64,000 bases of DNA, taken from assembly GCA_024508935.1 (NCBI GenBank), contig JANINW010000006.1, forward strand, positions 456,663 to 520,662. The letters run 5' to 3'. Origin of the DNA: Flavipsychrobacter sp. (GTDB lineage Bacteria; Bacteroidota; Bacteroidia; Chitinophagales; Chitinophagaceae). The position numbers and the translations under genes are program-made. The notes beneath the pieces are model-generated. The model had not been told where the DNA came from, did no database searches, and was given only the letters and a program-made list of their open reading frames with translations. Shown one piece after another: positions 1 to 64,000 of this stretch (the first letter of the stretch is position 1; each line of letters opens with the position of its first letter).

Positions 1-33
1 ACAAGAGCGGCATTTAAAATTTAGTCAATTCCT

Positions 34-3000
34 TTACATATTCCTGCGGTACTGCCCACCTACTTCAAACAAGGCTTTGGTTATTTGTCCAAGTGAACAA
101 TATTTGGCAGTTTCCATGAGTTCGGCAAAAATATTTTTGTTCTGTATGGCTACCTGCTGCAGCTTTCTTAATTGCTCCTGCCCTTTATCGCCGCTGCGCT
201 TCCACAGGTTCTGTACATTCCTTATCTGTGCTTCTTTTTCTTCGGTTGTAGAGCGAATAACTTCCTGTGGTATTACGGTTGGAGAGCCTTTACTACTCAG
301 GAAAGTATTTACACCGATGATCGGATATTCACCCGTATGCTTCAGCGTTTCGTAGTACAGGCTTTCTTCTTGTATCTTGCTGCGCTGGTACATAGTTTCC
401 ATTGCGCCTAATACACCCCCGCGTTCTGTAATGCGGTCAAATTCACTCAATACTGCTTCTTCCACCAGGTTAGTCAGTTCCTCGATAATGAATGAGCCTT
501 GAAGCGGATTCTCATTTTTGGCCAGCCCCAGCTCTTTATTGATGATGAGCTGTATGGCCATAGCACGGCGTACGCTTTCTTCTGTAGGCGTTGTAATTGC
601 CTCATCATATGCGTTTGTATGCAGCGAATTACAGTTATCGTAAATCGCATACAAAGCCTGCAGTGTAGTGCGTATATCATTAAAGTCTATCTCCTGCGCG
701 TGCAGCGAACGGCCGGAGGTTTGGATATGGTATTTGAGCATTTGAGAACGCTCGTTACCACCATATTTCAGCTTCATAGCTTTAGCCCATATACGGCGCG
801 CTACGCGACCTATAACACTGTATTCAGGATCTACACCATTACTGAAGAAGAAAGACAGGTTCGGTGCAAACTCGTCTATATGCATGCCACGGCTAAGGTA
901 ATACTCAACAAATGTGAACCCGTTGCTTAAGGTAAATGCCAGTTGTGAGATAGGGTTGGCACCTGCTTCTGCTATGTGGTAACCGCTAATAGACACAGAA
1001 TAGAAATTGCGTACCCCGTTGTCTATAAAATACTGTTGTACGTCGCCCATTACACGCAGGGAGAATTCCGTGGAAAAGATGCAGGTATTTTGTGCCTGGT
1101 CTTCTTTGAGTATATCTGCCTGCACCGTACCCCGTACGGCTTTCAGGGTATCTTCTTTTATTTTAGCATACACATCTGCCGGCAGCACCTGGTCACCGGT
1201 CACGCCCAGCAGCATCAGGCCGAGGCCGTCATTGCCATCAGGTAATTTACCTTGGTCACCGCCGCCAAAAACAGATGCATCATATACCGGTCGGGGCACT
1301 CCTTTCTCTTTGTATATAGCTTCTATTTTCTGGTTTACTTCATCTACCAGCCCCTGTTCCTTGATGTATAGCTCGCACTGCTGGTCTATAGCCACATTCA
1401 TAAAGAATGCAGTCATGGTGGGTGCCGGGCCGTTAATGGTCATCGAAACCGATGTCTTCGGATCTGCCAGGTGAAAGCCGCTATATAATTTCTTGGCATC
1501 ATCCAGGCAGCAAACGCTTACACCCGAATTACCTACCTTACCGTAAATATCAGGACGGTGATCTGGGTCTTGCCCGTATAATGTTACACTGTCAAACGCA
1601 GTACTCAAACGCTTTGCCGGCATACCTGCTGAAACATAGTGAAAGCGTTTGTTGGTACGCTCAGGCCCGCCCTCGCCGGCAAACATACGTGCAGGGTCTT
1701 CGCCTTCGCGCTTGAAAGGATAGATACCTGCAGCATACGGAAACTCACCAGGGAAGTTCTCACTCAATGCCCACAACAATATTTCGCCCCATGCCTCAAA
1801 TTCCGGTACGGCTACTTTAGGTATAGGCGTATGCGATAAAGATTGCGTATGTGTTTTGATGCGTAATTCTTTATTACGCACTTTATAAGTATAGTAGTCT
1901 CCCTTGTATTGATGTTTCTTCTCTTCCCAGTGTTCTAATAAGTATTTGTTCTTTGGGTCAAGTTCCAGCTCAGTTTTTGCATATACTTCCTGCAATGTTT
2001 TTACCAGGCGGTCTTTATCTTCAACGTCTGTAGCATTCAATGTTTCTATCGTTTTCTTAATGCCAAACAATTTCTGCGCTACAGCACCCTGGTCCTTTGC
2101 CCACTGGTCGTATTTGCGGTTGTTTTCCGATATCTCGCTAAGGTAACGTGTACGGGCAGGCGGAATGATGTATATCTTCTCGCTCATCTCATCGGTTATC
2201 TCAAATTCAGAATTCAATGCTGCACCGGTCTTCTTTACTACAATGTCCATCAGTGATTTGTACATCGTATTGGTGCCCGGATCATTGAATTGCGAAGCTA
2301 TTGTACCGAATACCGGCATATCATCCGGTTGCTTATCAAATAGTTTATGATTACGCTGGTATTGCTTCTTTACATCGCGCAGCGCATCCATGGCACCGCG
2401 TTTATCAAATTTGTTGATGACCACGATGTCTGCAAAATCGAGCATGTCTATTTTCTCCAGCTGTGTAGCAGCACCGTATTCCGGTGTCATTACATACATG
2501 CTCAGGTCGCTGTAATCGGTTATCTGCGTATCGCTCTGCCCAATGCCCGAAGTTTCCAGTATGATAAGGTCATACTTTGCTGCTTTCAGGATATTCACCG
2601 CATCCTGTATATGCTTAGACACTGCAAGATTACTTTGGCGGGTGGCCATAGAACGCATATACACACGCGGATTGCGGATGGCGTTCATACGTATCCTATC
2701 GCCCAGCAAAGCACCACCTGTGCGTTTTTTCGATGGATCTACAGAGATGATGCCTATATTTTTTTCTTTAAAATCCAGCAAGAAACGGCGTACCAGTTCA
2801 TCTACCAAAGAGCTTTTACCTGCGCCACCAGTGCCGGTAATACCTAATACCGGCGTTTTTGATGTCGCTGCCTGCTCACCTATCTTTTTGAGCATAGCTA
2901 TAGTTTCAGGATGCTCGTGAAAGTTTTCGGCAGCCGAGATTAACCTTGCTATTGATTTTGCGTCTTTTTCTACCAGGTGCCCTACTTCACCATTCAACTG

Positions 3001-3435
3001 GTTACCGGTAGGGAAATCACTTTTCTGTATCAGGTCATCTATCATGCCCTGCAAGCCCATAGCACGGCCATCATCAGGCGAATAAATACGCGTGATGCCG
3101 TAGGCATGCAGTTCTTCTATTTCAGTAGGCAGTATTACACCACCGCCACCGCCAAATAATTTTATATGCCCGCAGCCACGTTCTTTCAGCAGGTCATGCA
3201 TGTACTTAAAGTATTCTACGTGCCCTCCCTGGTAAGATGTAATGGCAATAGCATTGGCATCTTCCTGTATGGCACAATCTACTACTTCCTGTACGCTGCG
3301 GTCGTGGCCAAGGTGTATCACCTCAACTCCACTGCTTTGCATTACACGGCGCATAATGTTAATGGCTGCGTCGTGCCCGTCAAATAAAGATGCTGCTGTA
3401 ACGATACGAACCTTATTCTTTGGCGTATATGACAT
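34..3435 (-). CDS. icmF: Fused isobutyryl-CoA mutase (B12-dependent)
   Basis: Carbon-skeleton mutase interconverting isobutyryl-CoA and n-butyryl-CoA, fused to its own G-protein chaperone. The 1133 residues show an N-terminal cobalamin domain with the base-off histidine in DGHDAA (residues 19-24), a MeaB-like GTPase with P-loop GTGGAGKS (201-208) and NKFD (341-344), then the TIM-barrel mutase from about 530 to the end. By my alignment the substrate-site Tyr and Arg of methylmalonyl-CoA mutase are Phe585 and Gln782 here, the pair expected for isobutyryl-CoA rather than methylmalonyl-CoA. Length and domain order are normal for IcmF. It stands alone, and no acyl-CoA genes adjoin it. Identity is firm, substrate is inferred from the two residues. 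Confidence 0.95.
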
Positions 3436-3549
3436 AATTAGGTATAAGTTCTTTTAGTATGGAGCAAATGGAGAACAGCCCCTTTAAAACAGATGTGCGA
3501 AGTTACAAAACAGCCCTGAAATGGCTAAGGGCTCAAGGGGTTATAAATC

Positions 3550-3578
3550 AAAAAGTCCCGCTCGGCGCGGGACTTTTT
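3550..3578 (-). terminator. Rho-independent terminator after the outer-membrane protein gene
   Basis: GC-rich stem GTCCCGC/GCGGGAC (3555-3561 with 3567-3573) and 5-nt loop, flanked by A5 and T5. It lies 20 bases beyond the minus-strand stop at 3600. The symmetrical A/T flanks would let it work on either strand. Confidence 0.8.
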
Positions 3579-3599
3579 ACGAATATATTTCAGCAAAGA

Positions 3600-4343
3600 C
3601 TATTCGTCATCATCGTCAGAGCTGTGTTTTTTCATTTTGCGTGTATCCATACCTGGTTCGTGGTGACCACCGTGGTGTGACCTGCAACCAAAGTTTTTAG
3701 AGATACCTACGTTGATCTGCTGACCGAAAGTGAACATGAAGCTGCTTTGAGTAGTAGGTGCTTTATCGTAGCTCACAGTACGGAAACCGATACCACCGAT
3801 ACCGAAATTCAATGCCAGGCCATTGTGTACATTGATAGCCAGTGCAGGAGTCAAAGTAGCCTGGAAACCATTGTAAGTATCTTCAACAGCAGCTACAAAT
3901 GGAGTGGCAGAAATACCATTAAAACCTACTGTATCCATAGATGTTTTACCAGATACATAGCTTGCGTTCAGCTGAGTCCACATTGAGAAAATTCCACCCA
4001 GTGGCATAGTGTAACGGCCAAATGCACCTATCTGCCATTCTCTCCATGAATTAGCCAGTGTAATGCTGGAAGGAGGAGCAGGTGTCCATGCATTTTTAGA
4101 TTCTGTTTTAGAAGACCAGTATCCGCCCTGAAGACCTAAAGTAATATGGTTGCTGATTTGATAACCTATACCCGGAGAAACATTCCAGTTTGTATTTTTT
4201 ACAGACATTGGACTTCCTTTCGAACCGTTGTCAGTGTTATCAAAATTCACGCCTACGTCGCCGTATACCAGGATGCTATTCTTTTGTGCGTTAGCTGCGC
4301 TGATAGAGGTAACAGCCAACAAAGCGAGGATCAGTTTTTTCAT
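3600..4343 (-). CDS. Outer-membrane beta-barrel protein with His/Asp-rich tail
   Basis: A 247-residue secreted protein with a Sec signal peptide (residues 1-19, cut before Gln20). The rest alternates short polar turns with amphipathic strands (for example SNHITLGLQGGYWSS), as in the small OmpA/OmpW-like barrels of Bacteroidota. Such proteins have no single known role. The end is odd: after the last predicted strand (about residue 215) it carries a Cys and a His-rich piece (SHHGGHHEPG), then a charged tail ending DDDDE, instead of the terminal aromatic residue of a classical barrel. The gene is monocistronic, with a good promoter and its own terminator. Family assignment is by pattern only. 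Confidence 0.75.
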   Translation of the reverse strand: MKKLILALLAVTSISAANAQKNSILVYGDVGVNFDNTDNGSKGSPMSVKNTNWNVSPGIGYQISNHITLGLQGGYWSSKTESKNAWTPAPPSSITLANSWREWQIGAFGRYTMPLGGIFSMWTQLNASYVSGKTSMDTVGFNGISATPFVAAVEDTYNGFQATLTPALAINVHNGLALNFGIGGIGFRTVSYDKAPTTQSSFMFTFGQQINVGISKNFGCRSHHGGHHEPGMDTRKMKKHSSDDDDE

Positions 4344-4374
4344 ATGAATCGTGTGTTTGATTAATTATTGGTGA

Positions 4375-4405
4375 CAAATGTATACTGTATAATCCTGCTA
4401 TGCAA
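4375..4405 (-). promoter_or_regulatory. Promoter of the outer-membrane protein gene
   Basis: On the minus strand a -7 box TACATTTG (4382 down to 4375) is preceded, after a 20-base spacer, by TTG (4405-4403) as -33 element. Both fit the Bacteroidota housekeeping consensus TTG / TAnnTTTG. The predicted leader is about 25-30 bases. Confidence 0.6.
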
Positions 4406-4465
4406 GAGGTAAGAGCAAGAATTAGCCTTAAAAATAGAAAAATCTTATTTGAAACGCCTGATAAG

Positions 4466-4978
4466 CTATTTAAACCAGGAACTGTACATAAGATAATTAT
4501 TTGCAATGCGTTCTACTTCGCCCTGCAATAGCTCCTGGCTGATATCTTTTACTTTTTTAGCCGGAACGCCGGCAAAAATACTGCCCGGCGGCACTTCCGT
4601 ATCTTCCAATACAACTGCCCCGGCAGCTATAATACTGTTTTGCCCTATGCGCACACGGTCCATGACAATAGCGCCCATGCCTATCAGTACATTATCTTCA
4701 ACAGTACAGCCATGCACTATGGCATTATGGCCTATAGAAACATTATTACCGATAATGGTTTTGGTCTTTTCGTAAGTACAGTGGATACAGGCCCCATCCT
4801 GTATATTTACCTTATTACCTATCCTTATGCTGTTTACATCACCCCGTACTACTGCGTTGAACCATATACTGCAATCAGTTCCCATTATTACATCACCCAC
4901 TATGGTGGCATTGGGTGCTATAAAGCATCCTTCAGGAATTTGGGGTGAAACCCCTTTTACCGGTAGTATAACTGGCAT
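4466..4978 (-). CDS. Gamma-carbonic-anhydrase-like hexapeptide-repeat protein
   Basis: A 170-residue left-handed beta-helix protein of the YrdA/PaaY gamma-class carbonic anhydrase family. Hexapeptide repeats run from about residue 15 to 140. Three histidines, His66 (ACIHC) and His84/His89 (IGHNAIVHG), match the zinc ligands, which adjacent subunits share in the trimer of the family. Many such proteins have weak or no measured anhydrase activity, so the reaction is uncertain. The ATG shares one base with the stop of the upstream GT2 gene (bases 4978-4980), so translation is probably coupled. The functional link to glycosylation is unclear. Confidence 0.85.
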   Translation of the reverse strand: MPVILPVKGVSPQIPEGCFIAPNATIVGDVIMGTDCSIWFNAVVRGDVNSIRIGNKVNIQDGACIHCTYEKTKTIIGNNVSIGHNAIVHGCTVEDNVLIGMGAIVMDRVRIGQNSIIAAGAVVLEDTEVPPGSIFAGVPAKKVKDISQELLQGEVERIANNYLMYSSWFK

Positions 4979-5694
4979 TACTTCTTAAATATATTATATT
5001 TTAAAATGCAAAATATAGCCCTGAATCCGTCCTTCCAGCCTATCTTTTTACCTTCTTCATAAGTACGGCCGTAGTATGAAATGCCTATTTCATAAATGCG
5101 GACCTTAGGGATACGCGCTATCTTGGCAGTAACTTCCGGCTCAAAACCAAAGCGTTTTTCTTCGAGTTTCAAGCCCTGGATGAGTTCCCGCCTGAACACC
5201 TTATAACAAGTTTCCATATCTGTAAGATTCAGATTAGTAAACATATTAGACAGGGTTGTAAGCCATTTATTACCTATTGAGTGCCAGAAAAATAATATAC
5301 GGTGGGGGTTACCACCCATAAACCTTGACCCATATACAACATCGGCCACTCCTTCGAGCATAGGCTTAAGCAATAAATTATATTCTTCAGGATCATATTC
5401 CAGGTCGGCATCCTGTATGATCACATAATCACCAGTGGCTATACGGATACCTGTATGCAAAGCGGCTCCTTTGCCCTGGTTTACTTCATGCTTGTAATAA
5501 GTGATAGGCAAATCAGGATTAGCAGCTTTATAGGCGAGTATGGCTTCTTCTGTATTATCTTTTGAGCAGTCGTTAACTATCAGTATTTCTTTTTCTACAT
5601 CCCCTATCAGCTTAACGGCTTTAACCTTATTAAGAATATGGTGAATGGTCGGGCCTTCATTATAGGCAGGGATTACTATAGATAATTTACGCAT
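4978..5694 (-). CDS. Family 2 glycosyltransferase (dolichyl-phosphate-sugar synthase type)
   Basis: A 238-residue cytoplasmic GT-A enzyme of the DPM1/GtrB type. It opens with [14 protein letters not shown], followed by the nucleotide-binding NDCSKDNT (about 41-48) and the metal-binding [11 protein letters not shown] (about 94-104). It ends without the C-terminal transmembrane pair found in some relatives. The frame is open for 30 codons upstream, but the family N-terminus places the start at 5694. The likely product is a polyprenyl-phosphate-linked sugar, used by GT-C enzymes such as the one encoded just upstream at 5790-7268. Sugar and acceptor cannot be read from the sequence. Confidence 0.9.
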
Positions 5695-5789
5695 AAATCT
5701 TAATTCAAATGGGATGCAAAATACAATATGATTTTGGTTATTCTTTGAAGCGCCAACATTTTTGAGTGTGGTACATATTTGCAAAATGC

Positions 5790-7268
5790 TTAGTTCGCAG
5801 GCCTTATTTCCGTAACCGCATATGTCTTATCCTCAAAATTATTCACGCTTAAACCTTTAGCTTTAATATCTGCTAATACCGCACCGTACCCGTCAACATT
5901 ACTATCCATAGCATGCAGCAACAAATAATGCTGCTTTTCCTTGCTTGTTTTTGAATAAAACATCACCGGGCTTATATTCCAATCTATCGCTTCGATATTG
6001 TTGTTTTTTACATAACCAACCGCCTGGTAATATTCGTATACTGTATGCGGCGTGGTTACATAGATCTTTGTATTTGGATATTTCTCGTTGATATAGTTCA
6101 GCACAGGTTTTATGTCAACATCATGCTTCGGAAACAGTTTCAGCGAAGTAATGTTCATACAGCATAAGCAATAAATGGTGAACGCAGCAGCAACCGCAAT
6201 ATGTACCCTGCGTTGCAGAAAAACAGCAATAGCTGAAAGACCCATTGCAATCAGTATTATGAATGCAGGCACCAGGTACAGTATAAATCTGAAATAGAAT
6301 GGATACAACTTCATCATAGAGATGAAAAGATGCAACAACACAGGGATTATGGTAAACCAAAGGATCATGTACCGCCTATCAAAAAATATTTTCACTATAC
6401 CTGTTAGCATCAGCAGCAATAAGATGTAACTAAAAAAATAGTCCCCCGTGAAATGGAGTAACCCATTGAAAAATGTATCGTCGATCCTCACTTTAATAAA
6501 TGCTGCAAACTCTTTACTGAATACATTGACAGGGCTAAATGTAAAACTCCATATCTGCCGCATCCAGTCTGCATACGGATGATGATAAATGAATAGGTAG
6601 AAATTGCTAAAGAACACGGCAGCCCATGAAGCCCATATCATCACGTCTTTCCTTCTGCTACTGCTATTTTTTGTGCGCCAGCCGCTTATCATATACCCGC
6701 CGGCGCATAACAGTATAATGGCTGATACATTTGTACACAAAATGCCTAGGCACCCTGCTATTGCCAGGAAAGTATTCCGCCTGCGTGCCACGAATTGATT
6801 TTGAGCTGTAAGCAAGTAACCTATAACAATAAGAAAGCTCACATCTACTGTATATGGCTTCAATTCCGACGAATAATATATCACCGATATGCTGAGCGAG
6901 AAGATGAGGTATGCAAATATTGCAGTGAGTTTATTGCGTGTAATATTTAAAACAAAAAAGTAAAACAACGGATATGACAGGAAGGAAACGATAAAAGGGA
7001 AAAACCTTAGCGCCGCTGCACCAATGCCGAACAATCTCGAAAAAGTTTCAACAGAAAAAAGAAACAATATAGGTGCAGACTGAAAGTTGGCTAAGGGCTT
7101 AGCCAGGTCTTTATACCCAAACCATACAAAATTAAGCGCCAGGTGTGCTTCGTCTTCCCACAAGCTTCTCCCTATCAGGTATTGGTAAGCCCGCATGCCC
7201 AACCCCACCGCGGTTATTAAAATAAATAATGCCTTAAAAAGATTGTTCTTGTTTTTTATAGTTTTCAT
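5790..7268 (-). CDS. GT39/ArnT-like membrane glycosyltransferase
   Basis: A 492-residue polytopic membrane protein of the GT-C fold (PMT/ArnT/RgtA-D-like). After the first transmembrane segment comes the first-loop acidic motif SLWEDEAH (about residues 35-42). Asp39 and Glu40 lie where family members bind the lipid-sugar donor or catalyse. About eleven hydrophobic segments follow, then a soluble C-terminal domain from about residue 395. It probably moves a sugar from a polyprenyl phosphate to an acceptor on the periplasmic face. The GT2 gene follows 95 bases downstream, so they may work together. Acceptor unknown. Confidence 0.8.
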
Positions 7269-7360
7269 TTAGTTGTGCCTGTTGCAGAGAATAGGTAGCC
7301 TTATTAACTATCAAACTAATTACATTATTTTGCCTGTTATATAAAAAGTTGGCTCAATAT

Positions 7361-8797
7361 ATGAAAACGTATGCTAAATACGGCCCTATCCTCGCATTGT
7401 CAGCAATATACCTGGTGGGTGTATTATTGATTTTACATTATTACCCTTTACCCCAGTTTTCCTGGGACAGCTATTATTATGTAGAAAAAAGCATCAAACA
7501 TGAAAAGGAAATAAGGCCCTCCGGCTATAGCTATGTGCTGGACTATGCATACGGTTTCAGCAAAAGCATACAGTGCATAATATGGTTGCAGTTTACCGCC
7601 TATTTCCTGGCTATTGCCTTCTTCCTTCAAACTTTGAAAAAGTATTATAGCCTAACCGGTTTTAAATATTTTTTGACAGGCCTGTTATTGCTTACCGAGC
7701 CGGTAGCATTATATCACTGCAATAGTATATTGTCGGATGTGTTATTCGCCTCATGCAGCATTATTGCTATCGCTTTTCTTATCCGCTACCTGCATTCGGG
7801 CAGGTACTACAATATACTGGCCCATGTGCTTTTTATCATTCTCTCTATAGAACTGCGGCATATTGCCCTTTTCTATCCTTTCTTTACGTTGCTGGTATTG
7901 GTGTTGTTCTCAAAAAGAAACTGGCTGCTACTGGTAAACATTTGCCTTGTTTTAGGGGCGTATTCTTATGTATACAAATGGCATGTAAACAAAAATCTGA
8001 AAGAGACCGGTGTGGCCATATTTACCCCGTTCTCGGGCTGGACAGCTACTAACAATGCATTGTATGCCCTGCCCCGTATAAAACTCGATGCAAAGTATAT
8101 AGAACAACCCTTGATAAGGGATATGCATGCTTTCTTTTCCAATTATTTAGATACTACTTCGTATATCCCTTACCAGGTAGGCTCCGGCTACCTGTGGGAT
8201 CAGCGTAGCCCTATGAATGTAATACGCCAGCGCGCGCAGGATAGTTTGAATATTGACTTCTTCGGAAGCTGGTATACCACCGCCCCGCAGTTTACTTATT
8301 ACGGCACCTATATACAGAAACATTTCCCCTACGAATATGTAATGGCTTATATGGTACCTAACCTGAAAACATTGCTGAAGCCGCATGTAGGGGAAATGAC
8401 AGATTATAATGCTACGGAGATAGGCGACAATGAAATACGTGTGCTGAAAAGGTATGGATTGAAAAAAGAAGATATGGTATGCCGCAAACAGGTGTATCGG
8501 GATACTATTAATAATTATATCCCCCGGATGTATACCCTAGCACTGTTGCTTACTTTAGCAAGCACGCTCATATTTGTCATTTACTTTAAGCGATTTGATC
8601 TCAATTCACGTAAAATATTCGGCGTCTTCATATTATTTATTGGTTCATTTTATGGACTGACCCTGTATTCCAGCTGGTTTATGTACCGCTACCTGCTGCC
8701 GGTATTACCCTTAATGATAAGTTTTATCATTATGCTATGGGGCTATATACTTGCTAACAGGCAATCGCTTTTTACCCACAAAAGCCCTGCACTTTAA
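7361..8797 (+). CDS. Polytopic membrane protein, probable GT-C glycosyltransferase
   Basis: A 478-residue integral membrane protein with about ten hydrophobic segments and a large loop at about residues 215-385. The first loop after helix 1 carries [10 protein letters not shown] (about 33-42), an Asp where GT-C enzymes keep their catalytic acidic residue, so a glycosyltransferase role is likely but unproved. A TTG at 7349 in the same frame is the alternative start; the ATG four codons on is preferred. It is divergent from the GT39-like gene across about 90 bases, so both may belong to one surface-glycan locus. Sequence is much less conserved than its neighbours. Confidence 0.65.
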
Positions 8798-8843
8798 TGT
8801 CTTTGCCCACATTGAAGTAATTTTACAAAAAGGCGAAATATAC

Positions 8844-9638
8844 ATGCAGGCTTACCTGGATTTATTACAACATATATTAGACAATGGGGCTGAGAAAAGC
8901 GACCGCACCGGTACGGGTACGCTTAGCTGCTTCGGCTACCAGATGCGGTTCAACCTGCAGGATGGTTTCCCTATGGTGACGACCAAGAAACTGCACCTGA
9001 AATCTATTATTTATGAGCTGCTCTGGTTTTTAAAGGGCGATACAAATACGGCTTACCTGAAAGAACACGGTGTAAGCATTTGGGACGAATGGGCAGATGA
9101 GCAGGGAAACCTGGGGCCTGTATATGGCCACCAATGGCGCAGTTGGACCGGGGCCGACGGCAAAACTTACGACCAGATAAAAGACGTGTTGTACCAGCTG
9201 AAAACAAACCCCGACAGCCGCCGCATGATCGTTAACGCATGGAATGTGGCCGACCTGCCTAAAATGGCTTTAAGCCCCTGCCATGCCTTGTTCCAGTTTT
9301 ATGTAGCTGACGGGAAGCTTAGCTGCCAGCTATACCAGCGCAGTGCCGATGTATTTCTGGGTGTGCCATTTAATATCGCTTCCTACGCCTTGCTTACCAT
9401 GATGATGGCCCAGGTGTGCGGGCTACAGTATGGTGAGTTTATCCATACATTCGGGGATGTGCATTTATATAATAACCACATAGAACAGGCAAAGCTTCAG
9501 CTAACACGCCAGCCATATCCTTTGCCCACTATGAAACTGAACCCTGAAGTAAAAGATCTTTTCGATTTTAAATTTGAAGATTTTACACTGGAAAACTACC
9601 AGAGCCATCCGCATATAAAAGCACCGGTGGCTATTTAA
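8844..9638 (+). CDS. thyA: Thymidylate synthase
   Basis: Methylates dUMP to dTMP with 5,10-methylenetetrahydrofolate. The 264 residues equal the E. coli length. The nucleophile Cys146 sits in [11 protein letters not shown], with [14 protein letters not shown] and the C-terminal [10 protein letters not shown] also present. An open frame extends 31 codons upstream into the previous gene, but family length fixes the start at 8844. A degenerate -7 box, TGTCTTTG at 8798-8805, could drive it. folA follows 18 bases downstream, the usual pairing, since ThyA produces the dihydrofolate that FolA reduces. Confidence 0.97.
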
Positions 9639-9656
9639 TCATACGAAACTTTTGAA

Positions 9657-10163
9657 ATGATCCTTTCAGCAATAGTAGCCGTAGCCGATAATCTTGCCAT
9701 AGGTAAAGACAATCAATTGCCCTGGCACCTGCCCGAAGACCTGAAATTTTTCAAGCGTACCACATTGGGCAAACCGGTTATCATGGGCAGGAAAACGTTT
9801 GAATCGCTTGGGCGGCCACTGCCAGGCAGGCTGAATATTGTTTTAACCAAACAGCCCCACCCAAACCTGCCGGATGGTGTACAGCATTATGCTGATATCA
9901 ATGAGGTGATCCGTTTACTGGAACAGCAAAATACAGAGGAGGCATTTATTATTGGCGGAGGTGAAATATTTAAAGAAACACTAGAGCAGATGGACCGCCT
10001 GTATATTACGCAGGTACACACATCTGTAGATAATGCTACCGCTTTTTTCCCCCATGTAGACCACGCCCAGTGGAAACTGGCCTGGGATGAAGACCATGGG
10101 GCAGACGATAAACATAAATATGCTTACACCTTCCAGAAATGGGAAAGGCTGAGCGAAGTATAA
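9657..10163 (+). CDS. folA: Dihydrofolate reductase
   Basis: Reduces dihydrofolate to tetrahydrofolate with NADPH. The 168 residues contain the substrate strand and Trp loop (IGKDNQLPWHLPEDLKFFK), where Asp28 is the active-site acid, the cofactor motifs VIMGRKTFESLG and FIIGGGEIF, and a normal C-terminus. It is second in a thyA-folA operon. Its TAA overlaps the next ATG by one base (10163), coupling it to the small methyltransferase-like gene that follows. Confidence 0.97.
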   Translation: MILSAIVAVADNLAIGKDNQLPWHLPEDLKFFKRTTLGKPVIMGRKTFESLGRPLPGRLNIVLTKQPHPNLPDGVQHYADINEVIRLLEQQNTEEAFIIGGGEIFKETLEQMDRLYITQVHTSVDNATAFFPHVDHAQWKLAWDEDHGADDKHKYAYTFQKWERLSEV

Positions 10164-10573
10164 TGACCTTCCACGCTTTTATTGAATACCTGAAATACAG
10201 GCTGCATGCGCAAACCAGGCATGGTGTGCATTCGCCATTTGTATATCGCTTCGTAGAAAGCGGCCTGAGGGATAAAAAAGGCCTGGCAAAAATATTGGAA
10301 GATTATTTTGGCGAAGACCAGGTAGTCTCTGCCACTGATGTACCACCCGCTCATTGGCAAAACTGGCTTACAGGGCAATTGCCTGCATTAACGGATAGGA
10401 ATGTAATCGTCATACCCAGCATACATAAAACTAAAGACCATACTGCCTGCTGGGATGAGCTATGCAATTCAAGCCCCATTATTCTTAGTATAGATCTTTA
10501 TGCCTGCGGGCTGCTATTTATCAACCGCGATATAAAGCAGAAGCAGCATTTCATTATAAAATACCCCTTATAA
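10163..10573 (+). CDS. Shrunken methyltransferase-like protein lacking the SAM-binding core
   Basis: A 136-residue protein. Its N-terminus (about 1-35, with HGVHSPFVY at 20-28) and C-terminus (about 85-134, with SIDLYACGLLFI and QKQHFIIKY) match the two ends of a roughly 240-residue class I SAM-dependent methyltransferase family that I recall from Bacteroidota. The middle of that family, with the glycine-rich SAM motif, is absent here. The frame is intact, so this is an in-frame internal deletion rather than a frameshift. Catalysis is unlikely. It may be a decaying gene or a repurposed fragment. Start chosen by overlap with the folA stop. Confidence 0.65.
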   Translation: MTFHAFIEYLKYRLHAQTRHGVHSPFVYRFVESGLRDKKGLAKILEDYFGEDQVVSATDVPPAHWQNWLTGQLPALTDRNVIVIPSIHKTKDHTACWDELCNSSPIILSIDLYACGLLFINRDIKQKQHFIIKYPL

Positions 10574-10576
10574 AAA

Positions 10577-10598
10577 AAGCACCGCAATAGCGGTGCTT
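10577..10598 (-). terminator. Terminator between convergent genes
   Basis: Perfect stem AAGCACCGC/GCGGTGCTT (10577-10585 with 10590-10598), 4-nt loop. On the minus strand it is followed by a T-run (complement of 10572-10578). It lies 24 bases beyond the stop of the minus-strand helical-protein gene and just past the plus-strand stop at 10573. Confidence 0.75.
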
Positions 10599-10621
10599 CA
10601 ATATCTACTTTATAAAGAAGA

Positions 10622-10960
10622 CTATTCTTTACCCTTCTCTTTATCTTTTGGCGTAACCATATTCTTAAAGATGTTCATAGCATCTTTTGCTGCATCACCG
10701 GCTTTGTCAGCCCATTCGCCCATTTTTTCACCGGCTTCCTTGCTGAATTCCTGCACCTTTTCTTTAGATGTTTCGGCGGCATGCTTGGCTTTATCCATCC
10801 AGTCATCCCCTTTGTTATCGCCCATAAAATTATCTATCACACCGTGCATCATAGGCGGCAATTTAGACTGTATGAATTCCTTTACTGTCTGCACTGCTTT
10901 CGCTGCCTGTTCATCAGTCAGGCCGGCTTTACTCTTCAGTTGTTCTATCAGGTCTTGCAT
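10622..10960 (-). CDS. Small amphipathic-helix protein downstream of clpX
   Basis: A 112-residue, strongly charged protein without signal peptide or membrane segment. The first half is a compact helical domain (LKSKAGLTDEQAAKAVQTVK; SKLPPMMHGVIDNFMG). From about residue 50 on it becomes an extended Lys/Glu/Ala amphipathic helix (for example WADKAGDAAKDAMNIFKNMV), like LEA or apolipoprotein-type helices. I do not recognise a characterised family; similar small proteins occur in Bacteroidota as hypotheticals. It is 30 bases downstream of clpX with no promoter seen between, so probably cotranscribed. Function unknown; a membrane- or protein-stabilising stress role is only a guess. Confidence 0.75.
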   Translation of the reverse strand: MQDLIEQLKSKAGLTDEQAAKAVQTVKEFIQSKLPPMMHGVIDNFMGDNKGDDWMDKAKHAAETSKEKVQEFSKEAGEKMGEWADKAGDAAKDAMNIFKNMVTPKDKEKGKE

Positions 10961-10990
10961 AGTAATGTATTTAGTTTGATATGATCTAAA

Positions 10991-12235
10991 TTAAGCCGCT
11001 TTCAGGTAATCCAGTTTAGAGCCCTCCAGCATTTGTTTGGCATACTCCAGTGTCAGGTGGAATGTTCCCGAGTTCTGCTCTGAAGGCAGGTCGAACATGG
11101 CATCTGTCAGGATCATTTCGCAGATGGCACGCAATCCGCGGCCACCCAGCTTGAACTGAACTGCCTTTTCTACCATGTACTCCAGTGCCGCATTTTCTAC
11201 TTCTAGTTTTATATTCTCGTATTCAAACAGTTTCGTGTACTGTTTTATCAATGCGTTCTTTGGTTCTGTAAGTATACGCTTCAGTGCAGCCGGATCCAGC
11301 GGGTTCAGGTAAGTAACTATTGGCAAACGGCCCAGCAATTCGGGGATCAGGCCAAATGTGCGAAGGTCCTGCGCATTTACATATTGCAGCAAATTAGCAC
11401 GGTCCAGTTCTTTAGTTGCCTTAATAGCATTGTAGCCAATAGATGATGTTTGCACCCTGCGGGCTATCATTTTATCTATACCTTCAAATGCCCCTCCGCA
11501 AATAAAGAGGATATTCTGGGTATTCACCTTTACCATTTTCTGTTCAGGGTGCTTGCGGCCTCCCTGCGGTGGTACCAGTACCTCAGCGCCTTCCAGCAGC
11601 TTCAGCATGGCTTGCTGTACACCTTCGCCACTCACATCGCGCGTTATAGACGGGTTATCGCTTTTACGGCCTATCTTATCTATTTCGTCAATATATACAA
11701 TACCGCGTTCAGCAGCTGCCACGTCAAAATTGCAGGATTGCAGCAGGCGCGACAAAATGCTTTCTACATCTTCGCCTACATAGCCGGCTTCAGTAAATAC
11801 AGTAGCATCTACTATGGCAAAAGGCACCTGCAGCAGTTTGGCAATGGTTTTGGCCAGCAGGGTTTTACCCGTACCGGTCTCCCCTACCATTATGATATTT
11901 GATTTTTCTATCTCTACTTCGTCCTGCTTAGGCTGCATCAGGCGCTTGTAGTGGTTGTACATAGCCACCGACATTACCTTTTTAGCATCATCCTGTCCTA
12001 TCACATACTGGTCAAGGAAAGCTTTAATCTCTCTTGGTTTGTAGATCTTGTGTTGTTTAGGGTCAAATGATTGCCCTTTATTCTTTTGCGCATCTCCCGT
12101 TGCCTCCTGCAGCAGGTGATGGGCATTCTCTATACACTGGTCGCAGATATTGCCCTTCAGGCCGGTGAAGAGGATATTAACTTCATCTTCTGTACGGTCG
12201 CAAAAGGAACATTTTCTTTCAGACTGTTTCGCCAT
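10991..12235 (-). CDS. clpX: ClpX, ATP-dependent unfoldase subunit of ClpXP
   Basis: AAA+ unfoldase that feeds tagged proteins to ClpP. Visible are the N-terminal zinc domain (Cys9, Cys12, Cys31, Cys34), Walker A GETGTGKT (118-125), pore loop GYVGED, Walker [10 protein letters not shown], the GGRKHPEQ loop and the C-terminal sensor-2 domain [10 protein letters not shown]. The 414 residues are a normal length. clpP is not adjacent, unlike in many bacteria. A Bacteroidota -7 box lies 26 bases before the ATG. Confidence 0.97.
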
Positions 12236-12261
12236 TCTCTTGTTAAAATAAATTAGACTGC

Positions 12262-12269
12262 AAAGGTAC
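12262..12269 (-). promoter_or_regulatory. -7 box of the clpX promoter
   Basis: Minus-strand TACCTTTG followed by C, an exact match to TAnnTTTG, 26 bases before the clpX ATG. No convincing -33 TTG is seen at the right spacing. Confidence 0.5.
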
Positions 12270-12330
12270 GAATAAAAATAGAGCTATTGCCGTTGGCAGG
12301 CAGTTTGGCTTTTAGTTAACTTGCAGCCTT

Positions 12331-14817
12331 ATGCCTACGCTGTTCAACAGTAGCCATGCTTCTTCCGCCCGTTTTGCAGATGTTATTTTGCCGCTCAACC
12401 TGCCACAGGTGCTCACCTATGGTGTACCTACCGAATTGCAGGACAGCGTGTTACCGGGCATGCGTGTAGAGGTATCGCTGGGCCGCAATAAATTGTACTC
12501 GGGCATTGTAGAACGTGTACATAACGAAAAACCGGACGCGTACGAGGTGAAACCTATACGCAGTGTGATAGATGAGGTGCCTATTGTAAATGAGACCCAG
12601 CTTACCTTCTGGCGCTGGATAACACAATACTACCTGGCAACACCGGGCGAGGTGATGAATGCTGCCTTGCCGGCCCACCTGAAGATGACCGGGGAAACAA
12701 GATTGCAATGGGCTCCGCAGGATGAAGATGTAGTATATGAGTGGAGTGACATGGCCTACCCTGTAGCCGACGCGCTGGAATTGCGGAAAGAACTGACACT
12801 TACTGAAGTACGCACACTCATTAGCCCGCGGCATCTAACGGCGGTACTAACAGAGCTAATGGAAAATGAAGTGGTGCGGATAACGGATGAGTTGGAGACT
12901 GCCTACCGCCCACGCACTGAGAAGATCGTGACACTGGCAGATGAGTACCATGGTGATGAAGCCATGCATATACTTTTTGATGAACTGCAAAAAGCGCCTC
13001 GGCAGCTTGAATTGCTGATGGCCTATATAGAGCTGTCTATCAAAAACAAGATCGTTCGCCAGCAGGAACTGCTGGAACGCACAGGCGCTACTGCCACACA
13101 GGTAAAAGCGCTTTCTGATAAAGGCATATTTAAGATAGTCGAAAAAAACACAGACCGCCTTGTTTATGAAGGCGTAGAAGAAGCCAGGGATATTGAGTTT
13201 ACCCCGGCGCAGCAGCAATCATACGCCGAACTTGAAAAAGGACTGGACGAAAAAGAGGTATGCCTGCTGCACGGGGTTACCGGCAGCGGTAAAACCCTGC
13301 TTTACATCCATAAGATAAAACAGTGCATTGCCGAGGGTAAACAAGCCATACTGCTGTTGCCCGAAATAGGGCTCACCACCCAATTGGTCAGCCGCCTTTA
13401 TGCCTACTTTGGTGAAGAACTGGGCGTTTACCATTCCCGTTTCAGCAATAACGAGCGGGTTGAAATATGGGAAAAGGTACGTACCGAAAAATATAAGATC
13501 ATTGCAGGGCCACGTTCTGCCTTATGGCTGCCTTATAAAAAGCTGGGGCTGATAATAGCCGACGAAGAGCATGATGCTTCTTACAAGCAAAAAGATCCTG
13601 CCCCGCGCTTTCATGCACGCGATGCAGCTATTTACCTGGCTTCTCTACACAACGCAAAGGTGATATTAGGCTCTGCCACACCTTCTGTAGAAACCCTGTT
13701 CAATGTACAACATAAGAAATATGCTTATGTGCATCTTAAAGAACGTTACCTGGGCATGAATATGCCTTCTATTGAACTGGTAAATGCGCGGTCATTGGAG
13801 GCATTGCGCAAGCAGGGCATCAAACTGCTTACGCCTGAACTGCAGGTAGCTATAACCACTGCTCTACAAAACAAAAAGCAGGTAATACTTTTCCAAAACC
13901 GCAGGGGCTATGCTCCTTTCCAGATATGCAATATGTGCGGATGGGTGCCCCGCTGTAAAAACTGTGCGGTATCACTCACTTACCACAAAAGCAGTGATAA
14001 ACTGCATTGCCATTATTGCGGGCTGAAATCGGCAGTGATACAGGTATGCCCTTCCTGCGGCAGCCATAATTTGCAAAGCAAGACCTTTGGGACAGAAAAA
14101 ATAGAAGAAGAAGTACAGCAGGTATTCCCGCAAGCGCGCGTGGCAAGGATGGACATAGACAGTATGCGGGCTAAGAACAGTATGTCGCAATTGCTGGAAC
14201 ACCTGGAGAAACAGAAAATAGACATATTAGTGGGCACCCAAATGGTTGTGAAAGGGCTCGATTTTGCTAATGTATCGCTGGTGGGTATACTAAATGCCGA
14301 CAGCCTGCTAAGCTACCCGGATTTCCGGGTGAATGAACGCGCCTTCCAGTTGATGGAGCAGGTGAGCGGCAGGGCGGGGCGGGCCGATGGTGCCGGTAAG
14401 GTGCTGATACAGGTGCATAATCTGCAGCATCCTGTATTGCAATGGGTGCAGCACCATGATGTCAGGGCTTTTTATGAAGCGGAAATAAAATACAGGGAGC
14501 AATTTGCTTATCCGCCGTTTTCCAGGCTGATAAAAATAGTGTTCAAACATAAAGATGAGCCTAAAGCCATAGAGGCTGCGGGACGTATGGCGCAAGCTTT
14601 GCAAAGCATTGAAGGCATTGGCATACAAGGACCGGTACCTGCTTTAGTAGCACGGGTACGCAACCTGTACATACAGGAGATATGGCTGAAATGTCCACGT
14701 GATGCACGCCTGCTGGAAACCGTTAAAGCCATGATAAAAGAACAAAGGCAGGCGATACTTGCCCTTAAAGGGAATAATACTTTGCAGATATTGCCGGACG
14801 TAGACCCGGTAAGCTAA
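12331..14817 (+). CDS. priA: Primosomal protein N' (replication restart helicase PriA)
   Basis: DNA helicase that reloads the replisome at stalled forks. The 828 residues show the N-terminal 3'-DNA-binding domain (from about residue 15), Walker A GVTGSGKT (about 317-324), the helicase box ADEEHDASYKQ, then the family-specific zinc module with four Cys pairs (CNMCGW, CKNC, CHYCG, CPSCG, about 530-575), and the C-terminal helicase motifs GTQMVVKGLDF and QVSGRAGR. Divergent from clpX across 95 bases. It ends in a strong terminator shared with the opposing ferritin-like gene. Confidence 0.97.
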   Translation: MPTLFNSSHASSARFADVILPLNLPQVLTYGVPTELQDSVLPGMRVEVSLGRNKLYSGIVERVHNEKPDAYEVKPIRSVIDEVPIVNETQLTFWRWITQYYLATPGEVMNAALPAHLKMTGETRLQWAPQDEDVVYEWSDMAYPVADALELRKELTLTEVRTLISPRHLTAVLTELMENEVVRITDELETAYRPRTEKIVTLADEYHGDEAMHILFDELQKAPRQLELLMAYIELSIKNKIVRQQELLERTGATATQVKALSDKGIFKIVEKNTDRLVYEGVEEARDIEFTPAQQQSYAELEKGLDEKEVCLLHGVTGSGKTLLYIHKIKQCIAEGKQAILLLPEIGLTTQLVSRLYAYFGEELGVYHSRFSNNERVEIWEKVRTEKYKIIAGPRSALWLPYKKLGLIIADEEHDASYKQKDPAPRFHARDAAIYLASLHNAKVILGSATPSVETLFNVQHKKYAYVHLKERYLGMNMPSIELVNARSLEALRKQGIKLLTPELQVAITTALQNKKQVILFQNRRGYAPFQICNMCGWVPRCKNCAVSLTYHKSSDKLHCHYCGLKSAVIQVCPSCGSHNLQSKTFGTEKIEEEVQQVFPQARVARMDIDSMRAKNSMSQLLEHLEKQKIDILVGTQMVVKGLDFANVSLVGILNADSLLSYPDFRVNERAFQLMEQVSGRAGRADGAGKVLIQVHNLQHPVLQWVQHHDVRAFYEAEIKYREQFAYPPFSRLIKIVFKHKDEPKAIEAAGRMAQALQSIEGIGIQGPVPALVARVRNLYIQEIWLKCPRDARLLETVKAMIKEQRQAILALKGNNTLQILPDVDPVS

Positions 14818-14820
14818 AAA

Positions 14821-14847
14821 AAAGCCGCAGTTGCTGCGGCTTTTTTT
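14821..14847. terminator. Bidirectional terminator between priA and ferritin-like gene
   Basis: Stem AAAGCCGCAG/CTGCGGCTTT (14821-14830 with 14834-14843), 3-nt loop. T7 follows on the plus strand and an A-run precedes it (14816-14823), which gives a T-run on the minus strand. It serves priA and the convergent gene ending at 14872. Confidence 0.85.
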
Positions 14848-14871
14848 GTACTGTTAATATCTATCGTTCTG

Positions 14872-15705
14872 TTATGGCTTGATAAATTCTGACAAGATCT
14901 TAGTAACCTGGTCCCTGCCAAATGGCTCATCAAATGCTTCCGTTGCTGATTCATTAGATATTTCGAAGCCATTGATATTTATCAGCGGAATGCCTGATTG
15001 CGCATTCATATCTTCGCCTGCATATATTTTTTGAGTAGCATTATTAGTGGTAATGCCGGTATTAACCGCAGTGATCCATGGCATGAGGCCCGGTACATTC
15101 CTTATCATACGTATATGAGCCGCATGCTTGGCTTCTACAGAATGTATATTCAATGCAGCTCTCATAAATGTATCATTGGCCATCAGGTTAGGCACCTGGC
15201 CTTTGTAAGCTCTTACACCCAGGTCTTCGAAAACCTGTGCCTGCTCCAGGAATTTGCTGTAAACAGAAAATGTACCTACATAAGGACCATTACCCGCGCC
15301 ATAACCGCCGCTAAAGTCGTAGGTTGGTTTTGGCGGCATAGGCGCGCCTGCTTCGCTCAGCACACCGCTAAGAAAATCAACGTGCGCTTTTTCATCATAC
15401 AGTATCTTCTGTATTCCCGGAAGATGTTCTGCAGGAATGAAAGACGAAGTAGTATTAGCATCTATCGCAGTAGCATAGAATTCGTGCTCCAGGTATTCTA
15501 ATGAAAGGGCAAATGCCAATGCATCATAAACAGCGTCGGTAGTTTTACCGTATGCTTTTTTTATCATGGCACCCAGCGCCAGGGGCAATGCTATGGCAGT
15601 TATTTTTGAACCAAAGCTCTTTAATATGCCGCGCCTGTGGCTGATACGTTCTCCAAACTCAGGGTCTGCCTGTTGTATATCGTTCAGTATATTATTAATA
15701 TTCAT
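14872..15705 (-). CDS. Ferritin-like domain protein with Tat-like N-terminus (pair 1, second gene)
   Basis: A 277-residue protein of the ferritin-like PF13668 type. The four-helix bundle carries repeated Glu/His signatures typical of a diiron site: ALSLEYLEHEFYA, YDEKAHVDFL and HSVEAKHAAHIR. Near the N-terminus SHRRGILK (about 22-29) precedes a hydrophobic stretch (ITAIALPLALGAMI), resembling a twin-arginine signal with Ile in place of Phe. It has no lipobox. The upstream ferritin-like gene ends 12 bases before its ATG, so the two form an operon. It closely matches the product of 16907-17734. Role unproved; iron or oxidative-stress handling outside the cytoplasm is inferred. Confidence 0.85.
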   Translation of the reverse strand: MNINNILNDIQQADPEFGERISHRRGILKSFGSKITAIALPLALGAMIKKAYGKTTDAVYDALAFALSLEYLEHEFYATAIDANTTSSFIPAEHLPGIQKILYDEKAHVDFLSGVLSEAGAPMPPKPTYDFSGGYGAGNGPYVGTFSVYSKFLEQAQVFEDLGVRAYKGQVPNLMANDTFMRAALNIHSVEAKHAAHIRMIRNVPGLMPWITAVNTGITTNNATQKIYAGEDMNAQSGIPLININGFEISNESATEAFDEPFGRDQVTKILSEFIKP

Positions 15706-15717
15706 TGCAAACGCTTA

Positions 15718-16410
15718 TTAAGTAGTAGGAAGATTGTTTACAGATATTTTTGTTTTGAAGTACATGGATGTTGCAGCCACTACTTCGGCCGGCCCTTTAT
15801 TAGGGTCAGTTCCATTTGCATCTGTACCTTCAGAGAAATTGTTAAACGTAAGCAGGTCGTGTATCAATGAACAGTGCCTGGCTTCTACTGAAGCAATCTT
15901 GCTGGTAGCTACCACAAAAGATGGCGTAGTGAACAGGTGCATACCGCCGTTATAGGCAGCCACACTGATGTCTTCTATTGCCCTGGCCGTATTTAATACA
16001 GAAGTGCGGCTGATGAAATCTACAGAACCGAAATCAAATTCAAGCTCCCGGATAGCACTGGTTCCCAGGAGGTTTTTCAAAAACTCCCTGTGGGTGATTT
16101 CGTGATCGCGTATACTTTGAAAGGCTTTGTATTCGTACTGGGACAGGTTTTGATAAAAATTATCGCAAACTTTCCTGTAGAAGTATGCCTGCATCTGCTC
16201 TAAAGCGTAGAAATAATTCAATACTCCTTTATCATTGCCACCTACATCTACGGTACCATCTGGCGCGGGCGTGTTATCATCATTCTTACTGCAAGATGCT
16301 ATAAGCATACCTGCACCGGCAATGCCGCCTGCATAAGTCAAAAACTTTCTGCGAGATATTCCGGGAACATTTTCTGCAGCACCGGAATGCTCCTGCATGA
16401 TTTCTTTCAT
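15718..16410 (-). CDS. Tat-exported ferritin-like lipoprotein (pair 1, first gene)
   Basis: A 230-residue protein with a clear twin-arginine signal (SRRKFL at 19-24), hydrophobic core and lipobox LIASC, so probably a Tat-dependent lipoprotein. The mature part is a ferritin-like bundle: YALEQMQAYFY, IRDHEITHREFLKNLLG and ASVEARHCSLIHD give the paired Glu/His ligands. The frame is open ten codons further (16440). The start at 16410 is preferred because it places SRR at residues 19-21, exactly as in the paralogue at 17746-18450. First gene of a two-gene operon, divergent from tatA. Confidence 0.85.
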   Translation of the reverse strand: MKEIMQEHSGAAENVPGISRRKFLTYAGGIAGAGMLIASCSKNDDNTPAPDGTVDVGGNDKGVLNYFYALEQMQAYFYRKVCDNFYQNLSQYEYKAFQSIRDHEITHREFLKNLLGTSAIRELEFDFGSVDFISRTSVLNTARAIEDISVAAYNGGMHLFTTPSFVVATSKIASVEARHCSLIHDLLTFNNFSEGTDANGTDPNKGPAEVVAATSMYFKTKISVNNLPTT

Positions 16411-16612
16411 AAAGAATGTTTTAGTATATCTAAATTTCATCTGGCCGCCCTGTGCATGGCATAGTTTGGCATTATGGCTAAGAATAGTAAATCTAATATA
16501 CCAATTCTTCTTTTCATAATGTTTTTCAGTAAAAGTTTTTTTAAGGCCTTTAATCTTTGTACCTTAATGCTTATATTATTGCACGTACAGATAAAGAGCT
16601 AAAAACACATAC

Positions 16613-16825
16613 ATGATTTTATTTATTTTTCAGCCTCATCTTTTACTTTCCATGCCCGGTGCTACAGAATGGATCATTATACTGGTAGTGGTATTACTGT
16701 TATTCGGAGGTAAAAAACTGCCTGAACTGATGCGGGGAATTGGTAAGGGGGTAAACGAATTTAAAAAAGCAAAAGAAGGAGAAGACGATACCGACGAGAA
16801 AAAAGAAGATAAACCGAAAGCATAA
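16613..16825 (+). CDS. tatA: Twin-arginine translocase subunit TatA/E
   Basis: A 70-residue pore-forming component of the Tat export system. One transmembrane helix (about 18-33, [14 protein letters not shown]) is followed by the hinge and amphipathic helix [20 protein letters not shown] and a charged tail. An in-frame ATG at 16652 is an alternative start nearer the family average. A -7-like TAATCTTTG (16551-16559, one base too long) lies upstream. It sits alone, without tatB or tatC, between two operons of predicted Tat substrates on the other strand, a telling context. Confidence 0.93.
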
Positions 16826-16836
16826 AAATATAAACA

Positions 16837-16861
16837 GAAAGCGGGCAAATTGCCCGCTTTC
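16837..16861. terminator. Inverted repeat between tatA and ferritin-like pair 2
   Basis: Stem GAAAGCGGGC/GCCCGCTTTC (16837-16846 with 16852-16861), 5-nt loop, between convergent stops at 16825 and 16907. T-runs are weak on both sides, so termination may be partial. Confidence 0.65.
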
Positions 16862-16906
16862 TCTATCTATCATCATCACCTAACCACTCTTCTGATCTAT
16901 ATATGC

Positions 16907-17734
16907 TTATACTATAAACGGATCAACAATAGCAAGTATATCCATTTTAGTCAGCGGTTCATCAAATGCTTCACTGGCAGCGTTCGACGATATGGACTTG
17001 CCATTGATATTCAAAATATTGATACCTGCCTGCGTGGTAACGTCTTCGCCATTATAGCTGGCCTGCACAGCAGCACCAATACCACCGCTATCACTGCCGG
17101 TTATCCATGGCTTTACCGCTGCTCCCCTGGCCTTGCGCATCTGCCGTATATGCGATGCATGGCGTGCTTCTACAGAATGTATGTTCAGCGCAGCGGTTAG
17201 CACATCATTGCTTGCCATCAGGTTGCCTGCCTGTCCTTTATACGCTCTCACACCTGTATCCTCAAAAGTTTGTGCCACGGCCAAAAAAAGATCGTAATCT
17301 GTAAATGCCGTTTTAAACGGACCATTACCACTGCCGTTGCCGCCTGAAAAATCGAATGTCGGCTTAGCCACCGGTGTACCGCCAGCTGCTGATATGGCTG
17401 TTTTCAAAAAGTTCACATGCGCAGCCTCATCGGCGCCTATCTTAGCTAGTGCATTTACAGCCGGACCGGCAGGTATTAGGCCGGATGCATTGTTACCCAT
17501 CATGTAGAACTCTGCCTCCAGGTATTCCAGCGTTAATGCAAAATTTAAGGTATCTAATACCAAGTCGGTAGACTTGCCGTATGCTTTTTTAAATAACGAT
17601 CCTAAAGCAAATGGCAAGGCCGCCAATGCAACCTTCGACCCAAAACTCTTCAATATATGCCTGCGTTGGCTGGTCCTTTCATAAAACTCCGGATCGGTAT
17701 GTTCTATTTCATTTAATATGCCTTGTAAATTCAT
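16907..17734 (-). CDS. Ferritin-like domain protein with Tat-like N-terminus (pair 2, second gene)
   Basis: A 275-residue paralogue of the product of 14872-15705. It shares the N-terminal plan (SQRRHILKSFGSK, then a hydrophobic stretch VALAALPFALGSLF), the ferritin-like signatures ALTLEYLEAEFYM, ADEAAHVNFLK and HSVEARHASHIRQ, and the C-terminal SNAASEAFDEPL. The RR followed by xILK suggests Tat export without a lipid anchor. The partner gene ends 11 bases before its ATG. The spacing copies pair 1, so the two operons arose by duplication of a whole pair. Metal binding is inferred from the Glu/His pattern only. Confidence 0.85.
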   Translation of the reverse strand: MNLQGILNEIEHTDPEFYERTSQRRHILKSFGSKVALAALPFALGSLFKKAYGKSTDLVLDTLNFALTLEYLEAEFYMMGNNASGLIPAGPAVNALAKIGADEAAHVNFLKTAISAAGGTPVAKPTFDFSGGNGSGNGPFKTAFTDYDLFLAVAQTFEDTGVRAYKGQAGNLMASNDVLTAALNIHSVEARHASHIRQMRKARGAAVKPWITGSDSGGIGAAVQASYNGEDVTTQAGINILNINGKSISSNAASEAFDEPLTKMDILAIVDPFIV

Positions 17735-17745
17735 AAAATCGCTTT

Positions 17746-18450
17746 TTAAGTGGTGGGAAGATTGTTTGCTGATACTTTAGTTTTCAGGTATTTACCTGCA
17801 ATGCTCAGCACAGCTGCAGGGTCCATAGCCATATCCATACCATTTGCGTCAGTAGAATCGGCGAATGTGCCGTTCGTAAGCAGGTCGCGTATGTATGCTG
17901 CATGTCTTGCTTCTACAGAAACGATCTTTCCTGCTATTACCAGGTAATCTGCATTGGCAATCAGCTTGCCTGCACCATTATATGCCTGCACGCCGAGGTC
18001 TTCAAATGCTTTTGCTGTGCCTAATACACTGGCACGGCTGGTGAAGTCAATACTGCTAAAATCAACTTCGAGGTTTTGTATAGCATTGGAACCCAGTGCA
18101 TTTTTAAAGAATTCGCGGTGGGCAATCTCGTGGTCACGTATATCTGTAAGCAGCATTAATTCTCCACTGTCGATGCCTGAATAAGGTTTTGAAATTACCT
18201 CAGTGTAAAAAGCAGCTTCCAGCTGTTCTAACGCATAAGCGTAGTTAAGTATGCCATAATCACCGGAACCAAGGTCTACAGCGCCGGCAGGCATTGGCAG
18301 CACATTTGAATCATCGCGCTTACAGGATGTTACTGAAGATACCAGTAAACCTGCCCCGGCAAAGGCGCCCGCATAGGCCAGGAATCGCCTGCGCGATACG
18401 CCGGCAGACTGTAACGTCGCCAACTCATTTTCTTTCAGTTCTTCTTTCAT
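17746..18450 (-). CDS. Tat-exported ferritin-like lipoprotein (pair 2, first gene)
   Basis: A 234-residue protein with twin-arginine signal SRRRFL (19-24), hydrophobic core and a Cys at VTSC that fits a lipobox. The mature domain repeats the bundle signatures YALEQLEAAFYTEV, IRDHEIAHREFFKNALG and VSVEARHAAYIRDL, aligning throughout with the product of 15718-16410. It is probably a periplasm-facing or surface lipoprotein of the ferritin-like PF13668 family. First gene of pair 2, with 279 bases of unassigned DNA upstream. No consensus promoter was found; TAGTTCG (18536 down to 18530) is a one-mismatch -7 candidate. Confidence 0.85.
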   Translation of the reverse strand: MKEELKENELATLQSAGVSRRRFLAYAGAFAGAGLLVSSVTSCKRDDSNVLPMPAGAVDLGSGDYGILNYAYALEQLEAAFYTEVISKPYSGIDSGELMLLTDIRDHEIAHREFFKNALGSNAIQNLEVDFSSIDFTSRASVLGTAKAFEDLGVQAYNGAGKLIANADYLVIAGKIVSVEARHAAYIRDLLTNGTFADSTDANGMDMAMDPAAVLSIAGKYLKTKVSANNLPTT

Positions 18451-18729
18451 AATAATTCAGCTTTTATTCGGTTACAAAAACAACTTATCTCTTCAGTTAC
18501 GATAAGAAATGCGTTTAGGTTTTCGCTTGCGAACTATTTGCAGAAAATAAACCGGATATATGTAACAAGAATCGCAGCACCTGCACTTACAATGGATTGA
18601 TAGCGACGCTTTTACGACGCAGGCAGCATACAAAAGAAAAAAGGAAATTATTTAGAGCCCTATATCAGGTGTATTGGAAAGCAATAACGACGGGCGAAAT
18701 AGATGTGAACACTATACGGATTTAATTGC
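18451..18729. other. Intergenic region without recognised gene
   Basis: 279 bases upstream of ferritin-like pair 2 and downstream of the 79-residue gene. I see no convincing ORF, RNA gene or strong hairpin. It presumably holds the promoter of pair 2. Confidence 0.5.
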
Positions 18730-18969
18730 TCAATTTTTCCCGACTATAAACACGAAAGGGACAGATGCGCGTTCAGACAGTTGTGAGCGTACTTTTTTTG
18801 CGTCCTTGTATACTTTATAACGCTGCAGGTCTATTATTTCGAGATGCTGGGCATATAACCTGAAGATACTATTATGGCGCAAAAAGGACTTCAGCAATAT
18901 AGCATCCTGCATATCTGCAGCTATTATATCTTTACTATAATGGATCCAAAGTTTATCGCCCTGCCACAT
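18730..18969 (-). CDS. Small hypothetical protein (79 aa)
   Basis: A 79-residue protein without signal peptide or membrane segment. Its mix of short strands (KLWIHYS; VPFVFIVG) and a Lys/Arg-rich helix (YKVYKDAKKVRSQL) looks like a small alpha/beta fold. I do not recognise a family. The ATG lies 14 bases after the stop of the 47-residue lipoprotein gene, suggesting a two-gene operon, the main argument that it is real. Function unknown. Confidence 0.5.
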   Translation of the reverse strand: MWQGDKLWIHYSKDIIAADMQDAILLKSFLRHNSIFRLYAQHLEIIDLQRYKVYKDAKKVRSQLSERASVPFVFIVGKN

Positions 18970-18983
18970 ATATCCCTTATTCG

Positions 18984-19127
18984 TTAATGAAAGCGTTTGG
19001 GTGTTCTATAATTCCTGTTCACATCAGCCCCGCATCCGCATCCTTTTTTAGAAGATGCACACCCTTCAAAAGCTACAGTACCCAGGCATAATAATAACAA
19101 CCAGACTAAAATTTTGTTTCTTTTCAT
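18984..19127 (-). CDS. 47-residue Cys-rich lipoprotein
   Basis: Very short gene: MKRNK, a hydrophobic helix (ILVWLLLLCLG), a lipobox-like FEGC with Cys23, then ASSKKGCGCGADVNRNYR and the end PKRFH. After lipidation and cleavage only about 25 residues would remain, including a CGC motif that could bind metal or form a disulphide. Tiny lipoproteins with GCGC motifs occur in Bacteroidota; their role is unknown to me. Divergent from the glycosyltransferase at 19161 and probably cotranscribed with the 79-residue gene. Confidence 0.6.
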   Translation of the reverse strand: MKRNKILVWLLLLCLGTVAFEGCASSKKGCGCGADVNRNYRTPKRFH

Positions 19128-19145
19128 GAGCAGCCTCTACTTTTG
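19112..19145 (+). promoter_or_regulatory. Promoter of the MurG-like glycosyltransferase gene
   Basis: -7 box TACTTTTG (19138-19145) with TTTTG (19112-19116) 21 bases upstream as -33 element. It overlaps the start of the divergent 47-residue gene. The downstream TTG start is 15 bases after the -7 box, supporting the use of that TTG. Confidence 0.5.
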
Positions 19146-19160
19146 TAAAATTAAGGATAA

Positions 19161-20246
19161 TTGAACATAGAAAAACATAAGCGCATAATGGTAGCCCCGC
19201 TGGATTGGGGCATGGGACACACTACCCGCAGTGTGCCCCTGATACAGTATTTACAACAGCTGGGCCATACTGTTGTATTTGCAGGCAATCAATGGCAGCG
19301 CAGTTATATAAATGAAACCTTTAAGGCTATAGACACAATCCATCTGGATGGTTATAATGTACATTACAGTCATTCGGGTTCGCGGTTCATGCTGTCGCTG
19401 TTTTCGCAGTTACCCAAATTGCTGAAGACGATACAAAAAGAACATGACTGGTTACTAAACATTGCTGCCCAACAGCATTTTGATGGTATCATTACCGATA
19501 ACCGCTATGGACTGTATCATCCGCGAATACCATCTGTTATTATGACCCACCAGGTATTGGCCCAGTCGGGGTTGGGTGATATGATAGACCGCCTTACCAG
19601 CAGGGTACATTATAAACAACTCAGAAAATTCAGCCAATGCTGGGTGGTTGATGTACCCGGCAAACCCAACCTGGCCGGTAAGCTGGCACACCCCGCCATA
19701 ATGCCGCCAAACGCTAAATATATAGGCCTTTTATCGCAAATAGAACCGGCCGAAACGAGTGCAGAACATTTGCTCATTCTACTTTCAGGGCCGGAGCCGC
19801 AGCGTACCATGCTATCTGGATTATTATGGCGGCAGGTACAGGATTATAAAGGCAGGCTGGTTTTTATTGAAGGGAGTAATGAAACACCCACACCCGATAA
19901 TATACCGGACAATATCAGCTATTATAAACGTGTGACCAAAGAAGTGCTGCAGCCACTGCTGGAGGCAGCCAGTATGGTGATATGCCGCAGCGGCTATTCT
20001 ACACTGATGGATCTGGCTGTGCTGGATAAACCGGCTATCCTGGTGCCTACACCGGGCCAAACCGAGCAGGAATACCTGGGAGCACATTTACATAAAGAAG
20101 GCGTTTTCTATCATGCTCCTCAAAAAACATTCCATCTCAGTAAGGTTTTAACGGCAACAGCACAATTCCCTTTTCACAAATTGCAACTCGAAAATGCACA
20201 CCAGCAATATAAGTTGGTGATCGATGACTGGATCAAAACTCTTTGA
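19161..20246 (+). CDS. MurG-like glycosyltransferase (GT28-type C-terminal domain)
   Basis: A 361-residue GT-B protein. The N-terminal half has the nucleotide-sugar transferase opening MVAPLDWGMGHTTRS (residues 10-24). The C-terminal half has the donor-site signature YSTLMDLAVLDKPAILVPTP and GQTEQEYLGAHL (about 280-315), as in MurG and related GT28 enzymes. The start is TTG at 19161; an ATG nine codons later would delete the first beta-strand of the fold. Substrate not recognisable. There is no cell-wall gene next to it, so it is not MurG itself, which would sit in the dcw cluster. It is followed by an EamA transporter with its own -7 box. Confidence 0.8.
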   Translation: MNIEKHKRIMVAPLDWGMGHTTRSVPLIQYLQQLGHTVVFAGNQWQRSYINETFKAIDTIHLDGYNVHYSHSGSRFMLSLFSQLPKLLKTIQKEHDWLLNIAAQQHFDGIITDNRYGLYHPRIPSVIMTHQVLAQSGLGDMIDRLTSRVHYKQLRKFSQCWVVDVPGKPNLAGKLAHPAIMPPNAKYIGLLSQIEPAETSAEHLLILLSGPEPQRTMLSGLLWRQVQDYKGRLVFIEGSNETPTPDNIPDNISYYKRVTKEVLQPLLEAASMVICRSGYSTLMDLAVLDKPAILVPTPGQTEQEYLGAHLHKEGVFYHAPQKTFHLSKVLTATAQFPFHKLQLENAHQQYKLVIDDWIKTL

Positions 20247-20293
20247 CAAATCAACTGCCAGCTAAATCGCTTAAAGTTTCTACAAAGCGATTG

Positions 20294-20301
20294 TATTTTT
20301 G
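20294..20301 (+). promoter_or_regulatory. -7 box of the eamA-family gene
   Basis: TATTTTTG followed by C, an exact TAnnTTTG match, ending 6 bases before the GTG at 20308. It overlaps the upstream in-frame TTG (20299), ruling that start out if the promoter is real, and predicts a leaderless mRNA. Confidence 0.55.
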
Positions 20302-20307
20302 CGGGCA

Positions 20308-21216
20308 GTGAATAAGAAAACAAAAGCGCACCTGGCTTTACTGGGTGCCAATATATTTTACGGTGCGGGTTTCACGGTGGCCAAACATGTGATGCCACGT
20401 CTTATACAGCCCCTCGGTTTCATTTTTATCAGGGTGAGTGTGGTAATGTTGCTTTTCTGGCTGAGTTTTTTCGGCGGGGAGAAATACCGTACAACGATAC
20501 AGAAGAAGGATTGGCCGATACTGGTATTGGGTGGACTGTTCGGCGTGGCAATGAACCAGATGCTTTTTTTCCTGGGCCTGAACCTTACCTTCCCTATACA
20601 TGCGTCGCTTATTATGATGAGCACACCTTTACTTATTACCATCATTTCTTTGTTTGTGCTGCGTGAAAGGATAAGCGTACAAAAAAGCATTGGCCTTTTA
20701 CTGGGTATAGGTGGTGCCATACTACTTATGAGCGCAGGTAAAGAACTTACGCTCACCGGCAGTTCTGCCCTGGGTGACCTGTTCGTATTTCTAAATGCTG
20801 CCTCTTATGCTATATACCTGGTTATCATTAAACCGTTAATGACACGCTACCGGCCTATTATTGTGATACGCTGGGTATTTTTCTTTGGCTTCCTGTTTGT
20901 ATTGCCGTTTGGCTGGCCACAATTTGCTGCCATACAGTGGTCGCAGTTTGCATTTACAGATTACCTTTCGGTGGCATTCATTGTTGTCTGCGTTACCTTT
21001 TTTACCTACCTGTGGAATGTATTTGCACTACGGCATTTACCGCCGTCTACTGCGGGTGCCTACATTTACTTCCAGCCCATATTTGCAGCAGTTATTTCTA
21101 TACTGGTAATAGGAGAAACCCTAACTGCTATAAAGCTGTTAGCCACCCTGCTGATATTTAGCGGTGTATATCTTGTAAACTTTGGCTTTAAGAAAAAACC
21201 ATTGGCCGGCAATTAA
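20308..21216 (+). CDS. EamA/DMT-family transporter
   Basis: A 302-residue inner-membrane protein with about ten hydrophobic helices in two EamA repeats (about 8-140 and 155-295), the drug/metabolite transporter (RhaT/YdcZ-like) architecture. Repeat signatures include GANIFYGAGFTVAKHV near the start and LPPSTAGAYIYFQPIFAA in repeat two. Substrate cannot be told from sequence. The start is GTG at 20308, chosen because a -7 box covers the upstream TTG. It ends in a 34-base perfect inverted repeat shared with gpmI. Confidence 0.88.
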   Translation: MNKKTKAHLALLGANIFYGAGFTVAKHVMPRLIQPLGFIFIRVSVVMLLFWLSFFGGEKYRTTIQKKDWPILVLGGLFGVAMNQMLFFLGLNLTFPIHASLIMMSTPLLITIISLFVLRERISVQKSIGLLLGIGGAILLMSAGKELTLTGSSALGDLFVFLNAASYAIYLVIIKPLMTRYRPIIVIRWVFFFGFLFVLPFGWPQFAAIQWSQFAFTDYLSVAFIVVCVTFFTYLWNVFALRHLPPSTAGAYIYFQPIFAAVISILVIGETLTAIKLLATLLIFSGVYLVNFGFKKKPLAGN

Positions 21217-21232
21217 ACCGGTTTAAAAAGAC

Positions 21233-21266
21233 AAAATAAAACCGGGCATATGCCCGGTTTTATTTT
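21233..21266. terminator. Perfect 34-base inverted repeat, bidirectional terminator
   Basis: Every base from 21233 to 21266 pairs about the centre: AAAATAAAACCGGGCA with its complement. It is A-rich on the left and T-rich on the right, between convergent stops at 21216 and 21280, so it can terminate both. Confidence 0.85.
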
Positions 21267-21279
21267 TAAATGAGTGCGT

Positions 21280-22806
21280 TTATTGCATCAATATCTTACC
21301 CGTCATTTCTTCCGGTATGGTAATGCCCATATAATGTAAGATGGTAGGTGCTATATCTCCCAGTTTGCCCGGTTCCAGTTTGCCATGATAATCATTGGAT
21401 ATTAAAAACAGCGGAACGGGATTCAGGGTATGGGCTGTATTAGGACTGCCATCAGGGTTGATCATATAGTCAGAATTACCGTGGTCGGCGGTAAGAAATA
21501 CAGCATATCCGTGTTCGAGTGCAAGCGGTACAATGCGCGATACACAATTATCTACGGTTTCGACCGCTTTTACGGCTGCTGAAAATACCCCGGTATGACC
21601 TACCATATCTGCATTTGCGAAATTGAGACAAATAAAGTCTGCGCTTTCTGCAGCTATTTCGGGTAGTATGGCATTTGTAATATCGTAAGCACTCATCTCC
21701 GGTTTCAGGTCATAGGTGGCTACATCTTTAGGTGATGGTGCCATTATGCGCGATTCTCCCTCAAAAGGCAATTCTCGACCGCCTGAAAAGAAGAAGGTTA
21801 CGTGCGGGTATTTTTCTGTTTCGGCAATACGTATTTGCTTTTTGCCATTGTTCGCCAACACCTCGCCCAGGGTATTATTCAAGTTATCATTATGGAATAT
21901 GACACCTACATTTTTATAGGTCTTGTCATATTCGGTCATAGTCACATAATGGAGGTTCAGCGGGTGCATATTTTGTTCCGGGAAAGCCTGCTGCGTCAAA
22001 GCAATAGTTATTTCCCTGCAGCGATCTGTACGGAAGTTGAAACATACTACTATATCCCCGTCCTGTATAGGTGCCAGCGGGGTACCGTTGCTATCTGTAA
22101 CTATAATAGGCTTAATGAACTCATCAGTAATACCGGCTTCATAAGATGCTTTGACTGCCGCCAGGGCATCCGTGGTTTTTTCGCCGGCGCTGTGTACCAG
22201 TGCATCATAAGCCAGTTTTACACGGTCCCAGCGCTTATCGCGGTCCATAGCATAATACCTGCCACATACTGAAGCTATGAAGCCACCTGTTTGGTGCAAT
22301 GTTCCCTGCAATTCCTGTAAAAAGCCATAACCACTCTTAGGGTCGGTATCCCTGCCATCTGTAAATGCATGTATGGCTACTTTAGGCACATGATTTTTTT
22401 GTGCCAGTTCGCACAATGCCTGTAAATGCCTGATATGGGAATGCACGCCACCGTCACTTACCAACCCTATGAAATGCAATGTTTTATTACCAGTTTTTGA
22501 TGCATTGAATGCTGCCATCAACATCGGGTTGCGCTCCAGCTCGCCATTTCTTACTGCTACATTAATACGCTCCAGTTCCTGGTAAACAATACGACCGGCA
22601 CCAATATTCAAATGGCCTACCTCCGAGTTGCCCATTTGCCCGTCCGGCAATCCAACCGCTTCGCCGCATGTTACCAGTTCGGTATTGGGATATTGGGCAT
22701 ATAAGGATTTAACGTATGGAGCATGGGCCTGGGCTATAGCATCTGCAGATGGCACCTGTCCGTGCCCCCAGCCATCCATAATGATGAGCATTGCTTTTTT
22801 CGACAT
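21280..22806 (-). CDS. gpmI: 2,3-bisphosphoglycerate-independent phosphoglycerate mutase
   Basis: Glycolytic and gluconeogenic interconversion of 3- and 2-phosphoglycerate with a Mn-bound phosphoserine. The 508 residues show the metal motif MDGWGHG (Asp11), the nucleophile Ser61 in GQMGNSEVGHLNIGAGR, GRDTDPKSG and the second metal site TADHGNSDYM. Domain order (phosphatase domain with inserted transferase domain) is normal. It is a single gene with a -7 box five bases before the ATG. Confidence 0.97.
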   Translation of the reverse strand: MSKKAMLIIMDGWGHGQVPSADAIAQAHAPYVKSLYAQYPNTELVTCGEAVGLPDGQMGNSEVGHLNIGAGRIVYQELERINVAVRNGELERNPMLMAAFNASKTGNKTLHFIGLVSDGGVHSHIRHLQALCELAQKNHVPKVAIHAFTDGRDTDPKSGYGFLQELQGTLHQTGGFIASVCGRYYAMDRDKRWDRVKLAYDALVHSAGEKTTDALAAVKASYEAGITDEFIKPIIVTDSNGTPLAPIQDGDIVVCFNFRTDRCREITIALTQQAFPEQNMHPLNLHYVTMTEYDKTYKNVGVIFHNDNLNNTLGEVLANNGKKQIRIAETEKYPHVTFFFSGGRELPFEGESRIMAPSPKDVATYDLKPEMSAYDITNAILPEIAAESADFICLNFANADMVGHTGVFSAAVKAVETVDNCVSRIVPLALEHGYAVFLTADHGNSDYMINPDGSPNTAHTLNPVPLFLISNDYHGKLEPGKLGDIAPTILHYMGITIPEEMTGKILMQ

Positions 22807-22811
22807 GGACG

Positions 22812-22819
22812 CAAAATTA
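22812..22819 (-). promoter_or_regulatory. -7 box of gpmI
   Basis: Minus-strand TAATTTTG, then C, matches TAnnTTTG and ends 5 bases before the ATG at 22806, predicting a leaderless transcript. Confidence 0.55.
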
Positions 22820-23035
22820 CAAGTTTGTAAAGCTTATAACAGGGCGTATCATAAGATTTAACTATTCTAAATACATCGCCTAAAGCTGATAGATTTTATC
22901 TATAGAGTAAAGATTTTCATAGAAATGTCATTTAAGCTTAGTACCTTAACCTACTGAAAAGTTGATAAGCTGTTAATTTCTGGCAGGTTTTTTGCTGGTA
23001 ATTAATTGTCGAAAAGGACATTGAAGCGTTTGCCG

Positions 23036-23425
23036 ATGAAAAAACTTTACAAAAACGTATTTTTTACCATATTACTCACTTTCTCTGTCCTTGCGGTTAA
23101 AGCGCAGGTGATCGAGGACGTTGTTAATAATATACGCGCCGGGAATGTGCCCGGAGTAGCAAAGTATTTTGACAACTCAGTTACCATAACAATCAACGGT
23201 ACCCAATCTATTTATAGCAAGACGCAGGCCGAAATGGTACTGAAGGATTTCTTTATTCGTAACCAGGTAAAGGATTTTGATGTAAAGCAAAGTGGCACAG
23301 CAGGCACAACCTCGCGGTTTGCCATTGGTAACCTGGCTACATCTAATGGTACTTACCAATTGTATGTGGTGATGAAACAAAAAGACGTCAACTTCCTGCT
23401 ACAGGAAATAAGATTTGAAAAATAA
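23036..23425 (+). CDS. DUF4783 secreted protein
   Basis: A 129-residue protein with a Sec signal peptide (about 1-24, ending VKAQ). The mature part (VIEDVVNNIRAGNVPGVAKYF, then strands VTITINGTQ and YQLYVVMKQ) matches the DUF4783 family of Bacteroidota, probably an NTF2-like cone fold. Function unknown. The open frame begins with TTG at 23006, but the ATG at 23036 gives the canonical Lys-rich signal start. Monocistronic, with a clear terminator. Confidence 0.85.
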   Translation: MKKLYKNVFFTILLTFSVLAVKAQVIEDVVNNIRAGNVPGVAKYFDNSVTITINGTQSIYSKTQAEMVLKDFFIRNQVKDFDVKQSGTAGTTSRFAIGNLATSNGTYQLYVVMKQKDVNFLLQEIRFEK

Positions 23426-23426
23426 G

Positions 23427-23449
23427 AAACCCCGCAAATTGCGGGGTTT
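23427..23449. terminator. Terminator between the DUF4783 and DUF4139 genes
   Basis: Stem AAACCCCGC/GCGGGGTTT (23427-23435 with 23441-23449), 5-nt loop, T-run on the plus strand. It lies between convergent stops at 23425 and 23465. Confidence 0.85.
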
Positions 23450-23464
23450 TTTATTTAAGGATAT

Positions 23465-25096
23465 TTAGAGATTGATGTTCTTGCCTTTGGGATATTTGAC
23501 CGTATAACCAAATTTCAGGTTCTTGGCTTCATTAGGTTTCAGCTCTACCTCCCATTTTACAAAGCCTTTAGTTTCGTCATATACCCCACCACCGAGGTCG
23601 CGGTCTTCTATTACGATGTCTTTATCGTTACTGACCGGTATCTGGTCCAATACAGTAACCGTAACGGCTTCCTTCCGGGTATTACGCATACTGATGGTGT
23701 AGACAAAACTTTCGCGTATGTTTGAACCCAATGTTTTAACAGCTTTCAGTTCTTTATCACGTTCGCGGCGTATCACTATTTTCTTATCGCGTCCCAGCGA
23801 TAGGTTCATGGTGTCTTTTACATTGCGCATATCTATATAACCCTGCCCTACATAAGAGCCTTCATAGAATATATTGGTAGATGCAGGCAGCAGGTTCAGG
23901 TCTTCCCAATTGGTGATACGAGCCTGCAGAAATGCATCCCTGTCCAGTTTAGGCACAGCATAATAGGTATATGTAGCCGGCAACTGGTAGGTCTTGATAG
24001 CCACCATATGTGCCTGGCCATCACTCGGGATAGTATACGGCAGGTCTATATCGAAACTGGTATTAATCCCGCTGTTGTCTACTTGCACATGATCGTTCAT
24101 AGTAGCGACCGGGGGCATTTTTGAGGTTTGTACCCCATCAATAACATACACCTCACCGTTTGATCGGGAACCTGCTATTTGAAGCTTTGATGCATTGCTT
24201 TGATTCAGATAACCCGGGCTAAACGTTTCAGGATTTATAATAGACAAGTACCACGGATTGAGTGTAGGAGACTGGGCCCCTTCATTGGGGTTACCGGTAG
24301 AAAGGGATATATGTACATTGTCCCATTTCACGCCACAGTTCTGGTATACATTAGCCTTATAAAACAACTTAACCGGGTCATGCAGGTTATCTACACGCAG
24401 GTCGTAAGATGGTGACCACCCCGCATTGGGCACCACGTAAGCTATAGATACATTGGCTTGTGTAGCCCTGGGTGAATAGAATTTAACCAGCAACTGTCCC
24501 CCCGGCTGAAAATTCTTCCTTTGCTCTTCTTCCAACTGCATACGCAGCAATGCAAGTTTTTCATCCGTCTTCCTGATAGTAACCGCAAGCTTATCTTTTT
24601 CATTTAACAGACCTGCCAGCCTTGCTTTCACCAGGTCCAGCATCTTCTGCAGTTCGATTACCGATAAACCTGTATTAGCACCGGATACCTGCCTGTTTTG
24701 TGAAAGAATAGCAATTTGCTCGGACACTGTAGCCAGTTGATTATTGCTTACAGAACGATCTTCCCCTACTTGCTCTATACTATCCTTTATAGTTTTAGCC
24801 CTGGGCGATAATACATCGGCCACCAGGTAGTTATTCTGAAATGTGGCAGATTGTATAACCACATTATTATCGGCACCAACAGACAGACTCTGCTGGTTTA
24901 CATTGCCGGCTATATTGGTAAACAATACATCTGTTTCACCCTGCTGCAGGTTTACTTTGGCAAAGCTGCTAAGCTCTGCACCACTCAGGAAAACGGTGGC
25001 GTGCTCAATAGTGACGGCTTGTTTTATCTCCCCGCTACTAACCGCGGGCAGCGCCAGGATAGCAATAGATGCTAAGGTTTGATTGAAGAATCGCAT
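23465..25096 (-). CDS. DUF4139/DUF4140 secreted protein (mucoidy-inhibitor A-like)
   Basis: A 543-residue secreted protein. After a signal-like N-terminus (about 1-22), a DUF4140 domain (about 28-130, ATVFLSGAELSSFAKVNL) leads into a coiled coil (about 130-205), then the DUF4139 beta domain (about 215-540; NAGWSPSYDLRVDN, LSLGRDKKIVIRRERDKEL, ending LKFGYTVKYPKG). The family is named after MuiA; no biochemical function is established. Shorter than many relatives but not obviously truncated. Intergenic gap to the helicase upstream is 64 bases. Confidence 0.85.
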   Translation of the reverse strand: MRFFNQTLASIAILALPAVSSGEIKQAVTIEHATVFLSGAELSSFAKVNLQQGETDVLFTNIAGNVNQQSLSVGADNNVVIQSATFQNNYLVADVLSPRAKTIKDSIEQVGEDRSVSNNQLATVSEQIAILSQNRQVSGANTGLSVIELQKMLDLVKARLAGLLNEKDKLAVTIRKTDEKLALLRMQLEEEQRKNFQPGGQLLVKFYSPRATQANVSIAYVVPNAGWSPSYDLRVDNLHDPVKLFYKANVYQNCGVKWDNVHISLSTGNPNEGAQSPTLNPWYLSIINPETFSPGYLNQSNASKLQIAGSRSNGEVYVIDGVQTSKMPPVATMNDHVQVDNSGINTSFDIDLPYTIPSDGQAHMVAIKTYQLPATYTYYAVPKLDRDAFLQARITNWEDLNLLPASTNIFYEGSYVGQGYIDMRNVKDTMNLSLGRDKKIVIRRERDKELKAVKTLGSNIRESFVYTISMRNTRKEAVTVTVLDQIPVSNDKDIVIEDRDLGGGVYDETKGFVKWEVELKPNEAKNLKFGYTVKYPKGKNINL

Positions 25097-25160
25097 AAGA
25101 CTGTTTTCTATAAAGGTGCAACAGTCTTATGAATTCCATAATTGCATTTGCAAAATTTTG

Positions 25161-27452
25161 TTAACGTACGATACGCAGCTTGGCGTAGTTGAGCATTATT
25201 TTTTTCTGCCCGTGCCCACTATCCTTAAAAGTGATGGTAGCAATACGGTTGTTCGCACCGCCTTCCAGGGCGGTAATAGTACCAAAGCCAAATTTCTGGT
25301 GTTCTATTTCCATGCCTATCTCCATTTCCATCGGGTCGTTGGCTTTAAAATCTGCCGACGGTGTGTGTACTGCTGCTGCAGGCTTTTGCAATTTATCTGC
25401 CAGCTTTTTCAATGATGGCATCCTGTCGAACGACTGGTTGAGCATACCACTGAAGCCGCCGGTATTATTCGCCTTATGTGCACCACCGGTAAATGTGCGG
25501 TCGAGATGGCTCTCAGGTATCTCATCAATAAAACGGCTTGGCTCGTTCTGCACCAGGTTACCAAAACGGTAACGGCTATTGGCATAGGTCACCCAAAGGC
25601 GTTCCTTGGCACGTGTTACCGCCACATAAAACAAACGCCTTTCTTCTTCCAGATCTGCACGATCATACAGGCTCATAGAATTGGGGAATAGATTTTCTTC
25701 CAGTCCTACAGAAAATACACAAGGGAATTCAAGCCCCTTTGCAGCATGTATGGTCATCAGCTTTACCGTATCCTGGTCTTCCTCATTTTCGTTATCTGCA
25801 TCAGTCAGCAGCGTTATCTGCTGCAGGTAGCTGCCTAATGTTTTATCGCGCAGTTCACCTTCCTCATCCGGCGTTTCTGTAAATTCTTTAATCGAGTTGA
25901 GCAATTCCTGTACGTTCTCGTACCTGGCTAATCCTTCTACAGATTTATCGTTATACAGTTCCTGTACAAGCCCGGTGTGCTTACCTACTGCAAAAGCCAC
26001 CTCATAAGCATTCTGCTTTTGCAGCATCACCTGGAAGCTTTTGATCATAGTAACAAACTGCTCTATAGCCGAAGCGGCTGCACCTTTAAGACCTACGCCG
26101 TCGGGGTAATGCAGCATCTCCCAAAATGTTTTATCATTCTGGTTGGCTATTACCAATACTCTTTCAATACTTGTTTTACCAATGCCCCGTACCGGGTAGT
26201 TGATAATACGCTTCAGGTTCTCCTCGTCATTCGGGTTTACGATCACCCTCAGATAGGCCAGGAAATCTTTTACCTCCTTGCGCTGGTAGAAAGACACACC
26301 TCCATATAATTTATAGGGTATGTTCATACGGCGCAGGCTTTCTTCAAAAGAACGGCTCTGTGCGTTGGTACGGTATAAGATGGCAAAGTCCTTATTGTGA
26401 TAGTGATTGCGCAGCTTCATATCCTTTATAGCATCAGCCACAAAGCGACCTTCATCATTATCTGTCAGCGTACGCACCAGTATGATCTTTTCACCTTCCA
26501 GGTTATCAGTCCAAAGGGACTTAGGTATCTGATTCTTGTTATTGGAGATAATATTATTGGCTACATTCAATATAGACTGTGTACTGCGGTAGTTCTGCTC
26601 CAGCTTCACCACTTTCACATCATCATAGTCATCCTGGAACTGCAATATGTTCTGCACGGTGGCCCCGCGGAACGAATAGATGCTCTGGGCATCATCTCCT
26701 ACCACACAGATATTTTCATGTACGGCACCCAGCAGTTTAATGATCTGGTATTGCGCCACGTTCGTATCCTGGTACTCATCTATCAATATATACTGGAAAC
26801 GATGCTGGTATTTTGCCAGTACATCCGGAAACTGCGTTAGCAGTATATACATATTGAACAGCAGGTCATCGAAATCCATTGCCCCGTTACGGAAACAACG
26901 TTTGGCATAAGATTGATAAATATCGCCCAACAGGGGCCGGTTGCTGCGGGCATCTTCCTGCTGTATAAAGCTATCCTGCTTATAAGCCACAGGTCCTATC
27001 AGGCTGTTCTTAGCGGCAGATATGCGGTTATATACATAGGCAGGTTTATAATGCTTGTCGTCCAGGTTCATTTCATTGACGATGCTTTTTATAACGCCCT
27101 TTGCATCATCCGTATCATATATAGTAAAATTATTAGGGTATCCCAGTTTATTGGCTTCTGCACGAAGTATACGTGCAAACACAGAGTGGAATGTACCTAT
27201 ATATAAGTTACGTGCTTCTGAATTGCCCAATATCCTTTCCACACGTTCCTTCATCTCTTTGGCCGCTTTGTTGGTAAATGTGAGGGCCAGTATATTAAAT
27301 GCATCCACACCATTCTTCATCAGGTGCGCTATGCGTGTAGTCAATACTTTAGTCTTTCCGCTGCCGGCACCGGCAACTATCATCAACGGACCATCAATAT
27401 GCTCTACCGCAACTCGTTGCTGCTCATTAAGTCCTTCCAGGTAATCTTGCAT
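25161..27452 (-). CDS. uvrD: UvrD/PcrA-type 3'-5' DNA helicase
   Basis: Superfamily 1A helicase for nucleotide-excision and mismatch repair and for clearing recombinase and RNA polymerase. The 763 residues include the Q motif NEQQRVAVEHIDGP, Walker A AGAGSGKT (27-34), Walker B IDEYQDTN, FRGATVQN, QNYRSTQ, LMTIHAAKGLEFPCV and VAVTRAKERLWV. The C-terminal Tudor-like domain (EHQKFGFGTITALEGG) is typical of PcrA/UvrD. A -7 box is 5 bases before the ATG. The symbol is by family; PcrA would serve equally. Confidence 0.95.
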   Translation of the reverse strand: MQDYLEGLNEQQRVAVEHIDGPLMIVAGAGSGKTKVLTTRIAHLMKNGVDAFNILALTFTNKAAKEMKERVERILGNSEARNLYIGTFHSVFARILRAEANKLGYPNNFTIYDTDDAKGVIKSIVNEMNLDDKHYKPAYVYNRISAAKNSLIGPVAYKQDSFIQQEDARSNRPLLGDIYQSYAKRCFRNGAMDFDDLLFNMYILLTQFPDVLAKYQHRFQYILIDEYQDTNVAQYQIIKLLGAVHENICVVGDDAQSIYSFRGATVQNILQFQDDYDDVKVVKLEQNYRSTQSILNVANNIISNNKNQIPKSLWTDNLEGEKIILVRTLTDNDEGRFVADAIKDMKLRNHYHNKDFAILYRTNAQSRSFEESLRRMNIPYKLYGGVSFYQRKEVKDFLAYLRVIVNPNDEENLKRIINYPVRGIGKTSIERVLVIANQNDKTFWEMLHYPDGVGLKGAAASAIEQFVTMIKSFQVMLQKQNAYEVAFAVGKHTGLVQELYNDKSVEGLARYENVQELLNSIKEFTETPDEEGELRDKTLGSYLQQITLLTDADNENEEDQDTVKLMTIHAAKGLEFPCVFSVGLEENLFPNSMSLYDRADLEEERRLFYVAVTRAKERLWVTYANSRYRFGNLVQNEPSRFIDEIPESHLDRTFTGGAHKANNTGGFSGMLNQSFDRMPSLKKLADKLQKPAAAVHTPSADFKANDPMEMEIGMEIEHQKFGFGTITALEGGANNRIATITFKDSGHGQKKIMLNYAKLRIVR

Positions 27453-27457
27453 AATTG

Positions 27458-27465
27458 CAAAGCTA
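27458..27465 (-). promoter_or_regulatory. -7 box of uvrD
   Basis: Minus-strand TAGCTTTG, then C, exact TAnnTTTG match ending 5 bases before the ATG at 27452; predicts a leaderless mRNA. Confidence 0.55.
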
Positions 27466-27601
27466 ATTTATTTGCCATTTTATTCCTGCGTGTGTTGATA
27501 ACACCACCAGCTGTTGAAGACAGTTAAATTTCAATTTATTTAATCTCTGTTAAAAATTTTCAAAAACAGCCGGGCAGCTTATGAATAACTGCTTACACGA
27601 T

Positions 27602-27609
27602 TAAATTTG
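27602..27609 (+). promoter_or_regulatory. -7 box of batB
   Basis: TAAATTTG, then C, 19 bases before the batB ATG. Exact TAnnTTTG match; no clear -33 element. Confidence 0.5.
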
Positions 27610-27628
27610 CGTTCGGTACATTTAGACT

Positions 27629-28645
27629 ATGCTTCGTTTCCAGCACATATCGCATTTACTGGCCCTGGGTATCTTACCCTTCCTGGTGCTGCTGTTCATA
27701 TCTATGCTTTACTGGCGCCGCCGTAAACTGAAAAAGCTTGGCGATGAACGGCTGATAAATGAACAACTACGTGGTTTTATACCCGGGCGTAATACACTCA
27801 GGTTTATTATTGCCTGCATCGCTTTTGTTTTAATAACCATAGGTTGGGCCAACCTGCAAATGGGTGCCAAAACAGAAAAAGCACAGCGGAAAGGTGTAGA
27901 CGTGATCATAGCGCTGGACGTAAGTAAAAGTATGCTGGCACAGGATATACTGCCTGACAGGCTGACGAGAGCCAAGCAACTGATACAACGCATGATAGAT
28001 AAGATGCAGAATGACCGTGTAGCGCTAATTGTTTTTGCCGGGCGTGCTTACCTGCAGGTGCCGCTTACCATAGACTACGGGGCCATGAAGATGATGCTGC
28101 AAAATGTAAAACCCGACCTGGTACCTACACAGGGCACTGTAATAGGCGATGCAATAGACCTTTCATTGAAATCATTTTCTCAAAAAGAAAAGAAATATAA
28201 ATCACTGGTCATTATTTCAGACGGTGAAGACCATGATGAAAAAGCACTCGAGAAAACTAAAGAAGCCACAGAAAGCGGTATAATAGTACACACCGTGGGC
28301 GTAGGTTCTCCGCAGGGCGCCACTTTATACGATCCTGCAACCAAGGCGCCTAAGCTGGACGAACAGGGTGCACCTGTGGTCAGCAAACTGAATGAGAATG
28401 AACTGAAATCTATAGCTAACGCGGGCAGCGGTACTTATACATTGCTTAGTAACTCCGATGCTGCTGCTGATAAACTGGTAGATGAAATAGATGGCATGGA
28501 GCAAAAAAGCCTGGGAGCGGTAATATTTACCGACTATACCAATTATTTCCAGTACTTCCTTTTAGCCGGCTTTATATTGCTGGTAATTGAATGGCTGCTA
28601 CCGGGAGCGAAAATGAACAGGAAAGTAAAAACAGGAACTATATGA
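27629..28645 (+). CDS. batB: BatB-like von Willebrand factor A membrane protein
   Basis: A 338-residue inner-membrane protein: helix near the N-terminus (about 11-28), second helix (about 56-75), VWA domain (about 90-280) with the MIDAS motif DVSKS, the conserved threonine in PTQGTVIGDA and SDGEDHD, and a C-terminal helix (about 305-325). Bat proteins in Bacteroidota are linked to aerotolerance and probably assemble a periplasm-facing complex. Here only batB and batC are present; the usual neighbours moxR, a DUF58 gene, batA and batD are not. The stop overlaps the next ATG (ATGA), so translation is coupled. Confidence 0.9.
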   Translation: MLRFQHISHLLALGILPFLVLLFISMLYWRRRKLKKLGDERLINEQLRGFIPGRNTLRFIIACIAFVLITIGWANLQMGAKTEKAQRKGVDVIIALDVSKSMLAQDILPDRLTRAKQLIQRMIDKMQNDRVALIVFAGRAYLQVPLTIDYGAMKMMLQNVKPDLVPTQGTVIGDAIDLSLKSFSQKEKKYKSLVIISDGEDHDEKALEKTKEATESGIIVHTVGVGSPQGATLYDPATKAPKLDEQGAPVVSKLNENELKSIANAGSGTYTLLSNSDAAADKLVDEIDGMEQKSLGAVIFTDYTNYFQYFLLAGFILLVIEWLLPGAKMNRKVKTGTI

Positions 28646-29424
28646 ACAGGTATTCTATAAGCATATTGCTGTGCCTGTTTGTTGTAAGTGCACAAGCCCA
28701 GGAAAAGAAATTGGTACGTGAAGGGAATAAGCTGTACGAAGCAAAAAAATATAAAGATGCGGCTAATGCGTACCAGCAGGCATTGACGAAAAATCCTACC
28801 TACACCCCCGGACTTTTCAACCTGGGTAATTCTCTTTACCAGGAAAAACAATTTGATGCCGCCCGAAAAGTTTTAAGCAGCGCTGCCAAAACTACCAATG
28901 AAAAGGATGTAAAGGGTGGAATGAGCTATAATATAGGCAATACCTATATGGCAGAACAAAAATGGGAGGATGCTATCAACGCCTATAAACAGGCATTACG
29001 TAACAACCCGCAGGATGCTGATGCTAAATATAACCTGAGCTATGCACAACAGATGCTGAAAAAACAACAGCAACAGGATAAGAACAAAAACAACAAGGAC
29101 AAAAATAAGGACGACAAGAATAAAGATAAGAACAAGCAGGACCAGAATAAGGACAACAAGCAAGACCAGGATAAGAACAAGCAAGACCAGCAGAACAAGG
29201 GCGGCAAAGACAAAGAGGATAAAAAAGATCAGCAGGACCAACAGAACAAAGACCAGCAGGATAAGGAAGATAAACAAGATCAGCGTCCGCAGGCGCAACC
29301 CAGTAAGCTGTCAGAAAAACAAGCAGAACAATTATTAAACGCATTGCAGCAGGAAGAAAAAAAATTGCAGGACAAACTTCAAAAAGGTAAAGGTGTTCCT
29401 GTTAAAGTAGAGAAAGACTGGTAA
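28642..29424 (+). CDS. batC: BatC-like TPR protein with long charged tail
   Basis: A 260-residue secreted protein. Signal peptide (1-20, ending AQAQ), then three or four tetratricopeptide repeats (about 22-140: EGNKLYEAKKYKDAANAYQQ, FNLGNSLYQEKQFDAARK, YNIGNTYMAEQKWEDAINAY). From about 142 to 215 it is almost only Lys, Asp, Gln and Asn, then a helix rich in Glu, Gln and Lys. The TPR part matches BatC, the periplasmic partner of BatA/BatB. The tail should be extended and highly charged. The start at 28642 is set by the 4-base overlap with batB. Confidence 0.88.
   Translation: MNRYSISILLCLFVVSAQAQEKKLVREGNKLYEAKKYKDAANAYQQALTKNPTYTPGLFNLGNSLYQEKQFDAARKVLSSAAKTTNEKDVKGGMSYNIGNTYMAEQKWEDAINAYKQALRNNPQDADAKYNLSYAQQMLKKQQQQDKNKNNKDKNKDDKNKDKNKQDQNKDNKQDQDKNKQDQQNKGGKDKEDKKDQQDQQNKDQQDKEDKQDQRPQAQPSKLSEKQAEQLLNALQQEEKKLQDKLQKGKGVPVKVEKDW
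29065..29290 (+). repeat. Low-complexity Lys/Asp/Gln/Asn coding repeat in batC
   Basis: Irregular iteration of AAG/AAC/GAC/CAG-type codons (aacaaggac, aagaacaag, gaccagcag). It encodes the charged tail of the BatC-like protein and, in the opposite strand, creates long spurious Leu/Val-rich frames. Confidence 0.85.
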
Positions 29425-29754
29425 TGATTTTTGTAGCTTATCCTTTGCAATTATCATTCAGCATTTATAAGATCGCGTTGAATTGAAAGATGAAATTGAA
29501 CGCTTCAATTCACTAATTGAGGTTCTTCACTTGTGATAGTTGTCAACAACTTTTCAACATTGCAACATAGGCTTCAAAAAAAATTTTGAATATTTTTTTT
29601 AGTAGTAAAATATTCTTATTAATATTGTGATAGGATTGTACTTACTAACCCATCCTTATAAAGGTCCGGCTGTTGAAAAACTTTGCCGGACTTTTTTATT
29701 GTACTCTTTGAAACCCTTTGCTACAGCAGTTTTCAGCACAACACTACATTTTGT
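29425..29754. other. AT-rich intergenic region with a terminator
   Basis: 330 bases without a convincing gene. It contains an A/T-run tract (about 29570-29640), a GTTGTCAACAAC motif (about 29540) and the hairpin at 29664-29697. No tRNA or known small RNA was recognised. The sharp AT rise is unlike neighbouring spacers. Confidence 0.5.
29664..29697 (+). terminator. Terminator-like hairpin upstream of the pseudouridine synthase gene
   Basis: Stem GTCCGGC/GCCGGAC (29664-29670 with 29685-29691), 14-nt loop, followed by T6. It lies 240 bases after batC, so it may end batC readthrough or a small transcript arising in the AT-rich spacer. Confidence 0.6.
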
Positions 29755-30348
29755 ATGCAGCGCTATTTTATTTTCTACAAGCCATTCCAGGTATTATCAC
29801 AGTTTTCTGCCGAAGGAGAAAAAAAGACCCTTGCCGACTATTTTGCTGATATTCCTAAAGACATTTACCCGGTGGGCCGATTAGATTATGACAGCGAAGG
29901 AATGCTCTTGCTCACCAATGATAAATCACTCACCAATCAATTACTCAATCCGGCATTTGCACATCGGCGTACTTATTGGGTACAAGTAGAAGGTGCCATC
30001 AGCCAGCAGGCAATACAACAACTTTGCAAAGGGGTAGAGATAAACATCAATGGTAAACTGTACAAAACAAAATCTGCAGTAGCTACCCTTTTTAAAGAAG
30101 CACCGATCGTACCCGATAGAAATCCCCCTATACGTTACCGAAAAGATATTCCTACCTCATGGATATCACTCACACTTACCGAAGGCAAAAACAGGCAGGT
30201 AAGAAAAATGACCGCATCAGTTGGGTTCCCCACTTTAAGATTGATACGGCATAGTATAGGGCAAGTGAATATCGAAGGAATGGAACCCGGCACTTTTAAA
30301 GAAACAGATGCTTCGTTCAAAGACCTGCTATTTACAAAAGCAGTATAG
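29755..30348 (+). CDS. RluE/RsuA-family pseudouridine synthase
   Basis: A 197-residue rRNA pseudouridine synthase of the short, S4-less RluE type. It shows KPFQVLSQFS at the start, the catalytic Asp in GRLDYDSEGMLLLTND (about 41-56), the RTYWVQVEG strand and the family motif EGKNRQVRKMTASVGFPTLRLIRHSIG near the C-terminus. It probably modifies 23S rRNA; the exact site is inferred from RluE likeness. The open frame extends upstream to 29683, but the family N-terminus fixes the start at 29755. The -7-like TACATTTTG (29745-29753, one T too many) almost touches the ATG. Confidence 0.88.
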   Translation: MQRYFIFYKPFQVLSQFSAEGEKKTLADYFADIPKDIYPVGRLDYDSEGMLLLTNDKSLTNQLLNPAFAHRRTYWVQVEGAISQQAIQQLCKGVEININGKLYKTKSAVATLFKEAPIVPDRNPPIRYRKDIPTSWISLTLTEGKNRQVRKMTASVGFPTLRLIRHSIGQVNIEGMEPGTFKETDASFKDLLFTKAV

Positions 30349-30443
30349 CCTTGTCAATTTATTGTATAAATGTCAGACGATTTTGTGACGGTTTGGAATT
30401 GAAATTTTCCTATCTTTAAGTACATATAGAAGATAAGCAGGTT

Positions 30444-30560
30444 ATGATTAAAGTATTTTTCTACTCCTTGTGGATGATGCTGCTTGGCATTAAATCGTAT
30501 GGGCTGCCTGAAAACAAAGCAGAATTCCCAAAAAACAGGAGAAAAGAAACCCGGTCGTAA
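30444..30560 (+). CDS. Possible 38-residue small protein
   Basis: Short frame MIKVFFYSLWMMLLGIKSYG followed by a Lys/Arg-rich tail. It has a hydrophobic N-terminus that could be a membrane anchor. A weak -7-like TATCTTTA (30411-30418) lies upstream. No family recognised; could equally be chance. The remaining spacer between 30349 and 30624 shows nothing else. Confidence 0.25.
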   Translation: MIKVFFYSLWMMLLGIKSYGLPENKAEFPKNRRKETRS

Positions 30561-30603
30561 GCATTACGAATATATTATTTTTTCATCTTTGGGGCATATT
30601 TCA

Positions 30604-30632
30604 TTGCTTATCCAAAGGGATGCTTATTTTTG
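30604..30632 (+). promoter_or_regulatory. Promoter of adk-obg
   Basis: -7 box TATTTTTG, then C (30625-30632), with TTG at 30604-30606 18 bases upstream. The adk ATG is 24 bases downstream of the -7 box. Confidence 0.5.
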
Positions 30633-30656
30633 CGCTGTTAATATCATTTACGCTAT

Positions 30657-31238
30657 ATGTTCAATTTGATTTTGTTTGGACCTCCGGGTAGTGGCAAGGG
30701 CACGCAGTCGATTAATATCACAAATACTTACAACCTTCAGCACATTTCAACAGGCGACCTGTTGCGTGATGAGGTAGGCCGCCAGACACCCCTTGGCGTG
30801 GAAGCAAAGAAGTATATGGACCAGGGCCTGCTGGTGCCTGACGAAGTCGTTATAGGCATGATCAGCAGCAAAATAGACGAAACACCTAATGCCCGTGGTT
30901 TTATATTCGATGGTTTTCCCCGTACAAAGGCACAGGCCGAGGCGCTGGACAAACTGCTCGAATTCAAGCATACGCAGATACATGTGGTCCTTTCGCTCGA
31001 AGTACCTGAACCGGAGCTGGTGACACGTCTGTTGGGCCGTGGCGCAACATCAGGCCGCAGCGACGATAACGAGGAAGTGATAGCTAAACGCATTAAAGAA
31101 TACCATAGCAAGACAGAACCTGTTGCCGGATACTATCACAATTTCGGGAAGCTGGAGCGTGTGAAAGGCGACGGTAATATTGAAGAAACTTTCAAACTGC
31201 TAGCAAAGCACATAGATAAATACCTGCAACCGGCATAG
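30657..31238 (+). CDS. adk: Adenylate kinase (short form)
   Basis: Interconverts ATP + AMP and two ADP. The 193 residues carry the P-loop GPPGSGKGT (7-15), AMP-site GFPRTKAQA (about 83-91) and a short lid ([16 protein letters not shown]) instead of the long zinc-type LID, as in other Bacteroidota. The TAG stop shares its last base with the GTG start of obg, so the two genes are translationally coupled. Confidence 0.97.
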
Positions 31239-32233
31239 TGGAGAAGGCAAACTTTGTAGATTTTATACGCATTTTCGCCCGCTCGGGCAAGGGTGGTGCA
31301 GGTAGCATGCACTTTGCCCGCACCAAATTCAATCCCATGGCCGGCCCTGACGGCGGTGATGGCGGCCGTGGCGGCCATATTATACTTCGCGGCAATGCAC
31401 AGCTGTGGACATTGCTGCACTTGCGTTATTATAAAAACGTATTGGCACAGAATGGAGAGAACGGCAGTAAAAACAACTGTACCGGTAAAGACGGTGAAGA
31501 TATCATTATAGAAGTACCCCTGGGTACTATAGCCCGCGATGAAGAGACCGGTGAAATAGAAGCCGAGATACTTGAAGACGGGCAGGAGCTGGTGTGGATG
31601 CGCGGTGGACGCGGAGGGTTGGGCAACAGTAATTTTGCTACAGCTACAAACCAGGCGCCTGAATATGCGCAGCCCGGCGAAATGGGCTCTGAAGGCTGGA
31701 AATATCTTGAACTGAAGATATTGGCTGACGTAGGTCTTGTAGGCTTTCCCAATGCAGGAAAATCTACTTTGTTATCTGTATTAAGTGCTGCGAAGCCAAA
31801 AATAGCAGACTACGCTTTCACTACACTTACTCCGCAGCTAGGTATCGTTTCGTACCGCGATAATAAATCTTTCTGTATGGCCGACCTGCCCGGTATTATA
31901 GAAGGGGCTGCAGAAGGTAGAGGCTTGGGGCACCGTTTCCTGCGACATATAGAACGCAACTCTGTCCTGCTTTTCATGATACCTGCCGATAGCCCGGATC
32001 ATGCTAAGGAATATAATATCCTTATGAATGAGCTGGAACAATACAACCCCGAGCTATTGGATAAAAAGATATTGGTGGCCATCAGCAAAAGCGATATGCT
32101 GGATGATGAACTGAAAGATGCTATTGCCGCTACATTGCCTGCTGAAGTACCCGTATTATTCATTGCCTCTGTAACAAATGAAGGCATCTCTCAATTGAAA
32201 GATGCCTTGTGGAAAGCGCTTACAGAAGAATAA
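31238..32233 (+). CDS. obg: Obg GTPase (ribosome assembly and stress)
   Basis: Essential large-subunit maturation GTPase. N-terminal glycine-rich OBG domain (1-157; [31 protein letters not shown]), then the G domain with P-loop GFPNAGKST (169-177), switch [22 protein letters not shown] and SKSD (G4). The 331 residues lack the variable C-terminal OCT domain of Gram-positive Obg. The GTG start at 31238 overlaps the adk stop by one base and matches the family N-terminus. Confidence 0.97.
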
Positions 32234-32236
32234 TTA

Positions 32237-32896
32237 TTATTTGGCTGCCTGTATATGCAGCTTAATATTTACTACCGGGTTAATAAATTTATTACCAAGG
32301 CTTTTATCACTATGATAGTTCAGTCCCCATTGGGTACGGTCTATATTAAAGGCTGCATCAGCTAATACCTGGCTGCCCTGCATACTAATCTTTGCCGGGA
32401 ATGTAATGCTTTTAGAAACCTCTTTTAGTTTCAGGTTGCCGGTCACTACATGGCTGGCATCTTTCATGATGAGCTTATCATCATTTGAAATATTAGCGCT
32501 TACAGATGTAATCTCAAAAATGGCATCCGGATATTTTGCAGCATCGAAGAAATCACCGCTTTTCAGGTGGTTCTGCAGCTTAGCATTACCCTTTTCATCC
32601 TGGTCGTCTGGCGTGATTGAATTGACATCCATTACAAACCGGCCACCTATAGGCCTGCCGTTGGCAACGCCTAAATAACCTTCTTTTATTTTCACCGTAC
32701 CATGATGGTGGCCAATGGGCTTAGTGCCTATCCATTCAATCACGCTGTTGTTTACGTCTACATTATATTTTTCATTACGCGCAGTAGTGTCTTTCACTTT
32801 TTGCGCCGTAGTAGCTATAGCTTTATCAGCCTTAGGTGCATTTTTACATGCTGTAAAAGCCAGTAGCCCTATCGTCAATAGCTTTAGTGCTTTCAT
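32237..32896 (-). CDS. YceI-family lipoprotein
   Basis: A 219-residue lipoprotein with lipobox FTAC (Cys17) and a Lys/Ala/Thr linker to about residue 45. The YceI lipocalin-like barrel follows (SVIEWIGTKPIGHHHGTVKI near the start, LKEVSKSITFPAKI mid, ending NPVVNIKLHIQA). YceI proteins bind isoprenoid-type lipids; in Bacteroidota they are common with no defined role. It ends 3 bases from obg, convergent and with no room for a terminator, so transcripts must overlap. Confidence 0.92.
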   Translation of the reverse strand: MKALKLLTIGLLAFTACKNAPKADKAIATTAQKVKDTTARNEKYNVDVNNSVIEWIGTKPIGHHHGTVKIKEGYLGVANGRPIGGRFVMDVNSITPDDQDEKGNAKLQNHLKSGDFFDAAKYPDAIFEITSVSANISNDDKLIMKDASHVVTGNLKLKEVSKSITFPAKISMQGSQVLADAAFNIDRTQWGLNYHSDKSLGNKFINPVVNIKLHIQAAK

Positions 32897-32955
32897 ACTA
32901 TTTCTTATTATTTATTAGGTATTGAATGGGTTAATTTTACAGCTCAATAATACTG

Positions 32956-33252
32956 ATGAAAAATATCACGCCAACAGATTTTAAAGAATTGTTGAAAAAG
33001 GATGACCATTTTTTATTGGTAGATGTGCGCGAGGCCTGGGAGCACGCTGCTTATAATATTGGCGGCATACTCATACCGCTGGGAGAGCTTATAAATAGAA
33101 AGCAGGAGATACCACGTGACCTTCCGGTACTGCTGTATTGTGAAAAAGGCATACGTAGTATGATAGCCATACAGCGCCTGGAAATGTTAGGATATACAAA
33201 CCTCTATAACCTGGCAGGCGGTATGAAAGCATGGAAAGAACAAATTACCTGA
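32956..33252 (+). CDS. Rhodanese-like sulfurtransferase domain protein
   Basis: A 98-residue single-domain rhodanese. It has the first-helix motif LLVDVREAWEHAAYNIGG and active-site Cys62 in LYCEKGIRS, a six-residue loop typical of sulfurtransferases such as GlpE. It moves sulfane sulphur to an unknown acceptor. Cytoplasmic, with no signal. Its last 8 bases overlap the end of the convergent LD-carboxypeptidase gene. Confidence 0.92.
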   Translation: MKNITPTDFKELLKKDDHFLLVDVREAWEHAAYNIGGILIPLGELINRKQEIPRDLPVLLYCEKGIRSMIAIQRLEMLGYTNLYNLAGGMKAWKEQIT

Positions 33253-34159
33253 GCAGTTCCAGGTAACCACCATTAGTATCTACTACCAGCCGGTGTTTCA
33301 TGTTCAGCGATAAAGTATAGTTTATCTCCTGGTGACCGCATGGAAAGTTGAAGCAAACGGGGTAATCATATTCCTTCACTTTATCCCAAATGATCTCTTC
33401 AACTGTTTGCCCGAACGGACGGGTAGTATCTTCTATTTCAGTAAAGCTGCCAATTATTAATCCGGCCAGTTTATCCAGTTTGCCGGCGCGTTTCAGGTTC
33501 AGCATCAGCCGGTCTATATGATAATAATGCTCACCGATATCCTCTATGAATAATAATTTACCGGTAGTGTCTACCTCTGATACCGACCCCGTGAGATGTG
33601 CCAGTATAGCCAGATTGCCGCCGGTGAGTATTGCTTCGGCGCTGCCGGGCCGATTGTATACAGATGCCGGAGTTTCGTAAGTCAATGGCTTGCCAGTAAT
33701 GGCATCATGAAAATTGCGGATATGGCCTGTATCAATACTATCTGCCTTAAATGCACCGCACATAGGCGCATGTAATACAGGCATATTATATAATGCCTGC
33801 ACATGGTTCAGCACCACAACAATATCGCTAAAGCCCGTGATCCATTTCGGCTTTTGCAGGAAGGCAGAAAAATCTATCTTGTCTATGATACGGCTCAGAC
33901 CATAACCACCTCGCCCCATTATTATCGCATCTACTTCAGGGTTATCCAGCATGGCCTGCAGATCGGCTAAGCGCTCGTCATCTGTACCGGCAAAATAATT
34001 GCCTGTATCATTGCCTACGGTGTTTCCTATTATCACTTTAAAACCCCAATCTTCAAAAGTTTTGATTGCATAGCTCACCCTGTCGTGCGAGACATAGCCT
34101 GCAGGGCAGGTGATACCTATGGTGGAGCCTTGTGTTAAATATGGAGGGTGTGTATTCAT
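33245..34159 (-). CDS. LD-carboxypeptidase (peptidase S66)
   Basis: A 304-residue cytoplasmic serine peptidase of the LdcA/MccF family, which trims the terminal D-Ala from murein tetrapeptides during recycling. Motifs seen: GRGGYGLSRII (about 83-93), nucleophile Ser111 in ITGFSDIV, GGNLAIL, the general Glu in LFIEDIGEH (about 215) and His near NFPCGHQ (about 282), giving the Ser-Glu-His triad. It is the last of a minus-strand set: dtd, tadA, the Rieske gene, then this one. Confidence 0.92.
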   Translation of the reverse strand: MNTHPPYLTQGSTIGITCPAGYVSHDRVSYAIKTFEDWGFKVIIGNTVGNDTGNYFAGTDDERLADLQAMLDNPEVDAIIMGRGGYGLSRIIDKIDFSAFLQKPKWITGFSDIVVVLNHVQALYNMPVLHAPMCGAFKADSIDTGHIRNFHDAITGKPLTYETPASVYNRPGSAEAILTGGNLAILAHLTGSVSEVDTTGKLLFIEDIGEHYYHIDRLMLNLKRAGKLDKLAGLIIGSFTEIEDTTRPFGQTVEEIIWDKVKEYDYPVCFNFPCGHQEINYTLSLNMKHRLVVDTNGGYLELLR

Positions 34160-34162
34160 GTC

Positions 34163-34480
34163 TTACAGTATTCCTATATAAATTTCGTTATTGCGTATCT
34201 CTACCGGGTAGGTTTTTAGTTTGTATCCCTCGCCGCTGGTGTTTCTACCATTCGAAGGGTCAAACCGGTATTTATGCAACGGGCAAACGATGCGTTTCTG
34301 TGCATCCAGCCAGCCTTCACACAAAGGTGCGCTGGTGTGCGGGCAGGTAGCAGAGAAGGCATATACTGCATCATTCAATTTCAATATACCTATACGCTTA
34401 CCCGCCAGGGCATACTCCTGCATTTTTTCAGCTTGCAAGGTATCAATGGTTAATCCTTCTATTTTATGCCAGTTATACAT
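34163..34480 (-). CDS. Rieske [2Fe-2S] ferredoxin-like protein
   Basis: A 105-residue electron carrier with the Rieske ligands Cys46-x-His48 (TCPHTSAPL) and Cys66-x-x-His69 (VCPLHKYRFD). It is close in size to NirD-like ferredoxins, a single small soluble domain. The partner enzyme is not evident here. The long frame overlaps tadA, but the start at 34480 gives the usual spacing, one base after the tadA stop. The next gene (LD-carboxypeptidase) begins 3 bases later. Confidence 0.92.
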   Translation of the reverse strand: MYNWHKIEGLTIDTLQAEKMQEYALAGKRIGILKLNDAVYAFSATCPHTSAPLCEGWLDAQKRIVCPLHKYRFDPSNGRNTSGEGYKLKTYPVEIRNNEIYIGIL

Positions 34481-34481
34481 A

Positions 34482-34925
34482 TTAACGCCTTGCTGCAAAA
34501 AACTCCTTCATCAGTTGTATGCATTCATCTGCAAGCACACCGTGTACCAATTCGGTCTTTGGATGAAACGGCCAATTCTCGCCTGTTACTCTTTTATAAC
34601 CATTCTTTACATCGGCACCTCCGTATACTACTCTTCCTATTTTAGACCAGTACAATGCCCCGCAGCACATAAGGCATGGCTCTATGGTTACATACAAAGT
34701 CGCTTCCGGCAGGTATTTGCTGCCCAGGGTGTTGAAAGCCGCAGTAAGAGCTATCATCTCAGCATGAGCGGTGCTGTCATTCAGTTGCTCTGTCTGGTTG
34801 TGCCCACGCGATATGATCTTAGTACCCCAGGTAACCACTGCACCAATAGGTATTTCTCCCGCATCGTAGGCCAGCTGCGCCTGCCGCAGCGCTTCCTTCA
34901 TAAAATATTCATCATCGAACATCAT
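34482..34925 (-). CDS. tadA: tRNA(Arg) adenosine-34 deaminase
   Basis: Converts A34 of tRNA-Arg(ACG) to inosine. The 147 residues show the cytidine-deaminase fold with zinc/catalytic motif HAE (His54, Glu56) and PCLMC (Cys84, Cys87), plus IPIGAVVT and the C-terminal helix of TadA. A guanine-deaminase-like role cannot be fully excluded, but the N-terminus (FMKEALRQAQLAYDAGEIP) is TadA-like. The gap from dtd is 16 bases. Confidence 0.92.
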   Translation of the reverse strand: MMFDDEYFMKEALRQAQLAYDAGEIPIGAVVTWGTKIISRGHNQTEQLNDSTAHAEMIALTAAFNTLGSKYLPEATLYVTIEPCLMCCGALYWSKIGRVVYGGADVKNGYKRVTGENWPFHPKTELVHGVLADECIQLMKEFFAARR

Positions 34926-34941
34926 ACTGCAAAGAAAAAGC

Positions 34942-35394
34942 TTAGTCCCTATTTTTTGTATCCATTATTATAGTAACAGGCCCGTCATTTACCAGTGCTA
35001 CTTGCATATCAGCGCCAAACCGACCGGTAGTTACCGGCTTACCTATTGTGGCTGACAGCCGCGATACGAAATATTCATATAACGGTATAGCCTGTTCAGG
35101 CCTTGCTGCTTTGATAAAAGAAGGACGATTGCCTTTTTTATACGATGCATGTAATGTAAACTGGCTTACCACCAGCACCGCTCCATCTATGTCCTGTAAA
35201 GCCTTATTCATCAATCCGGCTTCGTCAGAGAATACCCTCAATTGGGCAATTTTGCTACTTAACCAATCTGCATCTTCAGTAGTATCTTCCGTTTCAATGC
35301 CCAGCAGCACCATAAAACCCGGTCCAATAGCCGATACTATTTCGCCATGAATAGTTACACTTGCATTTGCAACCCTTTGTATAACTGCGCGCAT
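34942..35394 (-). CDS. dtd: D-aminoacyl-tRNA deacylase
   Basis: Releases D-amino acids from mischarged tRNA. The 150 residues begin [13 protein letters not shown] and contain [17 protein letters not shown] and the gly-cisPro-type active-site end [15 protein letters not shown]. The frame opens two codons earlier with GTG (35400), but the family begins at the ATG 35394. First of a minus-strand run dtd-tadA-Rieske-LD-carboxypeptidase, divergent from mnmE over about 90 bases. Confidence 0.95.
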
Positions 35395-35470
35395 AAACAC
35401 AAATGTGCAGGTTTTTTACTTAATAAGCCACTATCAGTATATGTTATAGTCATTTTAGCTTTTGACTTTT

Positions 35471-35478
35471 TACTTTTG
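35471..35478 (+). promoter_or_regulatory. -7 box of mnmE
   Basis: TACTTTTG, exact TAnnTTTG match, ending 8 bases before the mnmE ATG; predicts a very short or absent leader. Confidence 0.55.
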
Positions 35479-35486
35479 GCATAGAA

Positions 35487-36839
35487 ATGTATAATATCAA
35501 CGAAACTATAGTAGCATTAGCTACGCCGCCGGGTGTTGGCGCTATAGGAATCATCAGGTTAAGCGGTTCTGAGGCTATTGCTATTACCGATAAAATATTC
35601 AAAGGAAAAAATCTGGCCAACCAGCCATCTCATACACTCCATTTTGGAAGGATAATGGATGGCAATACAGTGCTGGATGAAGTAGTGGTAAGCCTGTACA
35701 AGGGCCCAAAGAGTTATACGGGGGAAGATGTAGTAGAGATAAGCGCGCACGGCTCGCAATACATACTGGAGCAAGTTATTGCCCTATGTATAGCCAACGG
35801 CGCACAGATGGCCAAAGCGGGTGAATTCACGCAGCGGGCTTTCCTGAATGGCAAACTAGACCTGGCACAGGCCGAAGCAGTAGCCGATCTCATTGCATCC
35901 CAATCGGGCGCCGCGCAACAGGCTGCCATGCACAACCTACGGGGTGGTTTTAGCGAGGAACTGAAAGGTATGCGGGAGGAACTGGTAAAATTCAGCGCAC
36001 TGATAGAACTGGAACTGGATTTTAGCCAGGAGGATGTAGAATTTGCAGACCGCAGCCAGTTTTATGAACTGGTAAACCGCATTGGCGCCACAGCAGATAA
36101 ACTGATAGCATCTTTTAAGCTGGGAAATGTAATACGAAATGGCGTGAGCGTTGCCATCATTGGTAAACCCAACGCCGGCAAAAGTACTTTGCTAAATGCC
36201 CTGCTGAATGAAGAGCGCGCCATAGTAAGTGATATTGCCGGTACCACCCGCGACACCATAGAAGAAACGCTGAACATAAACGGTGTGCTTTTCCGGCTGA
36301 TAGACACCGCAGGTATACGCGAACATAGCAGCGATGCAATTGAGACCATTGGTATACAGCGCAGTATGGATACCATGAAGAAAGCAGATGTTGTTGTGTA
36401 CCTATATGATGTAAATGAGACCACTCCTGATGAAATACAAAGCCAGGTGAGCACCTTCGAAGGACGGCAGATAAAATACTTATTGGTGGGGAATAAGATA
36501 GATATGGCCGCAGCTGCGCCTTCAGCCAATTCAATTTACATCTCTGCCAAAAACAAAGAAAATATTCAGCAACTCAGGCAGGCTTTATACCGCCTTGTGG
36601 TTGAGGGCGATATTAATACAGAAGGCACCATCATCACCAATGCCCGTCACCTGGCATCTCTGCAGGAAATGCGGAAATCTATCAGTGATATTAAAGCCGG
36701 CCTCGACAATCATATAGCCAGCGACCTGATAGCGCTCGATATACGTCGCTGCCTTTTTTACCTGGGCGAAATAACCGGCGAGGTTACCACCGAAGATAAA
36801 CTGGATTACATTTTCAGTAAATTTTGCATAGGAAAGTAA
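35487..36839 (+). CDS. mnmE: tRNA-modifying GTPase MnmE (TrmE)
   Basis: With MnmG installs the 5-carboxymethylaminomethyl group on U34 of several tRNAs. The 450 residues give the N-terminal folate-binding domain (GAIGIIRLSGSEAI; YTGEDVVEISAHG), helical domain, inserted G domain with P-loop GKPNAGKST (about 223-231), GTTRDTIEE and NKID, and the diagnostic C-terminal CIGK. mnmG is not nearby. The Crp-like regulator follows 13 bases downstream and may be cotranscribed. Confidence 0.97.
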   Translation: MYNINETIVALATPPGVGAIGIIRLSGSEAIAITDKIFKGKNLANQPSHTLHFGRIMDGNTVLDEVVVSLYKGPKSYTGEDVVEISAHGSQYILEQVIALCIANGAQMAKAGEFTQRAFLNGKLDLAQAEAVADLIASQSGAAQQAAMHNLRGGFSEELKGMREELVKFSALIELELDFSQEDVEFADRSQFYELVNRIGATADKLIASFKLGNVIRNGVSVAIIGKPNAGKSTLLNALLNEERAIVSDIAGTTRDTIEETLNINGVLFRLIDTAGIREHSSDAIETIGIQRSMDTMKKADVVVYLYDVNETTPDEIQSQVSTFEGRQIKYLLVGNKIDMAAAAPSANSIYISAKNKENIQQLRQALYRLVVEGDINTEGTIITNARHLASLQEMRKSISDIKAGLDNHIASDLIALDIRRCLFYLGEITGEVTTEDKLDYIFSKFCIGK

Positions 36840-36852
36840 TAACACCAGCTGC

Positions 36853-37440
36853 ATGGATGAATTTATTCCTATAGTAAATTATGTAGAACGATATATTCAA
36901 CTTACTGAAGACGAAAAAGAATATTTCGTTTCGCTGCTTCGTATCAGTCGCATCAAAAAAAAGCAGTACATAGTGCAGCCCGAGTTTGTGTGCAAATACA
37001 GGAGCTATATTATTTCAGGGGCTATGAGGGCCTACCTGGTAGATGACAAGGGGAAAGAACACACAGTAGTAATATCTATAGAAGACTGGTGGATTAGTGA
37101 TTTTAACAGCTACCTGAACCAGGAGCCGGCTACGCTTTTTGTAGAAGCATTGGAAGATTCCGTAATCATACAAATAGACTTCCATTCGGAACAGATGCTC
37201 ATGGAGCGTATTCCTAAATTTGAACGGTTTTTCCGGTTGATTACACAACGATCTTTTGCCTTTCTTCAGAAAAGAATATTATCGAACCTTAGTAAAGGAG
37301 CCGAGGAACGCTACGATGAGTTTGTCAGTAAATATCCTGCTATTGCCAACCGTGTACCGCAATATGCACTGGCGTCTTACTTAGGTTTTAGCACCGAATT
37401 CCTAAGTAAAATAAGAAACAGGAAAACAAAGAAAACTTGA
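36853..37440 (+). CDS. Crp/Fnr-family transcriptional regulator
   Basis: A 195-residue protein: cyclic-nucleotide-binding-like jelly roll (about 15-125, with YRSYIISGAMRAYLVDDKGKE), dimer helix, and C-terminal winged helix (about 150-192, VPQYALASYLGFSTEFLSKIR). It lacks the Cys residues of Fnr and the cAMP-contact consensus of Crp, like many small Bacteroidota members whose ligand is unknown. The recognition helix is rich in Lys/Arg at the very end. It precedes an AhpD-like gene by 100 bases and may regulate it. Confidence 0.88.
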   Translation: MDEFIPIVNYVERYIQLTEDEKEYFVSLLRISRIKKKQYIVQPEFVCKYRSYIISGAMRAYLVDDKGKEHTVVISIEDWWISDFNSYLNQEPATLFVEALEDSVIIQIDFHSEQMLMERIPKFERFFRLITQRSFAFLQKRILSNLSKGAEERYDEFVSKYPAIANRVPQYALASYLGFSTEFLSKIRNRKTKKT

Positions 37441-37540
37441 ACTGGTTCAACTTAATTTCCTAAACAAGTTCATTTTTTGTGGTTGTTGCCTGTAAGACTT
37501 TTGCTGTGTCGATTTTGACACAAGTAAAAATCTAAATGCA

Positions 37541-38092
37541 ATGACAACCACAACATCAAGAGTTCATTTCTCCGTACCCGGGAAAGAAGAGGTATCAGCC
37601 GCCAACCAGGCGATATTCGACCACATGCAAAATACTTTTGGCAAAGTGCCTAATATCTATGCGACCTTTGCCCACAGCGAAACTGCACTGGCCGACTACC
37701 TGGCCCTGCAAAACCGTAAGAGTACTTTATCTGTAAAAGAAAGAGAGATCATAAACCTGGTAGTAAGCCAGGTAAACAGCTGCAAATATTGCAGTGCAGC
37801 ACATACAGCAGTGGGCAAAATGGTCGGTTTTACAGATGAACAAATATTAATGATACGCCGGGGTAGCGCAGCTTTTGATGCTAAATATGATGCGTTGGTA
37901 AAATTTGTTAAAGATACAGCCGAAACTAAGGGGCACCCTTCTGCTAATACATATGACAGCTTTTTTGCTGCCGGCTATACAAAAGCAAACCTGGTAGATG
38001 CGATCATAATAATCGGCGATAAGATCATAGCCAATTACCTGCATAATATAACTGATATTCCTGTTGACTGGCCGGAAATACCACAGGTATAA
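37541..38092 (+). CDS. Carboxymuconolactone decarboxylase/AhpD-like protein
   Basis: A 183-residue all-helical protein with the redox motif Cys81-x-x-Cys84 followed by His88 (NSCKYCSAAH), the AhpD peroxidase-like active site. A preceding Glu in KEREIINLVVSQ is also typical. The family covers alkylhydroperoxidases and decarboxylases; the CxxC-H points to the peroxidase branch. It stands between a Crp-like and an AraC-type regulator gene and near a peroxiredoxin, suggesting an oxidative-stress setting. A terminator follows. Confidence 0.9.
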   Translation: MTTTTSRVHFSVPGKEEVSAANQAIFDHMQNTFGKVPNIYATFAHSETALADYLALQNRKSTLSVKEREIINLVVSQVNSCKYCSAAHTAVGKMVGFTDEQILMIRRGSAAFDAKYDALVKFVKDTAETKGHPSANTYDSFFAAGYTKANLVDAIIIIGDKIIANYLHNITDIPVDWPEIPQV

Positions 38093-38114
38093 ATACGCTC
38101 TACAGTATCTGGAT

Positions 38115-38140
38115 AAGAAGCCCGCAACATGGGGCTTCTT
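38115..38140 (+). terminator. Terminator after the AhpD-like gene
   Basis: Stem AAGAAGCCC/GGGCTTCTT (38115-38123 with 38132-38140), 8-nt loop, then a T-rich tract (TGTATTTTT). Confidence 0.75.
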
Positions 38141-38194
38141 TGTATTTTTGATTATTCGTCATTTTGCAAATGGCTAATTTGCTAATATTACACC

Positions 38195-39055
38195 ATGCTA
38201 TATTGCTGTGCAGATACTAAAACGCAGGCTGAACTCTACCTCACGGTAAACGAACCGGAGTTTCAAAAACATTTTTTTCAAAGGCAGCACAAGAAGTATT
38301 TCTATACTATAGCCTGGAATAATGGAACAGCCCAGCAGGTTACGATCGACGAGATACATTACACCTTTCCTGCCGGCGCCATTTTACCGCTAATGGTCAG
38401 CCAATCGTTCCGCTTTGAAAAACCTGAACAGATCATTGCCTGGCAATTCAACAGGGAATTTTACTGTATTGTAGACCATGACAAGGAAGTGAGCTGTGCC
38501 GGATTCTTGTTCTACGGTTCGCTGGATATTCTTTTTGTGACGCTTGATGAGGCACAGCTGCAAAAAATAAATCTGCTGATGCAGGTGTTTGTAGATGAAT
38601 TCCAAACAACTGATAATATTCAAAAAGATATGCTTCAAATGCTGTTAAAGCGATTGATAATTATTCTCACCCGGCTGGCTAAAGAACGCTATACGGGTAA
38701 CTCGCTAAGCAGCGCTCAGCTGGATATTGTGCGGTCATATAATATGCTGGTAGAAATGCACTATCGTAATGAACACCAGGTAAAGTTCTATGCCGACCAA
38801 CTACACAAATCTCCCAAAACACTTGCCAACCTGTTCGCATTATACAATCACAAATCTCCACTGACCGTAATACAGGAAAGAATAATGCTGGAAGCCAAAC
38901 GCCTATTGATATACACTAAGAAATCGGCGAAGGAAATAGCTTTCTACCTGGGTTTTGAAGATGCCGCTTACTTCAGCAATTTTTTTAAAAAGCATGCCGG
39001 TCAAACTCCTCAAGACTTCAGGCGATTAGCTATTCTTCCTGCTGCAGGGCAATAA
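38195..39055 (+). CDS. AraC-family transcriptional regulator
   Basis: A 286-residue regulator. The N-terminal cupin-like sensing domain (about 20-120: EIHYTFPAGAILPL, WQFNREFYCIVDH) is followed by the two helix-turn-helix motifs of AraC (about 185-280; YADQLHKSPKTLANLF, and SAKEIAFYLGFEDAAYFSNFFKKHAGQTPQDFR). Ligand unknown. The peroxiredoxin gene starts 76 bases downstream on the same strand and is the likeliest local target. Confidence 0.93.
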   Translation: MLYCCADTKTQAELYLTVNEPEFQKHFFQRQHKKYFYTIAWNNGTAQQVTIDEIHYTFPAGAILPLMVSQSFRFEKPEQIIAWQFNREFYCIVDHDKEVSCAGFLFYGSLDILFVTLDEAQLQKINLLMQVFVDEFQTTDNIQKDMLQMLLKRLIIILTRLAKERYTGNSLSSAQLDIVRSYNMLVEMHYRNEHQVKFYADQLHKSPKTLANLFALYNHKSPLTVIQERIMLEAKRLLIYTKKSAKEIAFYLGFEDAAYFSNFFKKHAGQTPQDFRRLAILPAAGQ

Positions 39056-39131
39056 TTACAATCCTTAGGGAAATTTCTCTATTTCCTGGCTCACTATAGT
39101 GTAAGAGTTTTGCAATACACAAAAACTCATA

Positions 39132-39716
39132 ATGAAACGAACCACACTCATTGTAGCTTCATTGCTTATTTCAGCATTAGTACAAGCTCAGTCAGGACTA
39201 AAAAAGGGAGCCAAAGCCCCTGAATTCAAGGCTAAAGATAATTACGGGAAAACCATAGACATGCAGCAGGTACTGCGTTCACACAAAGCTATGGTCCTAT
39301 TTTTCTACAGGGGGCAATGGTGCCCCTATTGCAATAAATACATCCAGCAGTTACAGGATTCCCTGCAATTGCTCTCAGCAGAGAATGTTTATGTTGTGGG
39401 CGTTACCCCTGAAACAGGTGAAAATATTGATAAGACAATAAGCAAAACTCATGCATCATTTTCCATGATACAGGATAAAGGCTACAAACTAATGAAAGCC
39501 TATGATGTGCTGTACACAGTAGATGATGCTACACTTAATAAGCTAAACCAGTATGGCATAAACCTGGAAATGAATAATGGCAATATGGACCATGCTTTAC
39601 CTGTGCCGGCAACCTATATCATAGATAAGTCAGGTCATATCTCATTTGTCCATTTTGACAAAGACTATACTAAGCGGGCTTCTGTACGATCGTTGCTCGA
39701 GGAACTAAAAAAATAG
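39132..39716 (+). CDS. Secreted peroxiredoxin/thioredoxin-fold protein
   Basis: A 194-residue protein with signal peptide (1-19, ending VQAQ) and an AhpC/TSA-type thioredoxin fold. It shows APEFKAKDNYGKTIDM, then FFYRGQWCPYCNKY with Cys64 and Cys67 in a CxxC, and the cis-Pro region PVPATYIIDKSGHISFVHF. The mix of a peroxiredoxin-like frame with a CPYC site resembles periplasmic redoxins; it could reduce peroxides or act as a thiol oxidoreductase. It is followed 6 bases later by a GNAT gene, so one operon. Confidence 0.88.
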   Translation: MKRTTLIVASLLISALVQAQSGLKKGAKAPEFKAKDNYGKTIDMQQVLRSHKAMVLFFYRGQWCPYCNKYIQQLQDSLQLLSAENVYVVGVTPETGENIDKTISKTHASFSMIQDKGYKLMKAYDVLYTVDDATLNKLNQYGINLEMNNGNMDHALPVPATYIIDKSGHISFVHFDKDYTKRASVRSLLEELKK

Positions 39717-39722
39717 CAGATC

Positions 39723-40193
39723 ATGTCTATCATAGAAAAAACTATCATTCGCCAGATTGAAAAAGATGAACCTATTCCATATACGCTACTGCTGGATGCA
39801 GACCCTTCAAAGGAGCTTATAGATAAATATTTATTGCAATCGGAACTTTATGTGGCGATATTGGATGGCCGTATGATAGGGTGTTATGTTTTGTGCGTCT
39901 TAAACGATGATAGGGCTGAAATAAAAAACATTGCTGTAGCAGAAAAATACCAGCGTATGGGCTTAGGGGCAATAATGCTGAACGATGCCGAAACCAGGGC
40001 GAAGGAAAAAGGAATAGCGTATATGTTGATAGGCACCGGTACTGCCAGCTTTGATGCCTTAAAACTATACCAGCGACAAGGTTATGAGATGACCTCGATA
40101 AAAAAGAACTATATCGTTGAAAACTACAAAGAGCCAATTTTCGAAAACGGCATTCGCCTGAAACATGTTGTCGTGTTGGAAAAACAACTTTAG
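39723..40193 (+). CDS. GNAT-family N-acetyltransferase
   Basis: A 156-residue acetyl-CoA-dependent acyltransferase. The strands ELYVAILDGRMIGCYVLCVL and EIKNIAVAEKYQRMGLGAIML (about 70-90) include the acetyl-CoA pyrophosphate loop QRMGLG, and ALKLYQRQGYEM near the end is the last GNAT motif. Substrate unknown. It is 6 bases downstream of the peroxiredoxin gene. A terminator shared with the opposing lipoprotein gene follows. Confidence 0.9.
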   Translation: MSIIEKTIIRQIEKDEPIPYTLLLDADPSKELIDKYLLQSELYVAILDGRMIGCYVLCVLNDDRAEIKNIAVAEKYQRMGLGAIMLNDAETRAKEKGIAYMLIGTGTASFDALKLYQRQGYEMTSIKKNYIVENYKEPIFENGIRLKHVVVLEKQL

Positions 40194-40221
40194 TATAGTG
40201 CATAGGGGTCACATATACAAT

Positions 40222-40245
40222 AAAAGGGGCCTTAGGGCCCCTTTT
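40222..40245. terminator. Bidirectional terminator
   Basis: Stem AAAAGGGGCC/GGCCCCTTTT (40222-40231 with 40236-40245), 4-nt loop, between convergent stops at 40193 and 40298. A and T flanks suit both strands. Confidence 0.8.
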
Positions 40246-40297
40246 AAAAGATAGACCGGCTTACTGAAAAGCAGGTCTGCTGTAGCTGTCTGATCAA

Positions 40298-41083
40298 TTA
40301 GTTGATGTTGATGTTTTTCACAACCGCCTGTTCTTTGATCATCACATATTTCTTGCCGTTTTTCGTGGTGGTAGTAAAGTTGTACGGGCAAACTTCCATA
40401 ACTGCAGAATTGTCGGTAACTGCTGGGAAACCAGACAGTTCAGCAGCGCTGATGGTTGCTGTACCTGCATTAGGACCGAATGTTTTTGTAAAGCTTTTGC
40501 TGCCGGCAGCTACCAATACCAGTACAGAGTCTGCACCGCTAAGTGTAGAGTTATCTAACTGTATAGTCAGGCCACTGGATTTAGTAATAGACGAAGGCAT
40601 TGTGCCGTCGAATGAAGGGAATGCAGCTGTATGGTTTACAGAGAAGGCAGTTACATTGCTGGAACCGCCAACATTCCATGAAGAACCATTGTCAAAATTC
40701 AGGTCGGCAGGAGTAGAAGCAATAGTAGCTACCTTGCTATATGAATTGTCAGTTCCTTTATCCAGGTTATAAGTATTAACTGCAACGGTACCTGCATCTA
40801 ACTTTGTAGAGCTGCCCGGAGCGCTGAAGAAAACAGCGAGGCCTATCTCTGATGTAATCTTAACCGGCACAGGTGAACCTGCCGGCTGAGAATTGTAGTC
40901 CATGCGAACGCTTATCAGCGCACCGTCTACATCGCCCGGTGTGGCAGGTGTTGCGGCTGTAGGTCCGGTAGCAGTGGGGGTAGTTGTAGTTGGGGTAGTT
41001 GTTTTGTTATCATCTTTACTGCAAGATACCATACCCAGTGACATGGCTATTACAGGAGCAATAAAATAAGTAAGCTTTTTCAT
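40298..41083 (-). CDS. Hypothetical lipoprotein with Thr/Pro linker
   Basis: A 261-residue lipoprotein: signal helix, lipobox MVSC (Cys21), then KDDNK and a Thr/Pro/Ala linker (about 27-50). The remaining 210 residues are Ser/Thr-rich beta strands with one late Cys. No characterised family recognised. The SCSKDD end of the signal fits the Bacteroidota lipoprotein-export pattern (acidic residues just after the lipid Cys), so it may be surface-exposed. Isolated gene. Confidence 0.8.
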   Translation of the reverse strand: MKKLTYFIAPVIAMSLGMVSCSKDDNKTTTPTTTTPTATGPTAATPATPGDVDGALISVRMDYNSQPAGSPVPVKITSEIGLAVFFSAPGSSTKLDAGTVAVNTYNLDKGTDNSYSKVATIASTPADLNFDNGSSWNVGGSSNVTAFSVNHTAAFPSFDGTMPSSITKSSGLTIQLDNSTLSGADSVLVLVAAGSKSFTKTFGPNAGTATISAAELSGFPAVTDNSAVMEVCPYNFTTTTKNGKKYVMIKEQAVVKNININ

Positions 41084-41220
41084 TTGTGTAAGTTTTGTGA
41101 TTAGACAGATTATCTTTCAGCCACAAAACTAATAGCACGCCCAACCACCCTAAATACACGCATAAGGGTATTTTCATCTACGTACTGGCACGGAGTAATA
41201 GCACTTATGCAATAAGCCTA

Positions 41221-41865
41221 TCAGATAAGATTACGTTCCAGGGCATATTTAAGTAAACCTACTATAGTTTTATTATTAGTCTTCCGCAGCATATTCTTAC
41301 GGTGTGTTTCCACGGTGCGCTCGCTTATAAATAAAGCTTTGGCTATCTCTGCATTATTCATCTCCTGCGCCACAAGGGTCAGCACTTCCAGTTCCCGTTC
41401 CGTAAGCTTGGGCTCTTCCGGCTGCGCCAGCTTTTTTTGCTGGTGTACGATCATGGTGGTGATCTTCTCGGACACTTCTGCTGAGAAATACATCCGCCCG
41501 TCCTTTACCATGTTTATAGCATCCAGCAGTTCCTTATCATTGACATTCTTCAGCAGGTAGCCGGAAACCCCCGCCTCTATCATCTCCATGATATGCGTTG
41601 CGTCGTCGAACATAGACAATGTAATGACATACACTTTCGGATAGAATTCCTTTATCTTTTGTGTCAGTTCACAACCATTCATGCCCGGCATACTAATGTC
41701 TACAAGGGCTACATCCGGCTTGGAGTTGGGCAGATCATCAAAAAGTTTTTGACCGTTATCATATAAACCTACAACTTCAATGTCTTTCTGTTTCTGCAGT
41801 AAGGCATTCAGCCCGTCTAATAATATATGGTGGTCATCAGCTACAACAATACGCGTCCTGGTCAT
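41221..41865 (-). CDS. NarL/LuxR-family response regulator
   Basis: A 214-residue two-component regulator. The receiver domain (1-120) has the acidic pair DD (10-11), phospho-acceptor Asp56 (ALVDISMPG), the conserved Thr/Ser in VITLSMFD and a Lys in GYLLKNV. The LuxR-type HTH (about 150-210) shows LTERELEVLTLVAQEMNNAEI and SERTVETHRKNML. No histidine kinase is adjacent, so it is an orphan. No downstream gene suggests a target. Confidence 0.95.
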   Translation of the reverse strand: MTRTRIVVADDHHILLDGLNALLQKQKDIEVVGLYDNGQKLFDDLPNSKPDVALVDISMPGMNGCELTQKIKEFYPKVYVITLSMFDDATHIMEMIEAGVSGYLLKNVNDKELLDAINMVKDGRMYFSAEVSEKITTMIVHQQKKLAQPEEPKLTERELEVLTLVAQEMNNAEIAKALFISERTVETHRKNMLRKTNNKTIVGLLKYALERNLI

Positions 41866-41956
41866 GTAATCGGGGTAAAAATTATATGAAATATACGCTA
41901 AAATATATACAAATGCTATACTGGATCAGCCCATTATATATTTATAGCAAAAAAGC

Positions 41957-44900
41957 TTAGGAAGCAGCCTGTGGGGTAAAAGAAGCAGCTATTTTGTTGA
42001 GAAAATCCAGCACGTGGTTCATATTTTTCATTTTATCCACCACTAGCATAAAGTTCTTGCCTACTTGTTTCAGGCGCGCATTATTGGTACGGGTTTGAAT
42101 ATAGTTGAGGATATGATTGAAGGTATCTGATTCAAAATAAGGCGAGTCGGGATTGCTGATGAAATAAAGGCGCATCTGCTCATTTTTCAATATCAGCTTC
42201 TCAAAACCAAGTTCGCGTGCTACCGTTCTGCACCGCACAGTAGTAAACAGGTCTTTCACCTGTACCGGCAGCGGCCCGAAACGGTCTTGCAATTCCGTAG
42301 CAAAACTGTTCAGCTCGTCTTCGGTTTCCATATCATCCAGCTGCGTATAAAGCGACAAGCGCTCCGTGATACTTTCTACATAGGTATCGGGTATAAGTAT
42401 CTCCTGGTCGGTATCTATGGTACAATCGCTTACAAATTCCTTCTTACGTTCCAACTCTTCAGAGAACACGTCTTTAAAGTCTGTGGTCTTCAGTTCACGC
42501 ATGGCTTCGGCCAGTATTTTCTGGTACATTTCAAAACCAATCTCAGCTATAAAACCACTTTGCTCTCCGCCAAGCAGGTTACCGGCTCCGCGTATGTCCA
42601 GGTCGCGCATGGCTATCTGGAAACCACTACCAAGCTCATTAAACTGCTCCAGGGTCTGCAAACGCTTACGGCTATCATTCGGCAAGGTGCTCATTGGCGG
42701 TGCCAGCAGGTAGCAGAATGCTTTTTTATTACTACGTCCTACCCGTCCGCGCAACTGGTGCAGATCGCTGAGGCCAAACTGGTGCGCATTATTAATAATA
42801 ATGGTATTGGCATTTGATATATCTACCCCGCTTTCTACAATATTGGTGCAGCACAGCACATCATATTTGTGCTCTATAAAATTAAATAAAGCTTCTTCCA
42901 GTTTATGTCCTTCCATTTGCCCATGCGCCATGCCTATTTCCAGGTCGGGGCAAAGGTTACGCAACAGCGTAGCCATATCGGGCAGGCTCTGCACCCTATT
43001 GTGTATAAAGTAAACTTGTCCTCCTCGCTCCGTTTCATAATATATAGCATCGCGAATAGCAAATTCATTAAATACGCCCACTTCCGTATGCACCGGCTGC
43101 CGGTTGGGTGGCGGGGTATTTATAATACTAAGATCGCGGGCGTTCATTAAGGAGAATTGCAGCGTACGGGGTATAGGCGTAGCCGTAAGCGTAAGCGTAT
43201 CTACATTGGCCCGCAGTTCACGCAGCTTTTCCTTAGCGGCTACACCAAACTTCTGCTCCTCGTCAATTACCAGTAAGCCAATGTCTTTAAACTTCACATC
43301 CTTACCCAGCAAGGCATGGGTGCCTATAATGATATCTATTTTTCCTTCCTCCAGTCTTTTTAAGGTTTCCTTTTTCTCCTTTGCCGATTTGAAGCGGTTG
43401 ATATAATCTACATTACAAGGAAAGTCCTTCAGGCGGTCTTTGAATGTCTGGTAGTGCTGAAATGCCAGGATGGTTGTAGGCACCAATACAGCTGCCTGCT
43501 TACTATCGCCTACTGTTTTGAATGCAGCACGCACTGCTATTTCTGTTTTACCAAAACCAACATCACCGCATACCAGCCGGTCCATTGGCGCCGGGGCTTC
43601 CATATCGCGTTTTACATCAGCTGTAGCCTTACTTTGGTCAGGTGTATCTTCATAAAAGAAAGATGCTTCCAACTCGGTTTGCAAATAGGTATCGGGCTGA
43701 TGCGCAAACCCTTGCGATGCTTTCCGTTTTGCGTAAAGGCGTATCAGGTCGCTGGCTATATCTTTTACCTGCTTTTTGGTCTTATTCTTCAGTTTTTCCC
43801 ATGCATCACTGCCCAGCTTGTTCACTTTAGGCTTGGTGCCCTCCTTACCGGTGTACTTGCTTATCTTATGCAGGGAGTTGATATTCACATACAGTACATC
43901 GTTATCACGATATATGATGCGGATGGCTTCCTGCATATTCCCGTTCACTTCAATTTTTTGTAATCCGCTATACACACCTACACCATGATCTATATGGGTT
44001 ACAAAATCACCGGGCTGCAGTTCGCGCAGGGCGCGCATGGTAATAGCCTTACCCTTGCTGTAAGCCTGTTTTACTTTGTACTTGTGATAGCGTTGGAAAA
44101 TCTGGTGGTCGGTATAGCAAACTACCTTTTTCTCATGGTCTACAAAGCCCTTGCTGATGGCTGTTGGTAAAGGCACGAAATTGATCTGTGCCTGCAGGTC
44201 TTCAAATACACTGCGCAGCCTCTCCAGTTGCTTAGGGTTCTCAGCAAATATGTAGGGAGTATAGTTTTGCGCCACCCGCTTTTGCAGGTCATCTATCAGC
44301 ATATTGAACTGCCTGTTAAATACAGGTTGTTCTTCTGTTGCGAATTGTACGGATACTATTTCCTTTTCACCTGTTATTTTCTCAATAGAATGGTTATACC
44401 ATTCTATAAGATGTCTCTTCTTTAATTGCTGCAGCCAGTTTTCTGTCGTTTCAAAATCATTATGTGTCAGCTCCTTCAGCCATTCTTCTTCATGGTCTAC
44501 GGCTACCTGGTTCAGCGATATCTTCTCCGGCAGCTCTGCTTCCATCTTTCCCAGGCGACCTAACGTGAAATCGAAATCCTTAGCCCAGATAATAGTATTA
44601 GCAGGCAGGTAGTCTAAAAGGGAAATTTTCTGTTGCGTATCAAATTTCGTCTCGATATTTGGCAATATAGAAACCTGCAACAGTTTTCGTTCCGACAATT
44701 GTGTTTCGGGGTTGAATATACGGATGCTGTCTACTTCATTACCAAACAGCTCTATGCGGTAAGGATGCTCATTACCAAAGGAATAGATATCCAGGATGCC
44801 TCCTCGCATAGCAAATTGCCCGGGCTCGTACACAAAATCCTCTCGTTTAAATCCAAGGCTTACGAGCTTTTCCAGTAATGCTTCCACCTTCAGGTTCTCA

Positions 44901-45352
44901 CTCACCTTTATACTGATCATGTTTTTGGACAAAGCGGTGGGGTTCACTACTTTCTCAAACAATGCCTCCGGATAAGTAACCAGTACCTTTTTATGTACTT
45001 TCTCGCTGCTGAACTTGGTAAGGGCTTCTGTACGCAGCATTACGTGGCTGCTGTTCAGTTCATTGAAGTGCCCTGTACGTTTGAATGAATCGGGATAGAA
45101 GCAGATATCCAAAGCCCCGGTAAGATGTTCCAGGTCATTATGAAAATAGGCTGCCTCTTCTTTCTCATTCAAAATAAAGACATGGTTGGCGTCACTAAGC
45201 TGCCAAACTGCCGTTGCAATAAAGTTGATGGAAGACCCGCGCAGGTTATCGAGATATGCCCTTAGTTTAGGTTCGGGCAATGAGATGCCGGCCGCTATTT
45301 GTTTTAAGCGGATATCATTTTGATACAAACCCAGCAACACCTGCAAATTCAT
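41957..45352 (-). CDS. mfd: Transcription-repair coupling factor
   Basis: Removes RNA polymerase stalled at lesions and recruits UvrA. The 1131 residues contain the UvrB-like N-terminal module (ATAVWQLSDANHVFILNE; FVYEPGQFAMRGGILDIYS), the RNA-polymerase-interacting domain (GDFVTHIDHGVGVYSGL, about 455-470), then helicase motifs LVCGDVGFGKTEIAVRAAFK, VIDEEQKFGV, TATPIPRTLQ, GMAHGQM, NTIIINNAHQFGLSDLHQLR and GRVGRS, and the C-terminal TRCF domain. Full length. A -7 box lies 7 bases before the ATG. Confidence 0.97.
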   Translation of the reverse strand: MNLQVLLGLYQNDIRLKQIAAGISLPEPKLRAYLDNLRGSSINFIATAVWQLSDANHVFILNEKEEAAYFHNDLEHLTGALDICFYPDSFKRTGHFNELNSSHVMLRTEALTKFSSEKVHKKVLVTYPEALFEKVVNPTALSKNMISIKVSENLKVEALLEKLVSLGFKREDFVYEPGQFAMRGGILDIYSFGNEHPYRIELFGNEVDSIRIFNPETQLSERKLLQVSILPNIETKFDTQQKISLLDYLPANTIIWAKDFDFTLGRLGKMEAELPEKISLNQVAVDHEEEWLKELTHNDFETTENWLQQLKKRHLIEWYNHSIEKITGEKEIVSVQFATEEQPVFNRQFNMLIDDLQKRVAQNYTPYIFAENPKQLERLRSVFEDLQAQINFVPLPTAISKGFVDHEKKVVCYTDHQIFQRYHKYKVKQAYSKGKAITMRALRELQPGDFVTHIDHGVGVYSGLQKIEVNGNMQEAIRIIYRDNDVLYVNINSLHKISKYTGKEGTKPKVNKLGSDAWEKLKNKTKKQVKDIASDLIRLYAKRKASQGFAHQPDTYLQTELEASFFYEDTPDQSKATADVKRDMEAPAPMDRLVCGDVGFGKTEIAVRAAFKTVGDSKQAAVLVPTTILAFQHYQTFKDRLKDFPCNVDYINRFKSAKEKKETLKRLEEGKIDIIIGTHALLGKDVKFKDIGLLVIDEEQKFGVAAKEKLRELRANVDTLTLTATPIPRTLQFSLMNARDLSIINTPPPNRQPVHTEVGVFNEFAIRDAIYYETERGGQVYFIHNRVQSLPDMATLLRNLCPDLEIGMAHGQMEGHKLEEALFNFIEHKYDVLCCTNIVESGVDISNANTIIINNAHQFGLSDLHQLRGRVGRSNKKAFCYLLAPPMSTLPNDSRKRLQTLEQFNELGSGFQIAMRDLDIRGAGNLLGGEQSGFIAEIGFEMYQKILAEAMRELKTTDFKDVFSEELERKKEFVSDCTIDTDQEILIPDTYVESITERLSLYTQLDDMETEDELNSFATELQDRFGPLPVQVKDLFTTVRCRTVARELGFEKLILKNEQMRLYFISNPDSPYFESDTFNHILNYIQTRTNNARLKQVGKNFMLVVDKMKNMNHVLDFLNKIAASFTPQAAS

Positions 45353-45359
45353 GCGGGTG

Positions 45360-45367
45360 CAAATTTA
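45360..45367 (-). promoter_or_regulatory. -7 box of mfd
   Basis: Minus-strand TAAATTTG, then C, exact TAnnTTTG match, 7 bases before the ATG at 45352. It also lies downstream of the GT39-like stop (45401), so mfd has its own promoter after the glycosyltransferase genes. Confidence 0.55.
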
Positions 45368-45400
45368 CGGAAAAGCTGGCTTTAACGATTACAGAAAATT

Positions 45401-46837
45401 TTATTTATCCTGCTTTTTAGCAAATAATTGTGCCCAGGCATTATGAAAGGTTCTTTCCTTCAGCAAAACATAAGAACTATCTAGCTGAGTACGCTTTACA
45501 GGGTCAAGATATGGGTCGCCGTGCGCTCCGGCCAGCCAAAAGGTATCTGCCTTATATGCACCGCTCAATATAGAATCGACCATATCTTCTTTATTCGCCT
45601 CGATGATCTCACCCTTGTACTGATATCGTTGGAAATAATACCGGCTATGCCATGCTGTTATATGATTTATAACAGGCACATCCCTGCTTTCGGTACTGAT
45701 ATATTGAGCCATTTCCCTGAATTGCTCTTTGTGCACGCCGTAGGCTCTTTTTATAAAAAATACATCTGCAAGTGATACCAGCAGAATAAGGGCCAATAAC
45801 ACATTGCGCGTTTTTTCTTTTTTAATCAGTTCCAGGCCATAAGCTATACATAAAATAAATGAAGGGACAACGATAATAGTATACCTTGAAACAAGCATCG
45901 GCACTACAAATACTGATCGCAAATAGGGGATGAGTAAAGCAAAGAACACAGATATAAAAATAAACACACCGCTCAGTACCACTGGATTGGTACGGATGCT
46001 TTTAAAACTGTATTGTTTTGAAAATACATAATAAAAATAGCCTATTAATATTGCAGCAAACGGTGTAGCATTGGCAAAATAATCGTAGAAATATTCAAGG
46101 AAAAAAAGCGGGCTTACCTTACCTATCCAAAAAGAATGAATAGCCGACATTTTAGTAAGGAAAGGCAACCATGGTAAATAACATAATAACACCGCCAGTT
46201 CGCCAATAAAAAACAGCCAGAAATATTTCTTCTTATGTTCAGTTTCAGATAACCAAAAAACGATACCCAATAATAACTGGCAAAACACAACCAGCAGGCT
46301 AAAGTAATGTGTGTATAATAGCAAGACCGTGGACAAAATATAAGCCAATACATCTTTCCATTTCAGGTATTTATACATCCGTATAAAGAACAGGTAAGAA
46401 AAGCAACTGAAAAGCCATAGAAAAATATACCCCCTTGCCTCCTGCGAATAGAAGATATTGTAAATATTGACACTGGCAATAGCTGCCGCTACCAAGCCCA
46501 GGCGCTTGCTTAATATTTCCTTACCCAATAAATACATACCCCATACACTGGCAATACCTGCGAGTGCCGGCATAATGCGTGCACCAAATTCATCGTACCC
46601 GAATATGCTGAAAGAAAAATGTTCGAGCAGGAAAAACAAAGGTGGGTGCTGGTCTATTGTTTTTAAAAAATCAAAGAGCTCCGGCAATGTCACACCAGGG
46701 CCAGCTTCGTTCATGGTATGCAGTTCATCCAGCCACAGGCTTTCGCCGCCCAAATGTACCAGGCGCAAAATAGCTGCCACTATTAAAATGACCAGTAATA
46801 AGGTTTTATCGGAATAGCCTTTGGTGCCTATTTGCAT
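45401..46837 (-). CDS. GT39/ArnT-like membrane glycosyltransferase (tandem copy 2)
   Basis: A 478-residue GT-C membrane protein. Motifs in the first loops are SLWLDELHTMNEA (about 33-45; Asp and Glu expected in catalysis), DQHPPLFFLLEHF (about 62-74) and YSQEARGYIFLW (about 130-141), with about eleven helices and a short soluble C-terminal domain (FWLAGAHGDPYLD). It aligns along its whole length with the product of the next gene upstream (46877-48334), so the two are tandem duplicates. It presumably transfers a sugar from polyprenyl phosphate made by the GT2 at the head of this operon. Confidence 0.85.
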   Translation of the reverse strand: MQIGTKGYSDKTLLLVILIVAAILRLVHLGGESLWLDELHTMNEAGPGVTLPELFDFLKTIDQHPPLFFLLEHFSFSIFGYDEFGARIMPALAGIASVWGMYLLGKEILSKRLGLVAAAIASVNIYNIFYSQEARGYIFLWLFSCFSYLFFIRMYKYLKWKDVLAYILSTVLLLYTHYFSLLVVFCQLLLGIVFWLSETEHKKKYFWLFFIGELAVLLCYLPWLPFLTKMSAIHSFWIGKVSPLFFLEYFYDYFANATPFAAILIGYFYYVFSKQYSFKSIRTNPVVLSGVFIFISVFFALLIPYLRSVFVVPMLVSRYTIIVVPSFILCIAYGLELIKKEKTRNVLLALILLVSLADVFFIKRAYGVHKEQFREMAQYISTESRDVPVINHITAWHSRYYFQRYQYKGEIIEANKEDMVDSILSGAYKADTFWLAGAHGDPYLDPVKRTQLDSSYVLLKERTFHNAWAQLFAKKQDK

Positions 46838-46876
46838 AATGCAGTTTGCTGGGGTATATACTTATTATAAACGCAT

Positions 46877-48334
46877 TTATTTCCGCAATGTTTTGCGGGC
46901 ATATAATTCAGCCCATACATCTTTCATTTCAGCCTGTTTTATCACGGTATAAGCAGTGTCTAACTGTTGCCGCTTGGCATTGTCAAGATGCGGATCGCCG
47001 TGTGCACCTACAATCCAGAAATAATTGAGGGTATATTCCGGGGTACGTGCGGCTAATATAGAATCTACAAGATCTTCTTTTTTCCCGCGCAGAATAGCTC
47101 CTTTGTGTTTCATTTTTTTCAGGTAATATTCCTGGTGCCAGCCTGTAAGCTCATTAATAACAGGTATGTCTGTGTGTTCTTCTGCCACAAAAGCAGTTAT
47201 TTCTCTGAATTGTTCTTTTTGCGGCGTACTATAATAGCCTCTTACATACACCGTATCGAACCAGGTAATGAATAAAAAAACACCGACAATAGAATAACGG
47301 ATGAACCGGTTCTGTACCAGGTACATGCCATAAGCTATAGCAATAAACAATGCCGGCAGTATTACTATGGCATACCGTGATATCATCATTGGTACAACAG
47401 TAATAGAACGGATGAACATAATAAGGTAACTGGTGATAATACTTACAAAAACGAAAACAAAACTGAGTAGTAACGGCTGCTGCTTTATATCGCTGAAGGG
47501 AGCCTTTTGCGCAAACACATTCACACAATATACTATTAAGGCCAGGTATATAAACGGCAGCAGGTAAAAAGCATAGCCGATAAACTCTAAAAGATAGGTA
47601 TAGTAAAAATCTGTTTGTGGCCGCTGTATCCAGAACGAATGGATATTAGACATCTCCTTCAGGTATGGCAGCCAGGGCAGATAGGTGGCCAGCACGATAA
47701 GCTCTGCAACAAAAAAGCTCCAAAAGAACTTTTTCCTGTTACCATATTCTGCAGCCCATAGAATAACGAAAATTACCAGCTGGCAGAATATGACCAGCAA
47801 ACTAAAATAGTGGCTGTACAATAACAATATTGTAGAAATGATATACCATATTGCATCAGCCCGTTTCAGACTTTTTGCAAAACGAAAGAAACAGGCAAAT
47901 GAAAGGGCCGTAAACATCCAGAGAAATATATAATCCCGGGCCTCCTGCGAATAAAATATATTAAAATAGCTGAAGCTGGTAATAGCGGCAGCTATCAGGC
48001 CAAGATGCTGATCTGCCAGTTCTTTACCCAGGCGGTACATGGCCCATACGCAACCTATACCTGCTACTGCGGGTGCTACACGCGCTACATACTCTGTGTA
48101 GCCAAACAGCGTGAACATGATACGCTCTACTATAAAAAATACGGGGGGATGCTGGTCGCAGCATTTCAGGTAATCAAACAACTGCGCCCAGGTCAACGAA
48201 GGATCAGCTTCATTCATAGTGTGCAGTTCATCCAGCCAAAGACTGGAATTACTTAAATGATAGAACCGCATAACAAATGCAGTCAGCATGATACACAGTA
48301 AGGTTAGCTGTGTTCTGTATTGCTTTAAAATCAT
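46877..48334 (-). CDS. GT39/ArnT-like membrane glycosyltransferase (tandem copy 1)
   Basis: A 485-residue paralogue of the product of 45401-46837. It shares SLWLDELHTMNEA, DQHPPVFFIVERI, NIFYSQEARDYIFLW, the helix pattern and the C-terminal FWIVGAHGDPHLDNAKRQQLD. Inner-membrane enzyme of the GT-C fold, active site facing the periplasm. The upstream GT2 gene ends 3 bases before its ATG, and copy 2 follows 39 bases after its stop, so all three are likely one transcript. The two copies may use different acceptors, since loops outside the motifs differ. Confidence 0.85.
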   Translation of the reverse strand: MILKQYRTQLTLLCIMLTAFVMRFYHLSNSSLWLDELHTMNEADPSLTWAQLFDYLKCCDQHPPVFFIVERIMFTLFGYTEYVARVAPAVAGIGCVWAMYRLGKELADQHLGLIAAAITSFSYFNIFYSQEARDYIFLWMFTALSFACFFRFAKSLKRADAIWYIISTILLLYSHYFSLLVIFCQLVIFVILWAAEYGNRKKFFWSFFVAELIVLATYLPWLPYLKEMSNIHSFWIQRPQTDFYYTYLLEFIGYAFYLLPFIYLALIVYCVNVFAQKAPFSDIKQQPLLLSFVFVFVSIITSYLIMFIRSITVVPMMISRYAIVILPALFIAIAYGMYLVQNRFIRYSIVGVFLFITWFDTVYVRGYYSTPQKEQFREITAFVAEEHTDIPVINELTGWHQEYYLKKMKHKGAILRGKKEDLVDSILAARTPEYTLNYFWIVGAHGDPHLDNAKRQQLDTAYTVIKQAEMKDVWAELYARKTLRK

Positions 48335-48337
48335 ACA

Positions 48338-49273
48338 CTATTTTTTAGCGATCCTATATATGGCCTTTTGCATTTTATTCTGCTGCTGGTGCATCAGGTT
48401 CAGCAGCAACAGCCCTGTTACGAAGAAACCCAGGCATATTATTGCCAGCGTTACCAGGCTGATGGTCAACGTACTGAACCACCCTAGTATTGCTGTGCCT
48501 GCAATAAATTTCTGGTACAGCAAATCCAGGAAAAGCAGCACGATCACCACAGATATTATGATGAACATTTTAAGAAATACCATTAACAGATCTTCGGCAA
48601 ACTCAATAAAAGAACGGAACGCATGGAAAAGCAAGCCCTGCATACCCATTTTAGATTTGCCGTCTATCCTTTTGCTGCGATCGTAAACAATACTTGTTTT
48701 GCTGGCTTTCTGCTTCAGCAGGTAAGCAGGAAAATGTATAAATGAAGTATTGGCTATTCGTTCTACGATCACCTGGCTGATCATGCAGTAGTTACCAAAA
48801 TCCATTTTTTTGCCGGTAACCAGCTTAAACAGCATTTTATAAATACGATACGAAAAGCGGAACTGAAGGCTCTCTTTTCGCTTGCCCCTTTTTACTTCAA
48901 CTATATCATAGCCCGTCTTTTGAATAAGCAATGGTATTGCATCCGGGTCATCTTCCCCATCCGAATCCATCACAATTACATGTTCGGCCTTTAGTTCATT
49001 TGCATAAAGCAATCCCTGGAAGATAGCAGACTGGTGACCTGAATTATACATCAGGTTCAGTACATGGAGCTGTACATTTTTTGCAGAAAATGTAAATGCC
49101 TTTACTAATTCGAGTGAATTATCGGTAGAACTATCATCCACCACAATCACCGTAAAGGTACCATCCAGTGTGCCTAACACATTATCTAATTTCTGCAGGA
49201 ACTGTATAATGGTTATACCCTCGTTAAAACAAGGTGTGACAATGGCATAAGTATGATGGACAAGGTCGGTCAT
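48338..49273 (-). CDS. GtrB/DPM-type family 2 glycosyltransferase
   Basis: A 311-residue polyprenyl-phosphate glycosyltransferase. The GT-A domain has YAIVTPCFNEGITIIQFL (about 9-26), VDDSSTDNSLE (about 45-55) and the metal site MDSDGEDDPDAIP (about 97-109). Two C-terminal transmembrane helices (about 235-255 and 270-292) anchor it. Such enzymes make polyprenyl-P-hexose or related donors for GT-C transferases, two of which follow directly. Sugar unknown. First gene of the operon. Confidence 0.9.
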   Translation of the reverse strand: MTDLVHHTYAIVTPCFNEGITIIQFLQKLDNVLGTLDGTFTVIVVDDSSTDNSLELVKAFTFSAKNVQLHVLNLMYNSGHQSAIFQGLLYANELKAEHVIVMDSDGEDDPDAIPLLIQKTGYDIVEVKRGKRKESLQFRFSYRIYKMLFKLVTGKKMDFGNYCMISQVIVERIANTSFIHFPAYLLKQKASKTSIVYDRSKRIDGKSKMGMQGLLFHAFRSFIEFAEDLLMVFLKMFIIISVVIVLLFLDLLYQKFIAGTAILGWFSTLTISLVTLAIICLGFFVTGLLLLNLMHQQQNKMQKAIYRIAKK

Positions 49274-49463
49274 CTGGCAAGGCTTGGGATATAGCGCTAA
49301 AAATACAGCTTATTTGCAATTTTTTTCAAGCGTCGCACACAGTAATGACATTCATAGCATTATCACTTATTTGCCGGCATAATGTTTAGGCATTGATTAG
49401 TATAAGATTTTGTAACTTTCTATTCAGTAAGCGCTTGTTACTGTAAAATATAAATCTGCTTGT

Positions 49464-49718
49464 ATGAGAATAGCTCTGTGTATAGTAGCCCTTGTAGTTT
49501 TTAGCTCCTGCAAAAATACCTGGGACAGTGAAAGCCGTGATCTTTTTGTACAAGGCTGCCTTAATGATGCTAAAGAACGCGGCATGCCCGATGACAAGGC
49601 AAAATCTATGTGCGATTGCCGCCTGGAAAAAGTAATGAAGAAATATCCCAAAATGGAAGATGCGCTGGAGCACATTGGCGATATTTCAAACGACTCCGAG
49701 ATACAAGCCTGCAAATAA
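49464..49718 (+). CDS. Small Cys-rich lipoprotein (84 aa)
   Basis: An 84-residue lipoprotein with lipobox FSSC (Cys16). The mature part is helical with four further cysteines (Cys32, Cys50, Cys52, Cys83) in a CxxxC-like layout: FVQGCLNDAKERG, SMCDCRLEKVMKKYP and the final ACK. Two disulphides or a metal site are plausible. Small proteins with this W-D-S-E-S, C, CxC, C layout occur in Bacteroidota; function unknown. Its TAA touches the convergent stop of the next gene with no base between. Confidence 0.75.
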   Translation: MRIALCIVALVVFSSCKNTWDSESRDLFVQGCLNDAKERGMPDDKAKSMCDCRLEKVMKKYPKMEDALEHIGDISNDSEIQACK

Positions 49719-50885
49719 TTATAGGAAGGTAGCTCCTTCAGCTGCTTTTCTCCTTAGCAATATGCTTGCACGGTATCTGTCTTCGTGGTATTGCCCGTAT
49801 AAACTATCTAATAAAGTAAGGCATTTTTCTGCGCCCCATTCATCGGCCCATTGCAGTAAGCCTTTCGGATAGTTAACTCCTTTGGTCATAGCCAGCTCTA
49901 AATCTTGTGCTGATGCTATATTAAGGTGCAATGCTTCTACCGCTTCATTAATAAGCATCACTACTATGCGTTCCATTACCTGCTGAGCTAAGCTATTGTC
50001 TTTATTGGGTTGTGGTTGCTCAATACCTTCCGCATAATTATAAAAACCTCTCCCGGTTTTTCTTCCCAGCCATCCGGCTTCCAGCAAACGCTTTTGAGAA
50101 AATGACGGCTTGTAACGTGGATCGTAGAAAAATGACTGAAAAACGGTTTCAGTTACTACATAGTTCACATCATGCCCTATATAATCAGTAAGCGTAAATG
50201 GTCCCATGCGGAAACCACCCAATTCTGTCATCGCCCAGTCAATGGTGGCAATATCCGTTATCCCCTCTTCATATATACGTATGGCTTCCCCGTAAAACGG
50301 ACGTGCCACACGGTTTACTATAAAACCGGGAGTATCTTTAGTTATCACAGGCGCCTTACCCCATTGCTGCATTAATGTTTTTGCATCCTGCACTAAGGTA
50401 TCATCGGTTTGTATAGCCGGTATTACTTCTACCAGCGCCATAAGTGGTGCAGGATTGAAAAAATGCAGGCCTAGTACTCTTCCTGGTTTTTTGCAGGCGG
50501 CAGCTATTGATGTTACTGAAAGAGACGATGTATTTGTAGCCAAAACACAAGTGTCATTTACAATAGCTTCTGTATCGGCAAATACTTTCTTCTTTATTTC
50601 CAGGTTCTCAATGATAGCTTCAATAACAAGGCCACATTGTGTAAAAGCTGTCAGCTCTGCCGCAAATACAAAACGGTTCAATATTCCAGCTGCATCGGCA
50701 ATTTTCCCTTTCTCCTGTAGTTTTTGCAAGGTGGCAGACAAACTTGATTTTGCTTTATTGAGCGCAGCATTATTGGTATCAAATAACACCACGTTGTGCC
50801 CTGCCATAGCAGCTACCTGTGCTATACCGCTACCCATGGCACCTGCACCTATTACACCTATTACTGTTTCTTTATTGAACCGCAT
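49719..50885 (-). CDS. 3-hydroxyacyl-CoA dehydrogenase
   Basis: NAD-dependent oxidation of 3-hydroxyacyl-CoA (beta-oxidation, butyrate or phenylacetate-type routes). The 388 residues open with the Rossmann motif GVIGAGAMGSGIAQVAAMAG, then ATNTSSLSVTSIA and LGLHFFNPAPLMALVEV with the catalytic His, DTPGFIVNRVARPF, and two tandem C-terminal domains. The second C-terminal domain explains the extra length over the 282-residue forms. 18 bases separate it from the upstream FAH-family gene, so an operon is likely. Confidence 0.93.
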   Translation of the reverse strand: MRFNKETVIGVIGAGAMGSGIAQVAAMAGHNVVLFDTNNAALNKAKSSLSATLQKLQEKGKIADAAGILNRFVFAAELTAFTQCGLVIEAIIENLEIKKKVFADTEAIVNDTCVLATNTSSLSVTSIAAACKKPGRVLGLHFFNPAPLMALVEVIPAIQTDDTLVQDAKTLMQQWGKAPVITKDTPGFIVNRVARPFYGEAIRIYEEGITDIATIDWAMTELGGFRMGPFTLTDYIGHDVNYVVTETVFQSFFYDPRYKPSFSQKRLLEAGWLGRKTGRGFYNYAEGIEQPQPNKDNSLAQQVMERIVVMLINEAVEALHLNIASAQDLELAMTKGVNYPKGLLQWADEWGAEKCLTLLDSLYGQYHEDRYRASILLRRKAAEGATFL

Positions 50886-50903
50886 TGAATATGCTTGTAA
50901 TGA

Positions 50904-51908
50904 TTATTTTTTCTTTTCTGCTAATATGCTCCAATCTGTTTTTTCTGCCACAATGGTATTTTTCAACCTACCCAATCCGTCAATCTCCATTTCAACCACA
51001 TCACCGGGCTGCAACCATTGCACTTTATAATTGGGGTCATTCAGCAGTCCTGTGCCATTCAGTTCTAAGAAACATCCGGTACCCACTGTGCCGCTGCCTA
51101 TTACATCTCCGGGCAGCACATCTACACCGTAAGCACAACGTTCTATTATCTCGGCAAATGTCCAGTCCATATCACCCATATTACCTTCGCTTACTAATAC
51201 ACCATTCACCCAGCATTTCATCTTCAGGTTGTAGTTATTCCCTACGTGGTTGGGTTTGGCAGGTATGCGGTATGGTTCCAGTTCATCAGGGGTCACCATA
51301 AACGGTCCGATCACAGTGCTGAAGTCCTTGCCTTTTGCAGGTCCCAGGTTCAGCAACATTTCTTCCATTTGCAAGGTGCGAGCACTCATATCGTTCATGA
51401 TCATATAGCCGGCTATATATTGATCAGCTTCTGCAGCTTTAAAGTTGCGCCCCTTTTTACCCAGTACTACAGCTGCTTCCAATTCAAAATCCAGTTTTTG
51501 AAAATGATCGGGCATGCATACAATATCGCCAGGGCCTTGTATGGCATTGTGATTGGTGAAATAGAATATCGGGTACTGGTCAAACTCTGCTATCATATCC
51601 ACTTTACGATTGCGGCGCGCAGCGGCAACGTGCTGGCGGAAAGCATATCCATCGCGACATGAAGCCGGGTGCGGTACCGGCGCCATAACCGTTGCAGTTT
51701 CAAACGGCATACCCTGCACATTGTTCTTACCAGCTTTTATATCTGCTTCGGCTGCTTTGGCTGTCTCTACCAACACCTCCCAGTTATCAAGCATTTCTTT
51801 CATTGTTGACGGAAGTGCATTATTTGCTGCATTCACATCATATAATACATTGTCTATTAAAAAAGCCAGCTGCTCTTTGCCCTGCTTGGAATAAGTTACC
51901 AGTTTCAT
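50904..51908 (-). CDS. Fumarylacetoacetate hydrolase-family protein
   Basis: A 334-residue FAH-fold enzyme. It shows the metal-binding stretch around KLDFELEAAVVLGKKG (about 140-155), MIMNDMSARTLQ, GKDFSTVIGPFMVTPDEL and the closing LPGDVIGSGTVGTGCFLELNGTG. It could be a true fumarylacetoacetate hydrolase of tyrosine breakdown or another FAH-superfamily hydrolase/decarboxylase; Bacteroidota homologues next to acyl-CoA genes are usually of undefined substrate. First gene of a pair with the dehydrogenase. Confidence 0.85.
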   Translation of the reverse strand: MKLVTYSKQGKEQLAFLIDNVLYDVNAANNALPSTMKEMLDNWEVLVETAKAAEADIKAGKNNVQGMPFETATVMAPVPHPASCRDGYAFRQHVAAARRNRKVDMIAEFDQYPIFYFTNHNAIQGPGDIVCMPDHFQKLDFELEAAVVLGKKGRNFKAAEADQYIAGYMIMNDMSARTLQMEEMLLNLGPAKGKDFSTVIGPFMVTPDELEPYRIPAKPNHVGNNYNLKMKCWVNGVLVSEGNMGDMDWTFAEIIERCAYGVDVLPGDVIGSGTVGTGCFLELNGTGLLNDPNYKVQWLQPGDVVEMEIDGLGRLKNTIVAEKTDWSILAEKKK

Positions 51909-52023
51909 GTACTAATAAATTGAGGGCGTAAAATTAACAGTTATAGCCCGTATAAGAAATGTTTATTATCGCTTAATGCCTAATTAGTGCCATTTGGTTT
52001 ATTATTGTGCCAAATATTGCTAT

Positions 52024-52674
52024 ATGGTAGGATACGATAAAATATTTGAGAATAACCGTAAATGGCTTGCAGAAAAAAAGGCTCAGGATGTTGATTTTTT
52101 GGCAAAACTGTCTGCCGACCAGCAGCCGGATTACCTGTATATAGGCTGTTCGGATAGCCGTGTACCCGAAAGTGATATCATGGGACTGGAACCGGGGGAG
52201 ATATTCGTGCACCGGAATGTGGCCAACCTCGTGGTTAGTATAGATATGAATGTAATGTCTGTAATAAACTATGCGGTAACGGCGCTGGGTGTGAAACATA
52301 TTATTGTGTGCGGGCATTACAATTGTGGCGGGGTAAAAGCCGCTATGATACCTAAAGATATGGGCATACTTAACCCCTGGCTGCGCAATATCCGCGATGT
52401 GTACCGGCTGCACCAGGACGAGTTGGACAGTATAGCGGATGAACATGCACGCTATAACCGCCTTGTAGAACTAAATGTACAGGAGCAATGCATTAATGTG
52501 ATAAAGACTGCGGCTGTACAGCAAGCATACGAAGACCATCACTACCCGACAGTACACGGCTGGGTATTTGACCTGAAAACGGGATTACTGAAAGACCTTA
52601 AAATTGATTTTGAAGGCATTTTGAAGAATATTCAAAAGATATATGACCTTACGGGCAACAACAAACTAAGATAG
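52024..52674 (+). CDS. Beta-class carbonic anhydrase
   Basis: Zinc enzyme hydrating CO2. The 216 residues have the ligands Cys42 and Asp44/Arg46 (IGCSDSRVPE) and His98/Cys101 (CGHYNCGGV), plus HRNVANLV and the C-terminal HGWVFDLKTG. An upstream TTG frame (51994) exists, but MVGYDKIFENNRKW is the family start. With the gamma-class protein at 4466 the window holds two different carbonic anhydrase folds. Cytoplasmic; no signal peptide. Confidence 0.96.
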   Translation: MVGYDKIFENNRKWLAEKKAQDVDFLAKLSADQQPDYLYIGCSDSRVPESDIMGLEPGEIFVHRNVANLVVSIDMNVMSVINYAVTALGVKHIIVCGHYNCGGVKAAMIPKDMGILNPWLRNIRDVYRLHQDELDSIADEHARYNRLVELNVQEQCINVIKTAAVQQAYEDHHYPTVHGWVFDLKTGLLKDLKIDFEGILKNIQKIYDLTGNNKLR

Positions 52675-52690
52675 TTTCGACCCATTGCGG

Positions 52691-52698
52691 TAAATTTG
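52691..52698 (+). promoter_or_regulatory. -7 box of the lauroyl-acyltransferase-like gene
   Basis: TAAATTTG, then C, matches TAnnTTTG, 9 bases before the ATG at 52708. It overlaps an in-frame TTG at 52696, arguing against that upstream start. Confidence 0.55.
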
Positions 52699-52707
52699 CA
52701 GCAGGAT

Positions 52708-53565
52708 ATGTATTACCTGCTGCTTTTTTTATTATATCCCCTGGCCTTACTTCCCCTCAGGGTATTGTATGTGCTGTCTGATATCTGTTTTGTTGTTATT
52801 TACTACCTGCTCGACTACCGTAAAAAATTGGTACTGGATAACCTGCGGAATGCTTTCCCGGGTAAGAATATCAAAGAATTGAAAAAAATACGTCGTCAAT
52901 TCTACCATAGCTTTTGCGACCAATGGATTGAGACCCTAAAGCTGTTGGCAATATCTGACAAAGAACTGGATAAGCGGATGCAAGGCAACTGGCAGGTATT
53001 TGACGAACTATATACTGAAAAGCGCAACGCTTTTATGTTCTTTGGGCACTTTTTTAACTGGGAATGGGTAAATGCAGTCAGTCAATTGCATGCGCAGCAG
53101 GTATTAGCCGGTGTATACCTACCCCCCGAAAGTAAGGCTGTTGACAGGCTGATGCTGCGTATACGCAACCGCGCCAACGGGTTAATGATATCCATGAAAA
53201 ACATAAAAGGACCGTTGCAACAGTTACAAAATCTGCATTATGTGCTGGGGCTTATAGCCGACCAAAACCCATCCAACCTGGCTAATGTAGCCTGGCTAAG
53301 TTTTATGAACCGGGACGCACCTTTTTTTGTTGGGTCAGCTCATATGGCCAGGCGCAGCCATGCTGCCGTTTTATTTGCAGGCAGCCGTAAAATAAAACGG
53401 GGGTACTATTATTTCGAAATACAGCGGTATTGTAATGATGCTTCAGAAAAAAGTGTGGATGATATATTGCATGACTACGTCGCGTACCTGGAAGCCCAAA
53501 TGCATAAACAACCGGAAAACTGGATGTGGACACACAACCGCTGGAAACATAAGCGTGAATCCTAA
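52708..53565 (+). CDS. LpxL/HtrB-like lipid A acyltransferase
   Basis: A 285-residue membrane-anchored acyltransferase. One N-terminal helix (about 3-20) precedes a domain with the catalytic HX4E (His-Phe-Phe-Asn-Trp-Glu in FFGHFFNWEW, about 110-119), the VLGLIADQNPSN motif and the WMWTHNRWKH end typical of LpxL/LpxM and phosphatidylinositol mannoside acyltransferases. It probably adds a secondary acyl chain to lipid A. Its last four bases overlap the convergent lipid kinase gene. Confidence 0.9.
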   Translation: MYYLLLFLLYPLALLPLRVLYVLSDICFVVIYYLLDYRKKLVLDNLRNAFPGKNIKELKKIRRQFYHSFCDQWIETLKLLAISDKELDKRMQGNWQVFDELYTEKRNAFMFFGHFFNWEWVNAVSQLHAQQVLAGVYLPPESKAVDRLMLRIRNRANGLMISMKNIKGPLQQLQNLHYVLGLIADQNPSNLANVAWLSFMNRDAPFFVGSAHMARRSHAAVLFAGSRKIKRGYYYFEIQRYCNDASEKSVDDILHDYVAYLEAQMHKQPENWMWTHNRWKHKRES

Positions 53566-54434
53566 GGCACTATTACCTTCTGCATGCCGGGCTCTAAGTA
53601 GAAATGAATTTTATTGTCGCATGGGTGAGCATCGCCGTCTGTTTGCATAAGTTTCAGCTGCGGATGTGCTATTGTGATCTCTTTACCCCTGTAGTGTTTT
53701 ACATAAGGGCTCTTCGTAATGGAGCCATTCATGGCCCGCATCACCAGCATACCACCTAATATTTTAGGGAATTTATTGATAATGATCACGTCAAACAGTC
53801 CATCTGTCCAGTTGGCATCAGGCGCTATCTGGAAATTATACCCAAATTGTTTGCCATTAGCTACGCTGATAATAAATGCTTTTTCACGCAGGTGCTTACC
53901 GTCTATAGTTATATGCCAATCCCATTCATTATAGGTCCACATATGCTTGGTCACTAACCAGCTATATACAGCAAAACCACGTCGTTTACTACGGGCAAAT
54001 TTCTTGGAAATAAGGGCATCAAAAGCTACACCTGCATTGCTGATGAACGGCCTGCCGTTGGCAAATCCTATATCCATCATAATGCTGTTACCTTTATTGA
54101 TCACTTCTATAGCAGCTTCTTCTTCCAGCGGTATCTGCATGGTACGCGCCATACCATTCCCCGAACCTTTAGGTATAATAGCAAGCGCCGTATTTGTGTT
54201 TATCAATCCTGCCACAATATCATTTACCGAGCCATCTCCGCCCACTGCTACCACTGCATAAGCACCTTTCTCTGCGGCTTCTTTTGCCAGTTCAGTACCA
54301 TGTTTTGCATACCTGGTATGCACAATTTCGTATGTATACTTAGCGGTATCCAGCTTATGTTCTATAGCACGTTGTATAGCTTTTTGGCGGTCTATACCCG
54401 AATTAGGGTTTATAATAAATACAAGGTGTTTCAT
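53562..54434 (-). CDS. Diacylglycerol kinase/YegS-like lipid kinase
   Basis: A 290-residue cytoplasmic lipid kinase. ATP/catalytic motifs GGDGSVNDIVAGLI (about 64-77) and IPKGSGNGMART (about 86-97) are clear, as is the C-terminal beta-sandwich. Family members phosphorylate diacylglycerol or related lipids, feeding phospholipid recycling. The ATG comes one base after the nadC stop (54436), so it is cotranscribed with nadC, an association probably of convenience. Confidence 0.93.
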   Translation of the reverse strand: MKHLVFIINPNSGIDRQKAIQRAIEHKLDTAKYTYEIVHTRYAKHGTELAKEAAEKGAYAVVAVGGDGSVNDIVAGLINTNTALAIIPKGSGNGMARTMQIPLEEEAAIEVINKGNSIMMDIGFANGRPFISNAGVAFDALISKKFARSKRRGFAVYSWLVTKHMWTYNEWDWHITIDGKHLREKAFIISVANGKQFGYNFQIAPDANWTDGLFDVIIINKFPKILGGMLVMRAMNGSITKSPYVKHYRGKEITIAHPQLKLMQTDGDAHPCDNKIHFYLEPGMQKVIVP

Positions 54435-54435
54435 G

Positions 54436-55284
54436 CTATACCAGTTGAGCTTTAAGGCTAAGGTCCATGCTTACGGCATGGTGTATCACGGCGCCTACCG
54501 ATACATAGTCAACACCAGTCCGTGCGTAATCTTCAATCGTATCCAGGTTGATACCTCCTGATGCTTCGGTTTCATACTTGCCATCTATCAGCTTTACAGC
54601 TTCAGCCAGCATTTCAGGTGTATAGTTATCCAACATAATGCGGTGAACTTTACCAGTTGCCAGTACACGCTTCACATCATCCAGGCTGCGGGTCTCCACT
54701 TCAATTTTCAGATCCAATTTGTTCGCCGCCAGGTAAGCATTTGTATTCTCTATCGCTTTTTCGATACCTCCGCAAAAATCTATATGATTATCCTTCAGCA
54801 TGATCATATCATACAGCCCCATTCTGTGGTTGATACCGCCGCCTATACGTACCGCTACCTTTTCGTATGCACGAAAAAGCGGTGTAGTTTTACGGGTATC
54901 CAATATTTTGGTGTTGTAGTCTTTTATTTTCTGAACGTACTGATCTGTAAGTGTGGCAATGCCGCTCATACGCTGCATGCAATTAAGTGTTAGTCGCTCT
55001 GCCTGTAAAATAGTATGCACTTTGGCCGACACTTCGAATGCTACTTCGTCATAGCTTACGCGGTCTCCATCTTTTTTATGCAAAATGAATACAGCTTCCG
55101 GCTCCAGGTAGTGAAAAATATCCTGCGCAAGTTCTACCCCAGCCAGTATGCCGTCTTCTTTTATCTTAAGTACCGCCTTTCCTTTTGCAGAAGGTTCTAT
55201 AGAGGCCAGTGTTGAATGATCTCCACTGCCAATGTCTTCTTTTAGGGCGGCTGCTATAAATGCTGTATTATCCAATGCACTCAA
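54436..55284 (-). CDS. nadC: Quinolinate phosphoribosyltransferase
   Basis: Converts quinolinate and PRPP to nicotinate mononucleotide in de novo NAD synthesis. The 282 residues include LTLNCMQRMSGIATLT, ILDTRKTTPLFRAYEKVAVRIGG and MGLYDMIMLKDNH, the PRPP/quinolinate site. The start is TTG at 55284: no in-frame ATG lies close, and a -7 box ends 8 bases before it. nadA and nadB are not here. The lipid kinase gene follows one base later. Confidence 0.95.
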   Translation of the reverse strand: MSALDNTAFIAAALKEDIGSGDHSTLASIEPSAKGKAVLKIKEDGILAGVELAQDIFHYLEPEAVFILHKKDGDRVSYDEVAFEVSAKVHTILQAERLTLNCMQRMSGIATLTDQYVQKIKDYNTKILDTRKTTPLFRAYEKVAVRIGGGINHRMGLYDMIMLKDNHIDFCGGIEKAIENTNAYLAANKLDLKIEVETRSLDDVKRVLATGKVHRIMLDNYTPEMLAEAVKLIDGKYETEASGGINLDTIEDYARTGVDYVSVGAVIHHAVSMDLSLKAQLV

Positions 55285-55292
55285 TTTGAGCG

Positions 55293-55300
55293 CAAATCTA
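55293..55300 (-). promoter_or_regulatory. -7 box of nadC
   Basis: Minus-strand TAGATTTG, then C, matches TAnnTTTG, ending 8 bases before the TTG start of nadC; predicts a leaderless mRNA with a TTG start. Confidence 0.5.
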
Positions 55301-55369
55301 AGAAATACCAGCCGGAAGCAGCAGAAGTAACTATTTCTTAATGCCGGGGTAAAAACCGTTTTGTAGCTC

Positions 55370-56587
55370 TTATTTCAGTAGCAGGCAGCCATCACCATAG
55401 CTAAGAAAGCGGAAATCATGCTGCAAAGCATAATTATAAACCGTGCGCCAATCCCGGCCTATTAAGGCGGCCACCAGCAATAGCAGGGTAGATTGCGGCT
55501 GGTGGAAATTAGTAACGAGCCCTTTTATTATCCTGAATTCATAGCCGGGCGCTATCAGTATTTGAGTGCGGGTTACCAGCCTGTCCTGCCCGTTTTGCTG
55601 CATCCAGTCTATTATCGCCTGCAAGGCACCGGGGGCAGCAATTGCTGCGGGCATATCATAAGGCTCCCATTGCGTTACGGCAATACTGTCATGACCGGGT
55701 TCTATTCCATTTAATAGCTTCAGCCCTATCCAGTAGAGGCTTTCCAAGGTGCGTAGTGAGGTAGTGCCCACTGCAATGATACCTGTATCCAGGTGCTGCA
55801 ATATGTTTTCGATTGTTGCTTTATCCACATCTATCCATTCCGCATGCATTTCATGGTCCTGCATCCTTTCGGCCTTCACAGGCTTAAAAGTGCCTGCACC
55901 CACATGAAGGGTTACAAAATCCATTTCCACCCCTCTTTCCTTCAGTGCTTGCATAAGCGTATCTGTGAAATGCAAGGCTGCCGTAGGCGCAGCTACACTG
56001 CCTTCCTCCTTTGCAAAAATGGTCTGGTACCTTCCTTCATCGCTTATTTCCGCCTCGCGGTGCAGATAAGGCGGCAGCGGTACCTTGCCCATATAGTGCA
56101 GTATCTCTGCAAAAGAAACAGGTGCATCCCAACTCATCTCAATCACAAAAGCATCCGTTGTACGTTCTACGATCCTGGCCGATAATGTAATATCAGGCGC
56201 CTGGTGTTCAATAGTCAGCACCATACCATGTTTCCATTTCCCGGCACCACCCACCATGCATTTCCACCATACTTTATGCTTTTGCTGCATCGCGGTTTGT
56301 ATATCGCCATATTGCTCATGCGGCTCCAGACAAAATACTTCTATAACTCCACCCGTTGGCTTTTTAAACAATAAACGTGCATGCACTACCCTGGTTTGAT
56401 TAAAGACCAGTAATGTATTTGGCGTGATATACGTCGGAAGGTGAGCGTAGATATCTTCAGAAATACTACCTTCTTTATAAACCAGCAATTTAGATGCATC
56501 CCTTACTTCAAGCGGGTATTTAGCGATCTTCTCATCCGGCAGTTCATACGTATAATCCTCAATTCTCAGTGTACTGGGGTGTTGCAT
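55370..56587 (-). CDS. queA: S-adenosylmethionine:tRNA ribosyltransferase-isomerase
   Basis: Adds the cyclopentene ring of queuosine (preQ1 to epoxyqueuosine) on tRNA. Recognisable parts: YELPDEKIAKYPLEVRDASKL, LLVFNQTRVVHARL, GRYQTIFAKEEGSVAAPTAALHFT, THVGAGTF-type TLHVGAGTFKPVK, GTTSLRTLES and the end GLVTNFHQPQSTLLLLVAALIG. At 405 residues it is longer than the 350-residue E. coli enzyme; Bacteroidota forms with extra loops are common. One base separates its ATG from the dgt stop, so dgt-queA is an operon. Confidence 0.95.
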   Translation of the reverse strand: MQHPSTLRIEDYTYELPDEKIAKYPLEVRDASKLLVYKEGSISEDIYAHLPTYITPNTLLVFNQTRVVHARLLFKKPTGGVIEVFCLEPHEQYGDIQTAMQQKHKVWWKCMVGGAGKWKHGMVLTIEHQAPDITLSARIVERTTDAFVIEMSWDAPVSFAEILHYMGKVPLPPYLHREAEISDEGRYQTIFAKEEGSVAAPTAALHFTDTLMQALKERGVEMDFVTLHVGAGTFKPVKAERMQDHEMHAEWIDVDKATIENILQHLDTGIIAVGTTSLRTLESLYWIGLKLLNGIEPGHDSIAVTQWEPYDMPAAIAAPGALQAIIDWMQQNGQDRLVTRTQILIAPGYEFRIIKGLVTNFHQPQSTLLLLVAALIGRDWRTVYNYALQHDFRFLSYGDGCLLLK

Positions 56588-56588
56588 A

Positions 56589-57977
56589 CTATCTTATTTG
56601 AGGAATACTGATGCCTGTTATCTTACGATACAGTTCCATAGCGTAAAGATCCGTCATGCCCGAGATAAAATCTACAACAGACTGTATATTCTCATAAACA
56701 CCTTGCCCCTCCTGCAATACAGGGAACTGGCTGGAGATGAGTTTAATTAACTTACCCGATTTCGGTCTTTGCGGGTTCAGCACAGCAGCAACAAACTCCT
56801 TCAGCAGCCCACCGATTATATTATAGCCTGCCAGTTCTATCTCCACCACCGATTTGTAATTGTAAATATGTTTTACTGAAAACCTGTTTATTTCTTCTAT
56901 CAGTTGGTGGTCTTTATCAGGCAGGCATTTCATAAGGTCTTTTTCAAGAGTACCATCCAGCAAAGCCTGTTCATTTTCCATGAACAGTTTGGATAGCTTA
57001 TCCACCATCAACCCTATCCAGCGTGCGCGTATATATTGTACTTTCTGGTTATCATCCCGAAAATTATCTACTTGCTTTGAAAGGTAGTCGAGACCATTAT
57101 AATCCTGCCCCTCTTCAAAGAAGGGATAGAAAAGCTTTTTTATTGTGTCTATAGATGCAATACGCAGCCTGTGCGCATCTTCAAGGTCTATTACACGATA
57201 ACAGATATCATCTGCTGCTTCGGTAAGGTATACAAAAGGGTGCCTTGCATAGACATTATCAAAGCCTTGTTTTTTGGGGATGTTCAGCGTGGCTGCTATT
57301 GACTGGTATATTGCCATTTCGCTGTCAAAAAAGCCAGATTTCTTGGTAGCAATAAGCCCGGTCTTTTTAAAACCTTCAGATGAAGCGCACGGGTATTTAA
57401 CGATGGTTGCCAGTGTAGTATAAGTGAGCTTGTAGCCCCCTTGTATCTGCTCATTAAAGTTGTTGGTAAGGATACGCAGTGCATTTGAATTTCCTTCAAA
57501 CAATTCGAAATCCTTAAGCTGGTTTGGAGAAAGGCTATCATGCACTTTTTTCTTCAGTTCACCTTCCATTTCAGTAAAATAGGTGCGGATGGCATCTTCG
57601 CCCGAATGCCCGAATGGAGGATTACCAATATCGTGTGCCAGGCAGGCGGCTGCTATAACAGAAGGCAATGCATATCTATAAAACTCCCTAAAATTCTCAT
57701 CTTCAAGGTCATACTTATCGGCAATAGCATCGCCTACAGCTTTACCCAGGGAACGGCCTACAGATGCAACTTCCAGGCTATGGGTAAGGCGATTATGCAC
57801 AAACACTGAGCCCGGCAGCGGGAATACCTGCGTTTTGTTCTGCAGCCTGCGAAAAGCTGAAGAAAATATAATACGGTCATAATCGCGCTGGAAAGAATTT
57901 CTTACCTGGTCGCGGTTAGTCTCTTTTTGTTCAGGGTCTCCCGTACGTCTTGCACTATATAAGCTCTGCCAGTTCAT
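56589..57977 (-). CDS. dgt: dGTP triphosphohydrolase (HD domain)
   Basis: Hydrolyses dGTP to deoxyguanosine and triphosphate. The 462 residues contain FSSAFRRLQNKTQVFP, HNRLTHSLEVASVGRSLG (first His), the HD pair AACLAHDIGNPPFGHSGE and FVYLTEAADDICYRVIDLEDA, all expected for a dGTPase. An ATG nine codons earlier (58004) falls inside the terminator of the upstream gene, so the start at 57977 (MNWQSLYSARRTGDPE) is chosen. It heads the dgt-queA operon. Confidence 0.94.
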   Translation of the reverse strand: MNWQSLYSARRTGDPEQKETNRDQVRNSFQRDYDRIIFSSAFRRLQNKTQVFPLPGSVFVHNRLTHSLEVASVGRSLGKAVGDAIADKYDLEDENFREFYRYALPSVIAAACLAHDIGNPPFGHSGEDAIRTYFTEMEGELKKKVHDSLSPNQLKDFELFEGNSNALRILTNNFNEQIQGGYKLTYTTLATIVKYPCASSEGFKKTGLIATKKSGFFDSEMAIYQSIAATLNIPKKQGFDNVYARHPFVYLTEAADDICYRVIDLEDAHRLRIASIDTIKKLFYPFFEEGQDYNGLDYLSKQVDNFRDDNQKVQYIRARWIGLMVDKLSKLFMENEQALLDGTLEKDLMKCLPDKDHQLIEEINRFSVKHIYNYKSVVEIELAGYNIIGGLLKEFVAAVLNPQRPKSGKLIKLISSQFPVLQEGQGVYENIQSVVDFISGMTDLYAMELYRKITGISIPQIR

Positions 57978-57991
57978 ACTGTAAAAATGCA

Positions 57992-58020
57992 ATAAAAAAC
58001 GCACAGTCAGGAACTGTGCG
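57992..58020 (-). terminator. Terminator upstream of dgt
   Basis: Stem CGCACAG/CTGTGCG (58000-58006 with 58014-58020), 7-nt loop, followed on the minus strand by T6 (complement of 57994-57999). It ends the 100-residue secreted-protein gene 21 bases after its stop and sits just before dgt. Confidence 0.8.
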
Positions 58021-58040
58021 CTACTTTGAGTATAAATCCA

Positions 58041-58343
58041 TTAATAGACTTCTCCATTGGTTTTGTAACGTCTCAGCCTCCGTTCGGCACGCTCCAGTTT
58101 ATCGTGAATGACATTTTTCTCATGCGCATCCAGCGCACCATCCATTTCATATTTCTCTATAGTATATTTTATTGTTTCCTGTTCTTTCATCAACTTCTCA
58201 TACTCCAGGTCTGTTACTTTTTTGCTCTTGCGAGCAGACTTGATGATCTTTTCCTGTTTCTTCTGTTCTGCCTTAAAATTTTGTGCGTTTGTATGTAATG
58301 CTGCGAACAAAATGATTACAATAAGCACGGCATTCTTTTTCAT
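58041..58343 (-). CDS. Small secreted helical protein (100 aa)
   Basis: A 100-residue protein with a Sec signal peptide (1-20, ending HTNA before Gln). The mature part is a highly charged helix pair (KAEQKKQEKIIKSARKSKK; LEYEKLMKEQETIKYTIEKY; NVIHDKLERAERRLRRYK). No Cys or known motif. I do not recognise a family. It is 27 bases downstream of the large GT-C/TPR gene and may be its cotranscribed partner; a terminator follows. Confidence 0.75.
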   Translation of the reverse strand: MKKNAVLIVIILFAALHTNAQNFKAEQKKQEKIIKSARKSKKVTDLEYEKLMKEQETIKYTIEKYEMDGALDAHEKNVIHDKLERAERRLRRYKTNGEVY

Positions 58344-58370
58344 GTATGCAGTTATTTTCTGCCTGTAAAT

Positions 58371-60653
58371 TTATGGCAAGTTGAGGTGTTTTTTAAGCTG
58401 CGCTATCAATTGCTCTTCACTTGGTGTCCAGCTTGCACCCTGCTTCACAGCTTTCATCAAATGCTGACGAGCCTTATCCCTTTCAGCATCTCCTACGTAA
58501 GCCTCTGCAAGGTACAGATGCGCCTTCCCGTTCTCATCATTGAGATCCAATGATTTCCGGAATGCCCTGATAACTTCTTTTACACTCCCATCACCTTTCT
58601 TCCAGGTTTCACGCGCGCATATACCTAAAAGAAAATACGCCTGTGGATTATTCTTATTAATATCAATATACGCCTGGAATTGTAGACCTGCATTGGCGAA
58701 ATCTCCCTGCATCATCAATACACTTCCTAACGACAAATAGGCATTTGCTTTTTTATTATCCAATGCTATAGCCTGTTCAAATAGTATGCGGGCACTATCC
58801 AGTTTAGCGGCTTTTTCTGCAGGATTTTTTACTACGCTGGCATAATCGAGATAAGTGGTACCCAGTGTAGCAAACGCATCGGCATCCTCTGCATGGTCTG
58901 CCATTTGGGGCAATAGTAGTTTTAAGGAAGTAGGGTAGTTACGCATCTGGTTATAATACATGGCTGCACGTACAGGAGCATTGCTTTCATCTTCGTCGAC
59001 ATAATTTACAGCCGGGTTCAGTGCTTTAGTAATTGTCTCTGCCCAATCTGCATCTTCTACAGCAGCAGGCCAGCTAAAGAGTTTCTGTGCGCTGAAGTCA
59101 GCATTGATGCGCATGTTCTCTTCGGTTTTTTTCAAATAAATGCAGGCTACAGGATCTATATATACAAGATTATACTCCTCCCCCCAGTACAGGCGCTGCT
59201 GCAAGGGAATAAGTTGCGATGTACTCAACACTATGTAGTTAAAGTTATACTTCCTGTCCAGCTCATTAAATTTATCGGGGTTGTTATACATGCTGAAATA
59301 ATCATCGAAAAACTTGACCGGGAATACATCCAGGTCGCGGAGGTCTATATACGATCTGAAATTGGGGAAGAGTTCCCATAACAGGTAAGAGGAAACAAAA
59401 TAGTCTGAGAATGGCAAGCCACTTATTTTATGCTCACGTATATACGCAGATGCGCCTGTTGGATTGTGCATCATACTAATGTGCATACCATACCTGTTGG
59501 GTGAATCGGTGTATTTATAGAAGCGGTCTGTAACAATACATACATAAAACACAATACCCACTATGCCGGCCAGCAGTGCTGCCTGCTTATCTATTATTGC
59601 AAACCATGGCTGCTTATTCAATTTAAATCTCGCAGCCAGCCACATACCCATCATAGGTACTGAAGGGAATAATACGATCTGTGCAAAGGGGATATTACGA
59701 TTGGCAGTGAGCGACAGGTAACCAAATAATGGTATTAGCAGCAGGTAAGTTATCAATATAGGCGTAAGTACCAGGTTTCTGTTCTTACGGTGTTCTGCCA
59801 GCCGCATGATCCAGAAAGCAATCACCGCGCATAATAAGCCTATATGCCATTTGGCTTCTATGGTCCAATATTCGGGATTGGATACCGAATATAATTCAGT
59901 AGTGTATTTATTGGCCCATACCTGGCGGTATATCTCGAATGGCTGCTTCCATAGTTGGATGCCATTGGGATTGAGTAATATAACCAATCCCGCGGCAATG
60001 AAAACTATTGACGCGCGTATAACCTGCCGCAGGTATCCCTTGTCTTTGTTAAGTATATAAGACAGAAAACTGCCTCCTGCATAAGTGCCTATGATCACCA
60101 TACCTACAGGATAGCCCTCGTGCATATTGGCCCAAATACACTGCAGGGGTATCAGCCAGAATATTTTCTTCCATTCAAACGAAGGGCTGCGCCATAGCAG
60201 GAACAGGTAGAGTGTACACATCAGGTGGCTGATCATTTCCGGGCGCCCTGCCATACGGTATTCTACTATTGCCAGGAACAGTAGCATAGCTATTACCTTC
60301 GGGAAGGCCGGTAACGTCTCCTTCTGCTCTCTAATAAAGAATTGCAATGTTTTCTGCAAGAGGTACACTATTAGTACATTCACTATACACTGCAAAAGAA
60401 TAACCCCTTCAGGGCCTGTAGCTTTTTCTATAATACCTATCAGTATCTCATACAGCCATTTCACATTTATCCAGGGATGCCCGGCCATGGTGTAAGAAAA
60501 CATATCGGCGTGCGTGATAGCGCTATTGTCCAGCATCCACCTGCCCGAGAGCAGCTGCCACCATATATCAGGTTCGCGCAGTTGCTTCATGCCCAACGCA
60601 AATGCACAGAGATAACAAAGTAAATAGGGTATATTTTTTATAAAACGTTGCAT
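58371..60653 (-). CDS. Large membrane protein with GT-C-like helices and C-terminal TPRs
   Basis: A 760-residue protein. The first half (about 1-385) has ten or more hydrophobic helices. Its first loop LREPDIWWQLLSGRWMLDN and DMFSYTMAGHPWINVKWLYE (about 26-69) matches the Asp-x-Trp-Trp motif of uncharacterised GT-C-like membrane proteins. A soluble region (about 390-520) follows, then tetratricopeptide repeats (about 580-755; FATLGTTYLDYAS, ANAYLSLGSVLMMQGDFANAG, AYFLLGICARE). Possibly a glycosyltransferase or ligase with a protein-docking TPR tail; no substrate can be named. Isolated promoter-wise from its neighbours. Confidence 0.7.
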   Translation of the reverse strand: MQRFIKNIPYLLCYLCAFALGMKQLREPDIWWQLLSGRWMLDNSAITHADMFSYTMAGHPWINVKWLYEILIGIIEKATGPEGVILLQCIVNVLIVYLLQKTLQFFIREQKETLPAFPKVIAMLLFLAIVEYRMAGRPEMISHLMCTLYLFLLWRSPSFEWKKIFWLIPLQCIWANMHEGYPVGMVIIGTYAGGSFLSYILNKDKGYLRQVIRASIVFIAAGLVILLNPNGIQLWKQPFEIYRQVWANKYTTELYSVSNPEYWTIEAKWHIGLLCAVIAFWIMRLAEHRKNRNLVLTPILITYLLLIPLFGYLSLTANRNIPFAQIVLFPSVPMMGMWLAARFKLNKQPWFAIIDKQAALLAGIVGIVFYVCIVTDRFYKYTDSPNRYGMHISMMHNPTGASAYIREHKISGLPFSDYFVSSYLLWELFPNFRSYIDLRDLDVFPVKFFDDYFSMYNNPDKFNELDRKYNFNYIVLSTSQLIPLQQRLYWGEEYNLVYIDPVACIYLKKTEENMRINADFSAQKLFSWPAAVEDADWAETITKALNPAVNYVDEDESNAPVRAAMYYNQMRNYPTSLKLLLPQMADHAEDADAFATLGTTYLDYASVVKNPAEKAAKLDSARILFEQAIALDNKKANAYLSLGSVLMMQGDFANAGLQFQAYIDINKNNPQAYFLLGICARETWKKGDGSVKEVIRAFRKSLDLNDENGKAHLYLAEAYVGDAERDKARQHLMKAVKQGASWTPSEEQLIAQLKKHLNLP

Positions 60654-60711
60654 GATCCTGTATTAAATACCCTCGAAAAATACAGCTTAATACATATTTC
60701 GCCAATAAATA

Positions 60712-60738
60712 AAACAGGGTGCCATAAGCACCCTGTTT
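60712..60738 (-). terminator. Terminator of the DUF4382 gene
   Basis: Perfect stem AAACAGGGTGC/GCACCCTGTTT (60712-60722 with 60728-60738), 5-nt loop, 22 bases beyond the stop at 60760. T-rich on the minus strand. Confidence 0.8.
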
Positions 60739-60759
60739 GCAAAACCGTATTGTTTATTA

Positions 60760-61557
60760 TTATGGGATCAGCACTTTTGTACCCAGGTCTACTGTTACGC
60801 CATAGCTCACAGCAATATTTGGCAATGTAACATCTGCATAAGTACCTGCCGTAGCATCGTATGTTACCTGGTAAGTACCTGCAGGCAAGCCATTGAACTG
60901 GAAGAAACCATCTGCCGCGGGTATGGCAGCATATACATCGGTACCGTTAGATGCATAGACAGTTGTAAAAGCTGCTGCAGGTAATACATATCCTTTTATA
61001 CGGCCATCGGTAAGACTTGAATAAGCGCGTACCACTGGTTTTAACTGGTATTTACCATTACCTGTTTCCACTATAGATTTACCTGCATCAAAGTCAACCC
61101 ATATGTCATATGAACCGCCTGCAGCAAAAGTTTGATTCAGATTTAATTTCAAACCGCTTTCCTGCGCAGATGGTGTATTTAATGCGTAAGACTGGCCATC
61201 CACCACTACACTGTTGTTGCTGCCCAATACCAGGCGTATCTGGTTTACCTTACCGGCAGGCACATCGGCACGTACTAATAATGTATCCAATCCATTACGA
61301 AATTGCAGCAGGTCGTACACCCCTGGCCTTACAGGTGCCAACAGCACTGCAGCAGAGCCTTCCATAGTTACTTCTACTTTTTGTATATCTATATATACCG
61401 CATCGTAGTTTGCAGGTGCATCTGTAAGGTGCATACTCATGTGTGCAGTGCCTTGTGATGACGTAATAGTAGGATCATTGTCTTTTTTACATCCTGAAAA
61501 GGAAAAAAGCCCTACTGTAAAGCAGGCAAATACCCCCGCGTGCAATAAATTCTTCAT
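60760..61557 (-). CDS. DUF4382 lipoprotein
   Basis: A 265-residue lipoprotein with signal helix, lipobox FSGC (Cys about 23) and acidic follow-on KKDND, a surface-export pattern in Bacteroidota. A DUF4382 domain (about 38-175; MSMHLTDAPANYDAVYIDIQ, RNGLDTLLVRADVPAG) is followed by a carboxypeptidase-regulatory-like beta domain (about 180-262; FQFNGLPAGTYQVTYD). Both are found on surface proteins of unknown role, sometimes with carbohydrate or metal binding. The start at 61557 is chosen over the upstream ATG (61581) for signal-peptide shape. Confidence 0.88.
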   Translation of the reverse strand: MKNLLHAGVFACFTVGLFSFSGCKKDNDPTITSSQGTAHMSMHLTDAPANYDAVYIDIQKVEVTMEGSAAVLLAPVRPGVYDLLQFRNGLDTLLVRADVPAGKVNQIRLVLGSNNSVVVDGQSYALNTPSAQESGLKLNLNQTFAAGGSYDIWVDFDAGKSIVETGNGKYQLKPVVRAYSSLTDGRIKGYVLPAAAFTTVYASNGTDVYAAIPAADGFFQFNGLPAGTYQVTYDATAGTYADVTLPNIAVSYGVTVDLGTKVLIP

Positions 61558-61651
61558 AATTAATCGTTTTAAAATTAGCAATACTTATCCTGTGTATCAA
61601 GCACTTATAAATAATCGTGCCATGAGGCCCATTAAACTGTTAAATAAAAAG

Positions 61652-61675
61652 ACAGTCCCGTATAAACGGGACTGT
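61652..61675 (-). terminator. Terminator of the TPR-like periplasmic protein gene
   Basis: Stem ACAGTCCCG/CGGGACTGT (61652-61660 with 61667-61675), 6-nt loop, A5 immediately left giving T5 on the minus strand. It lies 33 bases after the stop at 61708. Confidence 0.8.
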
Positions 61676-61707
61676 ACAACTTGTAACTAAAACTAACTCC
61701 TGTCTTA

Positions 61708-62367
61708 TTATTCCTTGTCCTCTCCTTTACATTGCTGTAAGAAAAACTGTGTTTGCATCTTACCCCAGAAAGGCTTAGCCATGTCAGCATCGTTTTCTTT
61801 AGCAAACAGGCCTTCGGCTTTTTCAAAATAAGGCAAGGCTGCTTTTTTACCACCGCCCCACATTTTAGGTGTAAAGAATTTGCTGGTACCTTTCAGATAG
61901 TAGATGCGTGGGTTATTTTCGTTGGCGGCTTTTGCTTTTTCAAGGTTCTCATCAAACATTTTCCCGTACTTCTGCCAGCGGTTCTTAGGGTCTACAGCCA
62001 TCTTGGCATTAGCCACCATGGCACCCAGTACATAAGTTTCATCGGTTTCTTTTCCCAGTATACTTACTGCTTCCAATGCTTCACTGTTCGCTTCATCGGC
62101 ATAAGCATCGCGTTTGGCTTCATCTTTTTCCATGTAAGAAAGCTGGGCTTTACTGTACGCATTGTAGTAATGGGCTGTCCATTCTTTGTTGTATTTTTTA
62201 GCTATCAGCGCCAGTTTATTACTTGCATCCATTTTCTTTTGCATGTCCTGTGTAGTGTCAAAAGAAAGGAATGTTTTTTTCAGTGTTTCATTGTAATCGG
62301 CCTGTGCCTGGCAGCTATTTACGTACATAAAAGCAGCAGCAGCGGTAAGAAGAATGTAACGTGTCAT
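61708..62367 (-). CDS. Secreted helical-repeat (TPR-like) protein
   Basis: A 219-residue protein with signal peptide (1-22, ending CQAQ). It is all-helical: YNETLKKTFLSFDTTQDMQK, LALIAKKYNKEWTAHYYNAY, YMEKDEAKRDAYADEANSEAL and RIYYLKGTSKFFTPKMWGGGK, then ALPYFEKAEGLFAKE. The spacing resembles degenerate tetratricopeptide repeats. The MWGGG segment is a conserved-looking insert. It lies 44 bases downstream of the TonB-dependent receptor, so the two are likely one unit. Function unknown. Confidence 0.82.
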   Translation of the reverse strand: MTRYILLTAAAAFMYVNSCQAQADYNETLKKTFLSFDTTQDMQKKMDASNKLALIAKKYNKEWTAHYYNAYSKAQLSYMEKDEAKRDAYADEANSEALEAVSILGKETDETYVLGAMVANAKMAVDPKNRWQKYGKMFDENLEKAKAANENNPRIYYLKGTSKFFTPKMWGGGKKAALPYFEKAEGLFAKENDADMAKPFWGKMQTQFFLQQCKGEDKE

Positions 62368-62411
62368 TGTTTTATTTTATTAGTGGTTGATTGATTGTGT
62401 TAAACAGGAAA

Positions 62412-64000
62412 TTATAATTCGTCTTTATCAAAAGCGGTCAGTGAGAAGTTTACGCCCACAAATACAGAGCGGTATAATGCCGGCCTCATTTCATAACGTA
62501 CGCCGTTTGAATAACGATACCCAAATACGTTTTGATTGTTGGTGATGTTGTCTATACCTGCATACACTACGGTAAACCATTTACCAAAGCTATGCAGATA
62601 GTTTACTGTCAGTGAGAGGTTGTGGTAATCAGGTGTGCGGTCTCCCAGGAAACTAGGATTGGTCGGGTTGTAATAAGGGCGGCCACTGGCATAGTTGTAG
62701 GTAAGGTTTACCTGTGTCTGCAGTTTTTCTATGAAATATTTGGTGATGATATTCAGGTTATGTGTAGCAATAAAATCAGGCTGTACTTCTGCCTGGTAAT
62801 TTTTATACAGGCGGCGTGTATCTATATAACTATAAGATATCCAGTAGTCGGCATTTTTAATGCTTTTTTTATCTCTCCAGAATAATTCGGCCCCGCCGGC
62901 ATACCCCGTGCCTGAATTATCCACCGTACCATATATATAGCGGTAGCTGTTGGGATTATAATTTGCTACACGCTCACGTACCAGTTGCTGGTAATCTTTA
63001 TAATATGCTTCCAGTCGCAGCGTACGGTCGTTGTGCATATATTGGTAGTTGGCTATATAGTGTATGGCCTGCTGCATTTGCGGTTTATAGCCATACAGGA
63101 AATAATTTGGGTCTGCCAACTGGTAAAATATGCCGCTTGCTACCGAGAACTGGCCATATAAACCTGACCTGATGGCCAGTGCCAGCCTTGGGCCTACAAC
63201 ATCCTGGTTCAGCAAGGTGCTGTGTTCATAGCGCACACCAGGCTTTACTGCAAACCAGTTTACCGGCGTCCAATCTGCTTCTGCATAGCCCGCATATTGT
63301 GTTTCTGTAAAGTTGGTTTTGATACCGGCAAAACTGCGGTCGTAACCAAAATGCTGCAATTCACCACCCGCCAGTATGCTGAGTCCTGTCCTCACATAAT
63401 ATTTTGCTTCCAGGCGGCCTTGTATGCGGTTGTCTGTATTGATCGAACCGGTGTCATTCCAGTGAATATCATCTTCATTGTAGCTGTACGACACCCCACC
63501 GTATAAATTCCATTTGTTCTTCAGGTTTTGCTTGTAGGTAAGCGAACTATACACATTCTGGTTTACCAGGTCGAAAGAAAGTGCCTGGCTGGCATCAGAA
63601 GGGTTTTGCACTTTTGTGCCGCTGGTAAAGCGGGAATAGTTCACCATCGTTTTTAGTATACCATCTTTGTTTGGCTTCCAGGTAAATTTGCCGGAACCAC
63701 CTGCACCTTGCGGTACCTTATAATAGTCTACATTGGTTTTGGCAATTCCATAGAAAGGAGTCAGGTTATTATAGTATGCTGATGCGTCTACACTTGTTTT
63801 CTTGAATAGTTTACTTCCTGAAGCATATACACCTGCCATGTTTATGCCCAGGTTCACTGTGCTTTTATCAGGCAGGTCGTTGCTGTTCAGTTCCAGTACC
63901 GATGACAATGCCTGTCCATAGCGGGCACTATAGCCGCCACTGCTAAAGGCTATGCCTTTGAACTGGAAGGCACCGAACCTGCTGCGTGCTGCCACACCCG
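62412..64000 (-). CDS. TonB-dependent outer-membrane receptor (partial, N-terminus outside window)
   Basis: The frame is open to the window edge, so only the C-terminal part (about 529 residues) is seen. The piece begins in the plug/barrel junction (FGAFQFKGIAFSSGGYSARYGQ, typical of the outer-membrane receptor plug end), then repeated amphipathic strands of the 22-strand barrel and a C-terminus ending in VGVNFSLTAF plus four residues. The signal peptide, any carboxypeptidase-like domain, the TonB box and most of the plug lie beyond base 64000. The imported substrate cannot be told. Upstream of the TPR-like gene. Confidence 0.9.
   Translation of the reverse strand, partial: GVAARSRFGAFQFKGIAFSSGGYSARYGQALSSVLELNSNDLPDKSTVNLGINMAGVYASGSKLFKKTSVDASAYYNNLTPFYGIAKTNVDYYKVPQGAGGSGKFTWKPNKDGILKTMVNYSRFTSGTKVQNPSDASQALSFDLVNQNVYSSLTYKQNLKNKWNLYGGVSYSYNEDDIHWNDTGSINTDNRIQGRLEAKYYVRTGLSILAGGELQHFGYDRSFAGIKTNFTETQYAGYAEADWTPVNWFAVKPGVRYEHSTLLNQDVVGPRLALAIRSGLYGQFSVASGIFYQLADPNYFLYGYKPQMQQAIHYIANYQYMHNDRTLRLEAYYKDYQQLVRERVANYNPNSYRYIYGTVDNSGTGYAGGAELFWRDKKSIKNADYWISYSYIDTRRLYKNYQAEVQPDFIATHNLNIITKYFIEKLQTQVNLTYNYASGRPYYNPTNPSFLGDRTPDYHNLSLTVNYLHSFGKWFTVVYAGIDNITNNQNVFGYRYSNGVRYEMRPALYRSVFVGVNFSLTAFDKDEL

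Follow-up and report, generated by a model that had tools for sequence, protein, structure and literature searches.

Gene organization of the locus

The window, a stretch of 64,000 nucleotides from Flavipsychrobacter sp., contains two A-B operons at 14872-16410 (pair 1) and 16907-18450 (pair 2), with a tatA gene between them at 16613-16825. The features of the region are:

10991..14817, no strand assigned: two genes that we take to be clpX and priA, with relatives identified by BLAST; one flank of a conserved slot
14872..15705, minus strand: B1, Ferritin_2 protein of 277 aa, twin arginine at residues 24-25, without visible lipobox, outside the canonical clade
15718..16410, minus strand: A1, Ferritin_2 protein, Tat motif SRRKFL, lipobox IASC followed by SKNDD
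16613..16825, plus strand: tatA, 70 aa, divergent from A1 and convergent with B2
16836..16862, no strand assigned: terminator-like hairpin with a 12-pair stem between the convergent tatA and pair 2, from a consensus scan only
16907..17734, minus strand: B2, Ferritin_2 protein of 275 aa, twin arginine, without visible lipobox, canonical clade
17746..18450, minus strand: A2, Ferritin_2 protein, Tat motif SRRRFL, lipobox VTSC followed by KRDD, canonical clade
19161..21216, plus strand: presumably glycosyltransferase-like (GT) and EamA-like genes, with relatives identified by BLAST; the other flank of the slot

All four pair proteins match PF13668 (Ferritin_2) with 102.9-140.4 bits (cut-off 24.7) and are the only PF13668 matches in the whole genome; the same profile was found in 56/56 A and 55/55 B proteins among the alignments listed. 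The product of 16613-16825 was assigned to PF02416 (E 2.6e-19, 68.6 bits, cut-off 21), being one of two such matches in the genome, and to TIGR01411 tatAE (73.2 bits, cut-off 53.9). The coordinates agree with the original prediction that both pairs have the same gene order, strand and 11-12-base spacing (12 bases in pair 1, 11 in pair 2), and the members do align one to one, with 54% for B1/B2 and 51% for A1/A2, against 29% between A1 and B1 (136 columns). A1 has an alternative in-frame start, an ATG at 16440, which would give a longer protein. The consensus scan of the region detected 11 terminator-like sites against 4.2 expected, and the promoter scan found no excess (10 sites, 11.9 expected).

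The A-B pair is a widespread fixed two-gene unit in many Bacteroidota: the two genes are adjacent in 80/80 named loci (the best 80 of the 335 found). The two window pairs had been described as duplicated, which holds in an old sense and fails as a recent event. In the concatenated tree the starred branch (99/98) separates pair 1, which groups with the pairs of L020 and L021 and the 12 slot pairs of the genus in this tree, from pair 2, which lies with the remaining 26 rows. As the two pairs fall in different clades, a recent tandem duplication was rejected. Pair 2 is nearer to the pair of L038 (71%) than to pair 1 (53%), and the position of pair 1 as sister of the genus slot pairs is supported at only 59/84.

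Metal ligands and predicted export signals

In the alignment, A1, A2, B1 and B2 all keep the classic di-iron set of ferritin-like proteins, with E, ExxH, E and ExxH as helix ligands; at the second Glu of helix 1, A1 has a Gln. With gaps set aside, the genus slot pairs kept apart and some genomes counted twice, as also in the twin-arginine counts below, the ligands E, E, H, E, E and H are present in 99/100, 102/104, 103/104, 103/104, 106/106 and 106/106 A proteins and in 106/107, 104/106, 105/106, 104/106, 105/105 and 105/105 B proteins, respectively. In the alignment of the 14 genus slot pairs, ligands are lost, so those pairs are not kept for catalysis.

A metal site in the ferritin-like proteins is thus upheld by the ligand set in all four and by the models of A2 and B2, both of which match a di-metal protein first. 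This first fold match is RvFeMP-1 (A2: E 1.2e-5, TMq 0.59; B2: E 3.5e-4, TMq 0.53), whose M1 ligands (helix 1 Glu; helix 2 Glu and His; helix 4 acidic residue) occur in A1, A2, B1 and B2, in a correspondence derived from HMMER alignments and Kato et al. 2024 and not from model coordinates. According to the available sections of that paper (PMC11616004), RvFeMP-1 is a tardigrade Zn/Mg protein with a phosphatase activity reported as low, and no secretion is reported there for the protein in human cells. It belongs to the Tar-fer/FeMP metabolite phosphatases, a group marked by phosphatase activity and by a dimer formed through helix 4. The closest family for A and B is PF13668 Ferritin_2, or Tar-fer-related, with RvFeMP-1 (PDB 8kce, 8w9k, 8wai) and D. 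radiodurans DRB0118, as far as these sections describe it. The likeness to RvFeMP-1 covers the Pfam family, the first sequence and fold match and a di-metal site made of Glu, helix 2 Glu and His, helix 3 Glu and a helix 4 acidic ligand; unlike RvFeMP-1 as described there, A and B, known from sequence and models, form a two-gene unit, both carry a twin arginine, A has a lipobox, and the IgG-like domain is missing.

The activity of the pair would most likely be metal-dependent hydrolysis of the RvFeMP-1 kind, or the handling of oxidants or metals in the envelope. Iron or peroxide storage or detoxification at the envelope, similar to ferritin, Dps or rubrerythrin and with no phosphatase function, is conceivable with odds somewhat against it: the di-iron set in both A and B and weak Rubrerythrin profile matches (8/55 B, 1/56 A) are in its favour, whereas both A and B match RvFeMP-1 best, by sequence and by fold, and Dps, ferritin and bacterioferritin rank lower.

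Both A and B carry a twin arginine followed by a hydrophobic stretch. The first and second Arg are aligned in 96/96 and 87/96 A proteins (six have Lys at the second position) and in 107/107 and 105/107 B proteins, so that the twin arginine is nearly invariant in the B family, a feature absent from the original prediction. The SRR(K/R)FL signal and lipobox which it had assigned to the A members are both there (A1, SRRKFL and IASC; A2, SRRRFL and VTSC). The TIGR01409 Tat-signal profile (cut-off 16.7) gave 18.8 bits for A1, 15.4 bits for A2 and no match for B1 and B2; at E 0.01 it matched 14/56 A and 0/55 B among the alignments listed. The Tat-signal profiles used did not detect B.

A lipobox pattern follows the Tat motif in 94/108 A proteins, 12 short A fragments having been left out. 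After this lipobox, C-x-[KR]-[DE] or C-[KR]-[DE]2 occurs in 70/94, against 49/2105 control windows, and a stricter export-signal pattern with two acids in 53/94; the first, relaxed pattern fits A2 (C-K-R-D-D) and not A1 (C-S-K-N-D-D). A would be a lipoprotein whose Lys/Asp-rich start after the Cys resembles the lipoprotein export signal of Bacteroidota, and it may be displayed at the surface. The likeness to the LES surface lipoproteins described in the available sections of PMC5080379 lies in the Cys followed by Lys and acids, near C-X-K-(D/E)2-X in A2 and many relatives; A differs from them in having a Tat-type signal in front, A1 gives no exact fit, and the surface location of A is a prediction. 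B would probably be cleaved and act as the partner of A.

Recurrent linkage of tatA and tatC

Beyond the window, tatA adjoins the pair in 10/80 named loci, 13/68 family genomes with listed pair coordinates, 8/14 genus relatives and 1/30 genomes of a wider sample. Taibaiella lutea (L075) is one relative in which tatA lies next to the pair. The family sample comprised 85 genomes, from which G370, G519, G546, G566 and G580 were left out; 12 of the remaining 80 have no listed pair coordinates. The wider sample was drawn from 41 genomes after removal of 11: the genome under study, G018 and G028 (counted among the relatives) and eight with one weak match. Pairs without an adjoining tatA make up 70/80 named loci (some with short flanks), 55/68 family genomes, 29/30 of the wider sample and 9/9 family or order relatives outside the genus. 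Since most genomes have no tatA by the pair, the pair can generally do without a linked TatA. The expected chance linkage is about 0.6% per genome by our own arithmetic, which takes two tatA, 4.5 Mb and a 14-kb stretch and ignores relatedness. The pair-tatA-pair order, which was to be sought in relatives, occurred at no other of the loci examined; the presence of tatA next to the pair is nevertheless more than a local accident, given these named-locus, family and genus counts and the extra tatC that accompanies some of the linked tatA.

The only tatC of the window genome lies at C6:355893, about 117 kb from the locus, which means that the window locus does not encode a complete translocon of its own and that a tatC beside tatA and cargo, as in phoD-tatAd-tatCd, is absent there. 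Elsewhere, tatC stands beside tatA and the pair in G003, L039, L040, L049, L166 and L167, in some genomes in the order A-B-tatA-tatC, and a second tatC stands beside the pair in G003, L039, L040, L049 and L055. Five family genomes have two full-length tatC; in three the second is beside the pair, and a fourth is consistent with this across a contig end. A conserved tatC stretch is kept in 8/8 linked copies.

A single inherited family of linked tatC was rejected by an AU test (p 3.1e-44; 7 linked rows versus 32), which was made after the first tree had been seen, while the bootstrap of the larger tatC tree had not settled, and which left out L118, where the linked tatC is the sole tatC of the genome. 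The trees point to at least five separate recruitments of tatC to the pair, namely those in G611, G612, G613 and G614 and in the G558/G597 group; the tatC of G003 falls in an unresolved part of the tree and may share its origin with that group. As the linked tatC do not form one clade, inheritance of a single cluster does not account for them. A single ancestral A-B-tatA-tatC cluster in which gene conversion with the housekeeping copy mimics local duplication is improbable. Conversion would give the observed tendency of linked tatC to group with housekeeping tatC from the same or a close genome, but linked and housekeeping copies of the same genome are 57-75% identical and the linked ones are mostly on longer branches, so conversion would have to be old and repeated and then to have stopped. 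The orientation of tatC also differs, being divergent from A in L055 and on the same strand in L039, L040 and L049.

The same counts bear on whether the pair is ordinary Tat cargo, exported by the general Tat system, with tatA adjoining by coincidence or because the gene order was inherited, and having no special role. This is unlikely, in our judgement. Most pairs lack a linked tatA, the tatC of the window genome is distant, and the clpX-priA-pair slot is common to the genus (priA in 13/14) and also found in L059 and L162, all of which would fit such a cargo. Against it, the linkages in the named loci, family and genus exceed the chance expectation (relatedness ignored) and occur in several strand arrangements, and the linked tatC are not one clade. 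A tatA tree (42 rows, 76 columns) gave no evidence that the linked tatA form a single family or have a new function; a TatA motif pattern, written too narrowly, matched 13/30 linked TatA.

Proposed role of the pair and comparison with known systems

From the computed gene order, families, ligands, twin arginines and linkage, and from linked tatC that are not one clade, we infer, with a probability of roughly 0.55, that A and B form a metal-loaded unit which Tat exports with the help of a recruited TatA; this inference takes in export and surface location, the A-B complex, its substrate and induction, and what tatA does here. Both products of each operon would be four-helix di-metal proteins, folded and loaded with metal in the cytoplasm before Tat exports them in the folded state. 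The adjoining tatA would supply an additional TatA, which would act together with the one general TatC and boost or adjust the export of this cargo. The same cargo has a duplicated tatC next to it, too, in some related genomes. The dedicated module of the original prediction thus survives in part: recurrent tatA linkage and metal ligands agree with it, whereas the pair-tatA-pair order without a second example among the loci examined, the missing self-contained translocon and the many pairs without tatA do not.

More tentatively, and with less than even odds, A-B could be a co-exported heteromeric metalloenzyme with demanding export, next to which at least five separate duplications of tatC (with tatA) in Bacteroidota were kept and gave rise to cargo-specific Tat translocons. 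The unusually conserved n-region of B would then be a recognition handle, and the window would represent a stage at which TatA is private and TatC general.

In B. subtilis, TatAd-TatCd goes with PhoD and TatAy-TatCy with YwbN; as far as the available sections of PMC3827258 go, that case resembles ours in that a cargo gene belongs to a tat operon (phoD with tatCd) and a genome has more than one tatC, with cargo-specific export there. Here, in contrast, cargo and phylum are different, linked tatC were recruited repeatedly, and the window genome links only tatA, its tatC being general. Cytophaga hutchinsonii, with two tatC explained by internal duplication, is a Bacteroidota two-tatC case like the present one; unlike here, the available text (PMC3827258) describes no cargo link, and the word "ferritin" has 0 occurrences in it. 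A second TatA in the genome is also known from Campylobacter jejuni TatA1/TatA2 (PMC4148689, available sections) and from TatE, whereas the second tatA here adjoins one cargo family.

The proposed recruitment would connect the Tat machine, through repeated evolution, with a widespread protein pair whose function is hardly known and would offer a testable case of a Tat system specialising to one cargo outside Bacilli. It would also give a bacterial setting for a role of Ferritin_2, a family that the available sections of Kato et al. 2024 (PMC11616004) tie to desiccation and stress and that is otherwise discussed for such tolerance in tardigrades, plants and Deinococcus. In the window there was no match to the sigma or anti-sigma proteins used as queries. 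Genes for an ECF sigma and an anti-sigma factor are close by in 26/80 named loci (the best 80 of the 335 found), which suggests stress-induced expression of the pair at those loci.

The gene pairs and their predicted metal site

As in the original prediction, two pairs of ferritin-like genes, each coding for an A and a B protein, surround a lone tatA, and all five genes (A1-B1, A2-B2 and tatA) lie where it had placed them.

16410 down to 14872, minus strand: A1 then B1 (pair 1), with a 12-base gap within the pair
16613-16825, plus strand: tatA, divergent from A1 and convergent with B2
16836-16862: terminator-like hairpin adjoining tatA
18450 down to 16907, minus strand: A2 then B2 (pair 2), with an 11-base gap within the pair

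The four large proteins belong to PF13668 (Ferritin_2) and are its only matches in the whole genome; A1 and A2 are 51% identical, and B1 and B2 54%. Counting the own genome each time, genomes with a PF13668 match number 24 of 59 among the relatives, 99 of 294 in the family sample and 41 of 296 in the phylum sample. The 80 named loci are the best of 335 retrieved with an A profile; in all of them A and B neighbour each other on the same strand. A Pedobacter locus (L087, 1856-5230) carries a tandem A-B-A-B, so doubled pairs also occur outside the window genome. At two other loci a member is seemingly split between two frames (B in L041:7722-8562, A in L022:5866-6777).

The ligands, Glu in helix 1, ExxH in helix 2, Glu in helix 3 and ExxH in helix 4, hardly vary outside the genus slot pairs, that is, the A-B pairs of 14 genus relatives at the clpX-priA slot. 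With these kept apart, gaps set aside and some genomes represented twice, the counts for E, E, H, E, E and H are 99/100, 102/104, 103/104, 103/104, 106/106 and 106/106 in A, and 106/107, 104/106, 105/106, 104/106, 105/105 and 105/105 in B. The full set is present in all four window proteins. A second helix 1 Glu, found in 99 of 101 A rows outside the genus slot pairs, is Gln in A1. AlphaFold2 predicts the domain confidently (mean pLDDT 84.6 for A2 and 84.7 for B2), and the best PDB match of both models is the tardigrade protein RvFeMP-1 (E = 1.2e-5 and 3.5e-4), which is also the top sequence-profile match of each (5.5e-5 and 1.3e-7). Kato et al. (2024; PMC11616004) describe RvFeMP-1 and Deinococcus radiodurans DRB0118 as metabolite phosphatases of low activity, cite lower desiccation survival upon DRB0118 inactivation, report that RvFeMP-1 was not secreted by human cells, and present PF13668 as previously without a solved structure and with little biological information. 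The activity of A and B may be that of a phosphatase, judging by the likeness to RvFeMP-1, or may be di-iron chemistry, judging by the ligand set.

Predicted export signals of A and B

In A, an S-R-R-x-F-L Tat motif is followed by a hydrophobic stretch and a lipobox. By our own pattern, 105 of 108 distinct full-length A proteins have a Tat-like motif, and in 94 of the 108 a lipobox follows it. After the lipobox Cys, x-[KR]-[DE] or [KR]-[DE]2 fits 70 of these 94 proteins, versus 49 of 2105 control windows within the proteins, and a stricter two-acid pattern fits 53; A2 conforms to the relaxed form, A1 does not. For Capnocytophaga canimorsus, PMC5080379 gives C-X-K-(D/E)2-X as the optimal lipoprotein export signal.

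The twin arginine of B is almost invariant (first Arg in 107 of 107 letters, second in 105 of 107). Tat-signal profiles did not detect B. No lipobox was seen in B, and an AxA-like site, by a loose pattern, is present in 105 of 108. Residues 1-23, the n-region preceding the twin arginine (window 17734-17666 in B2), are conserved (55 sequences, 2.6 bits per column); Met1, Asn2, Asp14-Pro-Glu and Arg20 (DPE..ER..RR) stand out. The n-region of A, by contrast, has 1.1 bits (56 sequences), and the domains reach 3.1 and 3.35 bits. Judged from this conservation, the B n-region may be a recognition element. Folding and metal uptake in the cytoplasm are a usual reason for Tat use. A and B would likewise fold and acquire metal there, and extra TatA or TatA-TatC would raise export of this cargo while it is being made.

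Linkage to tatA and extra tatC copies

Within the fetched stretches, some of them shortened by contig ends, tatA was found at 10 of the 80 named loci (L039, L040, L049, L055, L059, L060, L065, L075, L110 and L113), four of which also carry tatC (L039, L040, L049, L055). It lies beside the pair in 13 of the 68 family genomes for which pair coordinates were listed (G366, G382, G393, G422, G425, G453, G493, G507, G512, G550, G558, G564 and G597); the two samples overlap, as identical tat coordinates reveal (L040 = G550, L059 = G453, L075 = G493). Among 14 genus relatives, eight have the linkage (G002-G006, G008, G010 and G012), G011 probably has it across a contig end (L016, L122), and five lack it (G001, G007, G009, G013, G014). 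The phylum sample yielded one case in 30 genomes (G341, 2.7 kb away), and the nine relatives that share the family or order but not the genus yielded none; the G017 pair is near a contig end. By our own arithmetic, which ignores relatedness, chance would bring one of two tatA of a 4.5-Mb genome into a 14-kb stretch in about 0.6% of genomes. The orientation varies: tatA is downstream on the same strand (L007, L039, L040, L049, L065, L113, L164-L167, L173), downstream and convergent (L059, L060, L075, L162, L163, L170-L172, window pair 2), upstream and divergent (seven genus slots, window pair 1), upstream on the same strand (L110), or arranged in still other ways (L055, L118).

Two tatC genes are present in one of 29 genomes (G003), where one copy sits in A-B-tatA-tatC, and in none of 30 phylum genomes. 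Five of 80 family genomes have two full-length copies, the second following A-B-tatA in three (G550, G558, G597). Two full copies are also present in four of the ten named genomes chosen for linkage. In G512 the A-B-tatA contig stops where tatC is expected, and the end of a different contig carries one tatC; G569 (L169) has a tatA-tatC set on a small contig without a pair. A similar set, with a partial tatC, is on the small contig G432:C28, also without a pair.

The linked copies are spread over the tatC tree (40 rows; its bootstrap had not settled). That of G612 groups with its own housekeeping copy, the general one elsewhere in the genome (95/95), and those of G613, G611 and G614 fall in starred groups containing their own, the last two together with both G512 copies and with those of G564 and G616, respectively. 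The G558 and G597 copies are together, neighbouring the stray G569 copy; the placement of the G003 copy is not resolved. A single clade of the seven linked copies, imposed as a constraint, was rejected (AU p = 3.1e-44). Within a genome, the linked copy is 57-75% identical to the housekeeping one, and end branches are mostly longer in the linked copies. The stretch W-x-F-x-x-P-A-L-x-x-x-E, which we take to lie near the signal-binding region of TatC, is kept in all eight linked copies, with a similar stretch in 32 of 32 others. Thus tatC was recruited to the A-B cargo repeatedly, by our count at least five times, unless gene conversion imitates recruitment. The tatA tree rests on too short an alignment to settle how linked tatA arose. 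A TatC survey (PMC3827258) reports more than one tatC locus in 39 species, about 5%, and names Cytophaga hutchinsonii as a duplication within Bacteroidota; by our reading of its table, Sphingobacteria are entered with tatC apart from tatA. The literature searched, with subscription papers mostly outside its reach, yielded no description of linkage between A-B pairs and Tat genes.

History of the locus and other neighbours

At two same-family loci of genus code g196 (L059, L162) the slot reads clpX-priA-tatA, with a canonical pair convergent to tatA. In the window genus, priA adjoins 13 of 14 slot pairs (L005, L006, L008-L019) and a divergent tatA is present at seven. The window combines the two layouts: pair 1 sits as in the genus, and pair 2 as in L059. 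In a concatenated A-B tree of 42 rows, a starred branch (99/98) places L020, L021 and the genus slot pairs together with pair 1, and pair 2 falls with the G003 A-B-tatA-tatC pair, L059 and L162 (80/89, not starred). Ligands are mostly gone from genus slot B (helix 1 Glu in 3/14, helix 2 Glu in 1/14, helix 4 Glu in 1/14); in genus slot A the helix 1 and helix 4 Glu are absent from all 14, with Asp at the helix 4 position in 12. Both twin-arginine residues are retained in 14/14 A and 14/14 B, and these pairs are possibly exported pseudo-enzymes. Unlike them, both pairs of the window genome retain the ligands.

BLAST clustering, with three sets checked against Pfam, places an ECF sigma factor and an anti-sigma factor of the RskA type near the pair at 26 of the 80 named loci, in varied order and orientation (among them L043, L045-L049, L057, L058 and L061); L049 reads A-B-tatA-tatC-sigma-anti-sigma. 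The window gave no tblastn match to the two sigma/anti-sigma query proteins. In the sigma/anti-sigma neighbourhood of the L043 pair, a Fasciclin protein lies in between. Related small proteins of about 135 aa, secreted-looking and with no Pfam match in the one member scanned, follow B at 10 of the 80 named loci (L045, L047, L048, L057, L058, L061, L069, L072, L073 and L078).
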